Of a stretch of 64,000 nucleotides of DNA, positions 1-64,000 are shown piece after piece (the first letter of the stretch is position 1; each line of letters opens with the position of its first letter). The stretch is from Flavobacteriales bacterium (lineage in GTDB: Bacteria > Bacteroidota > Bacteroidia > Flavobacteriales_D > Crocinitomicaceae), in contig CANGJM010000003.1 of the NCBI GenBank assembly GCA_947454525.1, positions 62,001-126,000 on the forward strand, read 5' to 3'. Position numbers and translations under genes: made by a program. The notes beneath the pieces are model-generated. The model saw only the letters and a program-made list of their open reading frames with translations, had not been told where the DNA came from and did not search any database.

Positions 1-826
1 TCATGAAAAAGGACAAGGCCGGACTCGCAAAAACATCATCTCCTCGTTTCGCTAGAAATTTGGCGCGTCGCAGTGCATGAATCAACATAAATTCAGCAGC
101 AACGACTGTCTTGTGTAGGTATACTTGCCAGTACATTAAGCGACGAGCAACAATAAATTTCTCAATCGAATAAATTCCTTTTTCCTCGAGAACCAATTGA
201 CCATCGCGGACATTTAACATTTCAATCAATCGATCCGTTCCGATAATTCCTTCGCTTACTCCAGAATAAAAACTATCTCGATTTAAATAATCGAGTCGAT
301 CCATATCCAATTGACTGGAAACTAATTGATGTAAAAATGGCTTACTGTATTTATTTTGAAAAATCAACAAAGCCATGTCGAGTTGACCATCGAATTCCTT
401 GGACAATTCTTCAATAAAAAACGATGAGATCTCTTCGTGACTCACACCACAAACGATATCGTATTCCAAAGCATGACTAAACGGACCATGTCCAATGTCG
501 TGCAGTAAAATAGCCAAACAAACCGCGCGTTCTTCTTCCACGTTAATTTCGTGTCCTTTGCGTCGAATCGTTGCAACAGCCTCACTCATCAAGTGCATCG
601 CACCCAAAACATGATGAAAACGCGTGTGATTTGCTCCCGGATAAACAAGGTGACTTAATCCCAACTGCATGATGCGACGAAGTCGCTGCATATGAGGATG
701 TTCTAAAATATCGAAAATTATTTCGTCCGGAATTGTAATAAAACCATAGACTGGGTCGTTAATAATTTTCTTCTTGTTGTTTCGATGTTGATTCGGTTGC
801 AATTGAGTACCTTTAATTAAATTCAT
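1..826 (-). CDS. HD-domain phosphohydrolase (C-terminus beyond window)
   Basis: The frame opens at an ATG (826) and runs off the left edge after 275 codons with no stop, so the gene is partial. It encodes an HD-superfamily metal-dependent phosphohydrolase of the dGTPase/YdhJ-like group. The N-terminus has NDPVYGFI (23-30) and QRLRRI (47-52); metal ligands are visible as H67 and H71 in NHTRFHHVLG, the HD pair H109-D110 in LLHDIGHGPFSH, and a later Asp in QLDMDRLDYLNRDS (about 172-185). It is transcribed divergently from porX with only 24 bp between start codons. In flavobacteria I know this gene to sit between porX and the lipid A genes lpxD/lpxC-fabZ/lpxA, which would lie off the left edge. 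The substrate (dGTP or another nucleotide) cannot be read from the sequence. Confidence 0.9.
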   Translation of the reverse strand, partial: MNLIKGTQLQPNQHRNNKKKIINDPVYGFITIPDEIIFDILEHPHMQRLRRIMQLGLSHLVYPGANHTRFHHVLGAMHLMSEAVATIRRKGHEINVEEERAVCLAILLHDIGHGPFSHALEYDIVCGVSHEEISSFFIEELSKEFDGQLDMALLIFQNKYSKPFLHQLVSSQLDMDRLDYLNRDSFYSGVSEGIIGTDRLIEMLNVRDGQLVLEEKGIYSIEKFIVARRLMYWQVYLHKTVVAAEFMLIHALRRAKFLAKRGDDVFASPALSFFM

Positions 827-850
827 TCAAAACTATTAAAAATAAGGCAT

Positions 851-2395
851 ATGCAGGGTAAAATTCTTTGGGCGGACGATGAAATTGAATTATTAAAACC
901 ACATATTTTGTTTCTTGAAGCAAAAGGATACAGTGTCGACCCCGTTACGAATGGACAAGATGCCATTGAAAAAGCACTCCTTCATTCTTATGATATCATT
1001 TTCTTGGATGAAAATATGCCTGGATTAACAGGACTAGAAACCTTGTTTCAAATCAAAGAACAGAAACCGCTTGTTCCCATCGTCATGATCACGAAAAGTG
1101 AAGAGGAGCACATCATGGAAGAAGCCATAGGTAGTAAAATCGCTGATTATTTGATAAAACCGGTGAATCCCAATCAAATTCTTCTGAGCATTAAGAAAAA
1201 CCTAGACTTATCGAAACTGGTAAGTCAAAAAACCAATTCAAATTACCAACAAGAATTCCGTCAACTTGGCATGCAATTGATGGGGAGAATGGACGCGGAA
1301 GAATGGAAAGAATTCTACGCGAAGCTTGTTTATTGGGAACTTGAATTAGACAACATTGAAGATTCAGGCATGCGCGAAATTTTCGAGATGCAAAAGAAAG
1401 AAGCAAATAAACTTTTTTGTGACTTTATCGAAGATAACTACTTGGATTGGGTGAACGGAACAGAAGACGCTCCCCAAATGATTCATACCCTCGTAAAAGA
1501 TAAAATTGCCCCGTTCATCGGCAAAGAAAAAACAGCTGTTTTGGTCATCGATAATTTGCGATTCGACCAATGGAAAATGATTGAACCTATCTTATCGCGT
1601 TATTTTTCAAAGGAGGAAGAAGAGATTGTTTTCTCGATCTTACCGACTGCGACACATTACGCTCGAAATGCATTCTTTGCCGGATTATTGCCTTCCGAAA
1701 TCGAAAAACGCTTCCCAACATTGTGGAAAAATGAAGACGATGAAGGAGGGAAAAATATGCATGAAAAAGAGTTCTTGGATGCCCAGTTAAAACGTTTAGG
1801 TAAAAACGTAAAATGGAGCTACAATAAAATCACCAACGTTGAAGCTGGAAAGAAACTTGGAGATTCCTTTCATACATGGAAAGACAATGATGTGAACTTC
1901 ATCGTGTACAATTTTGTTGACATGCTTTCCCATGCACGCACAGAGATGGAGGTCATTCGGGAACTAGCGGACAATGAATCCGCGTATCGCTCGATTACCG
2001 TTTCTTGGCTAGAACACTCTCCCCTACTCGAAATCATCAAAAAAATTGCGGATGCAGGAATCCGATTAATCGTTACAACCGACCACGGAACAATCAAAGT
2101 CAACAAACCGGTTCGAATCGTTGGTGAACGAAACACGAATTCCAATTTACGTTACAAAGCGGGACGCGGATTAACATATGAAGCAAAAGAAGTGTTTTCA
2201 GTGAAGAATCCAAGTGAGGCCTTCCTGCCCAAACTAAAACTATCTGCGGAGTTTGTATTTGCCAGAGAACAAGATTTCTTCGTCTACCCAAATAACTACA
2301 ACCATTTCGTGAATTACTACGGGAACACGTTTCAACATGGAGGAATTTCGTTAGAAGAAGTCTTGATTCCGTATATTTCATTGAAAGCAAAATAA
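851..2395 (+). CDS. porX: PorX: T9SS response regulator with PglZ phosphatase-like domain
   Basis: A 514-residue cytoplasmic two-component regulator of the type IX secretion system and gliding. The N-terminal receiver domain (about 1-120) has the acidic pocket D9/D10, phospho-acceptor D53 in FLDENMPG, T81 and K103 in LIKP, so it should be phosphorylatable (in known systems by PorY). Residues about 220-510 form a PglZ / alkaline-phosphatase-like domain: DNLRFDQW (start of the metal site), ILPTATHYARN (nucleophile region) and TTDHGTIKV (DHG metal ligands). There is no DNA-binding domain; in characterised PorX the PglZ domain is a zinc-dependent phosphodiesterase acting on oligonucleotides. Length matches the family. 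The two T9SS cargo proteins in this window (22.6 and 25.9 kb) show that the system it controls has substrates here. Confidence 0.95.
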   Translation: MQGKILWADDEIELLKPHILFLEAKGYSVDPVTNGQDAIEKALLHSYDIIFLDENMPGLTGLETLFQIKEQKPLVPIVMITKSEEEHIMEEAIGSKIADYLIKPVNPNQILLSIKKNLDLSKLVSQKTNSNYQQEFRQLGMQLMGRMDAEEWKEFYAKLVYWELELDNIEDSGMREIFEMQKKEANKLFCDFIEDNYLDWVNGTEDAPQMIHTLVKDKIAPFIGKEKTAVLVIDNLRFDQWKMIEPILSRYFSKEEEEIVFSILPTATHYARNAFFAGLLPSEIEKRFPTLWKNEDDEGGKNMHEKEFLDAQLKRLGKNVKWSYNKITNVEAGKKLGDSFHTWKDNDVNFIVYNFVDMLSHARTEMEVIRELADNESAYRSITVSWLEHSPLLEIIKKIADAGIRLIVTTDHGTIKVNKPVRIVGERNTNSNLRYKAGRGLTYEAKEVFSVKNPSEAFLPKLKLSAEFVFAREQDFFVYPNNYNHFVNYYGNTFQHGGISLEEVLIPYISLKAK

Positions 2396-2442
2396 TCTTG
2401 CAATTTATCCTTCTTTAGAACAATTCAAAATAAGGGAATTCG

Positions 2443-2450
2443 TACCTTTG
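2443..2450 (+). promoter_or_regulatory. -7 promoter box of the suf operon
   Basis: TACCTTTG matches the Bacteroidota sigma-A -7 consensus TAnnTTTG and ends 7 bp before the sufS ATG, so the transcript would be almost leaderless. No clear -33 TTTG is visible at the usual distance. Confidence 0.6.
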
Positions 2451-2457
2451 TACGAAT

Positions 2458-3693
2458 ATGAGCAACTTGGAACAAAAACCATTTAATGTACGTGAAATTC
2501 GAGAAGAATTTCCAGCACTACGTCAACAAGTTTATGGGAAGAACCTAATCTACTTCGACAACGGCGCAACGTCACAGAAACCTAAATTGGTATTGGATGC
2601 AATTAATCTATTCTATTCCAAGGAAAATGCAAATATTCACCGAGGTGTTCACTATTTAAGTCAACGCGCTACAACGGACTACGAAGCAGCAAGACAGCGC
2701 ATTCAACGTTACCTTAGCGCAAGAAAATCGGAAGAAATCATCTTTACAAAAGGAACTACAGACAGTATTAACTTGGTTGCTTTTTCCTACGGTTCCACTT
2801 TATCTGCTGGGGATGAAATCTTGATTTCAGCGATGGAGCACCATTCGAACATTGTTCCCTGGCAAATGCTCTGTGAACGTCAAGGTTGTATCTTGAAAGT
2901 TGCACCAATCAACCAACGTGGTGAACTGATCATGGATGAGTTTGATAAACTCCTTTCGAAAAAAACCAAGCTTGTAGCCATCACACATATTTCCAATACA
3001 CTCGGAACGGTAAATCCTATTAAGGAAATCATTCAAAAAGCACACGCAGTTGGATCCAAAGTACTCATCGATGGCGCACAAAGCATTCAGCACATGCGCA
3101 TCAATGTGAAAGAGTTGGATTGTGATTTTTACGTTTTTTCAAGCCACAAAGTATTCGGTCCAACAGGAATTGGGGTGCTTTATGGAAAAGAAGAGATTTT
3201 AGACCGAATGCCGCCTTATCAAGGTGGTGGGGATATGATTGCTCGTGTTACTTTTGAACGAACGACCTACAACGAACTTCCATTCAAATTCGAAGCGGGA
3301 ACTCCGCACATTGCTGGTGGAATTTGTTTAGGGAAGGCATTTGAATTCTTGGAATCCGTAGACATGGAAGCAGCGGAACGTCATGAACGCGAACTAGCGA
3401 AATACGCTGAAGACATGCTTGACACCTTCGAAGGACTACAAATTATCGGCGAAGCGAAAAACAAAACGTCCGTGGTTTCTTTTTCATTGAAAGGAATTCA
3501 CCCCTTCGATATTGGTACATTACTTGACAAACAAGGGATTGCTGTTCGCACAGGGCACCATTGCACACAACCGTTGATGGATTTTTATGGAATTCCCGGA
3601 ACAGTTCGCGCCTCTTTTGCGTTTTACAATACCAAACAAGAAATCGACACATTCGTCGAAGCAGTTGAACGCAGTTTAAGCATGTTGAAATAA
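2458..3693 (+). CDS. sufS: Cysteine desulfurase SufS
   Basis: A PLP-dependent group II cysteine desulfurase of 411 residues. It takes sulfur from L-cysteine as a persulfide for Fe-S cluster assembly and passes it to SufE. The PLP Schiff-base lysine is K231 in FSSHKVFGPTGIG, the PLP-facing Asp/Gln are in LIDGAQSI (about 203-210), and the active-site cysteine is C369 in RTGHHCTQP. The RxGxHC form of the Cys loop is the SufS/CsdA type, not IscS. It is the first gene of sufS-sufE-sufT; sufE begins 1 bp after its stop. The sufBCD scaffold genes are not in this window. Confidence 0.95.
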   Translation: MSNLEQKPFNVREIREEFPALRQQVYGKNLIYFDNGATSQKPKLVLDAINLFYSKENANIHRGVHYLSQRATTDYEAARQRIQRYLSARKSEEIIFTKGTTDSINLVAFSYGSTLSAGDEILISAMEHHSNIVPWQMLCERQGCILKVAPINQRGELIMDEFDKLLSKKTKLVAITHISNTLGTVNPIKEIIQKAHAVGSKVLIDGAQSIQHMRINVKELDCDFYVFSSHKVFGPTGIGVLYGKEEILDRMPPYQGGGDMIARVTFERTTYNELPFKFEAGTPHIAGGICLGKAFEFLESVDMEAAERHERELAKYAEDMLDTFEGLQIIGEAKNKTSVVSFSLKGIHPFDIGTLLDKQGIAVRTGHHCTQPLMDFYGIPGTVRASFAFYNTKQEIDTFVEAVERSLSMLK

Positions 3694-3694
3694 A

Positions 3695-4114
3695 ATGAAC
3701 TTAACAGAAAAACAAGAAGAAATCATTCAAGAATTCGAAGTTTTCGATGATTGGATGGAAAAATACGAATACATCATCGACCTCGGCAAAGACCTTCCGA
3801 AAATTGACGATGCAAATAAAACGGAAGACCGCCTCATTGAAGGATGTCAATCGCGTGTTTGGCTTGATTCCCATTTCAACAATGGAAAAATGCACTTTAC
3901 CGCAGATTCAGATGCCATCATCACCAAAGGTATTATCGGACTTTTAATCCGTGTATTGGATGGAGAAGAACCAAAAGACATTGCCACGGCAGACTTGTTT
4001 TTCATCTCCAAAATCGGACTTCAAGAACACCTTTCTCCCACCCGTGCGAATGGACTACTTGGCATGGTGAAACGATTAAAACTAGAAGCAATTAAACATA
4101 TTTCAGCAGCATGA
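3695..4114 (+). CDS. sufE: SufE sulfur-acceptor protein
   Basis: A 139-residue SufE-family protein. SufE accepts persulfide sulfur from SufS and carries it to the SufBCD scaffold, stimulating the desulfurase. The acceptor cysteine is C51 in DRLIEGCQSRVWL, the diagnostic motif of the family. Length is typical for SufE. It starts 1 bp after the sufS stop and its stop overlaps the sufT start by 4 bp, indicating one transcript with probable translational coupling. Confidence 0.95.
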   Translation: MNLTEKQEEIIQEFEVFDDWMEKYEYIIDLGKDLPKIDDANKTEDRLIEGCQSRVWLDSHFNNGKMHFTADSDAIITKGIIGLLIRVLDGEEPKDIATADLFFISKIGLQEHLSPTRANGLLGMVKRLKLEAIKHISAA

Positions 4115-4416
4115 GTGACTTAGAAGACCGAATTGTTCAAATCATGAAAACAATTTATGATCCAGAAATTCCCGTGGATATTTTTGAACTTGGACTGATC
4201 TATGAAGTAAAAGTAGAAGAAGATAACCATGTCTTCATCGATATGACCTTGACCTCTCCGAATTGTCCAGTTGCAGAGAGCTTACCAAAAGAAGTGGAGG
4301 ATAAAGTAGCGTCAGTAGACGGAGTTACTTCAGCGAAAGTAAACATTGTTTTCGATCCACCATGGGACAAGGACATGATGAGCGAAGAAGCGAAATTAGA
4401 ACTCGGATTCCTTTAA
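4111..4416 (+). CDS. sufT: SufT-like DUF59/MIP18 Fe-S assembly protein
   Basis: A 101-residue stand-alone DUF59 (MIP18-family) domain. It carries the family motif YDPEIPVDIFELGLIY (about 16-31) and the conserved cysteine C52 in TSPNCPVAES, ending in FDPPW. SufT/MIP18 proteins help mature Fe-S proteins; position directly behind sufS-sufE (4-bp overlap ATGA) supports that role. A phenylacetate-oxygenase PaaD function is excluded by size and context. Confidence 0.88.
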   Translation: MSDLEDRIVQIMKTIYDPEIPVDIFELGLIYEVKVEEDNHVFIDMTLTSPNCPVAESLPKEVEDKVASVDGVTSAKVNIVFDPPWDKDMMSEEAKLELGFL

Positions 4417-4838
4417 AGTTTACGCAAAGCAAAGCGACGTAATCGGTATTGCTTATTATCGTAATATTCAAACTCTAGGTTCTTCTTGGAACTCAGTAAG
4501 ATGCGAATATCAATGGTATCCGTCGAACGCTTGACCAATAGATGATCTCCTGATTCGTTGATGTCAAAATTTGCATGTGAAACCACAAATGAATCTTGCA
4601 CTTGACTCAATCCGAAATAACTGTAGTCTAAATCGATTCTTCCGTCCATTTTTTTCAAATCCGACGAAATGACAACTTCTCCTACGGGCACACTGTCGTA
4701 AAAGGTGAATCCCTCGCCATCGAGAACGCGAACAAGTTCAACTTTCCACGTTCCATCAATCCGTTTCAATTGTGCTTTTTGTTTTTGGCAAGCTGCTAAA
4801 AACACCATCAGTATGCATATGTACAAACTATTTCTCAT
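4413..4838 (-). CDS. Small lipoprotein of unknown function
   Basis: A 141-residue predicted lipoprotein. The signal peptide MRNSLYICILMVF is followed by the lipobox LAAC with C17 as the lipidated residue. The mature part is rich in short beta-strand-like segments and contains DGTWKVELVRV (about 29-39), reminiscent of lipocalin-like proteins, but I do not recognise a family with confidence. It is the last gene of the minus-strand operon that starts with the LuxE-like gene: its start overlaps the M20 peptidase stop by 4 bp. Its stop overlaps the convergent sufT stop by 4 bp. Confidence 0.75.
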   Translation of the reverse strand: MRNSLYICILMVFLAACQKQKAQLKRIDGTWKVELVRVLDGEGFTFYDSVPVGEVVISSDLKKMDGRIDLDYSYFGLSQVQDSFVVSHANFDINESGDHLLVKRSTDTIDIRILLSSKKNLEFEYYDNKQYRLRRFALRKL

Positions 4839-6019
4839 CCCTCAAATGCAATGCTACACATAGCGATCATTCCCATTTTCAATGCGTCTGAATCAATGTT
4901 AAAACGCGGATGATGCACTGCGTACGTAATTCCTTTTTCCTTGTTCCCTACTCCTAAACGAAAGAAGCACACTGGAATTTCTTGACTGTAAAAGGCAAAA
5001 TCTTCGGCTGTCATGCGCAAAGCTAATTCGTGAACTTGCTCAGGTCCAAAAACATCGTTAAAAAGAACTTTGACGTCCTCCGTTAGCTTTTCATCGTTTT
5101 TCAAAAAGGGATAGCCTTTGGAAATTGTTAAGTCAATTTGTCCACCAAATAGGGTGGAAACTTCCACCGCTTCTTTTTCTAATATCGTGTAGGCTTTTGC
5201 TCTCCAACTTTCATCCATCGTTCGGAATGTTCCTTTGATCTGTGCTTCCGATGGAATCACATTTGTTGAACCAAGCGCTTCAAAGCGACCAAAGGTTAAA
5301 ACATGTGGAACCGCTTCCGGACATTCTTCTATGAAACGTGCTTTCACACGACTCATCCAAAGAGCACCCATTTCAATTGGATTCACACACTTCTCTGGTA
5401 ATGCACCGTGTCCGCCAACACCTTTAATGTTCACATGTAATTCATCACTAGAAGCCATATACAAACCTGAACGCAATCCAAGGTTTCCGACTTCCATTTC
5501 TGGAAACACATGCAATGCATACATTTTTTCTACAGTTGGATCATGTAGCACTCCGGCTTTCATCATCAAACTCGCTCCTCCTGGATTCATTTCTTCTCCA
5601 GGTTGAAAGATCAATTTTAACGGTTGTTTCAACTCGTTACGATTCGCTTGCAAAATCACAGCTGAACCTAACAAAATGGAGGTGTGAACATCGTGTCCAC
5701 AGGCATGCATCCATCCGTCAACCTCAGATTTATATGGAACATCGTTTTCTTCTTGAATCGGCAAAGCATCTAAGTCCGCACGTAAGCCAATACACGCTTG
5801 TTCTTTCGTATGATGATCCGCACCAATCCAAGCAACGACTCCGGTTTCAGCAACATGTGTTTCATGTTCGATCCCATAACGAGAAAGAATTTCAGAAACA
5901 AAAAGCATGGTGTTTTTTTCTTGAAAAGAAGGTTCCGGATGACGATGCATGTGCTCGCGCCAGGAACGAACTTCTTCAAAAAGTTCCGTAACTAAGGACT
6001 TCAGCTTTTCAGGATTCAT
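4835..6019 (-). CDS. M20 family amidohydrolase (N-acyl-amino-acid type)
   Basis: A 394-residue zinc-dependent M20D amidohydrolase, cytoplasmic (no signal peptide). Metal-binding and catalytic motifs are visible: LRADLDALPI (79-88), HACGHDVHTS (106-115) with the Cys and His ligands, FQPGEEMNPGGA (about 137-148, catalytic Glu pair) and TAEDFAFY near the C-terminus. The lid/dimerisation domain lies between. Members deacylate N-acyl amino acids, hippurate or auxin-like conjugates; the true substrate is not evident. It overlaps the TSUP gene upstream by 11 bp and the lipoprotein downstream by 4 bp, so the genes are co-transcribed. Confidence 0.88.
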   Translation of the reverse strand: MNPEKLKSLVTELFEEVRSWREHMHRHPEPSFQEKNTMLFVSEILSRYGIEHETHVAETGVVAWIGADHHTKEQACIGLRADLDALPIQEENDVPYKSEVDGWMHACGHDVHTSILLGSAVILQANRNELKQPLKLIFQPGEEMNPGGASLMMKAGVLHDPTVEKMYALHVFPEMEVGNLGLRSGLYMASSDELHVNIKGVGGHGALPEKCVNPIEMGALWMSRVKARFIEECPEAVPHVLTFGRFEALGSTNVIPSEAQIKGTFRTMDESWRAKAYTILEKEAVEVSTLFGGQIDLTISKGYPFLKNDEKLTEDVKVLFNDVFGPEQVHELALRMTAEDFAFYSQEIPVCFFRLGVGNKEKGITYAVHHPRFNIDSDALKMGMIAMCSIAFEG

Positions 6020-6410
6020 TAGATGAAATAGATGAATAACCAGACAAGATTAGACGAAATGAAACGTATGCTAAAAAGACACCGAAAATCAATTTGACCA
6101 TTCCTGGTGAAAGTTTCAAGGATAATTTGGAACCAACATACGCACCAATCAGAAAAGTTGCTGCGATAACAAGACCATATCTCCATTCAACATTTCCAGA
6201 CTTCCAATAATTGATCACCGCAAAAAGCACGACGGGCATGGATAGCACGAATAGGCTTGTCCCTTGTGCTGTGTGCTGCGAAAGTCCAAGAAAGAAAACC
6301 AAGGCTGGAACAATGATGACTCCACCTCCTACTCCAACGAATCCGCTGAGAACTCCAGCGAAGACGCCAATGATGGCAAGGATAAGGATGGTTTGTGGTG
6401 TCATTTCCAT
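6009..6410 (-). CDS. Half-size TSUP (TauE/SafE) membrane transporter
   Basis: A 133-residue integral membrane protein with four predicted helices. It shows the TSUP signature GFVGVGGGVIIVPAL (about 24-38) once only, whereas full-length TauE/SafE sulfite/organic-anion exporters have about 250 residues and two such halves. It would need to dimerise to form a transporter. An alternative start at M3 is possible. Its stop overlaps the M20 gene by 11 bp, and it follows the LuxE-like gene by 20 bp. Confidence 0.85.
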   Translation of the reverse strand: MEMTPQTILILAIIGVFAGVLSGFVGVGGGVIIVPALVFFLGLSQHTAQGTSLFVLSMPVVLFAVINYWKSGNVEWRYGLVIAATFLIGAYVGSKLSLKLSPGMVKLIFGVFLAYVSFRLILSGYSSISSNES

Positions 6411-6430
6411 TCAAAGATATCAAAAATAGC

Positions 6431-7402
6431 TTATTGATCGACGAGAAGATTACATCCACGGACATCTGCTTCGTCAAAGCGTCCCTCTAAATAAAATCCA
6501 TCGCCTTCTATTCGTCCCAAATCTTGCGTTTGGATAAATGCGCAGCTGTGTTGATTCGCTAGATCGATGACATTGATTCCACCGGATCGTTCATGTGGAA
6601 AAAGTGTGAATGGATCGTATGGATCACGAATAAGAATTTTCATCCACGGAACAACATGAAACTTACCGTCCTTCATTGAATAGCCTTGGGATAGTAATTC
6701 GGTCATGCCATATTCAGACCGCACGTGATCAACGCCAAGTCCTTCGATGAGCGCTGCATGTAATTCTGCTTTCGTCAATTCTTTGCGACGACCTTTCATT
6801 CCGCCGGTTTCAATGATGATGGCTTCTGATAAATCAATCTTCAATTCAGCTAAATCTAGCAAGGCATAGGAAACACCAAAAATGATGACTTTTTTCCCTT
6901 GAGAAACGGCTGCTCGATAGCGCTCAATTAGCGAGGAGGGTTCCTGTAATAAAAATCCCGAAAGCTCCTGTTTGGATTGTTGAATGAGCGTGTTCACCAT
7001 ATATACCAACGAGGAATCACCTTGATCGACATAATTTGGCAACAAAGCAAGCACCACATATTCCTCAACTGGACCGAAGAAATGAGTGAATCCTGATGAG
7101 AATGAATCATCGTACCATTGTTTGTCAAGGACAAAATGCTGACTTCTTCCCGAATTTCCTGTTCCACTGCTTTGAAAATGAAGATCGATGTTAATGGATT
7201 CCTGATCGATAATTCGTGCTGTTTTAAAAAAAGAAATTGGCAGGAAAGGAATTTCATTCAAGGTTTTTGGACGGTTCCGATGAACTAAATCCGCGTAGGA
7301 ACGATACACCGAAACGTTTTGGTATTGGTGATGAAATAATGCCAAGGCACGTTCCTCAAAGTTATCTGGACTCGTACTCAGTAAATATTCCATTGGATTC
7401 AT
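6431..7402 (-). CDS. LuxE-like acyl-protein synthetase/ligase
   Basis: A 323-residue member of the LuxE / acyl-adenylate family. The ATP-binding loop is FQSSGTGNSGRSQHF (76-90), and SEYGMTELLSQGYS (about 239-252) corresponds to the adenylate-binding YGxTE region of AMP-forming enzymes. LuxE in luminous bacteria activates fatty acids, but no luxC/luxD is present here, so the substrate is unknown. In flavobacteria such proteins occur outside lux operons. It is first in a four-gene minus-strand operon (this gene, TSUP, M20, lipoprotein). The start ATG (7402) faces hemH divergently; M4 is an alternative start. Confidence 0.8.
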   Translation of the reverse strand: MNPMEYLLSTSPDNFEERALALFHHQYQNVSVYRSYADLVHRNRPKTLNEIPFLPISFFKTARIIDQESINIDLHFQSSGTGNSGRSQHFVLDKQWYDDSFSSGFTHFFGPVEEYVVLALLPNYVDQGDSSLVYMVNTLIQQSKQELSGFLLQEPSSLIERYRAAVSQGKKVIIFGVSYALLDLAELKIDLSEAIIIETGGMKGRRKELTKAELHAALIEGLGVDHVRSEYGMTELLSQGYSMKDGKFHVVPWMKILIRDPYDPFTLFPHERSGGINVIDLANQHSCAFIQTQDLGRIEGDGFYLEGRFDEADVRGCNLLVDQ

Positions 7403-7457
7403 GCAACAAAGTTAAGATGAAATGTCTATTCCACATCGTCAAGCCAGGAAATGTGTG

Positions 7458-7465
7458 TAATTTTG
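7458..7465 (+). promoter_or_regulatory. Candidate -7 box of hemH
   Basis: TAATTTTG fits TAnnTTTG and lies 47 bp before the preferred hemH ATG. It supports the shorter hemH start because it would otherwise lie inside the coding region. No -33 element was recognised. Confidence 0.4.
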
Positions 7466-7512
7466 AACAAGCGTTGAAAAACGTTGTTAAATTAGAAATA
7501 CACCATCAGTAT

Positions 7513-8538
7513 ATGAAAAAAACGGGAGTCCTTTTACTTCAATTGGGAACACCAGACAGTCCGAAAACGAGTGACGTTAGACGTTATTTGACAGAATTTT
7601 TAAACGACCCACGCGTCATCGACATTCCTTGGTTACTGCGCAAAATATTGGTAAACGGTATCATTGTTCCATTTAGAGCGCCGAAATCAGCGAAAATCTA
7701 TAAAGAGCTTTGGGAGCTTGGGGACGGAGTTTCACCACTAAAGACACACACACTAAAAGTTCAAGAAATGCTGCAACATGCATTTCAACATGAAGATGTC
7801 ACGGTAGAAATGGCGATGCGTTATCAGAATCCATCCATGGATAGTGTGCTTGAAAGCATGCATCAAGCAAATTACGACGAAATCATTATCCTTCCTTTAT
7901 TTCCGCAATACGCCAGTGCCTCAACAGGTTCCTCAGTGGAAAAAGCAATGAACATCATTCGCAAATGGTGGGTCATTCCAGAAATTAAAATCATCAGTCA
8001 GTTTTGGGACAACGAAGGATACATTGATTCGATTGTTGAAAACACGAAACAGTTCAACTTCAAGGATTACGATCACGTATTATTTTCCTACCACGGATTG
8101 CCAGAAAGACAAGTGGACAAAGTATATGAGGGTACAGACCTGTGTGCAGATGAACCTTGTGAAACCGAACTGAATGACCGAAATAAATTTTGCTACAAAG
8201 CAACAGCTTTTGCCACAACGCGACTCATTGCTCAAAAAATTGGTTTAACAAGCGAGCAATACACCGTTTGTTTTCAATCCAGGCTGGACAAAAAATGGCT
8301 AACACCATTCTCCGATAAAGTCGTGGAAGAATGGGGTAAAAAAGGAGCGAAGAAATTATTGGTTTTTAGTCCGGCTTTTGTTGCTGATTGCCTAGAAACA
8401 TTGATTGAAATCGGTGAAGAATACCAAGAGATTTTCGAAGAACATGGTGGCGAAAAAGTACAACTAGTTCCAAGCTCAAACAGTCATCCATTATTTGTCA
8501 ATGGGTTAGAAAAACTGATTCGACAAAAAATGAACTAG
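7513..8538 (+). CDS. hemH: Ferrochelatase
   Basis: A 341-residue ferrochelatase, inserting Fe2+ into protoporphyrin IX as the last step of protohaem synthesis. The catalytic His is H194 in FSYHGLPERQ; the second conserved block is CFQSRLDKKWLTPFS (about 251-265) and the Glu-containing motif is PAFVADCLETLIEI. The open frame extends 92 codons upstream, but conserved homology begins at MKKTGVLLLQLGTPDSP and the upstream part overlaps the divergent LuxE-like gene, so 7513 is chosen. A pair of Cys residues around 211-216 (DLCADEPC) hints at a possible cluster-binding or structural site; unproven. Confidence 0.93.
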   Translation: MKKTGVLLLQLGTPDSPKTSDVRRYLTEFLNDPRVIDIPWLLRKILVNGIIVPFRAPKSAKIYKELWELGDGVSPLKTHTLKVQEMLQHAFQHEDVTVEMAMRYQNPSMDSVLESMHQANYDEIIILPLFPQYASASTGSSVEKAMNIIRKWWVIPEIKIISQFWDNEGYIDSIVENTKQFNFKDYDHVLFSYHGLPERQVDKVYEGTDLCADEPCETELNDRNKFCYKATAFATTRLIAQKIGLTSEQYTVCFQSRLDKKWLTPFSDKVVEEWGKKGAKKLLVFSPAFVADCLETLIEIGEEYQEIFEEHGGEKVQLVPSSNSHPLFVNGLEKLIRQKMN

Positions 8539-8578
8539 GATTCTTTTTGTATCCTTTTATGATTACACATTTAAGTAG

Positions 8579-8586
8579 TAAATTTG
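8579..8586 (+). promoter_or_regulatory. -7 promoter box of ahcY
   Basis: TAAATTTG is a perfect TAnnTTTG match 34 bp before the ahcY start. The intervening leader is short, leaving no room for a SAH or SAM riboswitch. Confidence 0.55.
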
Positions 8587-8620
8587 CATTCGATTACATA
8601 AATAAATAGATAAAATAAGT

Positions 8621-9913
8621 ATGGCTTATAAAGTTAAAGACATCAGCTTGGCTGAATGGGGTAGAAAAGAAATTAAATTAGCCGAGGCAGAAATGCCCGG
8701 ACTTATGTCGCTTCGTGAAGAATACGGAACAACAAAACCATTAGCTGGAGCAAGAGTTGCTGGATGTCTTCACATGACCATCCAAACGGCAGTTCTGATT
8801 GAAACGTTGGTTGAATTAGGAGCAGAAGTTACTTGGTCTTCATGTAACATTTTCTCTACGCAAGACCACGCTGCTGCTGCTATTGCTGCTGCTGGAATTC
8901 CAGTTTTCGCATGGAAAGGAATGAACGAAGAAGAATTCGATTGGTGTATTGAACAAACGCTATTTGCTTTCGAAGATGGTAAACCATTAAACATGATTTT
9001 GGATGACGGTGGAGATTTAACCAACATGGTATTCGATCGTTTCCCTGAATTGACAAAAGACATCAAAGGATTATCTGAAGAAACTACGACTGGTGTTCAC
9101 CGTTTGTACGAGCGTGTGAAAAACGGAACGTTGGTGATGCCTGCGATCAATGTGAATGACTCGGTTACAAAATCGAAATTTGATAACAAATACGGATGTA
9201 AAGAATCATTAGTAGATTCCATTCGTCGTGCTACAGATACAATGATGGCTGGAAAAGTTGCTGTTGTTTGTGGTTACGGTGACGTTGGAAAAGGATCTGC
9301 TGCATCGTTGAAAGGTGCTGGAGCTCGTGTAATCGTTACAGAAATCGATCCAATTTGTGCGCTTCAAGCAGCAATGGACGGATTTGAAGTAAAACGTTTG
9401 GACACTGTGGTTCATTTAGGTGACATCATCGTAACAACGACTGGTAACAAAAACATCGTTGTTGGACGTCATTTTGAAAACATGAAAGACAAAGCGATCG
9501 TTTGTAACATCGGTCACTTCGATAACGAAATCGATATGGCTTGGTTGAACAACAATCACGGAGCTTCAAAAATCGAAATCAAACCACAAGTAGATTTATA
9601 CAACATCAACGGTAAAGACATCATTATTCTTGCTGAAGGACGTTTGGTTAATCTTGGATGTGCAACAGGTCACCCGTCATTCGTAATGTCGAACTCATTT
9701 ACGAATCAAACTTTAGCGCAATTGGAAATCTGGTTGCATTCAGACAAATACGAAAACGACGTGTACATGCTTCCAAAACATTTAGATGAAAAAGTTGCTC
9801 GTTTACACCTTGCAAAAATTGGTGTTGAATTAGAAACGTTAAGTACAGATCAAGCTGACTACATTGGTGTAGCAGTAGAAGGTCCATTTAAAGCGGAACA
9901 TTACCGATACTAG
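8621..9913 (+). CDS. ahcY: S-adenosylhomocysteine hydrolase
   Basis: A 430-residue NAD-dependent adenosylhomocysteinase, which splits SAH to adenosine and homocysteine and so relieves product inhibition of methyltransferases. Visible: the substrate-site segment [16 protein letters not shown] (about 46-61), the NAD-binding loop [13 protein letters not shown] (about 218-230), the GHFDNEID motif (about 305-312), and the C-terminal KAEHYRY that reaches the neighbouring subunit's NAD site. The length lacks the ~40-residue insert seen in many bacterial enzymes. Monocistronic between its own promoter box and a strong terminator. Confidence 0.97.
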
Positions 9914-9923
9914 AATCTATAAA

Positions 9924-9970
9924 GCATAAAAAAGCCCTGACAGAATTAATTGTCAGGGCTTTTTTTATGC
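9924..9970. terminator. Bidirectional intrinsic terminator (ahcY / OMP gene)
   Basis: GCCCTGACA (9934-9942) pairs with TGTCAGGGC (9951-9959) around an 8-nt loop, flanked by A and T runs that extend the stem to GCATAAAA...TTTTATGC. The symmetric A/T tails let it serve the convergent genes on both strands. Confidence 0.9.
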
Positions 9971-9984
9971 CTTTACTTCTCGTG

Positions 9985-10602
9985 TTAAAACTTGTATGTA
10001 TATTGAACGGAGAAGAGCGGTCCACCCACTCCGATTTCCGCACCTAACGCAGAATTGTAACTGAAGAAATAGCGAAATCCATAACACAATCGAGCGGAAA
10101 CTGGAACCGACACAAGGTCAGCAGAGTTGTAGCTGTAGTTTATCGAATCATTTTTCCACTGTTTTTCCCAACGATTGTTCGTTCCAACCGCTAATCCAAT
10201 GTAGCTATCTACATTTGGACTCGAACTCGGTAATAAAAAATTGAAACGTGCCTGAACCCTCAAACGTGACTTTAAATCAGTATAATTCGAAGGGATGTAA
10301 GTCCATTGATTATTGACAAAAACAGTATCACTAGAAGAATAAGACTCCCGATACGAATTATACATCACATCGATTCCAACACTCACATCGTTCGTAATCA
10401 TGTACGCATAACGAAGTCCGCTTGGTGGAATACTCCTTGATCCATTCATACTCGTTGAGTTCGGACCAAAGCCAAAGAAATCAAATTTCAAGAAATTTGG
10501 TCCACCACCATAAAGCTCAAATGAATGGTTTCCCTGAAACGAAGCTTGTCCGTGAGCAAGTCCGATTGTTCCAATAAACAAAAGAGCTAGTAGTTTTTTC
10601 AT
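9985..10602 (-). CDS. Predicted outer-membrane beta-barrel protein
   Basis: A 205-residue secreted protein, signal peptide MKKLLALLFIGTIGLAHG with cleavage near AHGQA. The mature part alternates aromatic/hydrophobic and polar residues in strands, for example YAYMITNDVSVGIDVMYNSY (about 69-88), and ends in FSVQYTYKF with a terminal Phe, as outer-membrane barrels do. I recognise no named family. It starts 3 bp after the aconitase stop, so it is probably co-transcribed with it, though no functional link is evident. Confidence 0.75.
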   Translation of the reverse strand: MKKLLALLFIGTIGLAHGQASFQGNHSFELYGGGPNFLKFDFFGFGPNSTSMNGSRSIPPSGLRYAYMITNDVSVGIDVMYNSYRESYSSSDTVFVNNQWTYIPSNYTDLKSRLRVQARFNFLLPSSSPNVDSYIGLAVGTNNRWEKQWKNDSINYSYNSADLVSVPVSARLCYGFRYFFSYNSALGAEIGVGGPLFSVQYTYKF

Positions 10603-10605
10603 TTC

Positions 10606-12873
10606 TTATGATTCCATTAACTTAATCAAATTCAATGCTGAACCTGCTTTAAACCATTCGATTTGCGAAGCATTGTATGTATGATTCAACATGATTTCTT
10701 CACTTGATCCATTTGCATGATTTAATTTCAAGGTAAGTTGTTTACCTGGAGTAAAAGATGCCAAATCTGTAAAGTCGAATGTATCGTCCTCCATGATTTT
10801 ATCGTAATCTGCTTCGTTCGAGAAAGTCAAACCTAACATTCCTTGTTTTTTCAAGTTTGTTTCGTGGATACGAGCGAATGATTTTACGATGACTGCACAA
10901 ACACCTAAGTGACGTGGCTCCATCGCAGCATGCTCGCGGGATGAACCTTCACCGTAGTTGTGATCTCCGACAACGATTGTTGGAACACCCGCTGCTTTGT
11001 ATGCACGTTGTACAGCAGGAACTTCACCATGCTCACCAGTCAATTGATTTTTCACTGAATTCGCTTGACCGTTGAATGCGTTCTCTGCACCAATCAATAA
11101 GTTATTTGAAATGTTATCTAAGTGTCCACGGTAACGCAACCATGGTCCAGCCATTGAGATGTGATCCGTCGTACATTTTCCTTTTGCTTTGATCAACAAA
11201 CGAGCTGATTCAATATTTTTCCCGTCCCAAATTGGGAAGTTTTCTAATAATTGCAAACGAGAAGAATCCGGAGCTACTAAAATTTCAACTCCACTTCCAT
11301 CTTCCGCTGGAGCTTGGTATCCATTGTCATCAACTGCAAATCCACGTGTTGGCAATTCATCACCATGAGGAGGATTCAATTTCACTTGCTCGCCTTTGTC
11401 GTTCGTCAAGGTATCCGTTAACGGATTAAATCCTAAATCACCCGCAATTGCTAAAGCTGCAACCATTTCAGGCGATGTTACAAAGGCATGCGTATTTGGA
11501 TTTCCATCTGCACGTTTTGAGAAGTTACGGTTGAATGAGTGTACAATCGTATTTTTCTCTTGTTTCTCTGCTCCTTCTCTCGACCATTGTCCGATACAAG
11601 GTCCACACGCATTCGTAAATACTTTCGTTCCCATTTTTTCGAAGTCCGCTAGGATTCCATCGCGGTCCGCTGTAAATCGAACTTGCTCAGATCCTGGATT
11701 GATTCCAAATTCTGCTTTCGGAGAAATGCCTTGCGCAACTGCTTGTTGAACAATTGAAGCTGCACGCGCTAAATCCTCGTAAGAAGAGTTTGTACAAGAA
11801 CCGATAAGTCCCCACTCTACTTTCATTGGCCAATTGTTTGCTGTTGCCTCCGCACGCATTTTGGAAACTGGCGTTCCTCTATCTGGTGTAAATGGACCAT
11901 TGATATGTGGTTCCAATTCACTTAAGTTAATTTCAATGATTTGATCAAAGTATGCAGATGGATTATCGTACACCTCTTGATCTCCTGTTAAATGCTCAGC
12001 GATTTGATCTGCAGCTTTAACTACTTCCTCGCGACCAGTTGCCATCAAATAACGACGCATGGACTCATCATAACCAAAAGTAGAAGTCGTTGCACCGATT
12101 TCAGCTCCCATGTTACAAATAGTTCCTTTTCCAGTACAAGAAAGTGAAATAGCTCCTTCTCCAAAGTATTCAACGATTGCTCCAGTTCCACCTTTTACAG
12201 TTAAAATGTCCGCTACTTTTAAAATGACGTCTTTCGCGGAAGTCCAACCACTTAGTTTACCTGTTAACTTCACACCGATTAACTTTGGAAATTTCAATTC
12301 CCAAGCCATTCCAGCCATAACATCCACAGCATCAGCTCCACCAACACCAATCGCAATCATTCCAAGTCCACCAGCATTTACTGTATGTGAATCCGTTCCA
12401 ATCATCATTCCACCAGGAAAAGCATAGTTTTCCAATACCACTTGGTGAATGATTCCAGCTCCTGGTTTCCAGAAACCGATTCCGTATTTATTTGAAATCG
12501 AAGACAAGAAGTTAAAAACCTCGTTGTTTTGATTTAATGATTCTTGTAAGTCTTTACTTGCACCTAACTTCGCTTGAATCAAGTGATCCGCATGAACCGT
12601 TGAAGGTACTGCCACACGTTTTTTTCCAGCTTGCATAAATTGCAACAAAGCCATTTGCGCGGTAGCATCCTGCATCGCAACACGATCCGGAGCAAAATCA
12701 ACATAAGAGTTTCCTCTTTCATATGCTGCTTGTGCGTTTCCATCCCAAAGGTGAGCGTAAAGAATTTTCTCAGATAAAGTCAAGGGTCTACCAACGACTT
12801 TTCTAGCTGCTGCAATGCGCTCTGGATATTGCGCATATACCTTTTGAATCATGTCAAGATCGAATACTTTCAT
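10606..12873 (-). CDS. acn: Aconitate hydratase (mitochondrial-type)
   Basis: A 755-residue aconitase, converting citrate to isocitrate in the TCA cycle through a [4Fe-4S] cluster. The cluster cysteines are C360 in [10 protein letters not shown] and C423/C426 in [25 protein letters not shown] (157-171) is the substrate/His-Asp segment, and [17 protein letters not shown] in the C-terminal swivelling domain holds the catalytic Ser and Arg. Size and domain order match the mitochondrial-type enzyme common in Bacteroidota rather than E. coli AcnB. First gene of a probable two-gene transcript with the barrel protein. Confidence 0.95.
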
Positions 12874-12899
12874 AGTGCTAATGTAATTTATTGTGCGCG

Positions 12900-12907
12900 C
12901 AAATTTA
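12900..12907 (-). promoter_or_regulatory. -7 promoter box of the aconitase gene
   Basis: On the minus strand TAAATTTG matches TAnnTTTG, 26 bp before the aconitase ATG. Confidence 0.5.
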
Positions 12908-12998
12908 ATGAATTTGACGCATTAAAGAAATTGAAAAGGACCGAAATATTTTTTATTCCAAAAGATTGATGGTAACTTACTCCTCCAAACAAGGGATT

Positions 12999-13373
12999 AT
13001 GCGTTATTTCACAGCATTATTTTGCATCTTTTCACTCCTTTCTTTTTCCTTTTCTGACACAGAAAAAGGCAGTGCTTCGTATTACAGCAGCTCGATGAAT
13101 GGACGAAAAACCTCATCCGGGGAAATTTTTAATAATAACTTGCTCACTGCTGCACATAAGTCCATGAAACTCGGGACGATGGTAAAGGTGACAAACATAA
13201 AAAACGATTCGACAGTGGTTCTAAAAGTCAACGATCGACTTTCCAAAAGTTCAAGTCATGTCATTGATGTGACCCTAGCTGCTGCAAAAAAACTTAATTT
13301 TGTACGAAATGGCATCGCAACAGTAACTGTTGAGGTCCTTTCTACCACAAATGAAGACACTAAACAGCATTAG
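12999..13373 (+). CDS. RlpA-like double-psi beta-barrel secreted protein
   Basis: A 124-residue secreted protein from the chosen ATG at 12999; this start gives a clean signal peptide MRYFTALFCIFSLLSFSFS. The mature domain is an RlpA-like double-psi beta-barrel (GSASYYSSSMNGRKTSSGE, then LTAAHKSMKLGTMVKVTN). RlpA proteins bind or cleave glycan strands at the septum. Notably the usual NDRGP segment reads NDRLSK here and the SPOR domain is absent. Longer forms starting at ATG 12969 or TTG 12966 are possible. The 3' end overlaps the CoA-transferase gene by 23 bp. Confidence 0.8.
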   Translation: MRYFTALFCIFSLLSFSFSDTEKGSASYYSSSMNGRKTSSGEIFNNNLLTAAHKSMKLGTMVKVTNIKNDSTVVLKVNDRLSKSSSHVIDVTLAAAKKLNFVRNGIATVTVEVLSTTNEDTKQH

Positions 13374-14430
13374 CAACTTAAAAGTACTTGATCTTTCAAC
13401 GGTTCTCGCTGGTCCTTCTGTTGGAATGTTCTTTGCAGAACTCGGAGCATCCGTTGTCAAGATTGAACATCCATCCATACCTGATGTAACCCGCTCGTGG
13501 AAATTAGCTTCCGAAGAAAAAGACAGTCCCGTTTCTGCTTATTTTTCTTCTGTCAACTATGGTAAAACATACCTTTCATTGAATTTAACCAATGAGAAAG
13601 ACCATGCGCAATTTCTCGAATTAGTGAAAGATGCTGACATACTATTAACGAATTTTAAATGGGGGGACGATCGAAAATTAGGACTTGAATCAAAATCAAT
13701 CCTAGAAATTAATCCTCGATTAATCATTGGTAAAATCAGTGGATTCGGCGACCAAAGTGACCGAGTGGCGTATGACCTAATCCTTCAAGCTGAAACTGGA
13801 TTTATGTCCATGAACGGAACCAAAGACTCCGGACCCGTCAAAATGCCCGTTGCACTCATCGATGTCCTAGCAGGACACCAACTGAAAGAAGGGATTTTGT
13901 TGGCGTTGATGGAAAGACAACTTACAGGAAAAGGTCGGGAAGTCAGTGTTTCCTTGTACGACGCTGCCATTTGTAGTTTAGCTAATCAGGCATCGAATTA
14001 CCTCATGACAGGACATGTAGCCCAACGAATAGGAAGCTTGCATCCAAACATTGCTCCATATGGAGAACTTTTCAAAACGAAAGATGGAGCGACTTTAACC
14101 TTTGCGATTGGTTCCGATAGTCATTTTGAAAAATTTGTCACCGAACTTGGCACTCCGGAGTTGGCTACGGACGCTCGTTTTATTCACAATCAACAGCGTT
14201 TAGAAAACCGAGAAATCTTATTTGCGTTGCTAGAAACCTTGATTTATCCGTTGGATAGTGAACAATTATTGGCGAACCTTCACCTCAAACATGTTCCCTG
14301 TGCAAAAGTGAAAGCATTGGACGAAGTATTCCAAGCAGAAGAAGCCAAAGCCTTGGTTTTAAGCGAGGAGATTGAGGGAAAAGCAACCAAACGCGTTCGC
14401 ACAACCGCATTTAAACTGAACCATGATTAG
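13351..14430 (+). CDS. CaiB/BaiF family (class III) CoA-transferase
   Basis: A 359-residue class III CoA-transferase. These enzymes move CoA between carboxylic acids through an aspartyl-CoA thioester; the catalytic Asp is D142 in RVAYDLILQAETGFMSMNG. The N-terminal LKVLDLSTVLAGPSVGMFFA and LGASVVKIEHP are family hallmarks. The open frame begins earlier at TTG 13330, but ATG 13351 (MKTLNSISNLKVLDLS) fits the family N-terminus. The acceptor acid is unknown. It overlaps the preceding RlpA-like gene and the following GNAT gene (8 bp), so all four genes to trmH look co-transcribed. Confidence 0.9.
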   Translation: MKTLNSISNLKVLDLSTVLAGPSVGMFFAELGASVVKIEHPSIPDVTRSWKLASEEKDSPVSAYFSSVNYGKTYLSLNLTNEKDHAQFLELVKDADILLTNFKWGDDRKLGLESKSILEINPRLIIGKISGFGDQSDRVAYDLILQAETGFMSMNGTKDSGPVKMPVALIDVLAGHQLKEGILLALMERQLTGKGREVSVSLYDAAICSLANQASNYLMTGHVAQRIGSLHPNIAPYGELFKTKDGATLTFAIGSDSHFEKFVTELGTPELATDARFIHNQQRLENREILFALLETLIYPLDSEQLLANLHLKHVPCAKVKALDEVFQAEEAKALVLSEEIEGKATKRVRTTAFKLNHD

Positions 14431-14860
14431 AAGGCCAAATTCACCAGAAGAGTGGGATTCGTATTTCAACCTTCGCTACGAAGTGTTGAGAGCTCCTTGG
14501 AATCAACCGAGAGGATCCGAACGGAATGAAGGAGATGCGACAGCCGAACATTTTGCATTTTTTGAAAATGAACACATCATCGGAGTTGGACGCCTAGACT
14601 TCACTGAAAATCTGGGTAGTCAAATTCGATTTATGGCAGTGGACGAACGATACCAAGGAAAAGGAATTGGAAGGCAACTGATGGAACACATGGAAGAAAT
14701 CGCTCGAAACAAAGGTTGCAAGGAAACCATTCTGCACGCACGAGAAATCGCCCTCCCGTTTTATGAAAAATTAGGATACCGCAGCATCGAAGAATCACAT
14801 TTGCTGTTTGGTGAAATCCAACATTATTTAATGAACAAACAATATGAGCATCTCAGCTGA
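14423..14860 (+). CDS. GNAT family N-acetyltransferase
   Basis: A 145-residue single-domain GNAT acetyltransferase. The acetyl-CoA pyrophosphate loop is YQGKGIGRQLM (about 74-84), preceded by strand FMAVDERY and followed by ALPFYEKLGYRSI, the usual beta5-alpha4 region. It belongs to the YitI/ElaA-like small group; the acceptor is unknown. It overlaps CoA-transferase by 8 bp and trmH by 17 bp. Confidence 0.88.
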   Translation: MIRRPNSPEEWDSYFNLRYEVLRAPWNQPRGSERNEGDATAEHFAFFENEHIIGVGRLDFTENLGSQIRFMAVDERYQGKGIGRQLMEHMEEIARNKGCKETILHAREIALPFYEKLGYRSIEESHLLFGEIQHYLMNKQYEHLS

Positions 14861-15533
14861 AAATTCATTCGTACTTGACGAGTTCTATGATATTATCACA
14901 CCGAACAAAATCACCTTATTTGATCGAATTGCTGCAGAGCGCACACGTTATTTAACGATTGCTCTTGAAAACATTTACCAAGAGCACAATGCTTCCGCTG
15001 TATTGAGAACATGTGATTGTTTTGGGATTCAAGACTTGAATGTCATTGAAAAGGATAATCAATATCAAATTCAGCGTGATATCGCACTTGGATCGGGGCG
15101 CTGGGTGGATATTCATAATTTCAGTGATGAAATTGGTCCGACAACCAACTGCATTCGCACATTGAAAGAACAAGGATACCAAATTGTAGCTACAACACCG
15201 CACACGGATGCATACACCGTTCATGACTTACCGATTGACAAGCCACTTGCCTTCTTTTTTGGAACGGAGCGAAATGGATTGAGTGATGAAGTTTTGGAGG
15301 CTGCAGATTTGCATGTACGCATCCCGATGTATGGATTTACAGAAAGTTTTAATATTTCCGTGTCGGTTGCGGTTTTGCTCCAAACAATTCGTCAACGACT
15401 TGAAATTAGTCAACACGCATGGAAACTGACAGATACGGAACAAATTGCACTAAAAATTCAGTGGTGTGAGAAAATACTTAACGGCGGAGAAGCACTTAGC
15501 AAAGAATTCCGAGCTAGGTATCAAAAAGATTGA
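14844..15533 (+). CDS. trmH: tRNA (Gm18) 2'-O-methyltransferase TrmH-like (SpoU family)
   Basis: A 229-residue SPOUT-class methyltransferase. The three SpoU motifs are present: N49 and R55 in QEHNASAVLRTCDCFG (motif 1), FFFGTERNGLSDE (motif 2) and FNISVSVAVLLQ (motif 3), which form the trefoil-knot SAM site. The lack of an L30e-like N-terminal RNA-binding domain and the C-terminal helix extension fit TrmH (Gm18 of tRNA) rather than RlmB. Start overlaps the GNAT gene by 17 bp. Confidence 0.88.
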   Translation: MSISAENSFVLDEFYDIITPNKITLFDRIAAERTRYLTIALENIYQEHNASAVLRTCDCFGIQDLNVIEKDNQYQIQRDIALGSGRWVDIHNFSDEIGPTTNCIRTLKEQGYQIVATTPHTDAYTVHDLPIDKPLAFFFGTERNGLSDEVLEAADLHVRIPMYGFTESFNISVSVAVLLQTIRQRLEISQHAWKLTDTEQIALKIQWCEKILNGGEALSKEFRARYQKD

Positions 15534-15541
15534 TAAATTTG
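15534..15541 (+). promoter_or_regulatory. -7 promoter box of the THX gene
   Basis: TAAATTTG lies directly after the trmH stop and 31 bp before the THX ATG, so the small ribosomal-protein gene has its own promoter. Confidence 0.5.
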
Positions 15542-15572
15542 TGTAGTTATTTATCATGATAAACAATTACTT

Positions 15573-15767
15573 ATGGGAAAAGGAGATAAAAAAACAGCAA
15601 AGGGTAAACGCACCATGGGTTCCTATGGAATTACCAGAAAACGCAAAGAGGAGAAGGTAGTCATCGTTCCGAAAGCGAAAAAAGAAAAAAAGGCTGCAAC
15701 TGAAACTGCTAAACCAGCAGCGAAAAAACCGGCAGCGAAGAAAACCGCAACCGCAAAATCTGAATAA
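15573..15767 (+). CDS. 30S ribosomal protein THX with Ala/Lys-rich tail
   Basis: A 64-residue very basic protein. Its start MGKGDKKTAKGKRTMGSYG matches bacterial ribosomal protein THX (bTHX), a short peptide that sits in the head of the 30S subunit. Known THX proteins are about 25-35 residues; here residues about 36-64 form an extra tail built from KKAAT/AKPAAKK-type repeats, like a histone H1 or AlgP tail. Monocistronic, with its own -7 box and strong terminator. Confidence 0.8.
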   Translation: MGKGDKKTAKGKRTMGSYGITRKRKEEKVVIVPKAKKEKKAATETAKPAAKKPAAKKTATAKSE

Positions 15768-15799
15768 AAAAAAAGCTGTCAATTGACAGCTTTTTTTTT
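15768..15799. terminator. Intrinsic terminator after THX
   Basis: A perfect palindrome, AAGCTGTCAATTGACAGCTT, flanked by an A run and nine T's, begins immediately after the THX stop. Confidence 0.9.
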
Positions 15800-15876
15800 A
15801 ACAAAATCTCACATTAATTCACATTCTACATGCTATGTGAAAAGTATTCATGAATTTTGACTCAAATTAATCAACA

Positions 15877-16938
15877 ATGAAACATAATTTCGGAGCAGGC
15901 CCCTGCATTTTACCACAAGAAGTATTTCAACAAGCAGCAAATGCTGTGTTGGATTTTAATGGACTTTCCATCCTTGAAGTATCTCATCGCCACAAGGATT
16001 TCGTTGCGGTGATGGATGAAGCCATTGATCTAGTGAAAAAAGCATTGAATGTTCCTGAGGGATATTCTGTTGCATTCCTTCAAGGTGGTGCAACACTTGG
16101 ATTTACGATCGTCGCATTGAACATGATGCGCGACACCAAGAAAGCAGGATACATCAATACAGGTACATGGGCATCGGGAGCAATCAAAGAAGCGAAAAAA
16201 GTTGGTGTTGATGTAAACGTATTTGCTTCCTCAGAAGATAAAAACTTCACGTATATCCCAAAAGGATACAACGTACCAACGGATGTTGATTACATTCACT
16301 TTACCTCTAATAACACGATTTACGGAACACAATTCAAAGATATTCCTAAAACGGATTTACCCTTGGTGTGCGACATGTCTTCTGATATTTTCTCCAAAGA
16401 AATCAATGTAGCTGATTACGACATCATCTATGCTGGCGCTCAAAAAAATCTTGGTCCAGCTGGTGCAACGTTGTACATCGTGAAAGATGAAATATTAGGG
16501 AAATCTACTTCACCTTTTATGCCGACGTATTTGGACTTAAAACAACAAGTGGAAAAAGAGTCCATGTTAAATACTCCTCCTGTATTTTCTGTTTATGTAG
16601 CCATGTTGAACTTACGCAATTTGTTAGCTAATGGCGGTGTGAAAGCAATGGAAGAACGCAACAACGCAAAAGCAGCATTGCTTTACAAAGAAATTGATGA
16701 GAATCCTGCCTTCAGAGGCGCAGTGGAAGTCGAAGATCGTTCCAATATGAACGTGACATTCTTGTTGAACGACGAAAGTCGAACGGAAGAATTTGACGCC
16801 ATGTGGAAAGCAGCTGGAATCGTTGGATTACCTGGACACCGTTCTGTTGGTGGATACCGAGCTTCTATTTATAACGCATTACCTATCGAAAGCATTCAAG
16901 TTTTGGTGGATGTTATGCGCGCATTCAACCAACATTAA
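15877..16938 (+). CDS. serC: Phosphoserine aminotransferase
   Basis: A 353-residue class V PLP aminotransferase, converting 3-phosphohydroxypyruvate and glutamate to phosphoserine; it also serves pyridoxine synthesis. MKHNFGAGPCILPQEV at the N-terminus and the PLP lysine K190 in YAGAQKNLGPAG are diagnostic of SerC. GHRSVGGYRASIYNA near the end binds the phosphate. Next to serA (17 bp gap), forming a two-gene serine-synthesis operon. Confidence 0.97.
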   Translation: MKHNFGAGPCILPQEVFQQAANAVLDFNGLSILEVSHRHKDFVAVMDEAIDLVKKALNVPEGYSVAFLQGGATLGFTIVALNMMRDTKKAGYINTGTWASGAIKEAKKVGVDVNVFASSEDKNFTYIPKGYNVPTDVDYIHFTSNNTIYGTQFKDIPKTDLPLVCDMSSDIFSKEINVADYDIIYAGAQKNLGPAGATLYIVKDEILGKSTSPFMPTYLDLKQQVEKESMLNTPPVFSVYVAMLNLRNLLANGGVKAMEERNNAKAALLYKEIDENPAFRGAVEVEDRSNMNVTFLLNDESRTEEFDAMWKAAGIVGLPGHRSVGGYRASIYNALPIESIQVLVDVMRAFNQH

Positions 16939-16955
16939 TCTACAAAAAACACCAC

Positions 16956-17900
16956 ATGAAAATACTTGCAAACGACGGAATTTCAGATTTAGGAAAACAA
17001 CTAATTGAAGCTGCCGGACACATTGTTATTACAGAAAAAGTAGCCCAAGACCAATTAGCAGCAGCAGTGAATGAGCAAGGAATTGAAGCGATTTTAGTGC
17101 GCAGTGCAACAACCGTTCGCAAAGAAGTCATCGACGCTTGTCCAAATGTAAAAATCATTGGTCGTGGCGGTGTTGGAATGGATAACATCGACGTGGACTA
17201 TGCAAGAAGTAAAGGGATTCACGTGATCAACACACCTGCTTCTTCATCGCAATCCGTTGCAGAATTAGTGATGGGACAATTGTTTTCACTTTCTCGCTTC
17301 CTTCATGATTCATTTAAAAACATGGAGTCCGGTGATTTCTCTGCCTTGAAAAAGAACTACGCTAAAGGTGTGGAGCTTCGTGGAAAAACATTGGGAATCA
17401 TTGGCTTTGGAAGAATTGGTCAAAGTTTGGCATCCTACGCACTTGGTGTTGGAATGAAAATTATTGCGATTGACAACAAGAGCCAAGAGGTACAAGTCAA
17501 GGTGACTGTTGGAACTCAAGACGTACATGTTCCAATCAAAACAGAAACGGATCTGCACGGTCTATTAGGAGAAATGGATTACATTTCGATTCACGTTCCA
17601 AAACAAAAAGATGGTAGCGCTGTTCTCGGAGCAGCAGAATTCGCCCGTATGAAAAAAGGCGTATTTATTTCAAACGCAGCTCGTGGTGGAGTTGTCAATG
17701 AAACAGACTTAATTGAAGCACTAAACAACGGAACTATTGCTGGAGTTGCTTTGGATGTATTTGAAAACGAACCGAATCCAGCTAAAGAATTATTATGTCA
17801 TCCGAAAATTGCTTGCACGCCACACATTGGAGCCGCGACGCTTGAGGCACAGGACCGCATTGGAGAAGAATTGGCACAATTGATTATTGGATTGGCATAA
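16956..17900 (+). CDS. serA: D-3-phosphoglycerate dehydrogenase (short form, no ACT domain)
   Basis: A 314-residue D-2-hydroxyacid dehydrogenase. The Rossmann loop is LGIIGFGRIGQSLA (about 145-158); catalytic Arg is in NAARGGVVNE, Glu in FENEPNP and His in TPHIGAATLEAQ. Placement behind serC identifies it as phosphoglycerate dehydrogenase, the first step of serine synthesis. The C-terminal ACT (and ASB) regulatory domains of long SerA are missing, so classical serine feedback through ACT is not expected. Confidence 0.9.
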   Translation: MKILANDGISDLGKQLIEAAGHIVITEKVAQDQLAAAVNEQGIEAILVRSATTVRKEVIDACPNVKIIGRGGVGMDNIDVDYARSKGIHVINTPASSSQSVAELVMGQLFSLSRFLHDSFKNMESGDFSALKKNYAKGVELRGKTLGIIGFGRIGQSLASYALGVGMKIIAIDNKSQEVQVKVTVGTQDVHVPIKTETDLHGLLGEMDYISIHVPKQKDGSAVLGAAEFARMKKGVFISNAARGGVVNETDLIEALNNGTIAGVALDVFENEPNPAKELLCHPKIACTPHIGAATLEAQDRIGEELAQLIIGLA

Positions 17901-17917
17901 ATCCAATTGTAAAACAT

Positions 17918-17952
17918 AAAAAAAGGGACACATTTTCATGCGTCCCTTTTTT
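17918..17952. terminator. Bidirectional terminator between serA and cyclophilin gene
   Basis: GGGAC pairs with GTCCC around a ~13-nt partly paired loop, with A and T runs on either side; the genes converge here. Confidence 0.85.
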
Positions 17953-17969
17953 GATTTTATGAGGATGAA

Positions 17970-18425
17970 TTAATCTCTGATAATTTCAATAGAATCGATG
18001 CTATCACCTTCGCGGATGTCATCAATCACATCTAATCCTTCTGTTACTTTTCCGAAACACGTATGTGCACGGTCCAAGTGAGAAGTATTTCTTCTTGAAT
18101 GACACACAAAGAACTGCGATCCACCTGTATTTTTTCCCGCATGAGCCATAGAAAGTACTCCACGGTCGTGGTATTGGTTGTCTCCTGTTACTTCACAATC
18201 AATTTGATAACCTGGTCCACCTGTTCCTGGCATTCCTCTTTCTCCTTCACGAGTGTTTGGACAACCACCTTGAATAACGAAATCCGGAAGCACACGGTGC
18301 CACTTTAATCCATTGTAATAACCTGATTCAGCTAACTTTACAAAGTTCTCTACTGTTTTTGGCGCATCGTTTTCGTAAAATGTCACATGCATTTCACCTT
18401 TGTTCGTTTTAATGATTCCTTTCAT
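17970..18425 (-). CDS. Cyclophilin-type peptidylprolyl isomerase
   Basis: A 151-residue cytoplasmic cyclophilin (no signal peptide). Family blocks are visible: NFVKLAESGYYNGLKWHRV (catalytic-face Arg in WHRVLPDFVIQGG), GSQFFVCHS (about 106-114) and HLDRAHTCFGKV. It catalyses cis-trans isomerisation of prolyl bonds. Length equals the minimal bacterial PpiB fold. Single gene, convergent with serA. Confidence 0.93.
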   Translation of the reverse strand: MKGIIKTNKGEMHVTFYENDAPKTVENFVKLAESGYYNGLKWHRVLPDFVIQGGCPNTREGERGMPGTGGPGYQIDCEVTGDNQYHDRGVLSMAHAGKNTGGSQFFVCHSRRNTSHLDRAHTCFGKVTEGLDVIDDIREGDSIDSIEIIRD

Positions 18426-18567
18426 AAGCTAAATTTGATGCCACGAAATTACGTCTTGAAGTTGGATTGCTAAAATGGAGTTTTGAACAATCCACTATGG
18501 GAATACTTGTTGAAAACTTGGTTGATAACGTGTCAAGAGGTAGTTTCATGTGACTTTAAGGTAATGT

Positions 18568-18575
18568 TAAATTTG
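18568..18575 (+). promoter_or_regulatory. -7 promoter box before the 18604 gene
   Basis: TAAATTTG matches TAnnTTTG, 28 bp before the ATG. Confidence 0.5.
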
Positions 18576-18603
18576 TAGAGAAGGAACCAACAAACGAATT
18601 TCT

Positions 18604-19140
18604 ATGTTCAGTACACTTACCAAACGAAAACTCACCGACAATCAAGTTGCCAACGTTTTCATCAACGCTATTTTTGATAGTGTGGATAATGGCTTTTCTG
18701 AAGTGTCATCGATGATCAACGAAGATTCTGCTTTTGTCAAATCACCAGCTATCGACGCTAGCAACAATGGCGAATTCGGAATGATTGTCCTTGTAGGCAA
18801 TCTATCTTTCCTAGAAAGTACCTTCGAAGCAGATCAAGCAGAGCGCGTTGAAAACATCATTTTTGACAAAGTTTCGAAAATGTATGAAATGGACATGAAC
18901 TCTTTCAGAACATTGGTTCGTGAATACCAATCCTTCATCATGCGCGTGAATCATCCTTCAAAAAACTGGATTTACGGAATGTCAAAGGCCTTGTTTCACA
19001 AATACAACCTGAACGAATGCCAAGATGAATATTTCCGTCGCATGCAAGCACCAAATCCTTTGTTCTTGAAAAGAATGGATGAAGTGATGTCCAATTTCAT
19101 TTGGAATTGGGATGCGTTTTTCAAAAAATACCGAATCTAA
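18604..19140 (+). CDS. Conserved-looking protein of unknown function
   Basis: A 178-residue soluble acidic protein with no signal peptide or membrane segment. I recognise no domain. The composition (many Asn, Phe, Met; predicted mostly helical, with RRMQAPNPLFLKRMDEVM near the end) is normal for the genome, and it has its own -7 box and a terminator, so it is a real monocistronic gene. No neighbour gives a functional clue. Confidence 0.75.
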   Translation: MFSTLTKRKLTDNQVANVFINAIFDSVDNGFSEVSSMINEDSAFVKSPAIDASNNGEFGMIVLVGNLSFLESTFEADQAERVENIIFDKVSKMYEMDMNSFRTLVREYQSFIMRVNHPSKNWIYGMSKALFHKYNLNECQDEYFRRMQAPNPLFLKRMDEVMSNFIWNWDAFFKKYRI

Positions 19141-19147
19141 TTTTTAG

Positions 19148-19185
19148 ACATAAAAAAAGGAGTGAAATAGCTCCTTTTTTTATGT
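19148..19185. terminator. Bidirectional terminator (18604 gene / clpB)
   Basis: ACATAAAAAAAGGAG pairs with CTCCTTTTTTTATGT around an 8-nt loop; it lies between convergent genes. Confidence 0.88.
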
Positions 19186-19192
19186 ACAAACT

Positions 19193-21805
19193 TTAAACTT
19201 CCTCTACCTCGGTAATAGGTTTACGAAAGACCATCTTGCCATCAAAGACATCCATTACTATGTTTTTCGTTCGGTCAATGGTTCCGCTTAACAACGCTTT
19301 GGATAACTCATTCAACACTTGTTTTTGAATCACCCGTTTGATTGGACGCGCACCAAAGAACGGATCGTATCCAATTTCTGCAATGTGATCAAAGGCATCT
19401 TTCGTAACATACAATGTCAAATCCATCGTTTTTAACTTGTGTTTTAACACATCCAACTGTATTTGCACAATCTGTCTGACATTTCCCATTGTTAAGGGAG
19501 TAAACATGATGATTTCATCTACACGGTTTAGAAACTCTGGACGAATGGTCTGACGCAATAACTCCAACACTTCCACCTTCGCCTTTTCTGCGGTTTCCTC
19601 AAAATCTTTTTCCTTCACCTTCTCAAAGCGATCGTGTATAATCGTAGAACCTAGATTGGATGTCATAATGACAATCGTGTTCTTAAAGTTCACCAAACGC
19701 CCTTTATTATCGGTTAAACGTCCATCGTCTAATACTTGCAGCAGGACATTAAACACATCCGGATGTGCTTTCTCAATCTCATCCAAGAGAATAATGGAAT
19801 AGGGTTTGCGTCGAACAGCTTCCGTTAATTGTCCTCCTTCGTCGTAACCAACGTATCCCGGAGGCGCTCCAACTAAACGACTAACCGTGTGTTTTTCTTG
19901 GTATTCACTCATGTCGATGCGCGTCATTGCGTTTTCATCATTGAATAAATATTCAGCGAGTGCCTTGGCTAGCTCCGTTTTTCCGACTCCTGTTGTTCCA
20001 AGAAAGATAAAGGATCCAATTGGTCGTTTCGCATCTTGTAATCCAGCACGACTTCTGCGCACTGCGTCTGATAAGGCGGTAATCGCTTCTTCTTGTCCGA
20101 CAACACGCTTATGCAATTCCTCCTCTAACTTCAACAATTTAGAAACTTCGCTTTCCAACATTTTATTTACTGGAATACCTGTCCATTTGGAAACCACATC
20201 GGCGATTTCTTCCACGTCGACTTCTTCCTTAATCATTTTCGAATTTGCTTGAAGGAGTATCAGTTGTTCTTTGGAGTGTTCTAATTTTTCCTCCGCCTGT
20301 TTGATTTTTCCATAACGAATCTCTGCCACCTTGCCATAATCACCATTACGTTCCGCTAAATCCGCCTCGTATTTTAAGTGTTCGATTTCTTCTTTTACGC
20401 GTTGTACAGCATCAATCACATCGCGTTCCGTTTGCCATTTCGACTGCAGGGAATTTCTTTGCTCGTTGAAGTTCGCTAATTCACGTTCCACATTCTCCAA
20501 TTTCTTGGTGTCGTTCTCGCGTTTTAAAGCAGCGCGCTCAATTTCTAACTGCATGATTTTGCGTTCAATCTCATCCAATTCCTCTGGTTTGGAATTGATT
20601 TCCATGCGCAGTTTAGATGCCGCTTCATCAATTAAATCGATTGCTTTATCAGGAAGATGACGGTCCGTAATGTAGCGTTGTGACAATTCTACTGCCGCAA
20701 TAATCGCCGCATCTTTGATGATCACTTTGTGGTGATTTTCGTATTTTTCTTTAATGCCACGAAGGATTGAAATCGCATCTTCTGTGGTTGGTTCATCCAC
20801 CAAAACTGTTTGAAAACGTCGAACAAGCGCTTTGTCTTTTTCGAAGTACTTCTGGTATTCATTCAAGGTAGTTGCTCCAACTGCTCTCAATTCTCCTCTC
20901 GCCAACGCAGGTTTCAAAATGTTCGCCGCATCCATGGCGCCTTCTCCTCCTCCTGCACCAACCAAGGTGTGAATCTCATCAATGAACAAGATGATTTCTC
21001 CTTCCGCCGCGATGACTTCTTTCACCACAGCCTTCAAGCGTTCCTCAAACTCACCTTTGTACTTTGCACCGGCAATTAAGGCTCCCATGTCCAAGGAATA
21101 GACAATTTTGGACTTTAGATTTTCTGGAACATCACCTGTTACAATGCGATGTGCGAGTCCTTCAGCAATGGCGGTTTTACCCACACCAGGCTCCCCGATT
21201 AAAATGGGATTATTTTTCGTTCTTCTTGTTAAGATTTGAAGAACGCGTCGAATTTCATCGTCGCGTCCAATCACCGGGTCCAACTTACCTGTCTCTGCAA
21301 GTTCGTTTAAATTCTTTGCAAATTTCTCCAATGATAGATAGGTATTTTCTTGGTGTTGAGAGTTTACTTTCTCCCCTTTTCTCACATCCATAATGGCGTC
21401 TTTTAATACTGATTTAGTTATTTTATTGTCCTTTAGCAATCTTCCAATTGTATCCGTTGAATCCAACAAGGAATAGAACAGCAATTCGATGGAAACAAAT
21501 TCATCTCCGAAATTTTTTAATTCACTCAGGGCATATTGTAAAATGCGATTCGCTCCTTGTCCTAAATATACCTGTCCCCCACTTACTTTTGGGTACGTAT
21601 CAACGATGCGCTCCAATGCTGCAAGAAACATGGCCTGATTAACCGAAAACTTTTTCAAGATGAATGGAATCACCTCCTGATCAACAGCAAATATTCCTTG
21701 AAGTAAATGTCCGGTTTCAATCGACTGGTGTCCTTTTGATTCGGCGATTTGCTGTGCTTGCTGAATCGCCTCTTGTGTTTTGATGGTGAATTTCTGTAAG
21801 TCCAT
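19193..21805 (-). CDS. clpB: Disaggregase chaperone ClpB
   Basis: An 870-residue Hsp100/ClpB ATPase. Order of domains: N-terminal Clp repeats (1-150), AAA1 with Walker [14 protein letters not shown] and Walker [14 protein letters not shown], a full coiled-coil middle domain (about 400-530, the ClpB-specific feature), AAA2 with [12 protein letters not shown] and [10 protein letters not shown], and a C-terminal domain. It works with DnaK to solubilise aggregated proteins. There is no ClpP-docking IGF loop, fitting ClpB not ClpA/C. Single gene; no CIRCE element was seen upstream. Confidence 0.97.
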
Positions 21806-21983
21806 TTGTTCTTTTTTGAATACGCAGAAGCATCGTCAAAAGCCAATCCAAGTCGTTTTATTCAGCCATTTTTTCCGATTTCACCTCAAAAGAATGTCGT
21901 TTTTTCCGGATTTATCAAAAATCACGGCTAATTGAACAGACAATGTAACCATTTTCACCTAAGCCCCGTTAAGGACAAGCAAG

Positions 21984-22397
21984 ATGACGAAAAGGATTTT
22001 TGGTTTACTTGTTACCGCAATTGTTTCTTCCAATTTGGAGGCAGCAAGGGGTACTGACAATCCGATTATTCCCAAAAAATCAGTTGCATCGGTGCAAGTC
22101 AAAGAAGGACAAACCTTGTACTTAATCAGTAAATCGAACCAACTTACCCTACGTCAATTATACAAGTTTAACGATTTCGGTCCGCAATCTGATGTACTTG
22201 AGCCAGGAACGAAAGTTTACTTGGAACAGAAAAAAAGAAAATCAGCTCAAAAAGAGTTTGTTATAGTGGATCGCTCCACCACCCTTCGTCAAATTTCTAA
22301 TCAAGAAGGAATTCGACTAAAATCACTGATGAGAATGAATCAAGGTTCTTCTCCGGACGAACAACTACCGAAAGGAGAAAAGGTATTCCTTCGCTAA
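21984..22397 (+). CDS. Secreted protein with two LysM domains
   Basis: A 137-residue protein with signal peptide (MTKRIFGLLVTAIVSSNLEA) and two LysM peptidoglycan-binding repeats: VKEGQTLYLISKSNQLTLR (about 38-56) continuing to GTKVYLEQ, and VDRSTTLRQISNQEGIRLK (about 94-112) continuing to GEKVFLR. In Bacteroidota such LysM pairs usually follow a glucosaminidase domain; here the catalytic part is absent, so it is a stand-alone wall-binding protein. A hairpin spans its stop codon. Confidence 0.82.
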   Translation: MTKRIFGLLVTAIVSSNLEAARGTDNPIIPKKSVASVQVKEGQTLYLISKSNQLTLRQLYKFNDFGPQSDVLEPGTKVYLEQKKRKSAQKEFVIVDRSTTLRQISNQEGIRLKSLMRMNQGSSPDEQLPKGEKVFLR

Positions 22398-22420
22398 CTT
22401 GCATGGCAAGTGAAGGAATT
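22386..22420. terminator. Hairpin over the stop codon of the LysM gene
   Basis: ATTCCTTC pairs with GAAGGAAT and ACTTGC with GCAAGT, followed by a T/G-rich stretch. Together with the next hairpin it may form a double terminator; it lacks a clean T run, so confidence is limited. Confidence 0.5.
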
Positions 22421-22437
22421 TGTTTGTTGTTTGTTAT

Positions 22438-22461
22438 AAAGTCCCGCTCGTCGGGACTTTT
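22438..22461. terminator. Intrinsic terminator after the LysM gene
   Basis: AAAGTCCCG and CGGGACTTT pair around a 5-nt loop, with a short T run. Confidence 0.8.
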
Positions 22462-22574
22462 TAGTTTTAATGATTTCCGACACGAACAATTATTTCCTTT
22501 GGCTGTTTAAAAATCAATCCTCGAATCCAAACAGTTCGATTTAAATTCTTTATTTTTAGCCTAAAATATCCATC

Positions 22575-23870
22575 ATGAAGTCACTTATATTCTCCTTATT
22601 TACATTTAGTTGCACGGTTTCTTTTTCCCAATTGGGGAATACGATGTATGGATTAGCACGAACAACGAATCCAGCAGCAGTTTACATTGCGACAATGGAT
22701 CCAGTGACGGGAATTGCAACGAATATTGGACAGACTTCGGTTTCTTCCTCCATCAACCTAACAGGAGCAGCCTTGAATCCATACAACAATCGCTTTTGTT
22801 TTTTTGGAGACAACGGACTAAAATCTATTGATTTATCCACGGGACAACTCACGAACACCGCAACGATTAACAATCCAAATGGAACAGGATACTTTGATTT
22901 ATTTCGTTTCAATACTTCCGATTCCTTGATGTATGGATTATCGAGAAGAAACATCACCAATCCACAAACGGGACAGGTGACGGGAACGATGTATTTAGCA
23001 ACAATTGATGAACTGACTGGAACGGTAACTGAAATTTCACCAAGTTCCATCGGACAAGCATTTGCTTTATCCGGAAGCGCGATCGATCCACATCAAATGG
23101 TATTTTACTATTCAAATGGATCTCAATTGGTTGGATTAGATATGTATAACGGAAGTATTTATTCAAATCCAACATTGACTTTTCCAAACGGCGGACAACA
23201 CTTTGACAATTTTACTTATAGCTGTTCGGATACCACGATGTACGGCTTAGTACGAACGAATTATTATTCATCCGTATTTAATCCTCTAACGGGAATGACC
23301 ACACAAGTTTTTGATTCAGCGGCTGTCCATCTTGGAAAAGTGGATGCGATGTCCGGAGCGGTGACAAAAATCAGCACCCAATCAATTGGCGTGAATTCCT
23401 TTTCCGTAAATGGAAGTTCCACAATTGACCCGGTCAATTTGATTTACTATTTCATTAGTGGATCAGGAACCGGGCTTACCATTTACGGTGTTTCATTAAC
23501 AACTGGACTCGTAGTTAGCCAAGGAGCGATTAGCAATGCAGGTGCGCTGTACTTCGATATGATGCGCATTCAGAGTGATTGTTACGAATCGCGTCCAACT
23601 CGAGTTGACCCATCAGCAAACATTCAAGAAACATTCACAAGTACAAATATGGTGAAGGTTTTCCCGAATCCATTCACCGATCAAATCACGGTTTCCAGTG
23701 AAGTGGAATTGCAAAAAATCGAACTCATTCAAGCGAATGGTCAAGTTTTAAACAGCCTTACTGTTTCCGGTAAAGACTTCACTTTCGAAACAAGTCAATT
23801 AATCAACGGTATTTATTTTCTTCAAGTAACGAATGTGGAGGGAATGGAAATCATCAAAATCATCAAATAG
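22575..23870 (+). CDS. T9SS-exported repeat protein with type A sorting domain
   Basis: A 431-residue secreted protein. The signal peptide MKSLIFSLFTFSCTVSFSQ is followed by three related ~110-residue repeats, each starting MYGLxR and containing a strand pattern like YIATMDPVTG / YLATIDELTG / HLGKVDAMSG and an aromatic IDP or NP block; the pattern resembles blades of a beta-propeller. The C-terminal ~75 residues are a T9SS type A sorting domain: VFPNPFTDQITVSS and ending GIYFLQVTNVEG...IIKIIK. It should be carried across the outer membrane by the system PorX regulates. It lies 20 bp before the alkB-like gene. Confidence 0.85.
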   Translation: MKSLIFSLFTFSCTVSFSQLGNTMYGLARTTNPAAVYIATMDPVTGIATNIGQTSVSSSINLTGAALNPYNNRFCFFGDNGLKSIDLSTGQLTNTATINNPNGTGYFDLFRFNTSDSLMYGLSRRNITNPQTGQVTGTMYLATIDELTGTVTEISPSSIGQAFALSGSAIDPHQMVFYYSNGSQLVGLDMYNGSIYSNPTLTFPNGGQHFDNFTYSCSDTTMYGLVRTNYYSSVFNPLTGMTTQVFDSAAVHLGKVDAMSGAVTKISTQSIGVNSFSVNGSSTIDPVNLIYYFISGSGTGLTIYGVSLTTGLVVSQGAISNAGALYFDMMRIQSDCYESRPTRVDPSANIQETFTSTNMVKVFPNPFTDQITVSSEVELQKIELIQANGQVLNSLTVSGKDFTFETSQLINGIYFLQVTNVEGMEIIKIIK

Positions 23871-23890
23871 AAACCCTGATAAACGTCGGT

Positions 23891-24925
23891 ATGAAAAAAC
23901 TAAAATACCTCAGTGTACTTTCTCTTCCTGTTTGTGTTTGGATCAGTTTTCATCAATCCGGAATACTCACGTTTCTTCCGGCCATCATCTATTTCGGCGC
24001 CATTCCATTTTTAGAATTGATCATCCGTTCATCTGCAGAGAATTTAACGGAACAAGAAAAAGAATTAGCTAGTAAAGACTCCTTCTACACGATTCTATTG
24101 TGCTTGATGCTTCCGATTCAACTTGGATTTCTCTGGTTTTTCTTGACACATATTACCGAAACGACAAACACATCAGACTTGGTTGGACAAATTCTTTCCA
24201 TGGGAATCATGTGTGGGGTGATTGGAATCAATATTGGTCATGAACTTGGACATCGTTCGAATCGTTTAGAGCAGCTTATCGGAGAATTGCTTTTATTGAC
24301 CTCGTTGGAAAATCACTTTGTTCCTTACCACAACCGCGGACATCACACCAATGTGGGAACGAAGAAAGATCCAGCAACCGCACGTAGAAACGAATGGGTG
24401 TACCTGTTTTGGTTTCGCTCTCAAATTGGGAGTTACGTACAAGCGTGGCAAATTGAAAATACAAGAATGAGCATCATCGGAAAATCACGGTTTAGTTTAC
24501 AGCACAAGATGATTCAGTACACCGTGCTTCACTTCCTTTTCCTTGCAGCTATTTACAGCGCTTTCGGTGGAATGGTCCTTGTATACTTCCTTTATGCGGC
24601 AACGATTGGGATTCTATTGTTGGAAACAGTGAACTACATCGAGCATTACGGATTGTACCGCCAACAACGCGAAAATGGAACCTTCGAAACCGTGAAAAGA
24701 AAACATTCTTGGAATTCCAACCACTTGATTGGACGCGTAGTTTTGTTTGAATTAAGTCGTCATTCCGATCATCACTTCAAAGCGGACAGACCTTATCAAC
24801 TCTTAGAAACTTCTGACGATTCCCCGGTTATGCCAACTGGATATCCAGGAATGATGTTGCTCACCTTTATTCCACCTTTGTTTTTCAAAGTCATGAACAA
24901 ACGTGTGGATGCAGCCTTAAAATAA
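23891..24925 (+). CDS. alkB: AlkB-type membrane di-iron alkane/fatty-acyl monooxygenase
   Basis: A 344-residue integral membrane non-haem di-iron oxygenase. All AlkB histidine boxes are present: HELGHRSN (H117, H121), YHNRGHH (about 146-152), NYIEHYGL and RHSDHH near residue 285; the NYxEHYGL block separates alkane 1-monooxygenases from fatty-acid desaturases. About six hydrophobic helices surround them. The usual LQRHSDHH reads LSRHSDHH here. No rubredoxin or rubredoxin reductase is adjacent. The last 9 bp overlap the convergent DUF58 gene. Confidence 0.88.
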   Translation: MKKLKYLSVLSLPVCVWISFHQSGILTFLPAIIYFGAIPFLELIIRSSAENLTEQEKELASKDSFYTILLCLMLPIQLGFLWFFLTHITETTNTSDLVGQILSMGIMCGVIGINIGHELGHRSNRLEQLIGELLLLTSLENHFVPYHNRGHHTNVGTKKDPATARRNEWVYLFWFRSQIGSYVQAWQIENTRMSIIGKSRFSLQHKMIQYTVLHFLFLAAIYSAFGGMVLVYFLYAATIGILLLETVNYIEHYGLYRQQRENGTFETVKRKHSWNSNHLIGRVVLFELSRHSDHHFKADRPYQLLETSDDSPVMPTGYPGMMLLTFIPPLFFKVMNKRVDAALK

Positions 24926-25834
24926 CTTCTGGCGCTTCAACAGGTATTGCAATAACACTTGATTGTATCCTTCGTGGATGTCTGCTGTCATGAAATCCAC
25001 TCGGTGATTGACACAACGCATTTTTACTTCATTGAAATACGCTTCAATTCCTTTCACGTAATGCGCACGCACCTCCGCTGGCTGTAAGTTCATTTTCTCT
25101 CCTGATTCCATATCGATCAACTGATACGGACGATTTTCCAATTCGAAATTTCGTTCCAATTTGGAATCGAGCACATGAAATAATATCACTTCATGCTTAT
25201 TGTGTTTTAAATGTTGAATGGCACGAAACAGTTCATCAATGCGGTTAGGGTCATCCAATAAATCCGTAAAAATCACCACCATGCTGCGCTGATGTGTCAG
25301 CTCAGAAATATCGTGTAAGGCTTGTATGGCATCTGTTCCTGAACGACTCTTTTCCTCGTAGTCCTTCATGCGTTTCTCCAACTCGCTATACAGAAAACGA
25401 TGATGCGTTAGAGACGATTTCGCTGCCGTATGAATATCCAATTTATCGGAGAAAACCGACAATCCAACGGCATCGCGTTGACGTTTCAACAATTCAATTA
25501 AACTTGCTGCTGCGTAAACAGAAAACTCGAATTTGGTCAATCCACCTTTTGGAAAGAACATCGAACTTGAGCCGTCGATGACAATTTGACAACGAAGATT
25601 CGTTTCTTCCTCGAACTTTTTAGTGAACATTTTTTCCGTACGTCCAAAAAGTCTCCAATCGATGTTTCGCGTGGACTCACCCGGATTGTACAAACGATGT
25701 TCCGCAAATTCTACCGAAAATCCATGAAAAGGACTTTTGTGTAGTCCAGTGATAAATCCCTCAACGACTTGTTTGGCCAGAACCTCTAGGTTCCCAAATT
25801 GCGCAAGTCTTAGTCTGTCTATCGTTGGATTCAT
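24917..25834 (-). CDS. DUF58 domain protein (VWA-like)
   Basis: A 305-residue DUF58 protein with the NPGESTRNIDWRLFGRTEK block (about 50-68) and a von Willebrand A-like fold with a MIDAS-type motif IDGSSSM (about 86-92). DUF58 proteins often pair with MoxR AAA ATPases in Bacteroidota, but no moxR is adjacent here. The frame is open to 25900; the conserved start MNPTIDRLRLAQFGNLEVLA argues for 25834. Confidence 0.85.
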   Translation of the reverse strand: MNPTIDRLRLAQFGNLEVLAKQVVEGFITGLHKSPFHGFSVEFAEHRLYNPGESTRNIDWRLFGRTEKMFTKKFEEETNLRCQIVIDGSSSMFFPKGGLTKFEFSVYAAASLIELLKRQRDAVGLSVFSDKLDIHTAAKSSLTHHRFLYSELEKRMKDYEEKSRSGTDAIQALHDISELTHQRSMVVIFTDLLDDPNRIDELFRAIQHLKHNKHEVILFHVLDSKLERNFELENRPYQLIDMESGEKMNLQPAEVRAHYVKGIEAYFNEVKMRCVNHRVDFMTADIHEGYNQVLLQYLLKRQKLF

Positions 25835-25925
25835 GGAAAATGTATGGAACAAAAATAAACAATAATCAACGTTTCCGAGCAACCAAATTGGAATCAACAC
25901 GTCAAAGGACTATAAATCATTCATT

Positions 25926-28406
25926 ATGAAAAAAATATATATCAAAAGTTTCGGGATTATCGCCTTGTTTTTGGCAAATATTTTGTCCTTCCAAGCGCAA
26001 GTAAGCGGCTTTGCCATTACCGGATTAACGACACCGACAACAATGCCAACTACGATTTGCGGATTGACAGCAAATGTCTCTTATTCAGCATTAACACCAA
26101 GTACAAGTTCGGCTGGATCAGCAACGATTCCATACGTGATCACCGGAAATAATTTCACTGGATTTCAATTTGTATCCCAAGTGAATTGGGGTGATGGAGT
26201 TACCACAACGTCAAACGGAGGAACATCCACAAGTGGGACAAACATCGCGATGGCACCAGCAATTACCCATACGTATGCAGCACCAGGAACGTATAGCATT
26301 CACACGACCGTTTACAATCAATCCAATCAAACGTATGCATTGGATTCTGTGATGTTAACTGTTGGATCATGTACAGCTTACTTTTATTGCATGATTCAAG
26401 TAGACTGTAATAACGACGGCACAATTGATTCTCAAATTAATGCACCTGTGCCTGTTACCTTAACAAACGGAACAACCACCTATACAGACACAACCCAAAA
26501 CAACATGTTCATGATGAATAATGTTTGGGCGGGAACCTATACCCTATCGATTGATCCAACTTGGTTGGCAGCGAATAATTATGTAATTGGAAATATTATC
26601 CCAAGTCCCACCGTAACCATTTCAAACGGCGCTACGACTACACTCATCACCTTAAATTGCGCTTCACAAACAACGATGCTTTGTGCAACAGGACAAGTCT
26701 ACTGTGATGCCAATGACAATGGAATGATGGATAGTGGTGAAACACCGATCGCCAATGCACCGATTTCTGTAAACGGAACAGTCGTTTACTCCAATGCAAA
26801 TGGTTTGTACAACATTAGCTACCCAGGAACCATCAATGACACCGTATTACTCAGCTTGAATGCGAACTGGTTGACTCAACATGGTTATGCCATTTTAAAC
26901 AACGGTGGAAGTAATTTAAATTACATTACCGGAACTCCTTGTAATAGTGGATTACCGATCAACACCATCAACTTCCCCCTACAATGTGGAGGAACAGTCA
27001 CGCCGACCATGTGTTATTCAGGATTTGTTTTCTGTGATGCAAACGGAAATGGTGTGATGAATCCAAATGAAGCACCTTTGGCTGGAGCACCTGTCATTCT
27101 TTACAACAATTCAGCGACAAACAGTTCCATAACCGTTTACACGGATTCAACAGGTTATTTCACGTACTGTGGACAGTACAGCACAAGTACATACGTGTTT
27201 GCGACGATCAGCCAATCTTGGTTAACGTACAACGGATACAATCCAACCGTAGGAGTCATCACCTTGATTGGAAGTCCAGCCGGTACAACAAACACTGGTT
27301 TCTTGGCAATAAACTGCGGTGGAACAACAACAACTTGTGCTGACTTATGGACAACAGTCACACCTTGGATTGGTTATTACCAAAACAGTACTGCTTACGT
27401 GAAGATTAACTGGGGTAATTATGGTCCAGGAGCAGCAGGAAATTATACAATGACAATGAGTTTCCCTGCAGGCGTAACTGTCAATGCATCTACAATTGCA
27501 AATGGAGGAATCGTTAGTGGAAATACCATTACTTGGAATTTGAATTCGGCCTCTAGCTTCTTCAGCAATTACGACGTCATTACCTTCAACGTACCTGGTG
27601 GACTCCTTTCTGGAACGGCACATTATTTTACTTCTACGATTGCACCGACAAGCGGAACAGATTGTTCTACTGTAAACAACGCTGGAAGCTTACTTCAATT
27701 GGTTGGAAATAGCTATGATCCTAATGACAAAGTTGTTGCTCGTCCAGATGCAGCCATTCAGTTCTTTGGAAATGAAACCCAATTCATCGATGCCATGACG
27801 CAAGAAGCCTTAACCTATACCATTCGATTCCAAAATACAGGTACGGCTCCAGCTCAGAACATTTACATCATTGACACCTTGGATGCGGATTTGGATTGGT
27901 CCAGCTTTACGTTGATTCAAGCCTCACACAACATGCAAGTTGTCAATCTCGGAAATGGAATTATGCGTTTTGAGTTCCCGAATATTTGGTTGGCAGATAG
28001 CACAACGAATGAGCCAGAAAGTCACGGACATTTGGTATACCGCATCATGGAAAATGCAGCAAACCATTACGGGACAGAAATTGAAAATACGGCTTACATC
28101 TATTTTGATTGGAATGATCCGATCATCACAAACACCACGTATAATTTCAACAATTGGATAGAAGGAATTACGGAGGGTAGCGTTCAAAACACCCATGTTT
28201 ATCCGAATCCAGCAAGCGAATTACTTACGATTTCTTGTGAGGGAGACTTTGACTATCAACTCGTTGATTTGTCCGGAAGAATCGTTTCAAGCGGATCAGC
28301 AACTGATACAGAAAGCATTTCTATTTCCAATGCTGCAGTTGGGATTTACCAATTGAACGTTCAATCAAACCAAGGAAATTCAAGCTTGAAGGTGATCAAA
28401 CAATAA
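25926..28406 (+). CDS. Large T9SS-exported protein with SdrB-like repeats
   Basis: An 826-residue secreted, Thr/Asn-rich protein. Signal peptide MKKIYIKSFGIIALFLANILSFQAQ, then a PKD-like region (QVNWGDGVTTT...HTYAAPGTYSIHTTVYN, about 80-140). Three Cys-bearing SdrB/collagen-binding-B-like modules follow, each with a Ca2+-loop-like DxNxDG or DANxNG stretch: QVDCNNDGTIDS, VYCDANDNGMMDSGE and VFCDANGNGVMNPNE. A DUF11-like/DUF7619 domain comes next (SYDPNDKVV, YTIRFQNTGTAPAQNIYIID), and the C-terminal T9SS type A sorting domain has VYPNPASELLTISC. A surface adhesin role is plausible but not proven. Confidence 0.87.
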   Translation: MKKIYIKSFGIIALFLANILSFQAQVSGFAITGLTTPTTMPTTICGLTANVSYSALTPSTSSAGSATIPYVITGNNFTGFQFVSQVNWGDGVTTTSNGGTSTSGTNIAMAPAITHTYAAPGTYSIHTTVYNQSNQTYALDSVMLTVGSCTAYFYCMIQVDCNNDGTIDSQINAPVPVTLTNGTTTYTDTTQNNMFMMNNVWAGTYTLSIDPTWLAANNYVIGNIIPSPTVTISNGATTTLITLNCASQTTMLCATGQVYCDANDNGMMDSGETPIANAPISVNGTVVYSNANGLYNISYPGTINDTVLLSLNANWLTQHGYAILNNGGSNLNYITGTPCNSGLPINTINFPLQCGGTVTPTMCYSGFVFCDANGNGVMNPNEAPLAGAPVILYNNSATNSSITVYTDSTGYFTYCGQYSTSTYVFATISQSWLTYNGYNPTVGVITLIGSPAGTTNTGFLAINCGGTTTTCADLWTTVTPWIGYYQNSTAYVKINWGNYGPGAAGNYTMTMSFPAGVTVNASTIANGGIVSGNTITWNLNSASSFFSNYDVITFNVPGGLLSGTAHYFTSTIAPTSGTDCSTVNNAGSLLQLVGNSYDPNDKVVARPDAAIQFFGNETQFIDAMTQEALTYTIRFQNTGTAPAQNIYIIDTLDADLDWSSFTLIQASHNMQVVNLGNGIMRFEFPNIWLADSTTNEPESHGHLVYRIMENAANHYGTEIENTAYIYFDWNDPIITNTTYNFNNWIEGITEGSVQNTHVYPNPASELLTISCEGDFDYQLVDLSGRIVSSGSATDTESISISNAAVGIYQLNVQSNQGNSSLKVIKQ

Positions 28407-28495
28407 GTTATGTGACATTTTGAGAATATCCCGTGTCAAAGGAAATGACGCTTATTTGTCGTTCAAATGTCATAGTTAAATTAAAACTCAAAATG

Positions 28496-28503
28496 TAAAT
28501 TTG
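28496..28503 (+). promoter_or_regulatory. -7 promoter box of the XRE regulator
   Basis: TAAATTTG, 13 bp before the ATG at 28517; a perfect TAnnTTTG match in an AT-rich spacer. Confidence 0.45.
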
Positions 28504-28516
28504 ACGAAAAAAAAGT

Positions 28517-29080
28517 ATGGGTTCAATTGCTGATTTAATTACCAATTCTAGAAAAAGTAAAAACTTGACACAAGAACAATTAGCTGAATTGTCGAAAGTA
28601 AATTTGAGAACAATTCAGAGAATTGAAAACAATCAAAATACTCCACGAGGATATACATTAAAATTAATATGTGATGTTCTTGAAATTCAGATTCCCAATT
28701 CTGAACCGGAAATATTACCATCCAAAGCAAATCAAATAGAATTAATCATTAATTATTTTTTTCTAGCGCTTATTAATTTGACTTTGATGGTAATTATTGG
28801 TTGGACTACATTAGCTTCTGAAGCTAATGTTCATTCCAAATTTGCAGGTTTTCTACTGAGCTTCTTTATTCCTGTTTTTATTGTTTTTATGACTAATAAC
28901 ATGAGTAAAACTGAAAGACTTTTAAAATTTGGTTCAGGATTTTTACTTTACATCATTTTGTCAATAATAATTGTAGGTTTTCCAGGAGCTTTTATAAGCG
29001 GTTTGCTCCCATGTTTGTCAATTTGCTTACTAACCTTGTTTTATGGAGATAAAATCTTGAGTTATAAAAACTTCGCATAA
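28517..29080 (+). CDS. Membrane-anchored XRE-family transcriptional regulator
   Basis: A 187-residue protein. Residues about 5-60 are an XRE/Cro helix-turn-helix (LITNSRKSKNLTQEQLAEL...NLRTIQRIENNQNTPRGYT). The rest has roughly four hydrophobic segments (about 77-98, 108-128, 138-155, 158-178), so the DNA-binding domain is tethered to the inner membrane. The gene is more AT-rich than its neighbours, suggesting acquisition. No obvious target is adjacent; it may control itself or the following CDF gene, which is inference. Confidence 0.82.
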   Translation: MGSIADLITNSRKSKNLTQEQLAELSKVNLRTIQRIENNQNTPRGYTLKLICDVLEIQIPNSEPEILPSKANQIELIINYFFLALINLTLMVIIGWTTLASEANVHSKFAGFLLSFFIPVFIVFMTNNMSKTERLLKFGSGFLLYIILSIIIVGFPGAFISGLLPCLSICLLTLFYGDKILSYKNFA

Positions 29081-29088
29081 CAGCTGAG

Positions 29089-29129
29089 AAACGCAATCGC
29101 TAGTTTTCGGTAAGATGTGCGTTTTTTTT
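29089..29129 (+). terminator. Putative terminator after the XRE gene
   Basis: AACGCA (29090-29095) can pair with TGCGTT (29118-29123) across a long loop, followed by eight T's. The stem is short, so this is moderate evidence. Confidence 0.5.
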
Positions 29130-29284
29130 CTATTTTCGATTAGGATGATGTTGACCTCTTAGTCGCCATGTCCGAATACGTCTGTCACCTAAATGTTTTA
29201 GGCGACACTTTATTAAGCAACAATTTTTCGACAATAACAAAAGGCATTCTCCCCTGAATGTTAAGATACACATCACATTTTCAT

Positions 29285-29317
29285 AAAAAACGCCCAAGAA
29301 ATTGGGCGTTTTTTTTT
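29285..29317. terminator. Strong hairpin just before the CDF gene
   Basis: AAAAAACGCCCAA pairs with TTGGGCGTTTTTT around GAAA, followed by more T's. It sits only 14 bp before the CDF start. It could end upstream transcription or attenuate CDF expression. Confidence 0.8.
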
Positions 29318-29330
29318 GTACCTTGCGTCC

Positions 29331-30212
29331 GTGAACGAAATTAAAAAAACAGCGAAAAAAACAGCCGTTCTGAGCATCATTACGAACTCAGTCATGGCCG
29401 GAGTAAAAGGTACAGCTGGAGTATTTGGACATTCCGATGCATTGATTGCTGATGCGATTGAATCCACCGCTGACATCTTTGCCAGTTTCTTGGTGCTTTT
29501 TGGGTTGAATTACTCGACAAAACCAGCCGATGATGATCATCCATACGGACACGGGAAAGCGGAAGCACTTGTGACCTTTGCAGTGGTTGGATTCCTGTTG
29601 ATTTCCGCGACAATCATCGCCGTTGAAAGCATTCGAAACCTAAGTGAGCCTCAAGAAAAACCTGCCTTTTTCACTTTATACGTTCTGGGAGCAATTATCT
29701 TGATCAAAGAGCTTTCCTATCAATACGTCAATCGTAAAGCGAAAGAAACGAACTCTTCTTCGCTCAAAGCAGATGCCTGGCATCACAGAAGCGATGCGAT
29801 CTCTTCCGGCATTGCATTTATTGGGATTTCATTGACGTTTATCTTCGGAAAAGGATTCGAGAAAGCCGATGATTGGGCCGCATTAATCGCTTCTGTATTC
29901 ATCGTATACAATGCCTTTTTAATCTTTCGTCCTGCGTTGGGCGAAATCATGGATGAACATATTCACCACGACCTCATTGACGAAATTCGTTTGCATTCAC
30001 TCGAAGTTCCAGGCGTAATGGACACCGAGAAATGTTGGGTGCGTAAAACAGGAATGGTGTATATCGTTGATTTGCACGTAGAAGTCGCTGGCGACATCAG
30101 CGTATTCGACGGACATGAAATTTCACATCGATTAAAAGATCATTTAATGGATTGTATTCCAACGATTGCTGATGTGTTGATTCACATTGAACCAGCGAGA
30201 CAGTTGAATTAA
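29331..30212 (+). CDS. Cation diffusion facilitator (CDF) metal exporter
   Basis: A 293-residue CDF transporter, exporting Zn2+, Mn2+ or Fe2+ by proton exchange. Six membrane helices are followed by a cytoplasmic ferredoxin-like domain (ending HRLKDHLMDCIPTIADVLIHIEP). The metal site is formed by D in SDALIADAIEST (helix 2) and HHRSDAISS (helix 5; HxxxD), and DDHPYGHGKAEAL is the conserved loop. The start is taken as GTG 29331 (VNEIKKTAKKT); an upstream TTG at 29316 is in frame but overlaps the terminator hairpin. A weak -7-like TACCTTGC precedes it. Confidence 0.9.
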   Translation: MNEIKKTAKKTAVLSIITNSVMAGVKGTAGVFGHSDALIADAIESTADIFASFLVLFGLNYSTKPADDDHPYGHGKAEALVTFAVVGFLLISATIIAVESIRNLSEPQEKPAFFTLYVLGAIILIKELSYQYVNRKAKETNSSSLKADAWHHRSDAISSGIAFIGISLTFIFGKGFEKADDWAALIASVFIVYNAFLIFRPALGEIMDEHIHHDLIDEIRLHSLEVPGVMDTEKCWVRKTGMVYIVDLHVEVAGDISVFDGHEISHRLKDHLMDCIPTIADVLIHIEPARQLN

Positions 30213-30213
30213 A

Positions 30214-30558
30214 CTATCCCTTTTTCTTCGTTTGCGTATAGCCTTCTTTTACGAGTAAATCGTAAATTTTGTCCTTGAAATTCCCTTGAATCAAAATCTC
30301 GTTGTCCTTTACGGTACCTCCTACCCCGCATTTACTTTTCAATAACTTCCCGAGATCTTTCAGGTCGTCTTCTGTCCCTGTGAATCCTTCGATTAAGGTC
30401 ACTTCTTTCCCAGCGCGCTGTTTGCGGTCGATGGACACGTATAATCTTTGCTGATTATTCGCTAACGTATCGGGTTCATCCTCCGATTCATGTTGAAATT
30501 GAAAATCTGGATTCGTTGAATACACAACATTTACACGGCTCTTTTCTTTCTTTGACAT
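30214..30558 (-). CDS. yciH: SUI1/YciH-like translation initiation factor
   Basis: A 114-residue protein of the SUI1/eIF1 family. The conserved core RKQRAGKEVTLIEGF...LGKLLKSKCGVGGTVKDNEI...GNFKDKIYDLL is the eIF1 fold; bacterial YciH members influence start-site fidelity or repress translation under stress. The frame extends 6 codons upstream, but MSKKEKSRVNVVYST at 30558 matches homologues. Convergent with the CDF gene, only 1 bp between stops. Confidence 0.9.
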   Translation of the reverse strand: MSKKEKSRVNVVYSTNPDFQFQHESEDEPDTLANNQQRLYVSIDRKQRAGKEVTLIEGFTGTEDDLKDLGKLLKSKCGVGGTVKDNEILIQGNFKDKIYDLLVKEGYTQTKKKG

Positions 30559-30646
30559 AAACAAATGTACAAACAACTCCGAAATTCAATCCACTTCAAC
30601 AATAATTTCGATGAATTAAAGTTATGTATAAGCTAACCTTTATCTC

Positions 30647-31354
30647 ATGAAGAATCCACCCTATCAAATTCCAAAGCCATCCATCAAAATGTGGGCAGAG
30701 GACGACCGTCCACGAGAAAAATTGCTGTTAAAAGGCAAGGCAAGCCTATCTGATGCGGAATTACTTGCGATTCTAATCGGAACCGGTTACCGCAATAAAA
30801 GCGCCTTGGATTTAGCGCAAGATGTGTTGGATCACGGACAAAACGACTGGCATAAAATCAGTAAAATGTCCGCCATCGAACTCATGAAAATCAAAGGACT
30901 TGGTCCAGCAAAGGCCATCAACATCATTTCCGCTTTAGAAATCGGAAACCGAAAAGCAGCAACGGTAATTCCAGCCAAAACCAAAGTGAGGAGTTCTAAA
31001 ATGATTTACGATCATTTAAAACAGCATTTTTCGGGACTTCCTCACGAAGAATTCTACGTTGTTTACCTCAATTTTGCCAACGAAATCATTGAAACAAAAC
31101 AACTTTCAATCGGAGGAATGACGAGTACCGTTGTCGATGGGAAGTTGCTTTTTCATTATGCTCTCGCCTGTCAAGCAACTGGATTTATCTTGAGTCACAA
31201 CCATCCGAGTGGACATATTGGTCCAAGTGAAGCCGACCGAAAACTGACAAATAAAATGCGGGATTTCGCTAAACTCATCGACATGCAGTTAATTGACCAC
31301 CTGATTTTCACAGATAATGGTTATTTTAGCTTCGCCGATGAAGGCCTTCTTTGA
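30647..31354 (+). CDS. radC: RadC-family JAB/MPN domain protein
   Basis: A 235-residue RadC homologue. An N-terminal helix-hairpin-helix region (MKIKGLGPAKAINIISALEIG, about 80-100) is followed by the JAB metalloprotease-like domain with the HNHPSGHIGPSEAD zinc motif (about 184-197) and its upstream Glu. Despite the name, a repair role is doubtful and the biochemical function is unknown. Followed with a very short gap by wecB. Confidence 0.93.
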   Translation: MKNPPYQIPKPSIKMWAEDDRPREKLLLKGKASLSDAELLAILIGTGYRNKSALDLAQDVLDHGQNDWHKISKMSAIELMKIKGLGPAKAINIISALEIGNRKAATVIPAKTKVRSSKMIYDHLKQHFSGLPHEEFYVVYLNFANEIIETKQLSIGGMTSTVVDGKLLFHYALACQATGFILSHNHPSGHIGPSEADRKLTNKMRDFAKLIDMQLIDHLIFTDNGYFSFADEGLL

Positions 31355-31356
31355 AT

Positions 31357-32514
31357 ATGACAATAAAAAAAATCATAACCGTTATTGGGGCTCGTCCCCA
31401 AATCATTAAAGCTGCCGCGATAAGCCGCGCTATTTCAAGTCATTACTCCGATCAATTGGAGGAGTTTATTGTCCATACGGGACAACACTACGACGAAAAC
31501 ATGTCCGAAGTCTTCTTTAACGAGCTTGGCATACCGAAACCTGCGTTCAACTTAAATGTTGGAAGTGGTTCACATGGCGCCATGACAGCAAAAATGATGG
31601 ACGGACTGGAATCCTTATTTCAAACAGAAAAACCGGATGCGGTGTTGGTCTACGGAGATACGAATTCAACACTTGCCGCAGCATTGGCCGCAGCAAAAAT
31701 TCACATCCCCGTGATACACGTTGAAGCCGGACTCCGAAGTTTTAACAAGTCCATGCCAGAGGAATTGAACCGCATTGCTTGTGATCACATGAGTTCCTTG
31801 CTGTTTTCGCCAACGAAAGCGGGAATGGATAATTTAAAGAACGAAGGATTTGACTTAACACCATCCAAAAAAGCACATATTGATCGTCCAAACATTTATC
31901 ACTGTGGCGACGTCATGTACGATAACAGCTTGTTTTTCTCTGAACTATCCGAGGAGAAATCTACGGTTTTGGCAGAAAATAACTTGACGAAAAACCAATT
32001 TGTTCTCTGTACCATCCACCGAGATACGAATACGGATGATGCGAAAAACCTCCACGCCATTTTCAGTGCCTTACTTCAGATACAACAAGAATCCAATTTG
32101 GACATTCTTTTGCCCCTGCATCCACGGACAAAAAAGAAAATGGAAGAATTGTTAAGTCCTGAATTGCAGGCTCAAATGTCGGCTTCAAATGGATTTAAAA
32201 TCATTCCACCGGCTGGATTCCTGGACATCATTGCGTTAGAAAAGAATGCGCGCATCATTGTTACCGATAGTGGTGGACTTCAAAAAGAAGCGTTTTTCTT
32301 CAAAAAACCGTGCGTCATCTTGCGAGAACAGACCGAATGGATTGAAATCGTTGAGAATGGAAATGCGCGTTTAGCCGGATCCAATCAAGAATTAATTGTT
32401 CGCAGTAGCCGAGAAATGCTCGAAAAAACAGACTTTACTTATCCGAATTTATTCGGTGATGGTGCAGCAGCATCGTTCATCTGTCAAAAAATTATGGAGG
32501 AGTTATTATGCTAA
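31357..32514 (+). CDS. wecB: UDP-N-acetylglucosamine 2-epimerase (non-hydrolysing)
   Basis: A 385-residue GT-B-fold epimerase producing UDP-ManNAc for surface polysaccharide. Motifs: IGARPQIIKAAAISRAI at the N-terminus, VLVYGDTNSTLAAALAA, HVEAGLRS and the UDP-binding TDSGGLQKEAFFF near residue 300. Start chosen as ATG 31357 (an in-frame TTG lies 2 codons upstream, overlapping radC). It overlaps the next gene, a polysaccharide deacetylase, by 7 bp; together they suggest extracellular polysaccharide production. Confidence 0.92.
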   Translation: MTIKKIITVIGARPQIIKAAAISRAISSHYSDQLEEFIVHTGQHYDENMSEVFFNELGIPKPAFNLNVGSGSHGAMTAKMMDGLESLFQTEKPDAVLVYGDTNSTLAAALAAAKIHIPVIHVEAGLRSFNKSMPEELNRIACDHMSSLLFSPTKAGMDNLKNEGFDLTPSKKAHIDRPNIYHCGDVMYDNSLFFSELSEEKSTVLAENNLTKNQFVLCTIHRDTNTDDAKNLHAIFSALLQIQQESNLDILLPLHPRTKKKMEELLSPELQAQMSASNGFKIIPPAGFLDIIALEKNARIIVTDSGGLQKEAFFFKKPCVILREQTEWIEIVENGNARLAGSNQELIVRSSREMLEKTDFTYPNLFGDGAAASFICQKIMEELLC

Positions 32515-33803
32515 CCATTTACGTTGACCAAATATCTACTCGCCTTCAATACACCCTAAACTTTGTCTTAGAACAGAGAGGACTTGACTTTCAAATAACC
32601 AACGACTTTAGGCAATTTGAACAAGTGGACGGATGGAAACTCAATTATTCCGAGCGACACTTTGACGATGTCGTGCAGTTGATTCCTAGTACCTTGTTAT
32701 TCGAAGAAACGATTGTACCCTATGAAATCACGACGGAATTATTCCATAAAGAGGAATGTTTTTGTCTGAATGGAATCACCGATCCATTAGCCAGTATCTT
32801 TTTTACGCTGTCACGAATGGAAGAATACCTTTCTGACGATGAAGACAACCTTGGACGATTCATCGGAAAAAACAGTTTGTTGTTTCAATACAATTGGCAT
32901 GAAAAAGCCATGTGTGATCGATGGAGCGTTGATTTCTTGCTCTTTTTGAAAGACCGTTGTCAGTTGAAATGGCATCCTAAATTATCACTTGTTGAATCCA
33001 TTGCAACCTTTGACATTGACAACGCCTTTGCGTATTTGTATAAGAACACACTTCGTACACAACTTGCGACAGCAAAGGACTTACTTCTCAACCGAAAAGA
33101 CCGAATTTCGGATCGAAAAAGAGTTCTCGCAGGAGAAGTTAAAGATCCATACGATACCTTTGATTTTATTCAAACATTGGCACTTTCCGGAGCAAACGTA
33201 CTCGTTTTCTGGTTACTTGGCGACTATGGAACCTTTGATAAGAACATTCCACATACACAGGAAGACCAGCGTGCCTTGATTCAAAAAATGACGGAATTCA
33301 TCGAAATTGGCATTCATGCCAGTTTTGGATCGAATGATTCTGAATACCAATTAGGCGTTGAAATTCAACGATTGCATCAAATCACGAATCAGTCCGTTAC
33401 GAAAAATAGACAGCACTTCTTGATGTTGAATCTTCCTTATACATACCAAGCACTCATTCGTCAAAACATCACCGACGATTATTCGATGGGCTATGCAGAT
33501 ATTGCTGGATTTAGAGCAGGAACTGCCCGAGTGTTCAATTGGTTCGATTTACACACAAACGACACCACCTCTTTGCGTGTTCATCCGTTTACGTACATGG
33601 ATGGAACTTTACACGAATATTTGAAACTAAGTCCAGCAGAGGCTAAAATGAAAATCAAATCCTTGTATCAAGAAGTTTGTCAAAACGGTGGACAATTCTC
33701 CTACATTTGGCACAATGAAACGATTGGTGATTACGCACATTGGAAAGGTTGGAAAGATGTTTTTACGTATACCATCAATTTGAATCAAACGGATTTTATT
33801 TAA
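32508..33803 (+). CDS. Polysaccharide deacetylase family protein (DUF7033-type)
   Basis: A 431-residue cytoplasmic protein of the Bacteroidota-specific polysaccharide deacetylase-like group. The N-terminal ~150 residues correspond to DUF7033. The NodB-like barrel shows ATFDIDNAF (metal-Asp motif, about 165-173), EIGIHASFGS (second motif with His, about 266-275) and YADIAGFRAGTARVF (about 326-340). No signal peptide, unlike secreted deacetylases. Overlap with wecB (7 bp) supports a joint role in a surface sugar polymer. Confidence 0.82.
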   Translation: MLTIYVDQISTRLQYTLNFVLEQRGLDFQITNDFRQFEQVDGWKLNYSERHFDDVVQLIPSTLLFEETIVPYEITTELFHKEECFCLNGITDPLASIFFTLSRMEEYLSDDEDNLGRFIGKNSLLFQYNWHEKAMCDRWSVDFLLFLKDRCQLKWHPKLSLVESIATFDIDNAFAYLYKNTLRTQLATAKDLLLNRKDRISDRKRVLAGEVKDPYDTFDFIQTLALSGANVLVFWLLGDYGTFDKNIPHTQEDQRALIQKMTEFIEIGIHASFGSNDSEYQLGVEIQRLHQITNQSVTKNRQHFLMLNLPYTYQALIRQNITDDYSMGYADIAGFRAGTARVFNWFDLHTNDTTSLRVHPFTYMDGTLHEYLKLSPAEAKMKIKSLYQEVCQNGGQFSYIWHNETIGDYAHWKGWKDVFTYTINLNQTDFI

Positions 33804-33812
33804 ACCATAGAA

Positions 33813-34058
33813 ATGAAACGTTTTTTAATTATCGGTATTTTACTCATCACCTTCAGTTCATGCAAACGTGAATGTTTGAAGAATCAAGAAGCAGCCTGTT
33901 TGGAACAAGCTCCTGATGGAACGACGTGTCAAGCATACTGGGAAAGTTGGGTATACAACCCAGAAACTGATAATTGCGAGTTTAAAGGCTACAGCGGCTG
34001 TAGTCCAATTGGATTTGAAACGGAGGCTGCATGTGAAGATTGCGAGTGCCACAACTAA
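33813..34058 (+). CDS. Small Cys-rich lipoprotein resembling a Kunitz/BPTI domain
   Basis: An 81-residue lipoprotein: MKRFLIIGILLITFSSC with C17 as the lipidated Cys. The mature 64 residues carry seven further cysteines. C29, C39, C55, C63, C74 and C77/C79 follow Kunitz order: spacing C39-15-C55-7-C63 is identical to BPTI C14-C30-C38, and residues 39-63 contain C-x-A-x(4)-W-x-Y-N-x(2)-T and Y-x-G-C as in Kunitz inhibitors. The C29-C39 spacing is one longer and the C63-C74 loop two shorter than in BPTI. If folded so, it would be a cell-envelope serine-protease inhibitor; this is inference. Confidence 0.7.
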   Translation: MKRFLIIGILLITFSSCKRECLKNQEAACLEQAPDGTTCQAYWESWVYNPETDNCEFKGYSGCSPIGFETEAACEDCECHN

Positions 34059-34068
34059 CATTACTGCG

Positions 34069-34413
34069 ATGAAACGAATTATTTTATTACCTCTTTTTCT
34101 TTGCTACTTATTGACTGCTTGTGAAAAGCCCGATTTGGCCATTGCAGTTCCAAATTGCATTGAAAACAAAATTCAGGACATTCAAAACGCACCTGTTGAA
34201 AATCCACCGAAAGAAGTATGGTTGTGGGAATACAATGGCGTCAGTTACTATTACTTTACGGCTGCGTGTTGTGATCAATTTAGTGAACTGTACGATGCAG
34301 ACTGTAATTTAGTTTGTGCACCGGATGGAGGATTCAGCGGAATGGGTGATGGAAATTGTGTTCCAGGAATTTTGAATGCGACGAAAACCTTAATTTGGAA
34401 AGATCCTCGTTGA
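34069..34413 (+). CDS. DUF6970-type small lipoprotein
   Basis: A 114-residue predicted lipoprotein; signal MKRIILLPLFLCYLLTAC with C18 lipidated. The mature region ENKIQDIQNAPVENPPKEVW...YYYFTAACCDQFSELYDADCNLVCAPDGGFSGMGDGNC matches DUF6970 as I know it. Function unknown; cysteine-rich as its upstream neighbour, from which it is separated by 10 bp. The start ATG 34069 is preferred over an open frame reaching back to 33916, because only it gives the lipoprotein signal. Confidence 0.75.
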   Translation: MKRIILLPLFLCYLLTACEKPDLAIAVPNCIENKIQDIQNAPVENPPKEVWLWEYNGVSYYYFTAACCDQFSELYDADCNLVCAPDGGFSGMGDGNCVPGILNATKTLIWKDPR

Positions 34414-35235
34414 TTAGTAAAAACAGATCTTCTCTCGACCAAGTCGCAGGGCGATGGTCATTCCAGAATAAACGTACCAATCTTTTGTTGCTGGATTCCC
34501 TCTCACACCGTATTTAGATCCATCTAAGCTGCGATTTGATAAATCAGCAGCCATTTGTGACACTTCCTTATCAATGACCTTAGAGTTAGCATACGTAGCT
34601 GAACCGACATCATCCAAATAATCGGTGAATGTTTTGCGGATGGCCAAATCAAAATTAACCGTCAATTTATTCCCGATGGCAAACTTCACCCCCATTCCGA
34701 GTGGAACGCATAATTGGTAATTTCTGTATGGTTTTCTGTTTGCAATCGATGTTCCTTGTCCTTCGGTGGACATCGGCTGCAAGGCCACTAAGGAATCCTT
34801 GTACATCGCCATTGGATTCATGTAAAATCCACCCAATTGAGCTAACAAGTAAACGGTACCGGCATTTTTATTTCCTTTCCCAAAGGTAAACGGAACGTAA
34901 TGGAATTCTAGTCCACCGGCAACTTCGTGAATAACGGAGCGAAACTCAAGGTTTCTATTGACAAACAGCGGATTCGAGCTTTCTTTGTCGTACGCTTCTA
35001 CTTTTCCGTAGAGGTAGTTAAAACGCAGGGTAATTCTTGGTTGCAAATTGTAGCGGTACATGAGTCCACCAGACCAATTGCTTTGATAAAAAGGTTTAAA
35101 CTGATTGAGGTCCCCGATGTAATACATCTGTCCCACATTCAAACCAAATTCTGACTTAGAAAAAAAAGTCTTGCGCTGGGCTCTAAAGCTTCCAACGCAA
35201 GACAATATAAGAAACATAAAAATCAGTTTTCGCAT
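34414..35235 (-). CDS. DUF6089 family outer-membrane barrel protein
   Basis: A 273-residue protein with signal peptide (MRKLIFMFLILSCVGSFRAQ) and a transmembrane beta-barrel pattern. FGLNVGQMYYIGDLN (about 30-44) and the later strand-rich segments (YLLAQLGGFYMNP, VPLGMGVKFAIGNKLTVNFD) are typical of DUF6089. Members sit in the outer membrane of Bacteroidota; exact role unknown. It follows typA by 31 bp on the same strand. Confidence 0.82.
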   Translation of the reverse strand: MRKLIFMFLILSCVGSFRAQRKTFFSKSEFGLNVGQMYYIGDLNQFKPFYQSNWSGGLMYRYNLQPRITLRFNYLYGKVEAYDKESSNPLFVNRNLEFRSVIHEVAGGLEFHYVPFTFGKGNKNAGTVYLLAQLGGFYMNPMAMYKDSLVALQPMSTEGQGTSIANRKPYRNYQLCVPLGMGVKFAIGNKLTVNFDLAIRKTFTDYLDDVGSATYANSKVIDKEVSQMAADLSNRSLDGSKYGVRGNPATKDWYVYSGMTIALRLGREKICFY

Positions 35236-35266
35236 CGTAGTTGATAACGTATAAACTTACAATTTA

Positions 35267-37066
35267 TTACGCTTTTCCGCCACGTTTACGATCTCCTTCT
35301 TTCAAAAAGATTTTACGGATACGTAAGTTTTTAGGTGTAACCTCCACGTATTCATCGGATTGAATGTATTCTAAACACTCTTCCAAGCTAAATACTTTCG
35401 GTGGAGCCAAACGAACTTTGTCATCAGAACCTGATGCACGCATGTTCGTCAGTTTCTTTGTTTTCGTTACATTCACACACAAGTCACCTGCACGAGAGTT
35501 CTCACCGATTACTTGTCCTTCGTAAATATTCTCATTTGGCGCGATAAAGAATTTACCACGTTCTTGAAGGTTATTTAAAGAGAATGGAATAGATGTACCT
35601 TGTTCCAAAGAAATCAATGATCCATTTTGACGACCTGGAATCTCACCTTTGTACGGTTGGTATTCCAAGAAACGGTGATTCATAATTGCTTCACCAGCTG
35701 TTTGTGTCAATAGGTAGTTACGTAAACCGATAATACCACGAGAAGGGATTTCAAAAGTAACGATCATACGTTCTCCTTTCGGAACCATATTTTTCATTTC
35801 TCCTTTACGACGTGTCACTGCTTCAACAGCTGTTCCACTGTGCGTTTCAGGTAAATCGATTGTCAATTCTTCAATCGGCTCACATTTCACACCGTCAACC
35901 TCTTTAATGATTACTTGTGGTTGCCCAACCTGTAATTCATACCCTTCACGACGCATCGTTTCGATTAATACAGATAAATGCAATACACCACGACCGAATA
36001 CCATCCACTTGTCTGCTTTGTCCGTATCGTGAACACGCATCGCTAAGTTTTTCTCCAATTCTTTTGTCAAACGGTCAGAAATATGACGTGACGTCACAAA
36101 CTTACCTTCTTTACCGAAGAATGGTGAATCGTTAATGGAGAACAACATACTCATCGTAGGCTCATCCATTTTGATGGTTGGAAGTGGCTCTGGATTTTCA
36201 GCATCACAAATCGAATCTCCAATCTCGAATCCTTCGATACCTGTTACAGCACAAAGGTCTCCAGCTTGAACTTCCGTCACTTTCATGCGCTCAATTCCTT
36301 CAAAAACAAACACTTCTTTGATTCTGTGTTTTTCTAAACGTCCGTCTGATTTCGACAAGATGATCGGTTGGTTTTCTTTCAGAACACCTCTCGACAAACG
36401 TCCAATCGCGATACGACCAACATATGAAGAGAAGTCCAAAGAAGTCACCAACATTTGTGTATTTCCTTCCTCGATAATACGTGGTGGGAAATATGCAAGA
36501 ATACGATCTAACAAAGGAGTGATGGTGTCGGTTGGAGTTTTCCAATCTTCAGACATCCAACCATTTTTCGCTGAACCATAAATGGTCGGGAAATCTAATT
36601 GTTCCTCGTTTGCGTCTAATTCGAACATGAGGTCGAATACTTTTTCGTGTACTTCTTCTGGTGTACAGTTTTCTTTGTCTACCTTGTTGATTACCAACAA
36701 TGGTTTCAATCCCAAAGAAAGAGCTTTTTGCAAAACGAAACGTGTTTGTGGCATTGGACCTTCAAAGGCATCCACCAAAATACACACTCCATCCGCCATG
36801 TTCAATACACGTTCAACCTCTCCTCCAAAGTCGGCGTGACCTGGGGTATCAATGATGTTGATTTTCGTTCCTTTATAGGTTACAGAAACATTTTTAGAGA
36901 CGATGGTGATTCCACGCTCGCGCTCTAAATCATTGTTATCCATGATCAAGTCACCTGTTGGACGATCACGTTCGTTGATCATTGTTCCTGCTTCAATGAT
37001 TTTATCCACCAATGTTGTTTTACCGTGGTCAACGTGTGCAATGATGGCGATATTTCTAATTTCCAT
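35267..37066 (-). CDS. typA: Ribosome-associated GTPase TypA/BipA
   Basis: A 599-residue translational GTPase. G1 AHVDHGKTTLVDKI (10-23), G2 RERGITI, G3 DTPGHADFGGEV and G4 INKVDKENCTP are all intact, followed by EF-G-like domains and the BipA-specific C-terminal domain. It acts on ribosome assembly and stress/low-temperature growth. It starts 43 bp after deaD, another ribosome/RNA factor, so deaD-typA form a cold/ribosome-assembly transcript. Confidence 0.97.
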   Translation of the reverse strand: MEIRNIAIIAHVDHGKTTLVDKIIEAGTMINERDRPTGDLIMDNNDLERERGITIVSKNVSVTYKGTKINIIDTPGHADFGGEVERVLNMADGVCILVDAFEGPMPQTRFVLQKALSLGLKPLLVINKVDKENCTPEEVHEKVFDLMFELDANEEQLDFPTIYGSAKNGWMSEDWKTPTDTITPLLDRILAYFPPRIIEEGNTQMLVTSLDFSSYVGRIAIGRLSRGVLKENQPIILSKSDGRLEKHRIKEVFVFEGIERMKVTEVQAGDLCAVTGIEGFEIGDSICDAENPEPLPTIKMDEPTMSMLFSINDSPFFGKEGKFVTSRHISDRLTKELEKNLAMRVHDTDKADKWMVFGRGVLHLSVLIETMRREGYELQVGQPQVIIKEVDGVKCEPIEELTIDLPETHSGTAVEAVTRRKGEMKNMVPKGERMIVTFEIPSRGIIGLRNYLLTQTAGEAIMNHRFLEYQPYKGEIPGRQNGSLISLEQGTSIPFSLNNLQERGKFFIAPNENIYEGQVIGENSRAGDLCVNVTKTKKLTNMRASGSDDKVRLAPPKVFSLEECLEYIQSDEYVEVTPKNLRIRKIFLKEGDRKRGGKA

Positions 37067-37109
37067 AATACTATTATGATTTTTTGTAGCTACTTAATTG
37101 AGTTTCTAA

Positions 37110-39116
37110 TTATGAACGTTTGCGGTCTCCACCGAACGATTTTCTTTCACCGCGTGGACGATCTCCGCCCTCGCTTTTACTGAATCCACCACTACGGCTA
37201 GATCCACCTGTGCTTCCTCCTTCAGAACGACCAGCATATCCGCCGCCACCTGATCCACCAGAGCGACCAGCGTAACCGCCACCACCTGATCCACCAGAAC
37301 GTCCAGCGTAACCTCCGCCACCTGATCCGCCTGAGCGTCCAGCGTAACCTCCGCCACCAGATCCACCTGAGCGTCCAGCGTAGCCTCCGCCACCTGATCC
37401 ACCAGATCGACCTGAGAATCCTCCGCCACCTGAGCGAGAATCACCTCCAAAACGTCCGCGTCCACGTCCGCCTTCGCTGCGACCTGATCCACCTTCTTTT
37501 TGTGCGGTTACTTCAATGTTCACTTGGTGACCTTCAAAGTCAGTTCCGTTTACATTTTTCAAGATTTTCTCAGTGTGTTCTTGATCTGCCTCAAAGAATG
37601 AGTAAGAAGTCAATAAGTCAATGCGTCCAACTGCTTGAGAATTCAATCCTGTTGCATCACAAACAACTCTTAACAACGCTCCTGGGTTCAATCCATCGCG
37701 TTTTCCAAGGTTTACAAAGAAACGTGTTTTTCCTTCTTCACGAGTACGATCAGATTTACCACCTTTTCCACGTTCACCACCACGATCATCTCTTGCTGCA
37801 GCATTTAAATCTCCTGCACGATCATAATAGTTAATGAAACGGTTAAATTCTGTTGAAACGAAACGTTTGATGATGTCTTCTTTCGACAAACTTTCGAATG
37901 CTTCCAAAATTTGCGGCATAAACTTCGCGATGTCGTCTTCTTTTACTTCCGTTGCAATGGTTTTGTTAATCAATTTCATCAATTGAATTTCACAAATTTC
38001 CTCTGCGTTTGGAATTTCACCAACGGTAAACGTTGTGCGCATTTGACGCTCGATTGCTTTAATCTTGCCAATCTCACGTCCGTTGATCAACACCAACGAT
38101 TCACCTTTTTTACCAGCACGAGCCGTACGACCACTTCGGTGCGTATAGTTCTCGATATCATCTGGCAAATTGTAATTGATGACGTGTGTAATGTTATCAA
38201 TATCAAGTCCACGTGCAGCAACATCAGTCGCTACTAGGATTTGTAATTCTTTCGAACGGAAACGGTCCATCACACGATCACGCATTGCTTGCGTTAAATC
38301 TCCGTGTAGTGGTTCTGCGTTGTATCCTTCACGACCTAATTTCTCAGCAACTGTTGCTGTTTCATTTTTGGTACGACAGAAAATCAATCCATAAATTGAT
38401 GGATTAAAATCGATCAAGCGTTTTACTGCTTCGTAACGATCGCGTTCCTTCACCATGTAATAGATGTGGTCGATGTTTTCGTTACTTTGATTTTTGTGTC
38501 CAATAGAAACCTCTAATGGATCGTGCATGTAGGTTTTCGCAATTCGCGCAACTTCCGTTGGCATTGTCGCTGAAAACAACCATACATTTTTATCGACTGG
38601 CGTTGTTTCCAAAACCGCATCAATATCTTCTTTGAATCCCATGTTCAACATTTCATCTGCCTCATCTAGCACGACATAACGCACTTGAGATAGTTGAATG
38701 ACTTTACGATTCATTAAATCAACAAGACGTCCAGGAGTAGCCACAATAATGGATGTTCCTTTCTTAATGTCCGTGATTTGTTTTCTGATGTCCGTTCCTC
38801 CATATACCGCTGTAATGCTACAGTCAAGGTATTTAGCAAATACATTTAAGTCCTTCGCGATTTGCAAACAGAGTTCGCGAGTTGGACAAATGATCAAACC
38901 TTGTGGAAGTCTGGCTTTTGTATCGATGTTATTAATTAACGGCAAGCCGAACGCTGCCGTTTTTCCTGTTCCTGTCTGCGCTAGGCCGACAAAGTCGCAA
39001 TCCTCCTGCATCAGGTACGGAATTGCTTTTTCTTGGATGGGGGTCGGTGCTTCAAAACCCAATTCTGTTAACGACTTCAGCACCTCACTCCTCAATCCGA
39101 GCTCTTCAAATGTCAT
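37110..39116 (-). CDS. deaD: DEAD-box RNA helicase (DeaD/CsdA) with RGG-like repeat tail
   Basis: A 668-residue DEAD-box helicase. Helicase core: Q-motif GFEAPTPIQEKAIP, motif [17 protein letters not shown] (YVVLDEADEMLNMGF), SAT, and motif VI HRSGRTARAGKKG. Residues about 455-535 are a DbpA/CsdA-type RNA-binding domain. The C-terminus is a low-complexity Gly/Ser/Arg tail with five 12-residue repeats SGGSGGGGYAGR (571-630), similar to RGG boxes that drive RNA binding or condensate formation. It leads the deaD-typA-DUF6089 group. Confidence 0.95.
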   Translation of the reverse strand: MTFEELGLRSEVLKSLTELGFEAPTPIQEKAIPYLMQEDCDFVGLAQTGTGKTAAFGLPLINNIDTKARLPQGLIICPTRELCLQIAKDLNVFAKYLDCSITAVYGGTDIRKQITDIKKGTSIIVATPGRLVDLMNRKVIQLSQVRYVVLDEADEMLNMGFKEDIDAVLETTPVDKNVWLFSATMPTEVARIAKTYMHDPLEVSIGHKNQSNENIDHIYYMVKERDRYEAVKRLIDFNPSIYGLIFCRTKNETATVAEKLGREGYNAEPLHGDLTQAMRDRVMDRFRSKELQILVATDVAARGLDIDNITHVINYNLPDDIENYTHRSGRTARAGKKGESLVLINGREIGKIKAIERQMRTTFTVGEIPNAEEICEIQLMKLINKTIATEVKEDDIAKFMPQILEAFESLSKEDIIKRFVSTEFNRFINYYDRAGDLNAAARDDRGGERGKGGKSDRTREEGKTRFFVNLGKRDGLNPGALLRVVCDATGLNSQAVGRIDLLTSYSFFEADQEHTEKILKNVNGTDFEGHQVNIEVTAQKEGGSGRSEGGRGRGRFGGDSRSGGGGFSGRSGGSGGGGYAGRSGGSGGGGYAGRSGGSGGGGYAGRSGGSGGGGYAGRSGGSGGGGYAGRSEGGSTGGSSRSGGFSKSEGGDRPRGERKSFGGDRKRS
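37227..37406. repeat. Five tandem 36-bp repeats in deaD
   Basis: Five nearly identical 36-bp units encode SGGSGGGGYAGR in the minus strand. Third-position differences exist but the protein repeat is exact. Such arrays vary in copy number by slippage. Confidence 0.92.
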
Positions 39117-39138
39117 CTTGTTATTTTAAATTTGGGTG

Positions 39139-39146
39139 CAAAGATA
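39139..39146 (-). promoter_or_regulatory. -7 promoter box of deaD
   Basis: On the minus strand TATCTTTG matches TAnnTTTG, 22 bp before the deaD ATG. Confidence 0.6.
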
Positions 39147-39266
39147 CACATAATAAAAGGATTAGTTGTTAATAAGTTGATTCTTAATGTTAAAAAACCA
39201 TTAAACCTCTTAAATAGGAGCCATTTAGGTGGACTAAACTGACTCAAAGAATAAAAGGAGACAAAA

Positions 39267-39347
39267 ATGTTTGTAAACAAAATTCGACTTGCTTTGTGTG
39301 GATTTTCTCGTATCTTGTCTTCATGTTTTACATCCTTCTCTATTTAG
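39267..39347 (+). CDS. Possible 26-residue small protein or leader peptide
   Basis: ATG to TAG encodes 26 residues (MFVNKIRLALCGFSRILSSC... then FTSFSI). AAAAGGAG lies shortly upstream, an unusually good Shine-Dalgarno for a Bacteroidota genome. The peptide is basic and hydrophobic. It may be chance in an AT-rich spacer; a leader peptide or toxin-like peptide are alternatives. Confidence 0.25.
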   Translation: MFVNKIRLALCGFSRILSSCFTSFSI

Positions 39348-39555
39348 CAGCCTCACTCTATGCATAGACGAAAATCGGTTCTAAGCGATCATCGGTATTT
39401 TAGTAAATGAGCGATGCTCTTGTACTGAAATTGATCGTCTGACGTTAGCGCGTCAAAAGGTCATTATTTACGATTGATACTCACTTCATGTCCATTTATT
39501 TCGTTCATAAAACAACATGAAATAAAAAAGCAACGTTTACATAGACTAAATTTCC

Positions 39556-39563
39556 TATTTTTG
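39556..39563 (+). promoter_or_regulatory. -7 promoter box of the DUF5606 gene
   Basis: TATTTTTG matches TAnnTTTG, 20 bp before the ATG; GTTTAC at about 39535-39540 sits near the -33 distance. Confidence 0.55.
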
Positions 39564-39583
39564 ACCCAAATTAAAACGAACAC

Positions 39584-40129
39584 ATGAATCTGACAGGTAT
39601 CATTTCCATCTCTGGTAGACCAGGACTATTTAAAGTTATTGCACAAGGAAAAAACAGCGTGATTGTTGAATCCATGATTGACAAAAAACGTTTTCCAGCA
39701 TACGCTACAGAGAAAATCTCCACTTTAGAGGACATTAGTATTTTCACGTATGAAGAAGATGTGAAATTGACCGAAGTGTTATCAAAAATGAATGAGTCGT
39801 TTACAGATAATTGTCCATCTCACAAGGAGGACATGAAAACATTAGAGTCTGCATTGGCAACATTCTTACCAAATTGGGACAAAGAGCGCGTATATCCTTC
39901 TGATGTGCGTAAAATTTTCCAATGGTATCATTTAATCAAACAAGCTGGATTATTTGAAGCAACAGCGGAAGGTGCAGAAGGTACGGAAGCGCCAGCGAAA
40001 GAAGCGAAAGTAAAAGCGGAACCTGCAAAGAAAAAAGCAGCAGCAACGGCGGGTCCAGCAAAAGCAGCGAAACCAGCAAACATCAAAAAGGCAGCTCCTG
40101 TTAAAACAGGAAGTTCTCGCGGAAAATAA
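39584..40129 (+). CDS. DUF5606 protein with Ala/Lys-rich tail
   Basis: A 181-residue protein. Residues 1-125 match DUF5606 (MNLTGIISISGRPGLFKV, SMIDKKRFPAYATEKISTLED, KERVYPSDVRKIFQWYHLI), a family restricted to Bacteroidota with unknown role. The rest (about 128-181) is a low-complexity tail of Ala, Lys, Pro (AKKKAAATAGPAKAAKPANI) like histone H1 tails, suggesting nucleic-acid or ribosome contact. Own promoter and terminator. Confidence 0.85.
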   Translation: MNLTGIISISGRPGLFKVIAQGKNSVIVESMIDKKRFPAYATEKISTLEDISIFTYEEDVKLTEVLSKMNESFTDNCPSHKEDMKTLESALATFLPNWDKERVYPSDVRKIFQWYHLIKQAGLFEATAEGAEGTEAPAKEAKVKAEPAKKKAAATAGPAKAAKPANIKKAAPVKTGSSRGK

Positions 40130-40145
40130 AATTATAAACCATTTT

Positions 40146-40182
40146 AAAAATTCACCTGTCCAATCGTCAGGTGAATTTTTTT
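40146..40182. terminator. Intrinsic terminator after the DUF5606 gene
   Basis: AAAAATTCACCTG pairs with CAGGTGAATTTTT around a 9-nt loop, with a T run. Confidence 0.88.
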
Positions 40183-40201
40183 GTCCTAACATTACGTTCA
40201 C

Positions 40202-41911
40202 ATGATCATCGAGAAAAACAAACGTCAATTCTTAAACGAAGACCTAAACATTCAATCTTGGGAAGATTTAAAATCCTATTTCGACGATTTACTCGCACGC
40301 GAAATCGACAGCAAGGAGAAATTTGAGCGTTGGTTGAATGACCGCAGCGAATTAGATGCCGTGCTCGAGGAAGACCTCGCTTGGCGCTATATTCGCATGT
40401 CCATTGAAACAAACAACGAAGAACTCGCCTCGGCCTACACATTTTTTGTGACGAAAATTCAACCGGAGTTAGCTCCCTTGGACGATGCCTTGAATCGAAA
40501 ATTCATGGACTCCCCTTTCCGACATGACTACACAGATTCCGCCCATCAAATTTACTTTAGAAGCATTGAAACCCAGGTGAATTTGTTTCAGGAGAAAAAC
40601 GTTCCCATTGAGGCAGAACTGAACGAATTGGCTCAAAAGTATGGAGCAATCAGTGCGGCACAGTCGATTGACTACCTTGGCGAAACGATGACCATGCAGA
40701 AAGCGAGTCAGTTGTTGAAAGAGCAAGATGAAGCGGTACGTCAAACCGTATTCGATAAAATGGTGGAGCGACGTCGTGTCGACACAGATTCATTGAATGA
40801 CTTGTATACGCAGCTAGTCACGAAGCGACATACATTAGCCATGAACGCTGGATTTGACAATTTCAGAGACTACAAATTTCAAGCACTCGGACGCTTTGAC
40901 TACTCCAAAGAAGATTGTTTTGCGTTCCATCACGCCATTAAAACCCACATTGTTCCGCTTGTGAAAGACATTCAAGCGAAAAAACTAGCGATTACAGGTG
41001 AGACTAAATTCAAACCGTGGAACACCGAAGTTGATCCAGAAGGAAAAGCGCCATTGAAACCGTTTGAAACGGGCAAAGAGATGCTCGATGGATGCATCCA
41101 GATGTTAGGTAACTTGAATCCATATTTTGCTGACTGTTTGAAAACCATGGAAGAAATGGGTCACTTAGACCTTGACTCCAAAGCAGGCAAAGCGCCAGGC
41201 GGATACAATTATCCACTGTATGAAATTGGCGTTCCCTTTATTTTCATGAATGCCGTTGGCGCACAGCGTGATTTAGTGACCATGGTACACGAAGCCGGAC
41301 ATGCTGTTCATTCGTTCTTAAGTCGAGACTTGTCCCTCACTGGATTCAAGAATCTTCCATCCGAAGTGGCAGAATTAGCATCGATGTCTATGGAGTTACT
41401 TTCCATGAAAGAATGGGGACATTTCTATGCCAACGCAGACGAGTTGAACCGCGCGAAACGCGAACAGTTAGAAGGAGTATTGAAAGTCCTGCCATGGATT
41501 GCCCAAATCGACGCATTCCAGCACTGGGTATATGAACATCCAACGCATACCGTTGCAGAAAGACATGCGCATTGGTCGAGTTTATCCAAAGACTTCGGAA
41601 CAGGATTAACCGATTGGACCGGATACGAAGATCAAATCGCTACATCTTGGCAACGACAATTGCATTTATTCGAAGTTCCTTTCTACTACATCGAGTATGG
41701 CATTGCGCAATTGGGAGCTTTGGGCTTATGGATGAACAGTTTAACAGATTTCGAGTCCGGACTAACAGCCTACCAAGAAGCCTTAAAACTCGGATACACG
41801 AAGTCCATACCAGAAATTTACGAAACGGCTAAGGTTCCGTTCGACTTCTCCTCTGAGCGACTGAAATCCTTAGCTGCATTCATTCAGGAAGAATTAAAAA
41901 AATTGAACTAG
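40202..41911 (+). CDS. pepF: M3 family oligoendopeptidase (PepF-like)
   Basis: A 569-residue cytoplasmic zinc metallopeptidase. The HEXXH-type motif is MVHEAGHAVHSFLS (about 360-373), with the third ligand Glu in LPSEVAELASMSMELL about 25 residues later, as in thimet-like M3 enzymes. It degrades peptides of roughly 7-17 residues. Length is typical for PepF. Single gene directly upstream of the tRNA. Confidence 0.93.
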   Translation: MIIEKNKRQFLNEDLNIQSWEDLKSYFDDLLAREIDSKEKFERWLNDRSELDAVLEEDLAWRYIRMSIETNNEELASAYTFFVTKIQPELAPLDDALNRKFMDSPFRHDYTDSAHQIYFRSIETQVNLFQEKNVPIEAELNELAQKYGAISAAQSIDYLGETMTMQKASQLLKEQDEAVRQTVFDKMVERRRVDTDSLNDLYTQLVTKRHTLAMNAGFDNFRDYKFQALGRFDYSKEDCFAFHHAIKTHIVPLVKDIQAKKLAITGETKFKPWNTEVDPEGKAPLKPFETGKEMLDGCIQMLGNLNPYFADCLKTMEEMGHLDLDSKAGKAPGGYNYPLYEIGVPFIFMNAVGAQRDLVTMVHEAGHAVHSFLSRDLSLTGFKNLPSEVAELASMSMELLSMKEWGHFYANADELNRAKREQLEGVLKVLPWIAQIDAFQHWVYEHPTHTVAERHAHWSSLSKDFGTGLTDWTGYEDQIATSWQRQLHLFEVPFYYIEYGIAQLGALGLWMNSLTDFESGLTAYQEALKLGYTKSIPEIYETAKVPFDFSSERLKSLAAFIQEELKKLN

Positions 41912-41929
41912 AAATAAATTCCGCGTGAA

Positions 41930-41962
41930 TTTGCGCAGATTTTAAATTTCTCTTTATATTTG
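41930..41962 (+). promoter_or_regulatory. Promoter of the tRNA gene (-33 and -7)
   Basis: TTTG (41930-41933) and TATATTTG (41955-41962) are separated by 21 bp, the clearest complete Bacteroidota sigma-A promoter in the window. The tRNA begins 8 bp after the box. Confidence 0.8.
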
Positions 41963-41970
41963 CACCCTCC

Positions 41971-42044
41971 GGCGAGATAGCTCAGTTGGTTAGAGCGTAG
42001 GATTCATAACCCTAAGGTCCCGAGTTCAACTCTCGGTCTCGCTA
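41971..42044 (+). tRNA. tRNA with anticodon CAU (Met elongator, or Ile2)
   Basis: A 74-nt cloverleaf: acceptor GGCGAGA/TCTCGCT, D arm GCTC/GAGC, anticodon loop TTCATAA (anticodon CAU), T arm CCGAG/CTCGG with loop TTCAACT, discriminator A; CCA is not encoded. The anticodon stem lacks the three G-C pairs of initiator tRNA, so it is elongator Met or the lysidine-modified Ile2. Pair 1-72 is G-U and pair 31-39 is A-C, both unusual. Confidence 0.92.
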
Positions 42045-42045
42045 C

Positions 42046-42079
42046 AAAAAACCTTGACGATTCTGTCAAGGTTTTTTTT
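42046..42079 (+). terminator. Terminator of the tRNA gene
   Basis: CCTTGAC (42052-42058) pairs with GTCAAGG (42065-42071), followed by eight T's. Confidence 0.88.
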
Positions 42080-42104
42080 ATGCCTTTTTTTTTGAGATAG
42101 CTCA

Positions 42105-42129
42105 TCCGCCGCTTCGTCGCGGCGAAGGA
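42105..42129. repeat. Hairpin insert 1 in the tRNA relic (D-loop)
   Basis: CGCCGC (42107-42112) pairs with GCGGCG (42119-42124) around TTCGTC; CTTCG/CGAAG offers an alternative fold. Strikingly GC-rich for this region. Confidence 0.75.
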
Positions 42130-42158
42130 GGTTAGAGCGTAAACCCTAAGATCCCGAG

Positions 42159-42217
42159 CTCTGACGAGCTTTTGTTTTTGCAAAAGCTGTCAGAATGCTG
42201 ACCATTGCGTCAGCATT
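42159..42217. repeat. Hairpin inserts 2 and 3 in the tRNA relic (T-loop)
   Basis: First hairpin: TCTGAC-g-AGCTTTTG (42160-42174) pairs with CAAAAGCTGTCAGA (42181-42194), 14 bp with one bulge. Second: AATGCTGAC (42194-42202) pairs with GTCAGCATT (42209-42217), 9 bp perfect with a 6-nt loop. Both lie back to back exactly at the T-stem/T-loop boundary. Confidence 0.78.
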
Positions 42218-42231
42218 CAACTCTCGGTCTC

Positions 42232-42255
42232 CCTGATGAGTCTGCGACTATCAGG
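42232..42255. repeat. Hairpin insert 4 at the 3' end of the tRNA relic
   Basis: CCTGAT (42232-42237) pairs with ATCAGG (42250-42255) and GTC with GAC inside. It takes the place of the end of the acceptor 3' strand (GCTA in the intact gene). Confidence 0.7.
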
Positions 42256-42265
42256 ATAAACGCTT

Positions 42266-42300
42266 CAAAAGCCCAGACAATTTGTTTGGGCTTTTTTTTA
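42266..42300 (+). terminator. Second terminator downstream of the tRNA relic
   Basis: AAGCCCA pairs with TGGGCTT around an ACA/TGT inner pair, followed by eight T's. Its tail TTTTTTTTATGC-TTTTTTT repeats the tail after the intact tRNA's terminator, consistent with duplication of a tRNA-terminator unit. Confidence 0.8.
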
Positions 42301-42456
42301 TGCGTTTTTTTTCTACCCCAACAAATCTTCGTACTTTCACTCTCATTGAAAATTCCTCCATGATGAGTTCAACTTGTTACCAAACAAACGTGGCTGCTTG
42401 AGGGAGGAGTTGACAAAATGGTAGTAAATTAGCTGTAAAGAAAGAAGGAAATTAGG

Positions 42457-42747
42457 ATGAGTGAGAATGATGTTTTAGTTGCTATTACGCTTGTGTTGAT
42501 CGTTTTAATGATAGCTACGTTCATTTACAGTAAATCTTTTGGCTTCATAAATGGTGTTGTATTTTGTCTTTATGCATTTCCCCTTTATTATTTCATGTTA
42601 TTCAACGGAAATGGAGGCTCAAGTTTTCTGTGGTGGTTTTATTTAATGGTCTTCATATCCATACAAATATTAACAGTCTGCATTTACCTCATTTATAAAA
42701 TCATTGAAACTCCTAAGTCTAACAAATCAACATCCAAGACTTTCTGA
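42457..42747 (+). CDS. Small membrane protein of unknown function
   Basis: A 96-residue protein with three hydrophobic segments (about 6-24, 29-48, 58-82) and a short polar Ser/Lys-rich C-terminus (KIIETPKSNKSTSK). No family recognised. AT-rich, like the next gene, from which it is separated by 14 bp. The position downstream of a tRNA and its relic suggests an acquired segment. Confidence 0.55.
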   Translation: MSENDVLVAITLVLIVLMIATFIYSKSFGFINGVVFCLYAFPLYYFMLFNGNGGSSFLWWFYLMVFISIQILTVCIYLIYKIIETPKSNKSTSKTF

Positions 42748-42761
42748 GAAAACAAATAGAA

Positions 42762-42953
42762 ATGGGAGAAGCGCTTTTTGAGGTTATTTTTGTGTGGATA
42801 ATTGCTTATCCTGTGGCATTTTTGAGATGGATGTTCGTTGGATTTAAAAAAGGGAAATTTGAAGAGTACTTGAAGACAGATGCGTATTTGAGTTTCTTTA
42901 TTTTTGCGGCTATCTGTTTATTGATTTTTCTGCTATTCAAAGCAATCAACTAA
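42762..42953 (+). CDS. Small two-helix membrane protein of unknown function
   Basis: A 63-residue protein with hydrophobic helices at about 5-27 and 43-61 joined by a charged linker (KKGKFEEYLKTD). No homologue recognised. Likely co-transcribed with the 96-residue membrane protein 14 bp upstream. Confidence 0.5.
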   Translation: MGEALFEVIFVWIIAYPVAFLRWMFVGFKKGKFEEYLKTDAYLSFFIFAAICLLIFLLFKAIN

Positions 42954-43129
42954 CGGATGGTTCTCCAACGGTTCGGACGTTTTTAGTTAAAGAATGAAAA
43001 ATGTAAGGGTATAACTATCTCCTTCATGTGTTCTGTTTGAATTTTCAAAAATCTAACTAATTTAACTTTTGAAAAGTTCCAAACAAATCGTCAGAATTAC
43101 TTTTACATCATAAAAACAAGAAATACAGA

Positions 43130-44248
43130 ATGAAACGTTTATTAGGAATCATACTATTGGTTGTGTTTTCTTGTCAATCAAACAACGAAACAAAAACAGA
43201 TCTCAAGCAAATCATAGCTAAACAGGATCAAAAGAAACCTGTTTCTCAAGATAGTCTTTTCAAACTCCAATTGAATCTCGATGAAAATTTTGTCCAAATC
43301 TTCCCGCCAAAAATTTCAAAAAATGTCGTTCCAGCGGAATATCCAAACCAAGACCAAGAATGGGTTCGAATCGATGAATTTTGGGCAGATCGTGATTTCA
43401 ATGGTGATCAAAAAACGGATGTCATCGTTTGTTTCGGTGGATGTGGATCCGGAGGATGTATGTATGGTGTTTTTATCAAACAATTCGGATCCTATTATCG
43501 GCTTGCGTTCTTTGATTATTTGAAAAACCAGGAATATGAAATTGAAAAAAATGGCTGTTTAAAAATTGTGTCGAGTGAAGAATTGAATCCATACGATCCT
43601 TCTCAACTTCAAATTTCAAGCTTCCGGTACGACAAACGTAAGCATGCATATCAGCTGGATACGTCCTATGTATTTACCGATCAATCAGATGACCTTGAAC
43701 TTTCAACAGTATTGAAAGATTTGGATCATGATGGTGTGAAGGATAGTTGTATTTATGACCCAAACCACAGTGTTATTATTTGTAAACTATCTACTCAGTA
43801 TTTCAAAGCAATGAGGAGTAAGCCGGATTTAACGCAAGAATGGAATGCTGGAATTCGAGCGACTAAAAATGGATTTGAGTTTTATGAAAATCACAATAGG
43901 GCTGGTTGTGCCAATCAATTTCAATACGACGATCAGACCAAGAAAATCAGGCTGATTGGAATGAGTCGATATGAATATGGAAATGTAGTAAATGAAGGCA
44001 GTGGAAAATCGAGTATGAACCTATTAACCAACGACTACATTGGGGAATGGAACTATTATAATGTCATCCGTCAAAAATTGATTAAAATGGCAACGATTCG
44101 AACCAAAATGTACTTTCCGAAAGTTACGCTGGAAAACTATGATGGCGGATTACAAGGAGAATATGCTGAAAAATGCAGTGCATTATACTATAAACAACAA
44201 GCAAAATATGATGGAGCAGTAAGGACCATAAGGGAGCAAGAGGACTGA
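43130..44248 (+). CDS. Predicted lipoprotein with EF-hand/FG-GAP-like Asp motifs
   Basis: A 372-residue lipoprotein: MKRLLGIILLVVFSC with C15 at the lipobox. Two Asp-rich loops, DRDFNGDQKTD (about 86-96) and DLDHDGVKDS (about 200-209), resemble calcium-binding FG-GAP/dockerin loops; a Cys/Gly-rich stretch CFGGCGSGGCMYG follows the first. No family recognised. AT-rich accessory region; own promoter-like TACTTTTA lies shortly upstream. Confidence 0.7.
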   Translation: MKRLLGIILLVVFSCQSNNETKTDLKQIIAKQDQKKPVSQDSLFKLQLNLDENFVQIFPPKISKNVVPAEYPNQDQEWVRIDEFWADRDFNGDQKTDVIVCFGGCGSGGCMYGVFIKQFGSYYRLAFFDYLKNQEYEIEKNGCLKIVSSEELNPYDPSQLQISSFRYDKRKHAYQLDTSYVFTDQSDDLELSTVLKDLDHDGVKDSCIYDPNHSVIICKLSTQYFKAMRSKPDLTQEWNAGIRATKNGFEFYENHNRAGCANQFQYDDQTKKIRLIGMSRYEYGNVVNEGSGKSSMNLLTNDYIGEWNYYNVIRQKLIKMATIRTKMYFPKVTLENYDGGLQGEYAEKCSALYYKQQAKYDGAVRTIREQED

Positions 44249-44392
44249 ATAAATCAATCGTATCGCTTCTATGAAAATACTTTCATGCTTTTTTGCACCT
44301 TTCCACATAGACGTTCATCCGCTCAATAGATCACTTTTCAAATTCTATAAAGAAAGAACTTTCGTATCTTCACCACATCTGAAATTTCTGTC

Positions 44393-44836
44393 ATGCTTCG
44401 TAACTCTTTTTCAACGTTTATCCTTTTGTGTTTGTTCTGTTGCCTGCAATCGCATGTGCAAGCCCAAACACCCACCTACAATCTCACCGTCAAAGTTTCT
44501 GGAATTGCGGTGAAAAAAGGAATGGTTGAGTTTGGACTCTTTCGGGATGCGGAAAAGTTCACGAAAATTGGGGGCACGTATCGCATGCTGCGCGTGAAAG
44601 TCGATGCTGCTGAGGAAACGGTCACTTTCCATAACCTGCCAAAAGGAAAATACGCAGTTTGCATCTACCTCGATGAAAACAACAACAATCAATGTGACAA
44701 AAATTTCTTTGGAATCCCAACAGAACGGTTTGCGTTCTCCAACAATTTAAGACCGATGTTAAGCGCTCCTTCGTTTGAAGCTTGTTCCGTTTATTTAAAC
44801 GAGAATAAGTCCATTGTGATTCGAGCGGATTACTAA
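44393..44836 (+). CDS. DUF2141 family secreted protein
   Basis: A 147-residue exported protein; signal peptide about MLRNSFSTFILLCLFCCLQSHVQAQ. The mature domain (YNLTVKVSGIAVKKGMVEFGLF, HNLPKGKYAVCIYLDENNNNQCDKNFFGIPTERFAFSNN) is DUF2141, a beta-sandwich-like family of unknown function. The DENNNNQCDKN loop is Asp/Asn-rich and could bind Ca2+. Ten bp after it starts another exported protein. Confidence 0.85.
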   Translation: MLRNSFSTFILLCLFCCLQSHVQAQTPTYNLTVKVSGIAVKKGMVEFGLFRDAEKFTKIGGTYRMLRVKVDAAEETVTFHNLPKGKYAVCIYLDENNNNQCDKNFFGIPTERFAFSNNLRPMLSAPSFEACSVYLNENKSIVIRADY

Positions 44837-44845
44837 CTTGAAAAC

Positions 44846-45418
44846 ATGAAAGCTTTCCTCGTTTTTCTCTGCGTATTTTGTGTGTCGCGTTTTTCGTTTG
44901 CTCAAGATTACCGCATTCATTTTCTTCAAGATGGAAAGGAGATTCCTGTCCTCAATGAAAAAGTTCTGTTAGCGAAAAAACCGTTTCAAATCCAAGTAGA
45001 ATTATTGAAAGTGGAGGGTGTGTACGGTTCCTGCTCCCTGAGCGATTCGCTGTTCCGCATTCCACTGAATCAATCCTTACCGGAAACGGACCTCATCCAA
45101 TGGAAAATTGCGGTTGAACCGGAATTCAATAAGGATCAGGACATCATCGTTTCCAAAGATGGATACTTCTACTGGTTTTACAAACCAAAGGTCGATACGT
45201 GGCATCGCTTTGACCCGAATCCGAAAGTGGAAAAAGGACGCGTGACCGGGACGAAAACGATTTCAAGCATCTTCATTTCGGAGGATTTAAATAGAAAGAA
45301 GAAAACCGTATCTGTTTCCGAAGTCACCGAGCCACTCTACCTGCTTTTCTTTTTGATGGATGACAAAAGAGAAAAGGTGTCCAAGCGGATGCGCGTTCAA
45401 ATTGAGTGGACCAAGTAA
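44846..45418 (+). CDS. Exported protein of unknown function
   Basis: A 190-residue protein with signal peptide MKAFLVFLCVFCVSRFSFAQ. The mature part has two Cys-free beta-rich halves and the motif WYFYKPKVDTWHRFDP-like stretch (YFYWFYKPKVDTWHRFDP about 108-125). No family recognised. Probably co-transcribed with the DUF2141 gene; their functions may be linked, which is inference. Confidence 0.65.
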   Translation: MKAFLVFLCVFCVSRFSFAQDYRIHFLQDGKEIPVLNEKVLLAKKPFQIQVELLKVEGVYGSCSLSDSLFRIPLNQSLPETDLIQWKIAVEPEFNKDQDIIVSKDGYFYWFYKPKVDTWHRFDPNPKVEKGRVTGTKTISSIFISEDLNRKKKTVSVSEVTEPLYLLFFLMDDKREKVSKRMRVQIEWTK

Positions 45419-45434
45419 ACGCCCGTCGTTGCTC

Positions 45435-46790
45435 CTATCTGTTTTTTTCAAATGTTAATCGACTTCCAGCGCTAAATTCGTGCGCTTTGCCCTGTGAATA
45501 CACTAAATTTCCATTGACAAACGTATGCTCGATGCGAGACCGAAAGGTTCTTCCTTCAAATGGCGACCATCCACATGTATAATTCAGGTTCGCTGCAGTG
45601 ACTGTTGTTTCTTGCTGTAAATCCACAAGTACCAAATCCGCAAAATATCCTTCTCGGATGTATCCCCGATCGGGAATTCGGTAAATTTCAGCTACGTGAT
45701 GACTCGTTTTTTGAACGATTTTCTCCAAAGTCAGTTGTCCTCGGTGATAAAACTCGAATAGCGCCAGCAATGCTTCTTGCACTAAAGGTCCACCCGATTT
45801 GGCTTGATCGTAGTTCCCGGTCTTTTCTTCCCATGTGTGCGGTGCATGATCTGTTGCAATGATGTCAAGGATGTCCTCGTTGAGCGCTTTCAATAATCCG
45901 TGATTATCTGCTGCAGATTTAATCGATGGATTCCACTTGATGCGGTTTCCGAGCTGCGCATAGTCTTCCTCGTTGAAAAACAAGTGATGGACACAAGCCT
46001 CTGCGGTTATGCGTTTGGAACGGATGTCACCAGCATATTTCGCTAATAAATCCGCCTCTTCTTTCGTGGAAATATGGAAAAGATGCAACCTGTTCTGATG
46101 TTTTTCTGCCAATTCCAAGACGCGTTTGGTCGCTTCGACACACGCTTCCGTTGGACGGATTTTTGAATGGTATTCGCTGGGAATATCCGCGCCGAATTGT
46201 TTTGTAAAAAATGCTTTGTTCGCGTGAATGATGGCATCATCCTCTGAATGCAAGGCAATGAGGGACGCTGACCGCGAAAATAAGGTTTCGAGGAACTCCG
46301 GATAGTTTGCGAGAATTCCTTCATCGTTGTGAAAATAGAGTCCGTCGTCGGTAATGCCACACACGCGTTCATTATCGATGCGCAACGCTACTTCTAAATT
46401 GTCCTTGGAAATCCCCATGAAGAAGGAGTAATTCGCCCAAGAAGTCTGACTCGCCAGCTGGTATTTCTCCTCGAGCAGCTCATTCGTTAACACATTCGGC
46501 AAGGTATTAGGCATTTCCATGAACGAGGTAATTCCACCAGCGACGGCAGCCTTTGATTCGCTTTGAATGGTTCCTTTATGCGTTAATCCCGGTTCTCTGA
46601 AGTGGACTTGATCATCGATCATTCCCGGAATCAACAACAGTCCGTCTGCGTGAATTTCACGTACCTTTTCATGTTCCGACAAGGTGATGTGTGGAGCAAT
46701 TTTCGCTATTCGTTGGCGATGGATGAGCACATCGGCCACCATTTGTGTGTTTTCGTTGATGATGCGTGCTTGACGTATGATTGTTTTCAA
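45435..46790 (-). CDS. pyrC: Dihydroorotase
   Basis: A 451-residue class I dihydroorotase, which interconverts carbamoyl-aspartate and dihydroorotate in pyrimidine synthesis. The metal site is built from MIDDQVHFREPGLTHKG (57-73), ALHSEDD, LHLFHIST and IIATDHAPHT. The usual HxH is QVH here: Q61 replaces the first metal His. This Gln appears, from memory, in Bacteroidota dihydroorotases generally. MEMPNT is also conserved. Last gene before the DUF6671 gene on this strand. Confidence 0.9.
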   Translation of the reverse strand: MKTIIRQARIINENTQMVADVLIHRQRIAKIAPHITLSEHEKVREIHADGLLLIPGMIDDQVHFREPGLTHKGTIQSESKAAVAGGITSFMEMPNTLPNVLTNELLEEKYQLASQTSWANYSFFMGISKDNLEVALRIDNERVCGITDDGLYFHNDEGILANYPEFLETLFSRSASLIALHSEDDAIIHANKAFFTKQFGADIPSEYHSKIRPTEACVEATKRVLELAEKHQNRLHLFHISTKEEADLLAKYAGDIRSKRITAEACVHHLFFNEEDYAQLGNRIKWNPSIKSAADNHGLLKALNEDILDIIATDHAPHTWEEKTGNYDQAKSGGPLVQEALLALFEFYHRGQLTLEKIVQKTSHHVAEIYRIPDRGYIREGYFADLVLVDLQQETTVTAANLNYTCGWSPFEGRTFRSRIEHTFVNGNLVYSQGKAHEFSAGSRLTFEKNR

Positions 46791-46801
46791 GTTCTGATGG
46801 T

Positions 46802-47647
46802 TTAAGGATTACAGGCTGGACAAAAAGTTGGTTCTTCCGTTTGTCGTCCATTTGGAAAATACACTTCCTCTTGATGCTGACAAGCAGTGCAGGTCAACAC
46901 GTGTTTTAAGACCGAAGACGTAGGCGTTTCACAAATCCAACAAGGTAGTCCGGGTAAAACAGAAGTCACTCCGTAACCAGGCATTTCACACGATGGACAA
47001 AGAACCTTTAATTGGGCCATTAATTTGAGGGTAAGTTGTTCGATCTGTTTCATTCGAAGTGGATTGTGCATGGCGCGCATGTCCGTTTCGACGAACACGT
47101 TGTCATGTCGACGCATGCACACACGGAAGGCCGTTAACAGTTCATCCCAATCGTTGATTCCCTTTTTTAGGTACAACATGGACTGTTCTTCATTTCGAAG
47201 TATGATTGCTTGATTCGGGAAGTCGATGGATTCACCAAAGGCGATGAGTTCCTCTTCGCTCCTTATTTTTTTCCCTTGAAAATTTGTTTCCGTCGTCAGG
47301 ATTCGGGCGGAGAAAGAAACGTTGTTCTTAAAGTCCATCAGTAAGATGAGCTCATCATGCGCTGCGCAAAAAGGCAAGTCTGGATGTGCACCAAAGGATC
47401 CTTCCGTCGCGATCACCAAATCACAGCCCGTCAATTCAAATCCCAAGTTACATTTCGCCTTTAAGGTTTCTAATGGATTTTGAAAACGTTCAATTTCACC
47501 AGAGAATGTTCCAAACTGATCAGTATCGAAATTTTCCGGTACTATGCACGAAACCCCAAGTGCTGCCTCAAGAACGGGTGCAATTACCCTCTCTTTTCCA
47601 TGCATATTTGCAATGACTAAAATTCGATCCTCAAAGAATGAACCCAT
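46802..47647 (-). CDS. DUF6671 protein with C-terminal zinc-ribbon cysteines
   Basis: A 281-residue cytoplasmic protein. The N-terminal ~210 residues match DUF6671 (ILVIANMHGKERVIAPVLE, ATEGSFGAHPDLPF, DELILLMDF). The C-terminus has four CxxC pairs (CPSC, CWIC, CTAC, CPAC, about 217-279), enough for two zinc ribbons. Function unknown. It sits 11 bp upstream of pyrC and 10 bp after the tolC-like gene in the same direction, so it may be read through from either operon. Confidence 0.8.
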   Translation of the reverse strand: MGSFFEDRILVIANMHGKERVIAPVLEAALGVSCIVPENFDTDQFGTFSGEIERFQNPLETLKAKCNLGFELTGCDLVIATEGSFGAHPDLPFCAAHDELILLMDFKNNVSFSARILTTETNFQGKKIRSEEELIAFGESIDFPNQAIILRNEEQSMLYLKKGINDWDELLTAFRVCMRRHDNVFVETDMRAMHNPLRMKQIEQLTLKLMAQLKVLCPSCEMPGYGVTSVLPGLPCWICETPTSSVLKHVLTCTACQHQEEVYFPNGRQTEEPTFCPACNP

Positions 47648-47657
47648 CGTTTTTTTT

Positions 47658-49058
47658 TTAAAATAAAGCGGCCAAAGAAAACTGAAGTGTTAAAAGTGCT
47701 TGTTGGTATTTACAAAGCACTTCGATGTATTTTAAGTTCGCTTGAATGTACGTGAGCTCTCGGGCATTCACGAGAAACAAAGAACTTTCTCCTTGTTCAA
47801 ACATGGTCTTCTCCGCCTCAAATAATTGCCGTGAGTCCTTCACCGTTTGACGGTAAATATCCAATTGATTCTGTGCGTTGAGCAAATCATTTTGAGCTTG
47901 TTTGATTTTCGCTTTAAGGTACATTTTGTTGTTCACGTAGGACAACTGCTCATCTTGCACCTTCAACTTAGCTAATTCCAAATCTCCGCGTTCTTTTCTG
48001 AATAACAAAGGCATTTCGAATTGGACACCGATTTTATTGTTGTTGGGACTTAAGTTGTTCAGCGGATTATAGTTGATCGGTTCATTGATGAAGTTATAAC
48101 TCAAATTTACCGTTGGCTTCACTTGTTCTCTTTTCAATTTCTGATCAATTTCCAAGGTCTTAATTTTCAAGCCATTCATCGTTAAATACGGATGATTTTC
48201 CGCAAGCGAATCGATGTCCATTTCAGACAGCAATGGAACAACACCGAATGTAACAGAATCCATGTACACTGGTAACGTTGTTTCGTCTAGTTCCAATGGC
48301 TCTTGGAGTTCTGTCCATAAATATGTCGAAAGTTTCACTTTTGAGTTCAATAAATCTGTTTGATAATTGTTCAAGAGCGACTGTCGGTACTGGACCTGAA
48401 TCCGTGCTTCAACCGTGTCGATGATGGGACGATCACCTAATTCCGCCGTTAATTTCACTCCTTGCAAGCGAATCTGTGCCAACTCATACGAGTTCTGCAG
48501 GACATCTTTTGAATAGTGTGCTAAAAACCAATTCCAATAGGCATAGCCAGATTCGTAGATGAGCTCATTCAATAGGAGTCGTTGTTCCTGCAAGGTACTT
48601 TCCTGGTAAATGCGTGCCTTGAACAATTCAGCCCGACGTTGGTCAATCATCATTCCTTGTCCCAAATTCACGGAAACGCCTCCGTACCAGAGTCCACCAG
48701 CGGGCGTTTTATCCTCCGACGACAAATATGGACCACTGTTCGATTCAAAGCCAGATTTCACCTGAATTCCGTACCAAGTTGGGATCGATAATCCGACATT
48801 TACTTTTTGATAATTAGTTACACCATCGTAGTTTTTACGGTCAAATTGAGAAAACATCTTTGGATCAAATCCACCTTTCGCTTTCATTAATTGACTCTCC
48901 CCCATTTGCGGTTTGATTCCAGCCTGCTTCACCAATGGATGATTTAACAAGATGAGTTCGTAATACGCTTTTTCGCTGAGTACCGCTTGCGACCAGCTAA
49001 AAGAGAGCGAGGAACAGAGCGAGAAACAGATTGAAATTACTAGAAGGAACTGTTTCAT
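47658..49058 (-). CDS. TolC-family outer-membrane efflux protein
   Basis: A 466-residue TolC-family channel with signal peptide (MKQFLLVISICFSLCSSLSFS). It has the long helical repeats of the family (for example YNNKMYLKAKIKQAQNDLLNAQNQLDIYRQ) and strand regions. It forms the trans-periplasmic channel of a tripartite exporter. Its start overlaps the HlyD gene by 4 bp in the TetR-ABC-HlyD-TolC operon. Confidence 0.9.
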   Translation of the reverse strand: MKQFLLVISICFSLCSSLSFSWSQAVLSEKAYYELILLNHPLVKQAGIKPQMGESQLMKAKGGFDPKMFSQFDRKNYDGVTNYQKVNVGLSIPTWYGIQVKSGFESNSGPYLSSEDKTPAGGLWYGGVSVNLGQGMMIDQRRAELFKARIYQESTLQEQRLLLNELIYESGYAYWNWFLAHYSKDVLQNSYELAQIRLQGVKLTAELGDRPIIDTVEARIQVQYRQSLLNNYQTDLLNSKVKLSTYLWTELQEPLELDETTLPVYMDSVTFGVVPLLSEMDIDSLAENHPYLTMNGLKIKTLEIDQKLKREQVKPTVNLSYNFINEPINYNPLNNLSPNNNKIGVQFEMPLLFRKERGDLELAKLKVQDEQLSYVNNKMYLKAKIKQAQNDLLNAQNQLDIYRQTVKDSRQLFEAEKTMFEQGESSLFLVNARELTYIQANLKYIEVLCKYQQALLTLQFSLAALF

Positions 49059-50398
49059 TTCTTAGGTTTTTGAGTTTTTTTCGCTTCATAAAAATTGGGT
49101 GGGAAGCCATTAATTTTTCGCCACAATTCATAGCCAATGAGCACATCATTTAAGAGAATCATTGATTTCGCTCCACCTCCAACTCTCAAGGCAGTCGGCC
49201 ATTCTTTGTCGTTTTTATCTGGCGCAATGAGTACGCGGAAATTCCCTTCCTCATTCGCAAATTGATCAATGGCAAAAATCGACCCGCCAAAGGTTCCAAA
49301 ACTAGTTGTCGGCCATCCAGAAAAGACAATTGCCGGCCAACCATCAAATTGCACGCGTACTTTTTGTCCTTTCTGAAGCAATGGTAAATCCATTGGACGA
49401 ACGTACATTTCAATCGCTAAATCGTAGTTTCGAGGCATAATGGTGGCAATCGACTCCCCTTGTTTAATCGTCTCACCGATTCCACTTGACAGTACTTTCG
49501 TGACGATACCGTCCTGTGGAGCTAACACATAGTACATTCCATTTCGAATGGAATAATTTGCCGCTTGATTTTGCAATTTAATCACATCCACTTCGGTGTC
49601 GTACAGCGTAGAAAGTGTCGAAAACTTATCGGACTCCGCCTTTGCGATTTCATCCTTGAACTTCGCCTCGATAGACTGGTACTCTACTCTTGCATCGATG
49701 ATATCGTTCGCACTTTGCAAGTACTTCTGTTGTGCAGCAATTTGAGATGCTTGTGCACGTTGGTACGCCAATTTGCGCGATTCTACTTCCGTCAATGATT
49801 TCAAGTTGTCCTTGTATAATTTCTCAAAACGCTCATACTGTTGTTCGGCAATACGTGTATTGATTTGCGTTGTATGAAATTCAATGCTATCCGTTTTCAA
49901 CTTCAAATAGGATTGATTCAACTTGATTTTTGCTTGTTGCAATTTAAACTTCCCTGTTTCAATCAAGGCGTCAATTCGGTTATCTAAGGATGAAATTTTA
50001 TCTCCATACGAAACCACAGACAACTCTTTGTTTTTTAATTGCTTATTCGTTCGTCCCACTAAATCTGGATCCAAGTAGCTTTCCTTAATTTCGGAGAGAA
50101 ACAAGATGGTATCGCCTTTTTTAACTTGATCACCGTCCTTGACGAACCATTTTTCAATGCGTCCAGCAATAATCGATTGAATCATTTGCGGACGTTGCTC
50201 AGGACGCAAGGTGACAATCTTGCCATCTGCACGAATGTTTTGAGTCCAAGGTAGTAACATCAGCAACAAGAGCATGCCCATCGCATAGAGGATGGAACGT
50301 TTCAAACGTTTCGATGAATGCTTACCTTCCACTCGATTCATCGCCTTCAATTCAGTTGCATTCAACTGACTTTTGTTTTGTGGAGAGAGATTTAACAT
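49055..50398 (-). CDS. HlyD-family periplasmic adaptor
   Basis: A 447-residue membrane-fusion protein. A single N-terminal helix (about 35-51) is followed by the split lipoyl domain (IAGRIEKWFVKDGDQVKKGDTI, about 75-96; and YVLAPQDGIVTKVLSSGIGETIKQGE), a long coiled-coil hairpin and a beta-barrel. It bridges the ABC protein in the inner membrane to the TolC-like channel. It overlaps the ABC gene by 7 bp and the tolC gene by 4 bp. Confidence 0.92.
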   Translation of the reverse strand: MLNLSPQNKSQLNATELKAMNRVEGKHSSKRLKRSILYAMGMLLLLMLLPWTQNIRADGKIVTLRPEQRPQMIQSIIAGRIEKWFVKDGDQVKKGDTILFLSEIKESYLDPDLVGRTNKQLKNKELSVVSYGDKISSLDNRIDALIETGKFKLQQAKIKLNQSYLKLKTDSIEFHTTQINTRIAEQQYERFEKLYKDNLKSLTEVESRKLAYQRAQASQIAAQQKYLQSANDIIDARVEYQSIEAKFKDEIAKAESDKFSTLSTLYDTEVDVIKLQNQAANYSIRNGMYYVLAPQDGIVTKVLSSGIGETIKQGESIATIMPRNYDLAIEMYVRPMDLPLLQKGQKVRVQFDGWPAIVFSGWPTTSFGTFGGSIFAIDQFANEEGNFRVLIAPDKNDKEWPTALRVGGGAKSMILLNDVLIGYELWRKINGFPPNFYEAKKTQKPKK

Positions 50399-52092
50399 GA
50401 TTGAGTCAAATTAAAGGATTCATAACTACCATCAAAGCGAATTTTGCCTTGGTGAATTTCTATTATTCGAGCGCAATAACTTAGGACAGCAGGATCCGCT
50501 GTCGCAACCATCACCGTCTTTTGCTCATCCTTGAACATATAGGATAAAAGCGCCTCTTTCTGAATGGAAGTGAGTCCAGCAGTTGGATCTTCGAAAATTA
50601 AGAGGTTTGGCTCTCCAATCATCGCGCGTGCCACCAACAAACTACGTTCCACATCCACTGGAATCAAGTGAGATTCAGGATTTAGGATTCCTTGGTATTT
50701 ATCCGGCATCGAATGAACGAAGGATGTTAAATTCAAGGCGCTGATTTCGGTTTCAATCTCCGACAGGGAAATTTCATCTCGACCAAAACGAATGTTGTCC
50801 GCAACACTTCCAAACACCAATTGATCTCGGTATAGAACCGAACCAATTTTCTCCCTCAAGGATTGCTTATTCAAGTTTTCTAGCGGAATTCCGTTGATGG
50901 AAATCGTTCCTTTGGAAGGGTCCAATAATCCAACAAGGGAACAGAAAAGCAAGCTGCTCGACAAAGAAGAATCGCTGACGATGGCGATTTTCTCCTGTGG
51001 ATGAATCTGCAACTGAATCTCCGCTAGGGGACTCAACTCGTAAGACTCCAGGTGACAAGAAACCTGATCAAACTGAATGGAAATACCTTTGGTCACATCC
51101 ACAGGTTCTTGGTTTTGATTCGAAAGTTCAATTGGTAAATCCGTTACTTGTCCAATTTTTTCAATGGCCGTGAATACATCATATACGACTTCGATACTCA
51201 GAATCAATTTTTCAACGGCACTCAAGATGAGTAAAATAAGGATTTCTGATGCGACAAATTGCCCGATGTTCATTTGTTGATTGATCACCAAAAGTCCACC
51301 AATAATCAAGAACGAAAGCGCAATCAGCACCTTGAAAATGATCAAATAGGCATATTGCTTTACCAAAACTTTAAAATGCTGATCGCGTGCTGACAAATAT
51401 CCTTGCACGTAGTCATCTGTGCGGTAAATGTGAAATTTACGGTTTCCAGAAAGGTTAAAACTGAAACGTGCTTGAGCAATTTCCTTTAACCAATGAGCAA
51501 TTTTGTACTTGTAACTTGACTCTTCCAAACTTGCCAACATTCCTTGTCGCGCGGTTAAGCGAACGATGAGTCCAAGCGTAAAAACAAGAAATACACCAAG
51601 AAAAATGAAAAAACTGTGGTAAAAGGACAACAAAACAAGGCAAAATACGAGCTGAAGTATTGCAGCAGTAAAGTCAATTAACAACTTCGATAATCCTTTT
51701 TGAATGGTCAATGTATCAAAAAAGCGATGCGTTAAATCCGTACCATATTTCTTCATCAACGCTGTTAAGCGAATCAATGGAATTCGTTCGGCAAACTCAA
51801 AAGCGGAACGTGTAAAAATTCGCTGCTGCAAATTCTCGGTAATCCGCAATTGAAAAATGTTCAATAGTCCAGAGAATCCAATGGACAAAACCACTAAAAT
51901 CACCAGAACAAACCACGAGGTACTCATTTGTCCCAATTCAATGAAATTGATGATCATCTGAATTCCTAAAGGCAATCCCAAGGACAAGATTCCGCTAAAA
52001 ATGGAGAATAGATAAATGTTTCGGATTTCTTTTTGGTCCGGACGAAGCATCGACCAAAACCGTGAAACAATAGAAGGAATGTGATTATCCAT
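50392..52092 (-). CDS. ABC exporter-like protein with degenerate ATPase domain
   Basis: A 566-residue protein with the exporter layout: about six transmembrane helices (1-315) and a nucleotide-binding domain (335-560) recognisable by TIXING-like strands, SLREKIGSVL and VFGSVADNIRFGRDE. Every catalytic motif is altered: Walker A reads VSDSSLSSSLL (372-382, no Gly-Lys), the Q-loop position is YRDQ with no Gln before the acidic residue, LSGGQ is replaced by LIPVDVERS (476-484), Walker B/catalytic Glu is LIFEDP (498-503) and the H-loop reads VATADP (529-534). ATP hydrolysis is unlikely. It has no N-terminal C39 peptidase. Confidence 0.88.
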   Translation of the reverse strand: MDNHIPSIVSRFWSMLRPDQKEIRNIYLFSIFSGILSLGLPLGIQMIINFIELGQMSTSWFVLVILVVLSIGFSGLLNIFQLRITENLQQRIFTRSAFEFAERIPLIRLTALMKKYGTDLTHRFFDTLTIQKGLSKLLIDFTAAILQLVFCLVLLSFYHSFFIFLGVFLVFTLGLIVRLTARQGMLASLEESSYKYKIAHWLKEIAQARFSFNLSGNRKFHIYRTDDYVQGYLSARDQHFKVLVKQYAYLIIFKVLIALSFLIIGGLLVINQQMNIGQFVASEILILLILSAVEKLILSIEVVYDVFTAIEKIGQVTDLPIELSNQNQEPVDVTKGISIQFDQVSCHLESYELSPLAEIQLQIHPQEKIAIVSDSSLSSSLLFCSLVGLLDPSKGTISINGIPLENLNKQSLREKIGSVLYRDQLVFGSVADNIRFGRDEISLSEIETEISALNLTSFVHSMPDKYQGILNPESHLIPVDVERSLLVARAMIGEPNLLIFEDPTAGLTSIQKEALLSYMFKDEQKTVMVATADPAVLSYCARIIEIHQGKIRFDGSYESFNLTQSC

Positions 52093-52765
52093 GTTTGATT
52101 ACTTTTAATAAGGTTTCGGTAAAGAATGACTCTATAAGGTCATCGTGTTCATTCATATTTGTCAAACGAGGCAAATGAGCGGCAAAAAAACGCTGTTGAT
52201 TACTTCCCTCAATCATGTTGGAGATGAGCATGTTTGGAAATTCATACGTTGGATTGATTTCCAGAATAATGGATGATACAAATTCCACCACCTTTTTGTA
52301 TTCAGCGAATGCCCCATTTTTATTCTCGTCATCGACGTTCTTTGTCAAAAGTACCTTAGAGGACTCATTGATGACAATTTGCTTTAGTTCCAATTCGTTA
52401 TCGAGTACGAGTTCCTGCGTCGGATTTGGAATGGCCGTCAAGATATGAATGCAATTTTTCAACCGAACTTCCGCATCTGGAATGTTTTGAGTTCCCATGT
52501 GAATGCGAAACCACATGCAGGACCAATACCAATTAATCAAATATAGAAGGATTTTCTGCTTGCTTTCAAAATATCGGTAAATGGAAGCTTCCGTAGTATC
52601 AATGTCAATCGCAAGTTTCTTGAAGGTGAATTTCTCAAATCCTAGAGAGGAAATCAACGAAATACTTCCACTGAGGATTTTCTGTCCTAAATCCGAAGAA
52701 GTTGGATCTTTCAGGTACAAATGCTCATTCATGGGAATGGACATTTTTGAAAACAGTTGATTCAT
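52085..52765 (-). CDS. TetR/AcrR family transcriptional regulator
   Basis: A 226-residue regulator. The helix-turn-helix is in FTFKKLAIDIDTTEASIYRYFESKQKILLYLI (about 46-77, not written beyond motif here for identity), followed by a ligand-binding domain with no recognised specificity. It heads the minus-strand exporter operon and overlaps the ABC gene by 8 bp. The palindromic operator candidate over its promoter implies autoregulation of the whole operon. Confidence 0.85.
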   Translation of the reverse strand: MNQLFSKMSIPMNEHLYLKDPTSSDLGQKILSGSISLISSLGFEKFTFKKLAIDIDTTEASIYRYFESKQKILLYLINWYWSCMWFRIHMGTQNIPDAEVRLKNCIHILTAIPNPTQELVLDNELELKQIVINESSKVLLTKNVDDENKNGAFAEYKKVVEFVSSIILEINPTYEFPNMLISNMIEGSNQQRFFAAHLPRLTNMNEHDDLIESFFTETLLKVIKHG

Positions 52766-52783
52766 GTGTTTTTAATTTACGCG

Positions 52784-52791
52784 CAAATATA
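52784..52791 (-). promoter_or_regulatory. -7 promoter box of the TetR-ABC-HlyD-TolC operon
   Basis: TATATTTG on the minus strand, 18 bp before the TetR ATG; a perfect TAnnTTTG match. Confidence 0.6.
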
Positions 52792-52806
52792 ATAGTATTA
52801 CTATTA
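52790..52806. promoter_or_regulatory. Candidate TetR operator palindrome
   Basis: TAATAGTA-T-TACTATTA is a perfect 17-bp palindrome that overlaps the -7 box by 2 bp. A further half-site TACTATTT lies at 52820-52827, 21 bp from the inner half-site TACTATTA. Position and symmetry fit a TetR-type operator. Confidence 0.6.
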
Positions 52807-52902
52807 ATATAATAATCTTTACTATTTTATTTGTGATACATACTTAACACATTTCATCAAAAAATGTTTGACGATAGAAAAAAATGACAAGAAAAAAGTT
52901 GC

Positions 52903-54372
52903 TTATTGGTAATCCTCCCGGACACAGCGCTCCACAATTTTCGCGCTATTCAAGGCAAGTGGAATTCCTCCTCCGGGATGTACGGTTACCCCAGCGAAAT
53001 ACAATCCTTTTAAGGTTTTGGAGAAATTTGGATGTCGGTAAAAAGCAGAGAACGCACTATTGGACGAATTTCCATAAATGGATCCTTGTTTACCGAAATA
53101 TACGGCTTCAATTTTTCTAGGCTCGTTTTGTTCCTCCACTTCGATGAGCGCTTCAATGTCCTTATTTAAGGCTTTCGATAATTTCTCGATACACGTTCGG
53201 CGTGTTTCTGCAACGAAGACATCCCAGTCTTGTCCAACGTTAATGGGCGCATTCACCATCACAAACCAATTTTCTGATCCTTCTGGCGCATCGCCTTTTT
53301 CCACCTTCGAAGTGATGTGAATGTAAATCGTTGGATCCTCAAAGCGTGTTTTGGTTGAAAATATGGCTTCGAACTCGGCTTTGTAATCCGCTGCAAAGAA
53401 AATATTGTGCACGCCCAACTCTTGGAAGGAACCTTTCATTCCCCAATAAAAGACAATAGCACTGCTTGACTTCTCTTGACGCAAAATCTTTTTCGGTTCG
53501 TGCAATCCATTTAATAGGCGTTCATAGGTAAAATGAACATCCATGTTTGACACGACGATGTCACAGTCAACGGTTTTTCGGTTCGTGCGAATTCCTGTTA
53601 CTTGATCTTGCGTGTGCAGAATTTCTTCCACCTTTTCATTTAGGTGAAATTGTACACCCAATTCTAAACACAATTGATGCAAGGTTTTCGAGATTTGGAC
53701 CATTCCACCAATGGGCATCGCTGGACCTTCGTTGAATTCCAGGTGACTGATGATGTTTAACAATCCTGGGGTGCGGTACGGACTACTTCCATTATAGGTT
53801 GCCATTCGATTGAGCAATTGAGCCGTTTTCGGATTTTTAAAAAGGGATTGATTGACCGCATTCATGGTTCGAACCATACCATAATAAGGAATGCGCAGAA
53901 CAGCACGGAAAATTCCTTTGTTACACCACTGATTCAATCGATGTAAGGAAGCCTGAATGAAAACAGGTGACAACGATTGATAGTTCAACGAAAGTCGTTT
54001 TAAGAAGCGCGTTGTCCGTTGGCGGTTTTCACCAAAGGCTGTTTCAAAGGTCTGCGCTGTTTGATTCAGTCCGGCTGGAATGTTTACTTGTTGTCCATCC
54101 GAAAAGAAATAACGACAGGACTCCTCTAATTGGCGGTAAGAAAAGTCCGAAGGATCTTTTCCGCACAAGGTCATCAATTCTTCGATGAGCGCAGGTTCGG
54201 TAAAAACCGACGGCCCCATATCAAAGCGGTAGGAACCAATCCATTTTTCGTTTACTTTTCCACCCACGAATGCGTTCGCTTCAAAGACAGAAACTTCGTA
54301 TCCAAGTTTCGCTAAGCGGATAGCGCTCGCCATTCCACCTGTTCCGGCACCGATAATTGCAACTTTCATCAT
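52903..54372 (-). CDS. crtD: Carotenoid desaturase (CrtD/CrtI family)
   Basis: A 489-residue FAD-dependent carotenoid desaturase. The FAD loop IIGAGTGGMASAIRL (6-20) and the C-terminal GLYFAGVTVHPGGGIPLALNSAKI are diagnostic. Among Bacteroidota paralogues it resembles the 1-hydroxycarotenoid 3,4-desaturase CrtD more than phytoene desaturase, judged by memory of the C-terminal motif. The specific substrate is uncertain. No other crt gene is in the window. Its start is 238 bp from the divergent hup gene. Confidence 0.82.
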   Translation of the reverse strand: MMKVAIIGAGTGGMASAIRLAKLGYEVSVFEANAFVGGKVNEKWIGSYRFDMGPSVFTEPALIEELMTLCGKDPSDFSYRQLEESCRYFFSDGQQVNIPAGLNQTAQTFETAFGENRQRTTRFLKRLSLNYQSLSPVFIQASLHRLNQWCNKGIFRAVLRIPYYGMVRTMNAVNQSLFKNPKTAQLLNRMATYNGSSPYRTPGLLNIISHLEFNEGPAMPIGGMVQISKTLHQLCLELGVQFHLNEKVEEILHTQDQVTGIRTNRKTVDCDIVVSNMDVHFTYERLLNGLHEPKKILRQEKSSSAIVFYWGMKGSFQELGVHNIFFAADYKAEFEAIFSTKTRFEDPTIYIHITSKVEKGDAPEGSENWFVMVNAPINVGQDWDVFVAETRRTCIEKLSKALNKDIEALIEVEEQNEPRKIEAVYFGKQGSIYGNSSNSAFSAFYRHPNFSKTLKGLYFAGVTVHPGGGIPLALNSAKIVERCVREDYQ

Positions 54373-54560
54373 ATCGATAACAAAGATGCCACTAAATTGT
54401 TAGTTAAATGGTAAACACAAAGGAGAAATTCATACACTCAAAAGAGGCAAAGACCTAGTAAAACCAACGATTTTAGCCCGCTTTATTAACAAAATGACCG
54501 TTTTTTCAACATTTTATGCATTTTTTTTATCTGAAACCGTGACTCGCATTGATATTCCGA

Positions 54561-54568
54561 TATATTTG
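54561..54568 (+). promoter_or_regulatory. -7 promoter box of hup
   Basis: TATATTTG, a perfect match, 42 bp before the hup ATG; T-rich upstream DNA (54501-54530) may add activity. Confidence 0.6.
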
Positions 54569-54610
54569 TTTCAATAAAATTTATTACTAACTAATTAAAA
54601 CCAAGTTATT

Positions 54611-54883
54611 ATGAACAAGGCGGAATTAATCGACGCAATGGCTGCAGCAGCAGGATTGTCAAAAGCAGATGCTAAAAAAGCATTAGACGGATTTGTAGGA
54701 GCTACTACAGAAGCGTTAAAAAAAGGTGAAAGAATTTCTTTAGTAGGTTTCGGTTCTTTCGACATTTCTAAAAGAAATGCTCGTAACGGACGTAACCCTA
54801 AAACTGGTGCAGTTATCCAAATTGCAGCTAAAAACACAGTACGTTTCAAAGCAGGTTCTGAACTTTCTACAAGCGTAAACTAA
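54611..54883 (+). CDS. hup: DNA-binding protein HU
   Basis: A 90-residue HU/IHF-family protein: MNKAELIDAMAAAAGLSKADAKKAL at the start, GFGSFDISKRNARNGRNPKTG in the arm region with the intercalating Pro after RN, and VRFKAGSEL at the end. It binds and bends DNA without specific sequence. HU rather than IHF is the usual state in Bacteroidota. Monocistronic with its own promoter box and terminator. Confidence 0.95.
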   Translation: MNKAELIDAMAAAAGLSKADAKKALDGFVGATTEALKKGERISLVGFGSFDISKRNARNGRNPKTGAVIQIAAKNTVRFKAGSELSTSVN

Positions 54884-54904
54884 GAAGAAATTTCTACTTA
54901 ACTA

Positions 54905-54937
54905 AATAGGCTTCCACTTGGAAGCCTATTTTTTTTG
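54905..54937. terminator. Intrinsic terminator after hup
   Basis: TAGGCTTCCA pairs with TGGAAGCCTA around a 2-nt loop, then a T run; 10-bp perfect stem. Confidence 0.9.
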
Positions 54938-54956
54938 TCTTTATTTTTCTGAAATC

Positions 54957-55757
54957 CTATGTGGCGGATTGTTTTGGAATGATTTTCCAAAATAAACGCG
55001 GAATAAAACGCTTCATTTGCACCGCAAGGAGTTCTTTATTTCCAATCAATACTTCGTGTTTGTTTTTCACCAACGCTTTTAACAATTGATCGACACATAC
55101 ATCTACGGGCATTCCAGTTGCTTGGTTGTGATCCATGAGTCCGTGTGCTTTGCCTTCTCCCGTCACCGCATTCGTCGAAATGGGTGTGTTGATTTTTCCT
55201 GGACAAGCAACTGTGACTTTTAAGTTGTATTCACTTTCCTCCATGACCAAACTTTCGTAATAGCCGAAAAGTGCGTGTTTGGATGCACTATATGCCGAAC
55301 GCAAATGGAAACCGAATTTTCCGGCAATGCTACTGATTACGAGGATTTGTCCGGATTTCTGTTGACGAAAAATAGGCAGTACCGCTTTCGTCATCGCGAT
55401 GTTTCCAAAGAAATTGACTTCCATGATTTGACGATTGACATCCATGGTCGTATCATACGCCGTTGCCCGTTGACTGATGCCACCGTTGTTGATCAACACG
55501 TCGATTCTTCCGTAATGAGAAACGATTTGCTGTGCCAAAAGTCCAACGTTGGACGTCTCCGCGAGATCCACTTGAACGACTAAATGTTGTTCCTTGTGCT
55601 GTAGACTTTCCTTTAGTTCATTGAGTTTTTCTACGTTGCGAGCAGACAAAATCAATTGTGCTCCAGCGCGGTCTAATTGTCGGGCCAACTCCTCGCCGAT
55701 TCCCGAAGATGCTCCGGTAATCCACACGACTTTTTGATGAAAATAGCTTGAATTCAT
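54957..55757 (-). CDS. Short-chain dehydrogenase/reductase
   Basis: A 266-residue classical SDR. NAD(P) loop TGASSGIGEEL (14-24), NNGGISQ motif, catalytic Ser in ISSIAGKF and YSASK (about 158-162). FKKSD-like C-terminal helix (RFIPRLFWKI) suggests a lipid or sterol substrate of the DHRS7-like group, but this is weak. Convergent with hup. Alone in its transcription unit. Confidence 0.9.
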   Translation of the reverse strand: MNSSYFHQKVVWITGASSGIGEELARQLDRAGAQLILSARNVEKLNELKESLQHKEQHLVVQVDLAETSNVGLLAQQIVSHYGRIDVLINNGGISQRATAYDTTMDVNRQIMEVNFFGNIAMTKAVLPIFRQQKSGQILVISSIAGKFGFHLRSAYSASKHALFGYYESLVMEESEYNLKVTVACPGKINTPISTNAVTGEGKAHGLMDHNQATGMPVDVCVDQLLKALVKNKHEVLIGNKELLAVQMKRFIPRLFWKIIPKQSAT

Positions 55758-55813
55758 GATGTATCAAAGATACGAAACTCCCGCTTCATGTCGCGCTCTA
55801 TGGGAATTTAGTT

Positions 55814-55821
55814 TAAATTTG
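55814..55821 (+). promoter_or_regulatory. -7 promoter box of gmhA
   Basis: TAAATTTG, perfect match, 16 bp before the gmhA ATG. Confidence 0.55.
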
Positions 55822-55837
55822 AGGACAAATAACAGAC

Positions 55838-56416
55838 ATGGAACTACGCAACTTGATTCAACAGCAATTCGAAGAAGCTCAGCAAACATTGGTGAATTTC
55901 CAAACGGAGGCGAACTTTTCACTGATTTTACAAGCAGTTGAAGCGATGAGTCAAGCCATTCAACATGGCGGGAAAATCATCAGCTGTGGAAATGGCGGTT
56001 CTATGTGCGATGCCATGCATTTCGCCGAAGAACTCAGCGGACGATTTCGCGATAACCGTCGTGCGCTTGCTGCCATCAGTATTTCCGATCCTTCTCATTT
56101 GTCCTGCGTGAGCAACGATTACGGCTACGACTTCGTTTTTTCGCGCTTCATTGAAGGACTCGGACAAGAAAACGATGTGTTATTAGGTATTTCAACCTCC
56201 GGAAATTCAAAAAATGTCATTCTAGCGGTGGAAGCTGCGAAGGCTAAAGGAATGAAAACGATTGTCCTGACAGGAAAAGACGGTGGAAAATTAGCTGGAC
56301 TAGCCGATATCGAAATCCGTGCACCACACTCCAACTTCGCCGACCGCGCACAAGAAATTCACATCAAAGTCATTCATTCCTTGATTTTAGGAATCGAACA
56401 GTCACTTGGACTCTAA
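55838..56416 (+). CDS. gmhA: Phosphoheptose isomerase GmhA
   Basis: A 192-residue SIS-domain sedoheptulose-7-phosphate isomerase; first step to ADP-heptose for LPS core. [20 protein letters not shown] (about 50-69) is the GmhA signature with the catalytic Glu and substrate-binding loop; [11 protein letters not shown] is the second SIS motif, and [10 protein letters not shown] holds the metal/catalytic His. Length equals E. coli GmhA. Own -7 box. Confidence 0.93.
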
Positions 56417-56444
56417 TTAATTAGCAAATTAGTACATTCAATTG

Positions 56445-56476
56445 GCACATTAGCACATTAGCACATTGGCACATTA
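56445..56476. repeat. Tandem 8-bp repeat GCACATTA (4 copies)
   Basis: Four consecutive units GCACATTA, GCACATTA, GCACATTG, GCACATTA between gmhA and the permease; the last unit contains the permease stop codon (56474-56476). Confidence 0.85.
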
Positions 56477-58429
56477 GACTCCAGCCAACTTCGAATGCTT
56501 ACGTCCATATAAGAAGTAAATCACCAAGCCCAACAATAACCAAATCGTAAAGTAAATCCAGTTTGCAAGCGCAAGCTGACTCATCATGTATAAACAGCTC
56601 AACAAGCCTAGGATTGGAATGAGGGATAGTTTGTGTCGAACCGCCATAATCGTTATGAAAATGGTAAAGAGAATGAAGATCCAGCTTGGAATTTTATTTG
56701 CAAAGTGCGACCAACCTTCGTTTTTCAAGGAAGTATTTTGCCATCCTTTTTGTTCGATGACCTTTGCCAATTTCTCTGCTCCCGCTTCTTCTGCGTAAAG
56801 CACATCCAATTCAACGACATTTTTTTCGGCATCCAAGGTCTGATTCACCGACAACGCATCCTTTTTCAACGTTTGAATTTGAGGTTCACTTAGTTGCAAT
56901 AACATTTCTTCACTGGTTTTATACGTCGGCTCGTTTTGAACAAAAGCCATTGTTTCTGTGCGATACGTCGTAAACAAAAGCACAATGGCTCCTGCTAACA
57001 AAATCGGCATCACGAGTCCACCATTGATAAACGGCGTTTTGAATTTCCCTCGTGGAATGTCCGTTTTGTTTTGAAGTACCAAGACTCCACCACAAACGAG
57101 CACGAAAGCAAACAAGGTTCCAATGGAACACAAATCGGTAACCATTGTTAAGTTCATGAATAAAGCAGGAACTGCCACAACGAATCCAACGACAATTGTC
57201 GCAAACGAAGGCGTTTTGTATTTCGGATGGACTTTCGAAAAGCGTTTTGGCAACAAACCGTCACGACTCATGCTCATCCAAATGCGTGGTTGTCCCATTT
57301 GGAAAACCAGTAATACGGAAGCCATCGCCACGACCGCACTAATGGAAATGATTCCAGCCATTTTCGGTAAGTGAATTTCATCGAAGACAAACGCCAATGG
57401 ATCTCCCACCGCCAATTTATCATAGGAAACGATTCCCGTTAAAATAAGTGCAATAATGATGTACAATATCGTACAGATGATTATCGCCCACATCATTCCT
57501 CGTGGCAAGTCACGCTGTGGATTCTCGCATTCCTCGGCCGTTGTGGAAATGGCATCAAAGCCAATGTAAGCAAAGAACACAGCGGAAACTCCCTTCAAGA
57601 TTCCAGTAACACCTTTTGGCGCGAAAGGACTCCAGTTGTCGGTGTCCACGTAAAACAATCCAACGCCAATCACTAAAAGTATGACCGCTAATTTGATCAC
57701 CACCATGATGTTCGATGCATTTCGACTTTCCTTCATTCCTCGGTAGACCAACCAGGTAATCAAGACAATGATGAATAAAGCGGGCAAATCAAAAATGAGG
57801 TGAAAGCCAAAAATTTGCGGTGCATTCATCCACGCTTCTCGTGCCAGAATCAAAGATCCATCTAAATCCACCAGTTCTTTCCCTGCCGCTAACAAGGTTT
57901 TGGCTTCGTGAAATCCATTCGATGCAGACAAATAATCCATCTGTATCCAACTAGGAAGATGAATACCATTCGGAATTCCAAGTGCTTTAATATGAATTCC
58001 TTCAAGCATGTTAGTGAAATAATCACTCCAAGATATGGCGACCGTAATGTTTCCGATGGCGTACTCCATAATCAATGCCCAACCGATGATCCACGCAATG
58101 ATTTCCCCGAAGGCCACATACGAATACGTATAGGCAGATCCGGAGACAGGCACCATGGATGCGAACTCCGCGTAGGCAAAAGCGGCGAATCCACAAGCAA
58201 TTGCTGTAAACAAGAATAAAAAGATAACCGCTGGTCCGCCTTGCGAACTGGCTTCTCCAATCGTACTGAAAATACCAGCACCAATAATCGCCGCAATTCC
58301 AAAAGCAGCTAAATCTCTCACTTTCAAATGCTTTCCTAATGAATGCGTATCACTGTTTTGATCAGCCACTCGGACTTGCTCCAAAATGTCGTGAACAGAT
58401 TTTTTGCGAAAAAGAGAATTCCAGGTCAT
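56474..58429 (-). CDS. APC-family amino acid permease
   Basis: A 651-residue amino acid-polyamine-organocation permease. Around 12-14 membrane helices; the TM1 unwound segment is GIAAIIGAGIFSTIG (about 44-58). A large periplasmic/cytoplasmic insertion lies near residues 515-600 (PTYKTSEEMLLQLSEPQIQTLKK...), longer than in typical CAT-type permeases. The frame is open to 58594, but that overlaps the uvrA start; MTWNSLFRKKSVHDILEQ at 58429 matches the family start. The last codon lies in the GCACATTA repeat. Confidence 0.88.
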   Translation of the reverse strand: MTWNSLFRKKSVHDILEQVRVADQNSDTHSLGKHLKVRDLAAFGIAAIIGAGIFSTIGEASSQGGPAVIFLFLFTAIACGFAAFAYAEFASMVPVSGSAYTYSYVAFGEIIAWIIGWALIMEYAIGNITVAISWSDYFTNMLEGIHIKALGIPNGIHLPSWIQMDYLSASNGFHEAKTLLAAGKELVDLDGSLILAREAWMNAPQIFGFHLIFDLPALFIIVLITWLVYRGMKESRNASNIMVVIKLAVILLVIGVGLFYVDTDNWSPFAPKGVTGILKGVSAVFFAYIGFDAISTTAEECENPQRDLPRGMMWAIIICTILYIIIALILTGIVSYDKLAVGDPLAFVFDEIHLPKMAGIISISAVVAMASVLLVFQMGQPRIWMSMSRDGLLPKRFSKVHPKYKTPSFATIVVGFVVAVPALFMNLTMVTDLCSIGTLFAFVLVCGGVLVLQNKTDIPRGKFKTPFINGGLVMPILLAGAIVLLFTTYRTETMAFVQNEPTYKTSEEMLLQLSEPQIQTLKKDALSVNQTLDAEKNVVELDVLYAEEAGAEKLAKVIEQKGWQNTSLKNEGWSHFANKIPSWIFILFTIFITIMAVRHKLSLIPILGLLSCLYMMSQLALANWIYFTIWLLLGLVIYFLYGRKHSKLAGV

Positions 58430-58510
58430 ATATACATTGTTTAGCGGTACTAAAAGTAGGAAATTATTTAAGATTTCGGCCGAATGCGAACAGCTTTCCT
58501 TTTCATCTGT

Positions 58511-58518
58511 TACTTTTG
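58511..58518 (+). promoter_or_regulatory. -7 promoter box of uvrA
   Basis: TACTTTTG is immediately followed, one base later, by the ATG at 58520. A promoter here means transcription starts at or near that ATG, excluding the 58484 start. Confidence 0.55.
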
Positions 58519-58519
58519 T

Positions 58520-61306
58520 ATGGTGGAAAAATGCATAGAAATAAAAGGAGCAAGGGTTCATAATCTGAAATCCATTGACGTGAAAATCCCTCATGGGAAG
58601 TTAACAGTCATCACCGGAGTTTCTGGCTCAGGTAAATCGAGCTTGGCCTTCGATACCATATTTGCGGAGGGACAACGTCGTTTCATTGAAAGCATGTCTT
58701 CCTACGCACGACAGTTTTTGGGAAAATTGAACAAACCAGAAACGGAATACATCAAAGGAATTGCCCCTTCGATTGCGATTCAACAAAAAGTCATTTCGAG
58801 CAATCCACGATCCACCGTCGGAACGACCACCGAGATTTACGATTACCTCAAGTTGTTTTACGCCCGAGTGGGAAAAACATATTCACCCGTTTCAGGAAAA
58901 GAAGTACAAAAACACCAGATCAAAGATGTGATCGATTTCCTCAGTAAGCACTGGTTAAACGAAGCAATTGCGATTCTTTGTCCAGTGACACTTTTTGAAA
59001 CTGAAACCTATTTAAATAAATTAGAATCACTTTATAGACAAGGTTTTACAAGAGTATATTTAAATGATTCATTTAAATTAATTGAGGACTTATTGAGTTC
59101 TGAATTCGACGAAGAATTCCTCTTGGCGATCGATCGTTTTAACAATGATTTCTCGGACGAAAGCAACTTGAATCGCTGTACAGATTCACTCGGACTAGCC
59201 TTCACCGAAGGGAAAGGCATGTGCGCCATTTTGCACCATAAAGAACAGAAACTTCAATGGTTCAGCAATCGTTTTGAATTGGACGACATGAGCTTTCAGG
59301 AGCCGAGCGTCAACCTGTTCGCTTTCAATAATCCATATGGAGCATGTAAAACGTGTGAGGGATACGGAATGGTGCTTGGAATCGATGAAGAGTTGGTTTT
59401 TCCAAACAGAAACCTCAGCGTATACGAAGGAGCAATCGCACCGTGGAAAGGTGACTCCATGAGTGAATACCTGAACCAACTAACCTACAACGCAAAGAAA
59501 TTCGACCTCCCAATTCACCGCCCTGTGAAGGAACTCAGTCCAGAACAATACGACTTACTTTGGAAAGGAAATAGTTATTTCGATGGTTTAAGTAAGTTCT
59601 TTAAATTTATTGAAAGTCAAACGTATAAGATACAATATCGCGTCATGCTTTCGCGTTACCGAGGAAAAACAAGTTGTCCGGAATGCAAGGGAACGAGACT
59701 CCGCGGAGACGCTGCTTACGTGAAGATCAATGGCTGTTCGATTCAAGATCTTGTACTCAAATCCATTGACGACGCCGCTGCATTCTTTCAAGAACTTTCC
59801 TTAAACGATTACGACCGACAAGTATCGAAACACATTCTTCCCGAAATTCAACAGCGACTCGGATTCCTGCAAGACGTTGGACTCGGCTACTTAAGTTTAA
59901 ACCGTGGAGCCAATACCTTGTCCGGTGGGGAATCACAACGCATACACCTCGCAACTTCACTGGGAAGTAGTCTCGTTGGTTCCATTTACATTTTGGACGA
60001 ACCTTCGATTGGCTTACATCCAAAAGACACTGCCCGATTGATCAAAGTCCTACTGAACCTCAAAGCACTCGGAAACACAGTGATTGTCGTCGAGCACGAA
60101 GAAGAAATCATGATGGCAGCCGATGAGATTTTGGACATTGGTCCATTAGCGGGATCGCACGGCGGAGAAGTCGTTTTTCAAGGAGATTACAAAGCGCTCA
60201 TCAACGCAAAGGACAGTTTAACTGCCAAGTATTTACTAGGCATCAAAGAAATTCCTGTCCCACAAAAGAGACGCAGTGGAAAAAACCGCATCACCCTTTC
60301 AGGAGCAAGACAAAACAATTTAAAAAACCTCACACTCGATTTTCCTCTTAATAAACTCGTTTGTATTACGGGAGTTTCTGGATCAGGAAAATCGACTTTA
60401 ATCAAATCCTTACTGTATCCATCCATTCGAAAAGAATTGGGATTAAGCGGTGATTTAATCGGGAAATGCGACGGAATTTCTGGAGATTTAAAATCCATCA
60501 AACACGTGGAATTCGTGGACCAAAATCCAATCGGAAAGTCCTCTCGAAGCAATCCAATTACTTACGTTAAAGCTTTCGATGACATACGTGAACTATTTGC
60601 TAGACAACAACTTGCAAAAATGCGTGGGTACAAGCCAGGCTTCTTCAGTTTCAACGTAGAAGGTGGACGCTGTGAGATGTGTGAAGGCGAAGGAAGCATC
60701 ACTGTTGCCATGCAATTTATGGCGGATGTCCACCTGAATTGTGAGGCGTGCAAAGGCACACGTTACAAGTCTGAAACCTTAGAAATCGAATACCGCGGAA
60801 AGTCCATTTACGACATTCTCGAAATGACACTTGACGAATCATTGGCCTTCTTTAAGGAAGGTCAAGACCGTTTGGACGCCAAAATCGTTGAGAAAATTCA
60901 GCCATTAGTCGATGTCGGCTTAGGTTATTTAAAAGTAGGACAGTCCTCCAGCACGATGAGTGGCGGAGAAGCGCAACGCATCAAACTCGGATCCTTCTTA
61001 GCCAAAGGAACACAGGCACCTCCCACCCTATTTATCTTCGACGAACCAACGACGGGCTTGCATTTTTACGATATTGACAAATTAGTTATTGCATTTAACG
61101 CTTTAATTGACCGCGGACATTCCATTTTAGTCATTGAGCACAACATGGAAGTCATCAAATGCGCCGATCACATCATCGAATTGGGTCCAACAGGCGGTGA
61201 ACAAGGCGGACACTTACTTTTCGAAGGGACACCCGAGGAGATGGTAGCAGCAAAAAACACAGAAACCGCACAGTTTTTAGCAGAAAAACTACATCCAACT
61301 CGCTAA
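58520..61306 (+). CDS. uvrA: UvrA, excinuclease ABC subunit A
   Basis: A 928-residue UvrA. Walker A ITGVSGSGKSSLAFD (31-45), first zinc module CKTCEGYG...CPECKGTRL, second ABC half with ITGVSGSGKSTLIK, and zinc finger CEMCEGEG...CEACKGTRY; LSGGESQRIHLA and MSGGEAQRIKLG are the two signature motifs. Damage recognition with UvrB in nucleotide excision repair. The start is taken at 58520 (MVEKCIEIKGARVHNLKSI), not 58484, because homologues begin there and a promoter box overlaps the upstream extension. Confidence 0.95.
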   Translation: MVEKCIEIKGARVHNLKSIDVKIPHGKLTVITGVSGSGKSSLAFDTIFAEGQRRFIESMSSYARQFLGKLNKPETEYIKGIAPSIAIQQKVISSNPRSTVGTTTEIYDYLKLFYARVGKTYSPVSGKEVQKHQIKDVIDFLSKHWLNEAIAILCPVTLFETETYLNKLESLYRQGFTRVYLNDSFKLIEDLLSSEFDEEFLLAIDRFNNDFSDESNLNRCTDSLGLAFTEGKGMCAILHHKEQKLQWFSNRFELDDMSFQEPSVNLFAFNNPYGACKTCEGYGMVLGIDEELVFPNRNLSVYEGAIAPWKGDSMSEYLNQLTYNAKKFDLPIHRPVKELSPEQYDLLWKGNSYFDGLSKFFKFIESQTYKIQYRVMLSRYRGKTSCPECKGTRLRGDAAYVKINGCSIQDLVLKSIDDAAAFFQELSLNDYDRQVSKHILPEIQQRLGFLQDVGLGYLSLNRGANTLSGGESQRIHLATSLGSSLVGSIYILDEPSIGLHPKDTARLIKVLLNLKALGNTVIVVEHEEEIMMAADEILDIGPLAGSHGGEVVFQGDYKALINAKDSLTAKYLLGIKEIPVPQKRRSGKNRITLSGARQNNLKNLTLDFPLNKLVCITGVSGSGKSTLIKSLLYPSIRKELGLSGDLIGKCDGISGDLKSIKHVEFVDQNPIGKSSRSNPITYVKAFDDIRELFARQQLAKMRGYKPGFFSFNVEGGRCEMCEGEGSITVAMQFMADVHLNCEACKGTRYKSETLEIEYRGKSIYDILEMTLDESLAFFKEGQDRLDAKIVEKIQPLVDVGLGYLKVGQSSSTMSGGEAQRIKLGSFLAKGTQAPPTLFIFDEPTTGLHFYDIDKLVIAFNALIDRGHSILVIEHNMEVIKCADHIIELGPTGGEQGGHLLFEGTPEEMVAAKNTETAQFLAEKLHPTR

Positions 61307-61377
61307 CAACCGGAGAATTGTGCATTTATCTGTTGATAAAATACACAGTGTCCGGAATACACAAAGCAAGAATCCTT

Positions 61378-61385
61378 TAACTTTG
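61378..61385 (+). promoter_or_regulatory. -7 promoter box of the SPT-like gene
   Basis: TAACTTTG, perfect match, 16 bp before the ATG at 61402. Confidence 0.5.
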
Positions 61386-61401
61386 CATAAAAATACATTA
61401 C

Positions 61402-62649
61402 ATGTCAGCAGATATTTTCGAAAAAATTCAGGCAAATCGCGGACCTATTGGACAACACGCGAAAGAATCACATGGATATTTTACTTTTCCTAAGTTAGAA
61501 GGTCCAATTGGCCCGCACATGATTTTCCGTGGTAAAACACGTTTGAACTGGTCATTGAACAACTATTTAGGATTAGCTGATCATCCAGAAGTGAGAAAAG
61601 TAGACGGCGAGGCAGCAGCTGAGTTCGGACTTGGATCACCGATGGGAGCGCGTATGATGAGTGGAAACTCTGATTACCACGAACAATTAGAGCGTGAATT
61701 ATCTGCATTTGTCAATAAAGAAAGTACGATCCTTTGTAACTTCGGTTATCAAGCAGTTGTTTCTGCGATTGACTGTTTAGTAGACCGTCACGATGTAATC
61801 GTTTACGACGCGGAATCTCACGCATGTATTCTTGATGGTGTGCGTTTGCACATGGGGAAACGTTTCGTTTTCAAACACAATGATTTAGAGGATTGTGAAA
61901 AACAATTGCAACGTGCAACGAAATTAGCAGCTGAAACAGGTGGTGCGATTTTGGTGATCACAGAAGGTGTTTTCGGAATGCGTGGAGACCAAGGAATCGT
62001 TAAAGAAATCGTTGATTTAAAACAAAAATATAACTTCCGTTTGTTCGTGGATGATGCGCATGGTATCGGTACACTTGGAGCAACTGGTGGTGGTACAGGT
62101 GAAGAGCAAGGATGTCAAGACGGAATCGATATTTACTTCGGTACTTTCGCGAAATCGTTTGCTTTGATCGGTGGATTCATTTCATCTGATGAGCAAGTGG
62201 TTGAATACTTACGTTACAACATGCGTTCACAAATCTTCGCGAAAGCAATGCCAATGCCATTAGTAGTTGGATTATTGAAGCGTTTGGAGTTGATGAGAAA
62301 CCATCCTGAATACAAAGCGAAATTGTGGGAAATCACCGAAGCTTTACAAAAAGGTTTGACAGATGCAGGATTCGAGATTGGCCCAACAAACACATGTGTG
62401 ACGCCAGTATACTTGAATGGATCGATTCCAGAATCAACAAACTTGATTTACGACTTACGTGAGAACTACAATGTATTCTGCTCCATGGTCGTATACCCAG
62501 TTGTACCGAAAGGAATGATTATTCTACGTTTGATTCCAACGGCAACACATACCTTAGAAGATGTAAGATACACGATTGAGTGTTTCTCTAAAATCGTTGG
62601 TAAGTTGAAAGCTGGAGAATACGTTTCAGATAAAATTGCAGCGGTTTAA
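61402..62649 (+). CDS. Alpha-oxoamine synthase, serine palmitoyltransferase-like
   Basis: A 415-residue PLP enzyme of the alpha-oxoamine synthase family. H140 stacks on PLP (DAESHACILDG), the Asp is in FVDDAHGIG (216-224), and the PLP lysine is K251 in FGTFAKSFALIGGF. Residue pattern around KHNDLEDCEKQL and VITEGVFGMRGD resembles serine palmitoyltransferase of Bacteroidetes, which condenses serine with palmitoyl-CoA for sphingolipids. 2-Amino-3-ketobutyrate CoA ligase (Kbl) and 8-amino-7-oxononanoate synthase are alternatives; no biotin or threonine genes lie nearby. Confidence 0.75.
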   Translation: MSADIFEKIQANRGPIGQHAKESHGYFTFPKLEGPIGPHMIFRGKTRLNWSLNNYLGLADHPEVRKVDGEAAAEFGLGSPMGARMMSGNSDYHEQLERELSAFVNKESTILCNFGYQAVVSAIDCLVDRHDVIVYDAESHACILDGVRLHMGKRFVFKHNDLEDCEKQLQRATKLAAETGGAILVITEGVFGMRGDQGIVKEIVDLKQKYNFRLFVDDAHGIGTLGATGGGTGEEQGCQDGIDIYFGTFAKSFALIGGFISSDEQVVEYLRYNMRSQIFAKAMPMPLVVGLLKRLELMRNHPEYKAKLWEITEALQKGLTDAGFEIGPTNTCVTPVYLNGSIPESTNLIYDLRENYNVFCSMVVYPVVPKGMIILRLIPTATHTLEDVRYTIECFSKIVGKLKAGEYVSDKIAAV

Positions 62650-62671
62650 TTCAAACCGAAAATGACAACAT

Positions 62672-62703
62672 AAAAAAAGGAGCTTTTCAAGCTCCTTTTT
62701 TTG
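62672..62703. terminator. Bidirectional terminator between the SPT-like gene and rhlE
   Basis: AAAAAAAGGAGCTT pairs with AAGCTCCTTTTTTT around TTC. Confidence 0.9.
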
Positions 62704-62721
62704 TTTTCTATAAATTCTTAC

Positions 62722-63858
62722 TTAGCGACTCGCAAACGGGTGATTGTTCACCACTGGAATCTCCAAGGAAATTAATTTTTGAATGTCACGAATATACTTG
62801 CGTTCTTCTTTGTCACAGAAAGATACTGCAATTCCAGATGCTCCTGCACGTCCCGTACGACCAATGCGGTGTACATACGTTTCTGGAATGTTTGGAATGT
62901 CGTAGTTGATCACAAACGATAACTCATCGATGTCAATTCCACGTGCAGCAATGTCAGTAGCAACTAATACACGAGACGTTTTGTCCTTGAAATTAGATAA
63001 AGCGCGTTGACGTGCATTTTGAGATTTGTTCCCGTGAATGGCTTCTGCCGTGACTTTGTTTTTCGCTAATAACTTCACAATTTTGTCTGCTCCGTGTTTT
63101 GTACGGGAGAAAACCAAGACACTCGGTGCTTTCGTTTCTTTTAATACGTGTACCAACAAATCTTTTTTCGCTGGCGTATCCACGTAGTACAAGGCTTGCT
63201 CGATCATTTCGGCAGTCGATGAAACTGGATTCACTTCCACTTTCACAGGATCTGTTAAAATCGAATTCGCTAAAGAGGTAATCTCTTTCGGCATCGTTGC
63301 GGAGAAAAACAAGGTTTGACGTTTCGCTGGAATCATTTTGATGATTTTCTTCACGTCGTGAATGAATCCCATGTCTAACATACGATCGGCTTCATCCAAA
63401 ACAAAAATCTCCAAGTTTCCTAACTTGATGAATCCTTGTTGTTGCAAGTCCAATAAGCGTCCAGGTGTAGCAATCAATACGTCTACTCCATTTTTCAAAC
63501 GGTTTACTTGTTGTGATTGATTCACTCCACCAAAAATAACGGTGTAACGCAATTTCAATTCACTGCCGTAATTCTTGAAACTCTCTTCAATTTGAATCGC
63601 TAATTCGCGCGTTGGCGTCACAATTAAGGCTCTGATTTTATTCGAGTTATCCGCTTGTTTCGAAGCGTGAATGCGTTGAATAATTGGAATGGCAAATGCC
63701 GCTGTTTTTCCGGTTCCAGTTTGCGCACATCCCATGACATCTCTTCCTTCGAGAACGTATGGTATTGCTTGTTGTTGGATGGGAGTTGGTTCGGTATAAC
63801 CTTGTTTGGTAAGAGCGTTTAAAATCGGCTCTAAAAGATTTAATTCATTAAATTTCAT
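62722..63858 (-). CDS. rhlE: DEAD-box RNA helicase RhlE-like
   Basis: A 378-residue minimal DEAD-box helicase: Q-motif [14 protein letters not shown], motif [16 protein letters not shown] in [16 protein letters not shown] in FFSATMP and motif [12 protein letters not shown]. It has no C-terminal extension, as expected for RhlE-type paralogues. The open frame extends to 63987 but the conserved start [13 protein letters not shown] at 63858 has a promoter box just upstream. Confidence 0.93.
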
Positions 63859-63915
63859 ATAATTATTCAATCCTACGGTTGAACAAATAAAGTAATGATT
63901 GACCCAGGATTTGTA

Positions 63916-63923
63916 CAAAGGTA
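63916..63923 (-). promoter_or_regulatory. -7 promoter box of rhlE
   Basis: TACCTTTG on the minus strand, perfect TAnnTTTG, 57 bp before the rhlE ATG. Confidence 0.5.
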
Positions 63924-63943
63924 CAGCAAATAAACCGGATAAT

Positions 63944-64000
63944 CTATTTGAGTACGCCGCGCACTGCATCCAATATGCGTTGAACACGTTGTTCTTCTAC
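63944..64000 (-). CDS. C-terminal end of an unidentified gene
   Basis: A minus-strand frame enters from the right edge and stops at TAG (63944-63946). The last 18 residues are [18 protein letters not shown]. Too short to assign. Confidence 0.45.

Follow-up and report, generated by a model that had tools for sequence, protein, structure and literature searches.

HlyB, PCAT and LssB, which are type I secretion exporters, share with the ABC protein described here a full exporter fold (PCAT1 comes first, and HlyB near the top, among the Foldseek matches listed) as well as HlyD and TolC partners; a C39-like domain is present in relatives such as that of locus L069. The protein is encoded in a 64,000-nt stretch of DNA, the window, and differs from these exporters in having no C39-like domain and in having lost the catalytic motifs of its nucleotide-binding domain (NBD), which in some relatives is deleted altogether. 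Its best NCBIfam match is TIGR03375 (LssB), at 136.8 bits and thus well under the curated cut-off of 693.1. In EmrAB-TolC, a PMF-driven MFS inner-membrane pump works with an adaptor and TolC; the window operon has the same two partners, but EmrB is an MFS protein, whereas here the transmembrane domain (TMD) is that of an ABC exporter.

TmrAB, TM287/288, BmrCD and TAP (one degenerate site) likewise have the exporter fold and an NBD that carries catalytic substitutions. These keep one competent site, whereas no competent partner lies beside the window gene. SbmA/BacA (SLiPT) resembles our protein in possessing an ABC-exporter-type TMD without a working NBD. The excerpt of PMC13316013 consulted describes SbmA as a proton-driven importer that is related to ABC TMDs but has no NBD; its coupling helices are gone and TM0 helices have been added. 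SbmA/BacA is proposed there to have descended from NBD-bearing ABC transporters through NBD loss. The window protein, by contrast, keeps the NBD fold, and its family is encoded next to HlyD and TolC. The fold matches listed do not include SbmA, and the SbmA-family signature is absent: among ABC-type Pfam models, four NBD-less relatives match PF00664 only and the window protein matches PF00005 and PF00664. LmrA-MD is an ABC exporter TMD that works without its NBD by ion coupling and needs E314 in TM6 for pH dependence (PMC2704374, in excerpt), but it is an artificial truncation, whereas the loss seen here is natural. No paper on this exporter family was found in the literature searched (open-licence papers only), and the graded series of NBD decay, together with complete NBD deletion, is new here.

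The operon and its annotation

The earlier note on this DNA described an intact frame overlapping its TetR and HlyD neighbours, which is confirmed: the frame has 566 codons and shares 8 nt with the TetR gene and 7 nt with the HlyD gene (Table 1). Pfam matches of the protein were restricted to PF00005 and PF00664 at E values up to 1, with 31.8 bits for ABC_tran (cut-off 25) and 15.3 for ABC_membrane (cut-off 28). The AF2 model (mean pLDDT 83.3) is that of a complete ABC exporter, including a six-helix TMD and the NBD fold, and together with the structure search it identifies the type IV ABC exporter fold. In 49 of the 50 fold matches listed, Z was 27.8-29.4 over 507-561 residues, the remaining one being an NBD alone. 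Neither the ORFs nor the Pfam matches revealed an ABC partner next to the window gene; five canonical full ABC exporters are encoded elsewhere in the same genome.

Table 1. Features of the window operon and of its ABC exporter gene
Feature	Position	Strand	Evidence
Pseudo-ATPase ABC exporter gene (TMD + degenerate NBD), 566 aa	50392..52092	-	ORF; Pfam ABC_tran 31.8 bits; AF2 model
Transmembrane domain, residues 1-325, strongly conserved part	51118..52092	-	Alignments, identity, omega, residue counts
Degenerate nucleotide-binding domain with its modelled fold preserved and its catalytic motifs gone, residues 333-566; selection relaxed but purifying	50395..51096	-	
Ex-Walker A SDSSLSSS, residues 373-380	50953..50976	-	Alignment
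Ex-Q-loop region IGSVLYRDQLV, residues 416-426, Tyr at Gln position	50815..50847	-	Alignment
Ex-LSGGQ signature IPVDV, residues 477-481	50650..50664	-	Alignment
Ex-Walker B LLIFED, residues 497-502	50587..50604	-	Alignment
Switch-His position, Ala532	50497..50499	-	Alignment
HlyD-family periplasmic adaptor	49055..50398	-	ORF; HlyD_3, Biotin_lipoyl_2 matches
TolC-family outer-membrane channel	47658..49058	-	ORF; OEP 132.8 bits
TetR-family regulator, upstream of ABC gene	52085..52765	-	ORF; Pfam

The same partners recur among relatives. Of 80 related loci, 76 have HlyD and 74 have TolC; both are present at all 55 loci whose protein has no NBD, and a TetR gene lies near 64 of the 80. As points against the reading preferred below, HlyD was not found at four of the 80, and neither HlyD nor TolC at L151, L152 and L164.

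Catalytic motifs

The exporter motif names used here follow textbook usage, in line with the excerpted PMC7756269. Aligned with the canonical exporters of its own genome, the window protein has SDSSLSSS for GxxGSGKS (no Gly and no Lys), Tyr for the Q-loop Gln, IPVDV for LSGGQ, ED for the DE of Walker B and Ala for the switch His, so that the set needed for ATP hydrolysis is absent. The five control exporters (L082-L086) all possess Walker A, the Gln and the His; Walker B is DE in four and DD in L083, and the signature reads SGGQ or SGGE in four and SVGQ in L085. The earlier claim of a kept NBD fold with all catalytic motifs lost is therefore borne out by this alignment and by the AF2 model.

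Walker A is absent in 26 of 26 typed members of the window clade, and likewise in three partial relatives (L007, L024 and L048). A recent lesion is ruled out because all 25 typed clade relatives share this loss; the degenerate state is a trait of the clade. The exact residues differ among near relatives, the switch position being Thr in L001 and Ser in L002. The switch His is kept in four of the 26 (L005, L009, L011 and L025) and the DE of Walker B in five (L012, L014, L015, L016 and L019), observations that count against ATP independence.

Decay across the family

For the tree, 226 sequences were thinned to 126 representatives at 82% identity, leaving out own duplicates (L081 and L098), TMD scores below 200 and spans below 300 model positions; loci L245 and above stand outside it. 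Walker A, DE and His occur together in 13 of 19 typed deep members, which lie outside the derived clade and stay there when the tree is rooted on 19 canonical exporters. Within the derived clade, none of the 152 NBD-bearing proteins typed combines DE with His, His is present in seven and SGG in the signature in none.

The Walker A Lys or Arg is kept in 142 of 171 NBD-bearing members, which may bind ATP, a further point against ATP independence; GKD and GKE (L234 and L238) count as kept in this score. The Lys has been lost at least four times in the family, once in the window's clade, and that loss is nested within a wider clade of degenerate catalytic motifs. On the branch adjoining the NBD-less clade, the Ser/Thr of Walker A is often swapped (GKN, GKH, GKF, GKD and GKE).

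Deep members and those from Cytophagales are extended at the N terminus; in L069 the extension is modelled as a C39-like domain with Z up to 9.8 against HlyB and PCAT1. In the AF2 model of the window protein there is no N-terminal C39 or C39-like domain, and the first helix begins at residue 8.

Loss of the whole NBD

Short NBD-less frames were found in 106 of the 451 genomes searched, across many genera of three families; those of G534, G529, G430, G538 and G809 were excluded from the count (short contigs, contamination or partial matches). The deletion belongs to one lineage. At 55 of 55 loci read, the stop comes just past TM6, with 1-21 codons beyond the TMD match, and the HlyD ATG follows, at a median of -8 nt relative to that stop (range -14 to +98), with TolC after it. 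In the four NBD-less proteins scanned, ABC_membrane (PF00664) alone scored above its Pfam cut-off.

One might suspect an assembly or split-gene artefact, but this is unlikely because the HlyD start lies near the stop at every locus and a separate family NBD was not found. The latter search covered 10 NBD-less genomes, in which the best frame under 400 aa reached 98 bits, against 329 and 367 bits for the family NBDs of two control genomes. No other NBD frame occurs in the stretch read at 51 of the 55 loci. The remaining four have ABC ATPase frames nearby, stand-alone in L125 and L213 (about 4 kb downstream) and longer in L173 and L186. Most NBD-less genomes have a single family member; G744 and G712 also carry a full-length one. 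These ATPase frames and full-length members count against ATP independence.

Selection and conservation

Between the window protein and L001, omega is 0.016 in the TMD against 0.140 in the NBD, in agreement with the earlier note's view, drawn from the frame, that the gene is not a pseudogene. NBD omega is 0.08-0.14 in nine NBD-bearing pairs, and omega is 0.02-0.12 in the NBD-less pairs with defined dS (n=5). The window frame is thus under purifying selection by these comparisons, with the NBD relaxed relative to the TMD. The purifying selection on the NBD of NBD-bearing members is itself a point against ATP independence.

Identity within the family averages 0.597 for the TMD and 0.373 for the NBD, and the NBD exceeds the TMD in 0 of 231 pairs. 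In the canonical exporter the pattern is the reverse: 0.541 for the TMD and 0.641 for the NBD, the NBD being higher in 171 of 171 pairs. L086 served as this control because L082 has orthologues in only 3 of 21 genomes; two truncated frames (L288 and L289) and weaker second matches were left out.

Residue counts and conservation figures for the TMD and coupling helices refer to the 126 representatives. H159, K/R254, D/E283, D/E294 and K/R295 are kept in 95-99% of them, within hydrophobic stretches. Since most of these residues are also present in competent deep members, and are hence ancestral, and since in the canonical family, too, hydrophobic stretches contain three charged residues that are conserved, they mark no switch to ion coupling, and their standing as a derived ion-coupling trait is unsupported.

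Coupling helix 2 is a usual docking element for the NBD. Its conservation is 0.298 in NBD-less and 0.356 in NBD-bearing proteins, the largest fall of any segment, whereas the TMD mean is 0.590 against 0.502. The conserved S/T211 and Phe212 are lost from it in NBD-less proteins, and a basic residue is kept (Arg213 in 31 of 33). Coupling helix 1 (0.600 vs 0.409) and the cytosolic part of TM3 beside it (0.790 vs 0.668) are better conserved in NBD-less proteins. Because these two segments and Arg213 are kept, something may still dock at the coupling helices there.

Energy source

We consider it fairly probable that this is a HlyB-type exporter that has become independent of ATP hydrolysis and exports through HlyD-TolC by an ion gradient or gated diffusion; SbmA and the engineered LmrA-MD are precedents for working with no NBD. 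As far as sequences can tell, ATP independence is well supported; that protons drive export, we infer. The window exporter probably runs on another energy source, because the ATP-burning parts are all lost and many Bacteroidota relatives dropped the NBD and kept the pump.

The pseudo-ATPase idea of the earlier note gains support from a Walker A loss that is clade-wide and nested in a degenerate clade and from purifying selection. Three roles had been proposed with it. A passive or PMF-driven route to HlyD-TolC fits best and would agree with the reading above. The NBD as an essential scaffold is weakened, because one lineage discarded it yet kept the operon, and powering by another ATPase is disfavoured, because no stand-alone family NBD was found in 10 NBD-less genomes and conservation of coupling helix 2 (not of coupling helix 1) falls without the NBD.

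The ancestor would have been a HlyB/PCAT-like ABC exporter bearing a C39-like domain, and ATP hydrolysis by its NBD would have ceased in the common ancestor from which a large Bacteroidota clade descends. Later, lineage by lineage, the NBD would have been eroded further (in the window clade, Walker A too) or deleted. The product may be the inner-membrane part of a tripartite exporter comprising the ABC-type TMD, the HlyD adaptor and the TolC channel, under TetR control. Presumably turning over no ATP, a putative TMD dimer would still alternate access, feeding its substrate outward to HlyD-TolC. Export would draw on an ion gradient, protons being the likeliest ion and acting through conserved ionisable residues in TM5 and TM6, or would follow a gated downhill path, and the remnant NBD, where present, may be a structural or regulatory leftover.

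It is rather unlikely that the TMD is a substrate-gated channel through which a cytoplasmic compound runs down its own gradient via HlyD-TolC, with no energy coupling. The NBD is dispensable, as would suit such a conduit, and the frequent TetR neighbour suggests export switched on upon compound accumulation; the kept ionisable residues and the very low TMD omega, however, are more in keeping with a coupled cycle than with a simple pore.

Distinctly unlikely, in our judgement, is powering in trans, in which a stand-alone NBD or a second full ABC exporter would dock on the coupling helices, in the manner of heterodimers that have a single degenerate site. Such heterodimers are described in the excerpted PMC7756269, the window's genome has five candidate full exporters, the ATPase frames downstream of L125 and L213 could be read likewise, and coupling helix 1 with adjacent TM3 stays conserved even without an NBD. 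The losses from coupling helix 2 speak against docking; moreover, there is no ABC gene next to the window gene, and the searches found no stand-alone family NBD in the 10 genomes and no other NBD frame in the stretch read at 51 of 55 NBD-less loci. A neighbouring heterodimer partner was also considered for deep members L134 and L135, each beside a 972-aa ABC-like frame; that of L134, the one scanned, is UvrA by Pfam.

There is little likelihood that ATP binding without hydrolysis drives the switch, the NBD gating the TMD as a sensor of nucleotide, an ability that the window clade would have lost as well. Most NBD-bearing members do keep the Walker A Lys or Arg while His is scarce and SGG missing in the derived clade, and the same excerpt (PMC7756269) describes degenerate sites that bind ATP as well as the opening of ABCC7 gated by ATP. 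Repeated loss of the Lys and deletion of the NBD from an intact operon nevertheless make ATP sensing dispensable for the core function, although it may hold for the Walker-A-bearing majority.

That the operon is losing its function and the NBD becoming a pseudogene is scarcely credible: NBD selection is relaxed relative to the TMD and single damaged copies exist (L024 and G506), but the window frame and overlaps are intact, omega stays well under 1 for TMD and NBD alike and for NBD-less pairs, the NBD-less state spans many genera of three families, and frame disruptions were not seen in most close relatives.

Significance for transport and annotation

The chances seem about even that an ABC exporter became a secondary-active (ion-driven) tripartite exporter in Bacteroidota, with the competent ATPase, the dead ATPase with its P-loop, the loss of the P-loop (window) and, in another lineage, the deletion of the NBD all represented within one HlyD-TolC operon. 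If true, a primary transporter would have turned into a secondary one for a second time, SbmA being the other case, and this time in an exporter whose intermediates are still alive. The family also offers a natural setting in which to ask whether the TMD of an ABC exporter can work without its ATPase, a question approached earlier, in the excerpts consulted, through an engineered truncation (LmrA-MD) and SbmA. Since competent deep relatives, intermediates and NBD-less end points all occur in the same operon, it is possible to test directly what powers export and by which steps the conversion proceeded.

Outside the Bacteroidota, three sphingomonad plasmid records were found, two of which sit on a long branch where their placement is unsure. 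Researchers should treat the product name 'ABC transporter ATP-binding protein' with caution, as Sphingobium and Riemerella records bearing it cover proteins without catalytic motifs.

Motif Losses and Modelled Fold

The earlier note had claimed that this 566-residue ABC exporter lost its NBD motifs within an intact frame, and these losses are real. The protein carries SDSSLSSS at the Walker A position, Tyr at the Q-loop Gln, IPVDV at LSGGQ, ED at Walker B, and Ala at the switch His. As controls we took five canonical exporters encoded elsewhere in the genome (L082–L086); Walker A, Gln, and His are present in all five, the deviations being a Walker B DD in one and SVGQ in one. The gene order is TetR, ABC, HlyD, and TolC, with brief overlaps between adjacent genes. 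Downstream of TolC lies a DUF6671 gene, also found at 13 of the 80 related loci.

Coordinates of the features discussed
Feature	Sequence	Coordinates	Strand	Remark
ABC exporter gene	Window	50392–52092	minus	Intact frame, 566 codons
DUF6671 protein	Window	46802–47647		PF20376, 256 bits
N-terminal extension of a relative	L069	5512–6015
ABC gene of a single relative	L024	3940–5609		Split across two frames (sequencing error or pseudogene)
NBD-less copy	G506, C3	39892–40857		Internal TAA stop

An AlphaFold2 model built from 27 aligned sequences has a mean pLDDT of 83.3, with most NBD blocks at 83–93. VIA-align matched it to whole ABC exporters (MsbA, ABCB1, HlyB, Sav1866, and TM287/288; Z 27.8–29.4, rmsd about 3 among the best matches), and the top Foldseek match was PCAT1. 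With the motifs gone, these matches suggest a protein that has kept the exporter fold, as modelled, and lost the catalytic chemistry.

Family and Motif Census

Scanning genome contigs yielded 93 relatives; 80 were kept, with HlyD at 76 loci, TolC at 74, and TetR at 64. HlyD is missing at L031 and L072–L074, and the further TolC misses (L051 and L079) are both on short contigs. By TMD-profile search, the family is present in 98 of 395 Bacteroidota genomes.

Among 171 typed NBD-bearing sequences, 142 retain the Walker A Lys or Arg and 20 retain the switch His; SGG is missing from every signature, the nearest being STGQ in four. Walker A, DE, and His occur together in 13, all among the 19 deep members, that is, relatives outside a large derived clade; the derived members have DE in 8/152, His in 7/152, and both together in 0/152.

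Conservation and Selection

Family identity is 59.7% in the TMD and 37.3% in the NBD, with the NBD exceeding the TMD in 0/231 pairs; these figures, from the window protein plus one member from each of 21 genomes of its taxonomic family, describe the family rather than the window clade alone, because most of the 22 retain Walker A. A canonical exporter (L086), compared with its orthologues in 18 of those 21 genomes, shows 54.1% in the TMD and 64.1% in the NBD, the NBD being higher in 171/171 pairs. No other single sign points as clearly as this reversal to an NBD that no longer bears the main function. Using a simple Nei–Gojobori script, with which several other pairs were saturated, omega for the window gene was 0.016 (TMD) and 0.140 (NBD) against relative L001, 0.017 and 0.137 against L002, and 0.02–0.12 in the five NBD-less pairs with defined dS.

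Evolutionary History

Quick trees without bootstraps, in which L162 and a few others form long branches, were built from 126 TMD representatives. They contain a derived clade of 110 (SH-aLRT 100) with competent deep members outside it, a placement that holds when 19 canonical exporters serve as root. Among NBD-bearing representatives, loss of the Walker A Lys requires four changes: one each in L075, L162, and L236, and one in the window's clade, which has nine representatives and a support of 100. Absence of the NBD is a single change (clade 33/33, support 100). The branch adjoining the NBD-less clade often has Asn, His, Phe, Asp, or Glu in place of the Walker A Ser/Thr, with Lys kept (L148, L231–L235, L238, L053, L069, L076, and L079), possibly a step before NBD deletion.

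Deep and Cytophagales members (L069, L053, L072, L138, and others) carry N-terminal extensions of roughly 120–260 residues; the window protein has none. The model of the L069 extension (mean pLDDT 76.5) matches the HlyB C39-like domain and the C39 domains of PCAT1 and ComA, and its best 15 matches are all C39 or C39-like at Z 8.8–9.8, though, by the tool's own caution, a common arrangement can also produce Z near 8. Given this modelled resemblance, the family most likely descends from an HlyB/PCAT-type exporter.

Deletion of the NBD

TMD-profile searches found open frames of 334–424 aa in three families: in 24 of 66 positives among 151 genomes searched, 32 of 128 among 150, and 50 of 139 among 150, as counted from the search listings with five doubtful genomes left out. 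G506 is among the 24. We read 55 NBD-less loci from 53 genomes; every frame stops 1–21 residues past the TMD match with no NBD in frame, and HlyD and TolC come next in all 55, the HlyD ATG being offset from the stop codon by -14 to +98 nt (median -8). In a Pfam scan of four such proteins, ABC_membrane was the only match above the cut-off. The pseudo-ATPase reading is supported, and extended to clade-wide loss of the Walker A Lys and to NBD deletion with HlyD–TolC kept.

Possible Mechanisms

The best remaining reading is putative ion-driven or gated passive export. H159, K/R254, D/E283, D/E294, and K/R295 lie within hydrophobic stretches and are kept in 95–99% of the 126 representatives; most family ionisable residues are shared with competent deep members, and three charged residues are conserved within hydrophobic stretches of the canonical L086 family. 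The residues would allow ion coupling and do not prove it. LmrA without its NBD performs ion-coupled transport with a pH response dependent on a TM6 glutamate (PMC2704374), and SbmA is NBD-less and proton-driven, its proposed origin being an ABC transporter minus NBD and coupling helices (PMC13316013). Passages of reviews on type I secretion (PMC8277102) and degenerate sites (PMC7756269) mention no exporter that has lost every site. Precedents are known, and the evolutionary depth of the present case is unusual.

Powering by another ATPase, as the earlier note also proposed, is disfavoured because no stand-alone family NBD was found in 10 NBD-less genomes, where the best frame below 400 aa scored 98 bits (matches listed in score order, the remainder lower); family NBDs in two control genomes scored 329 and 367 bits. 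Another ABC ATPase frame occurs elsewhere in the stretch read at four of the 55 loci (L125, L173, L186, and L213). Conservation of coupling helix 1 and adjoining cytosolic TM3 is higher in NBD-less (L125–L130 and others) than in NBD-bearing proteins, which leaves room for a docking partner. In NBD-less proteins conservation drops most at coupling helix 2, where S/T211 and Phe212 are lost and a basic residue at 213 is kept (Arg in 31/33). Two genomes, G744 and G712, hold NBD-less copies plus a full-length member, and a mixed dimer is conceivable there. The scaffold version, as an essential role, is likewise disfavoured.

Related Proteins on Plasmid Records

A Riemerella anatipestifer member (L300) retains Walker A and is annotated as an ATP-binding protein; its plasmid label looks doubtful, since murB and other housekeeping genes are on the same record. 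Related TMD proteins of Alphaproteobacteria occur on sphingomonad plasmid records (L299, L301, and L302). The NBDs of L299 and L301 lack Walker A, Walker B, and the switch His, apparently a separate degeneration. L299 is preceded by a DUF2309 gene and followed by biotin/lipoyl and TolC genes, and L302 is a short frame (478 aa) whose end is overlapped by an annotated IS3 transposase gene.
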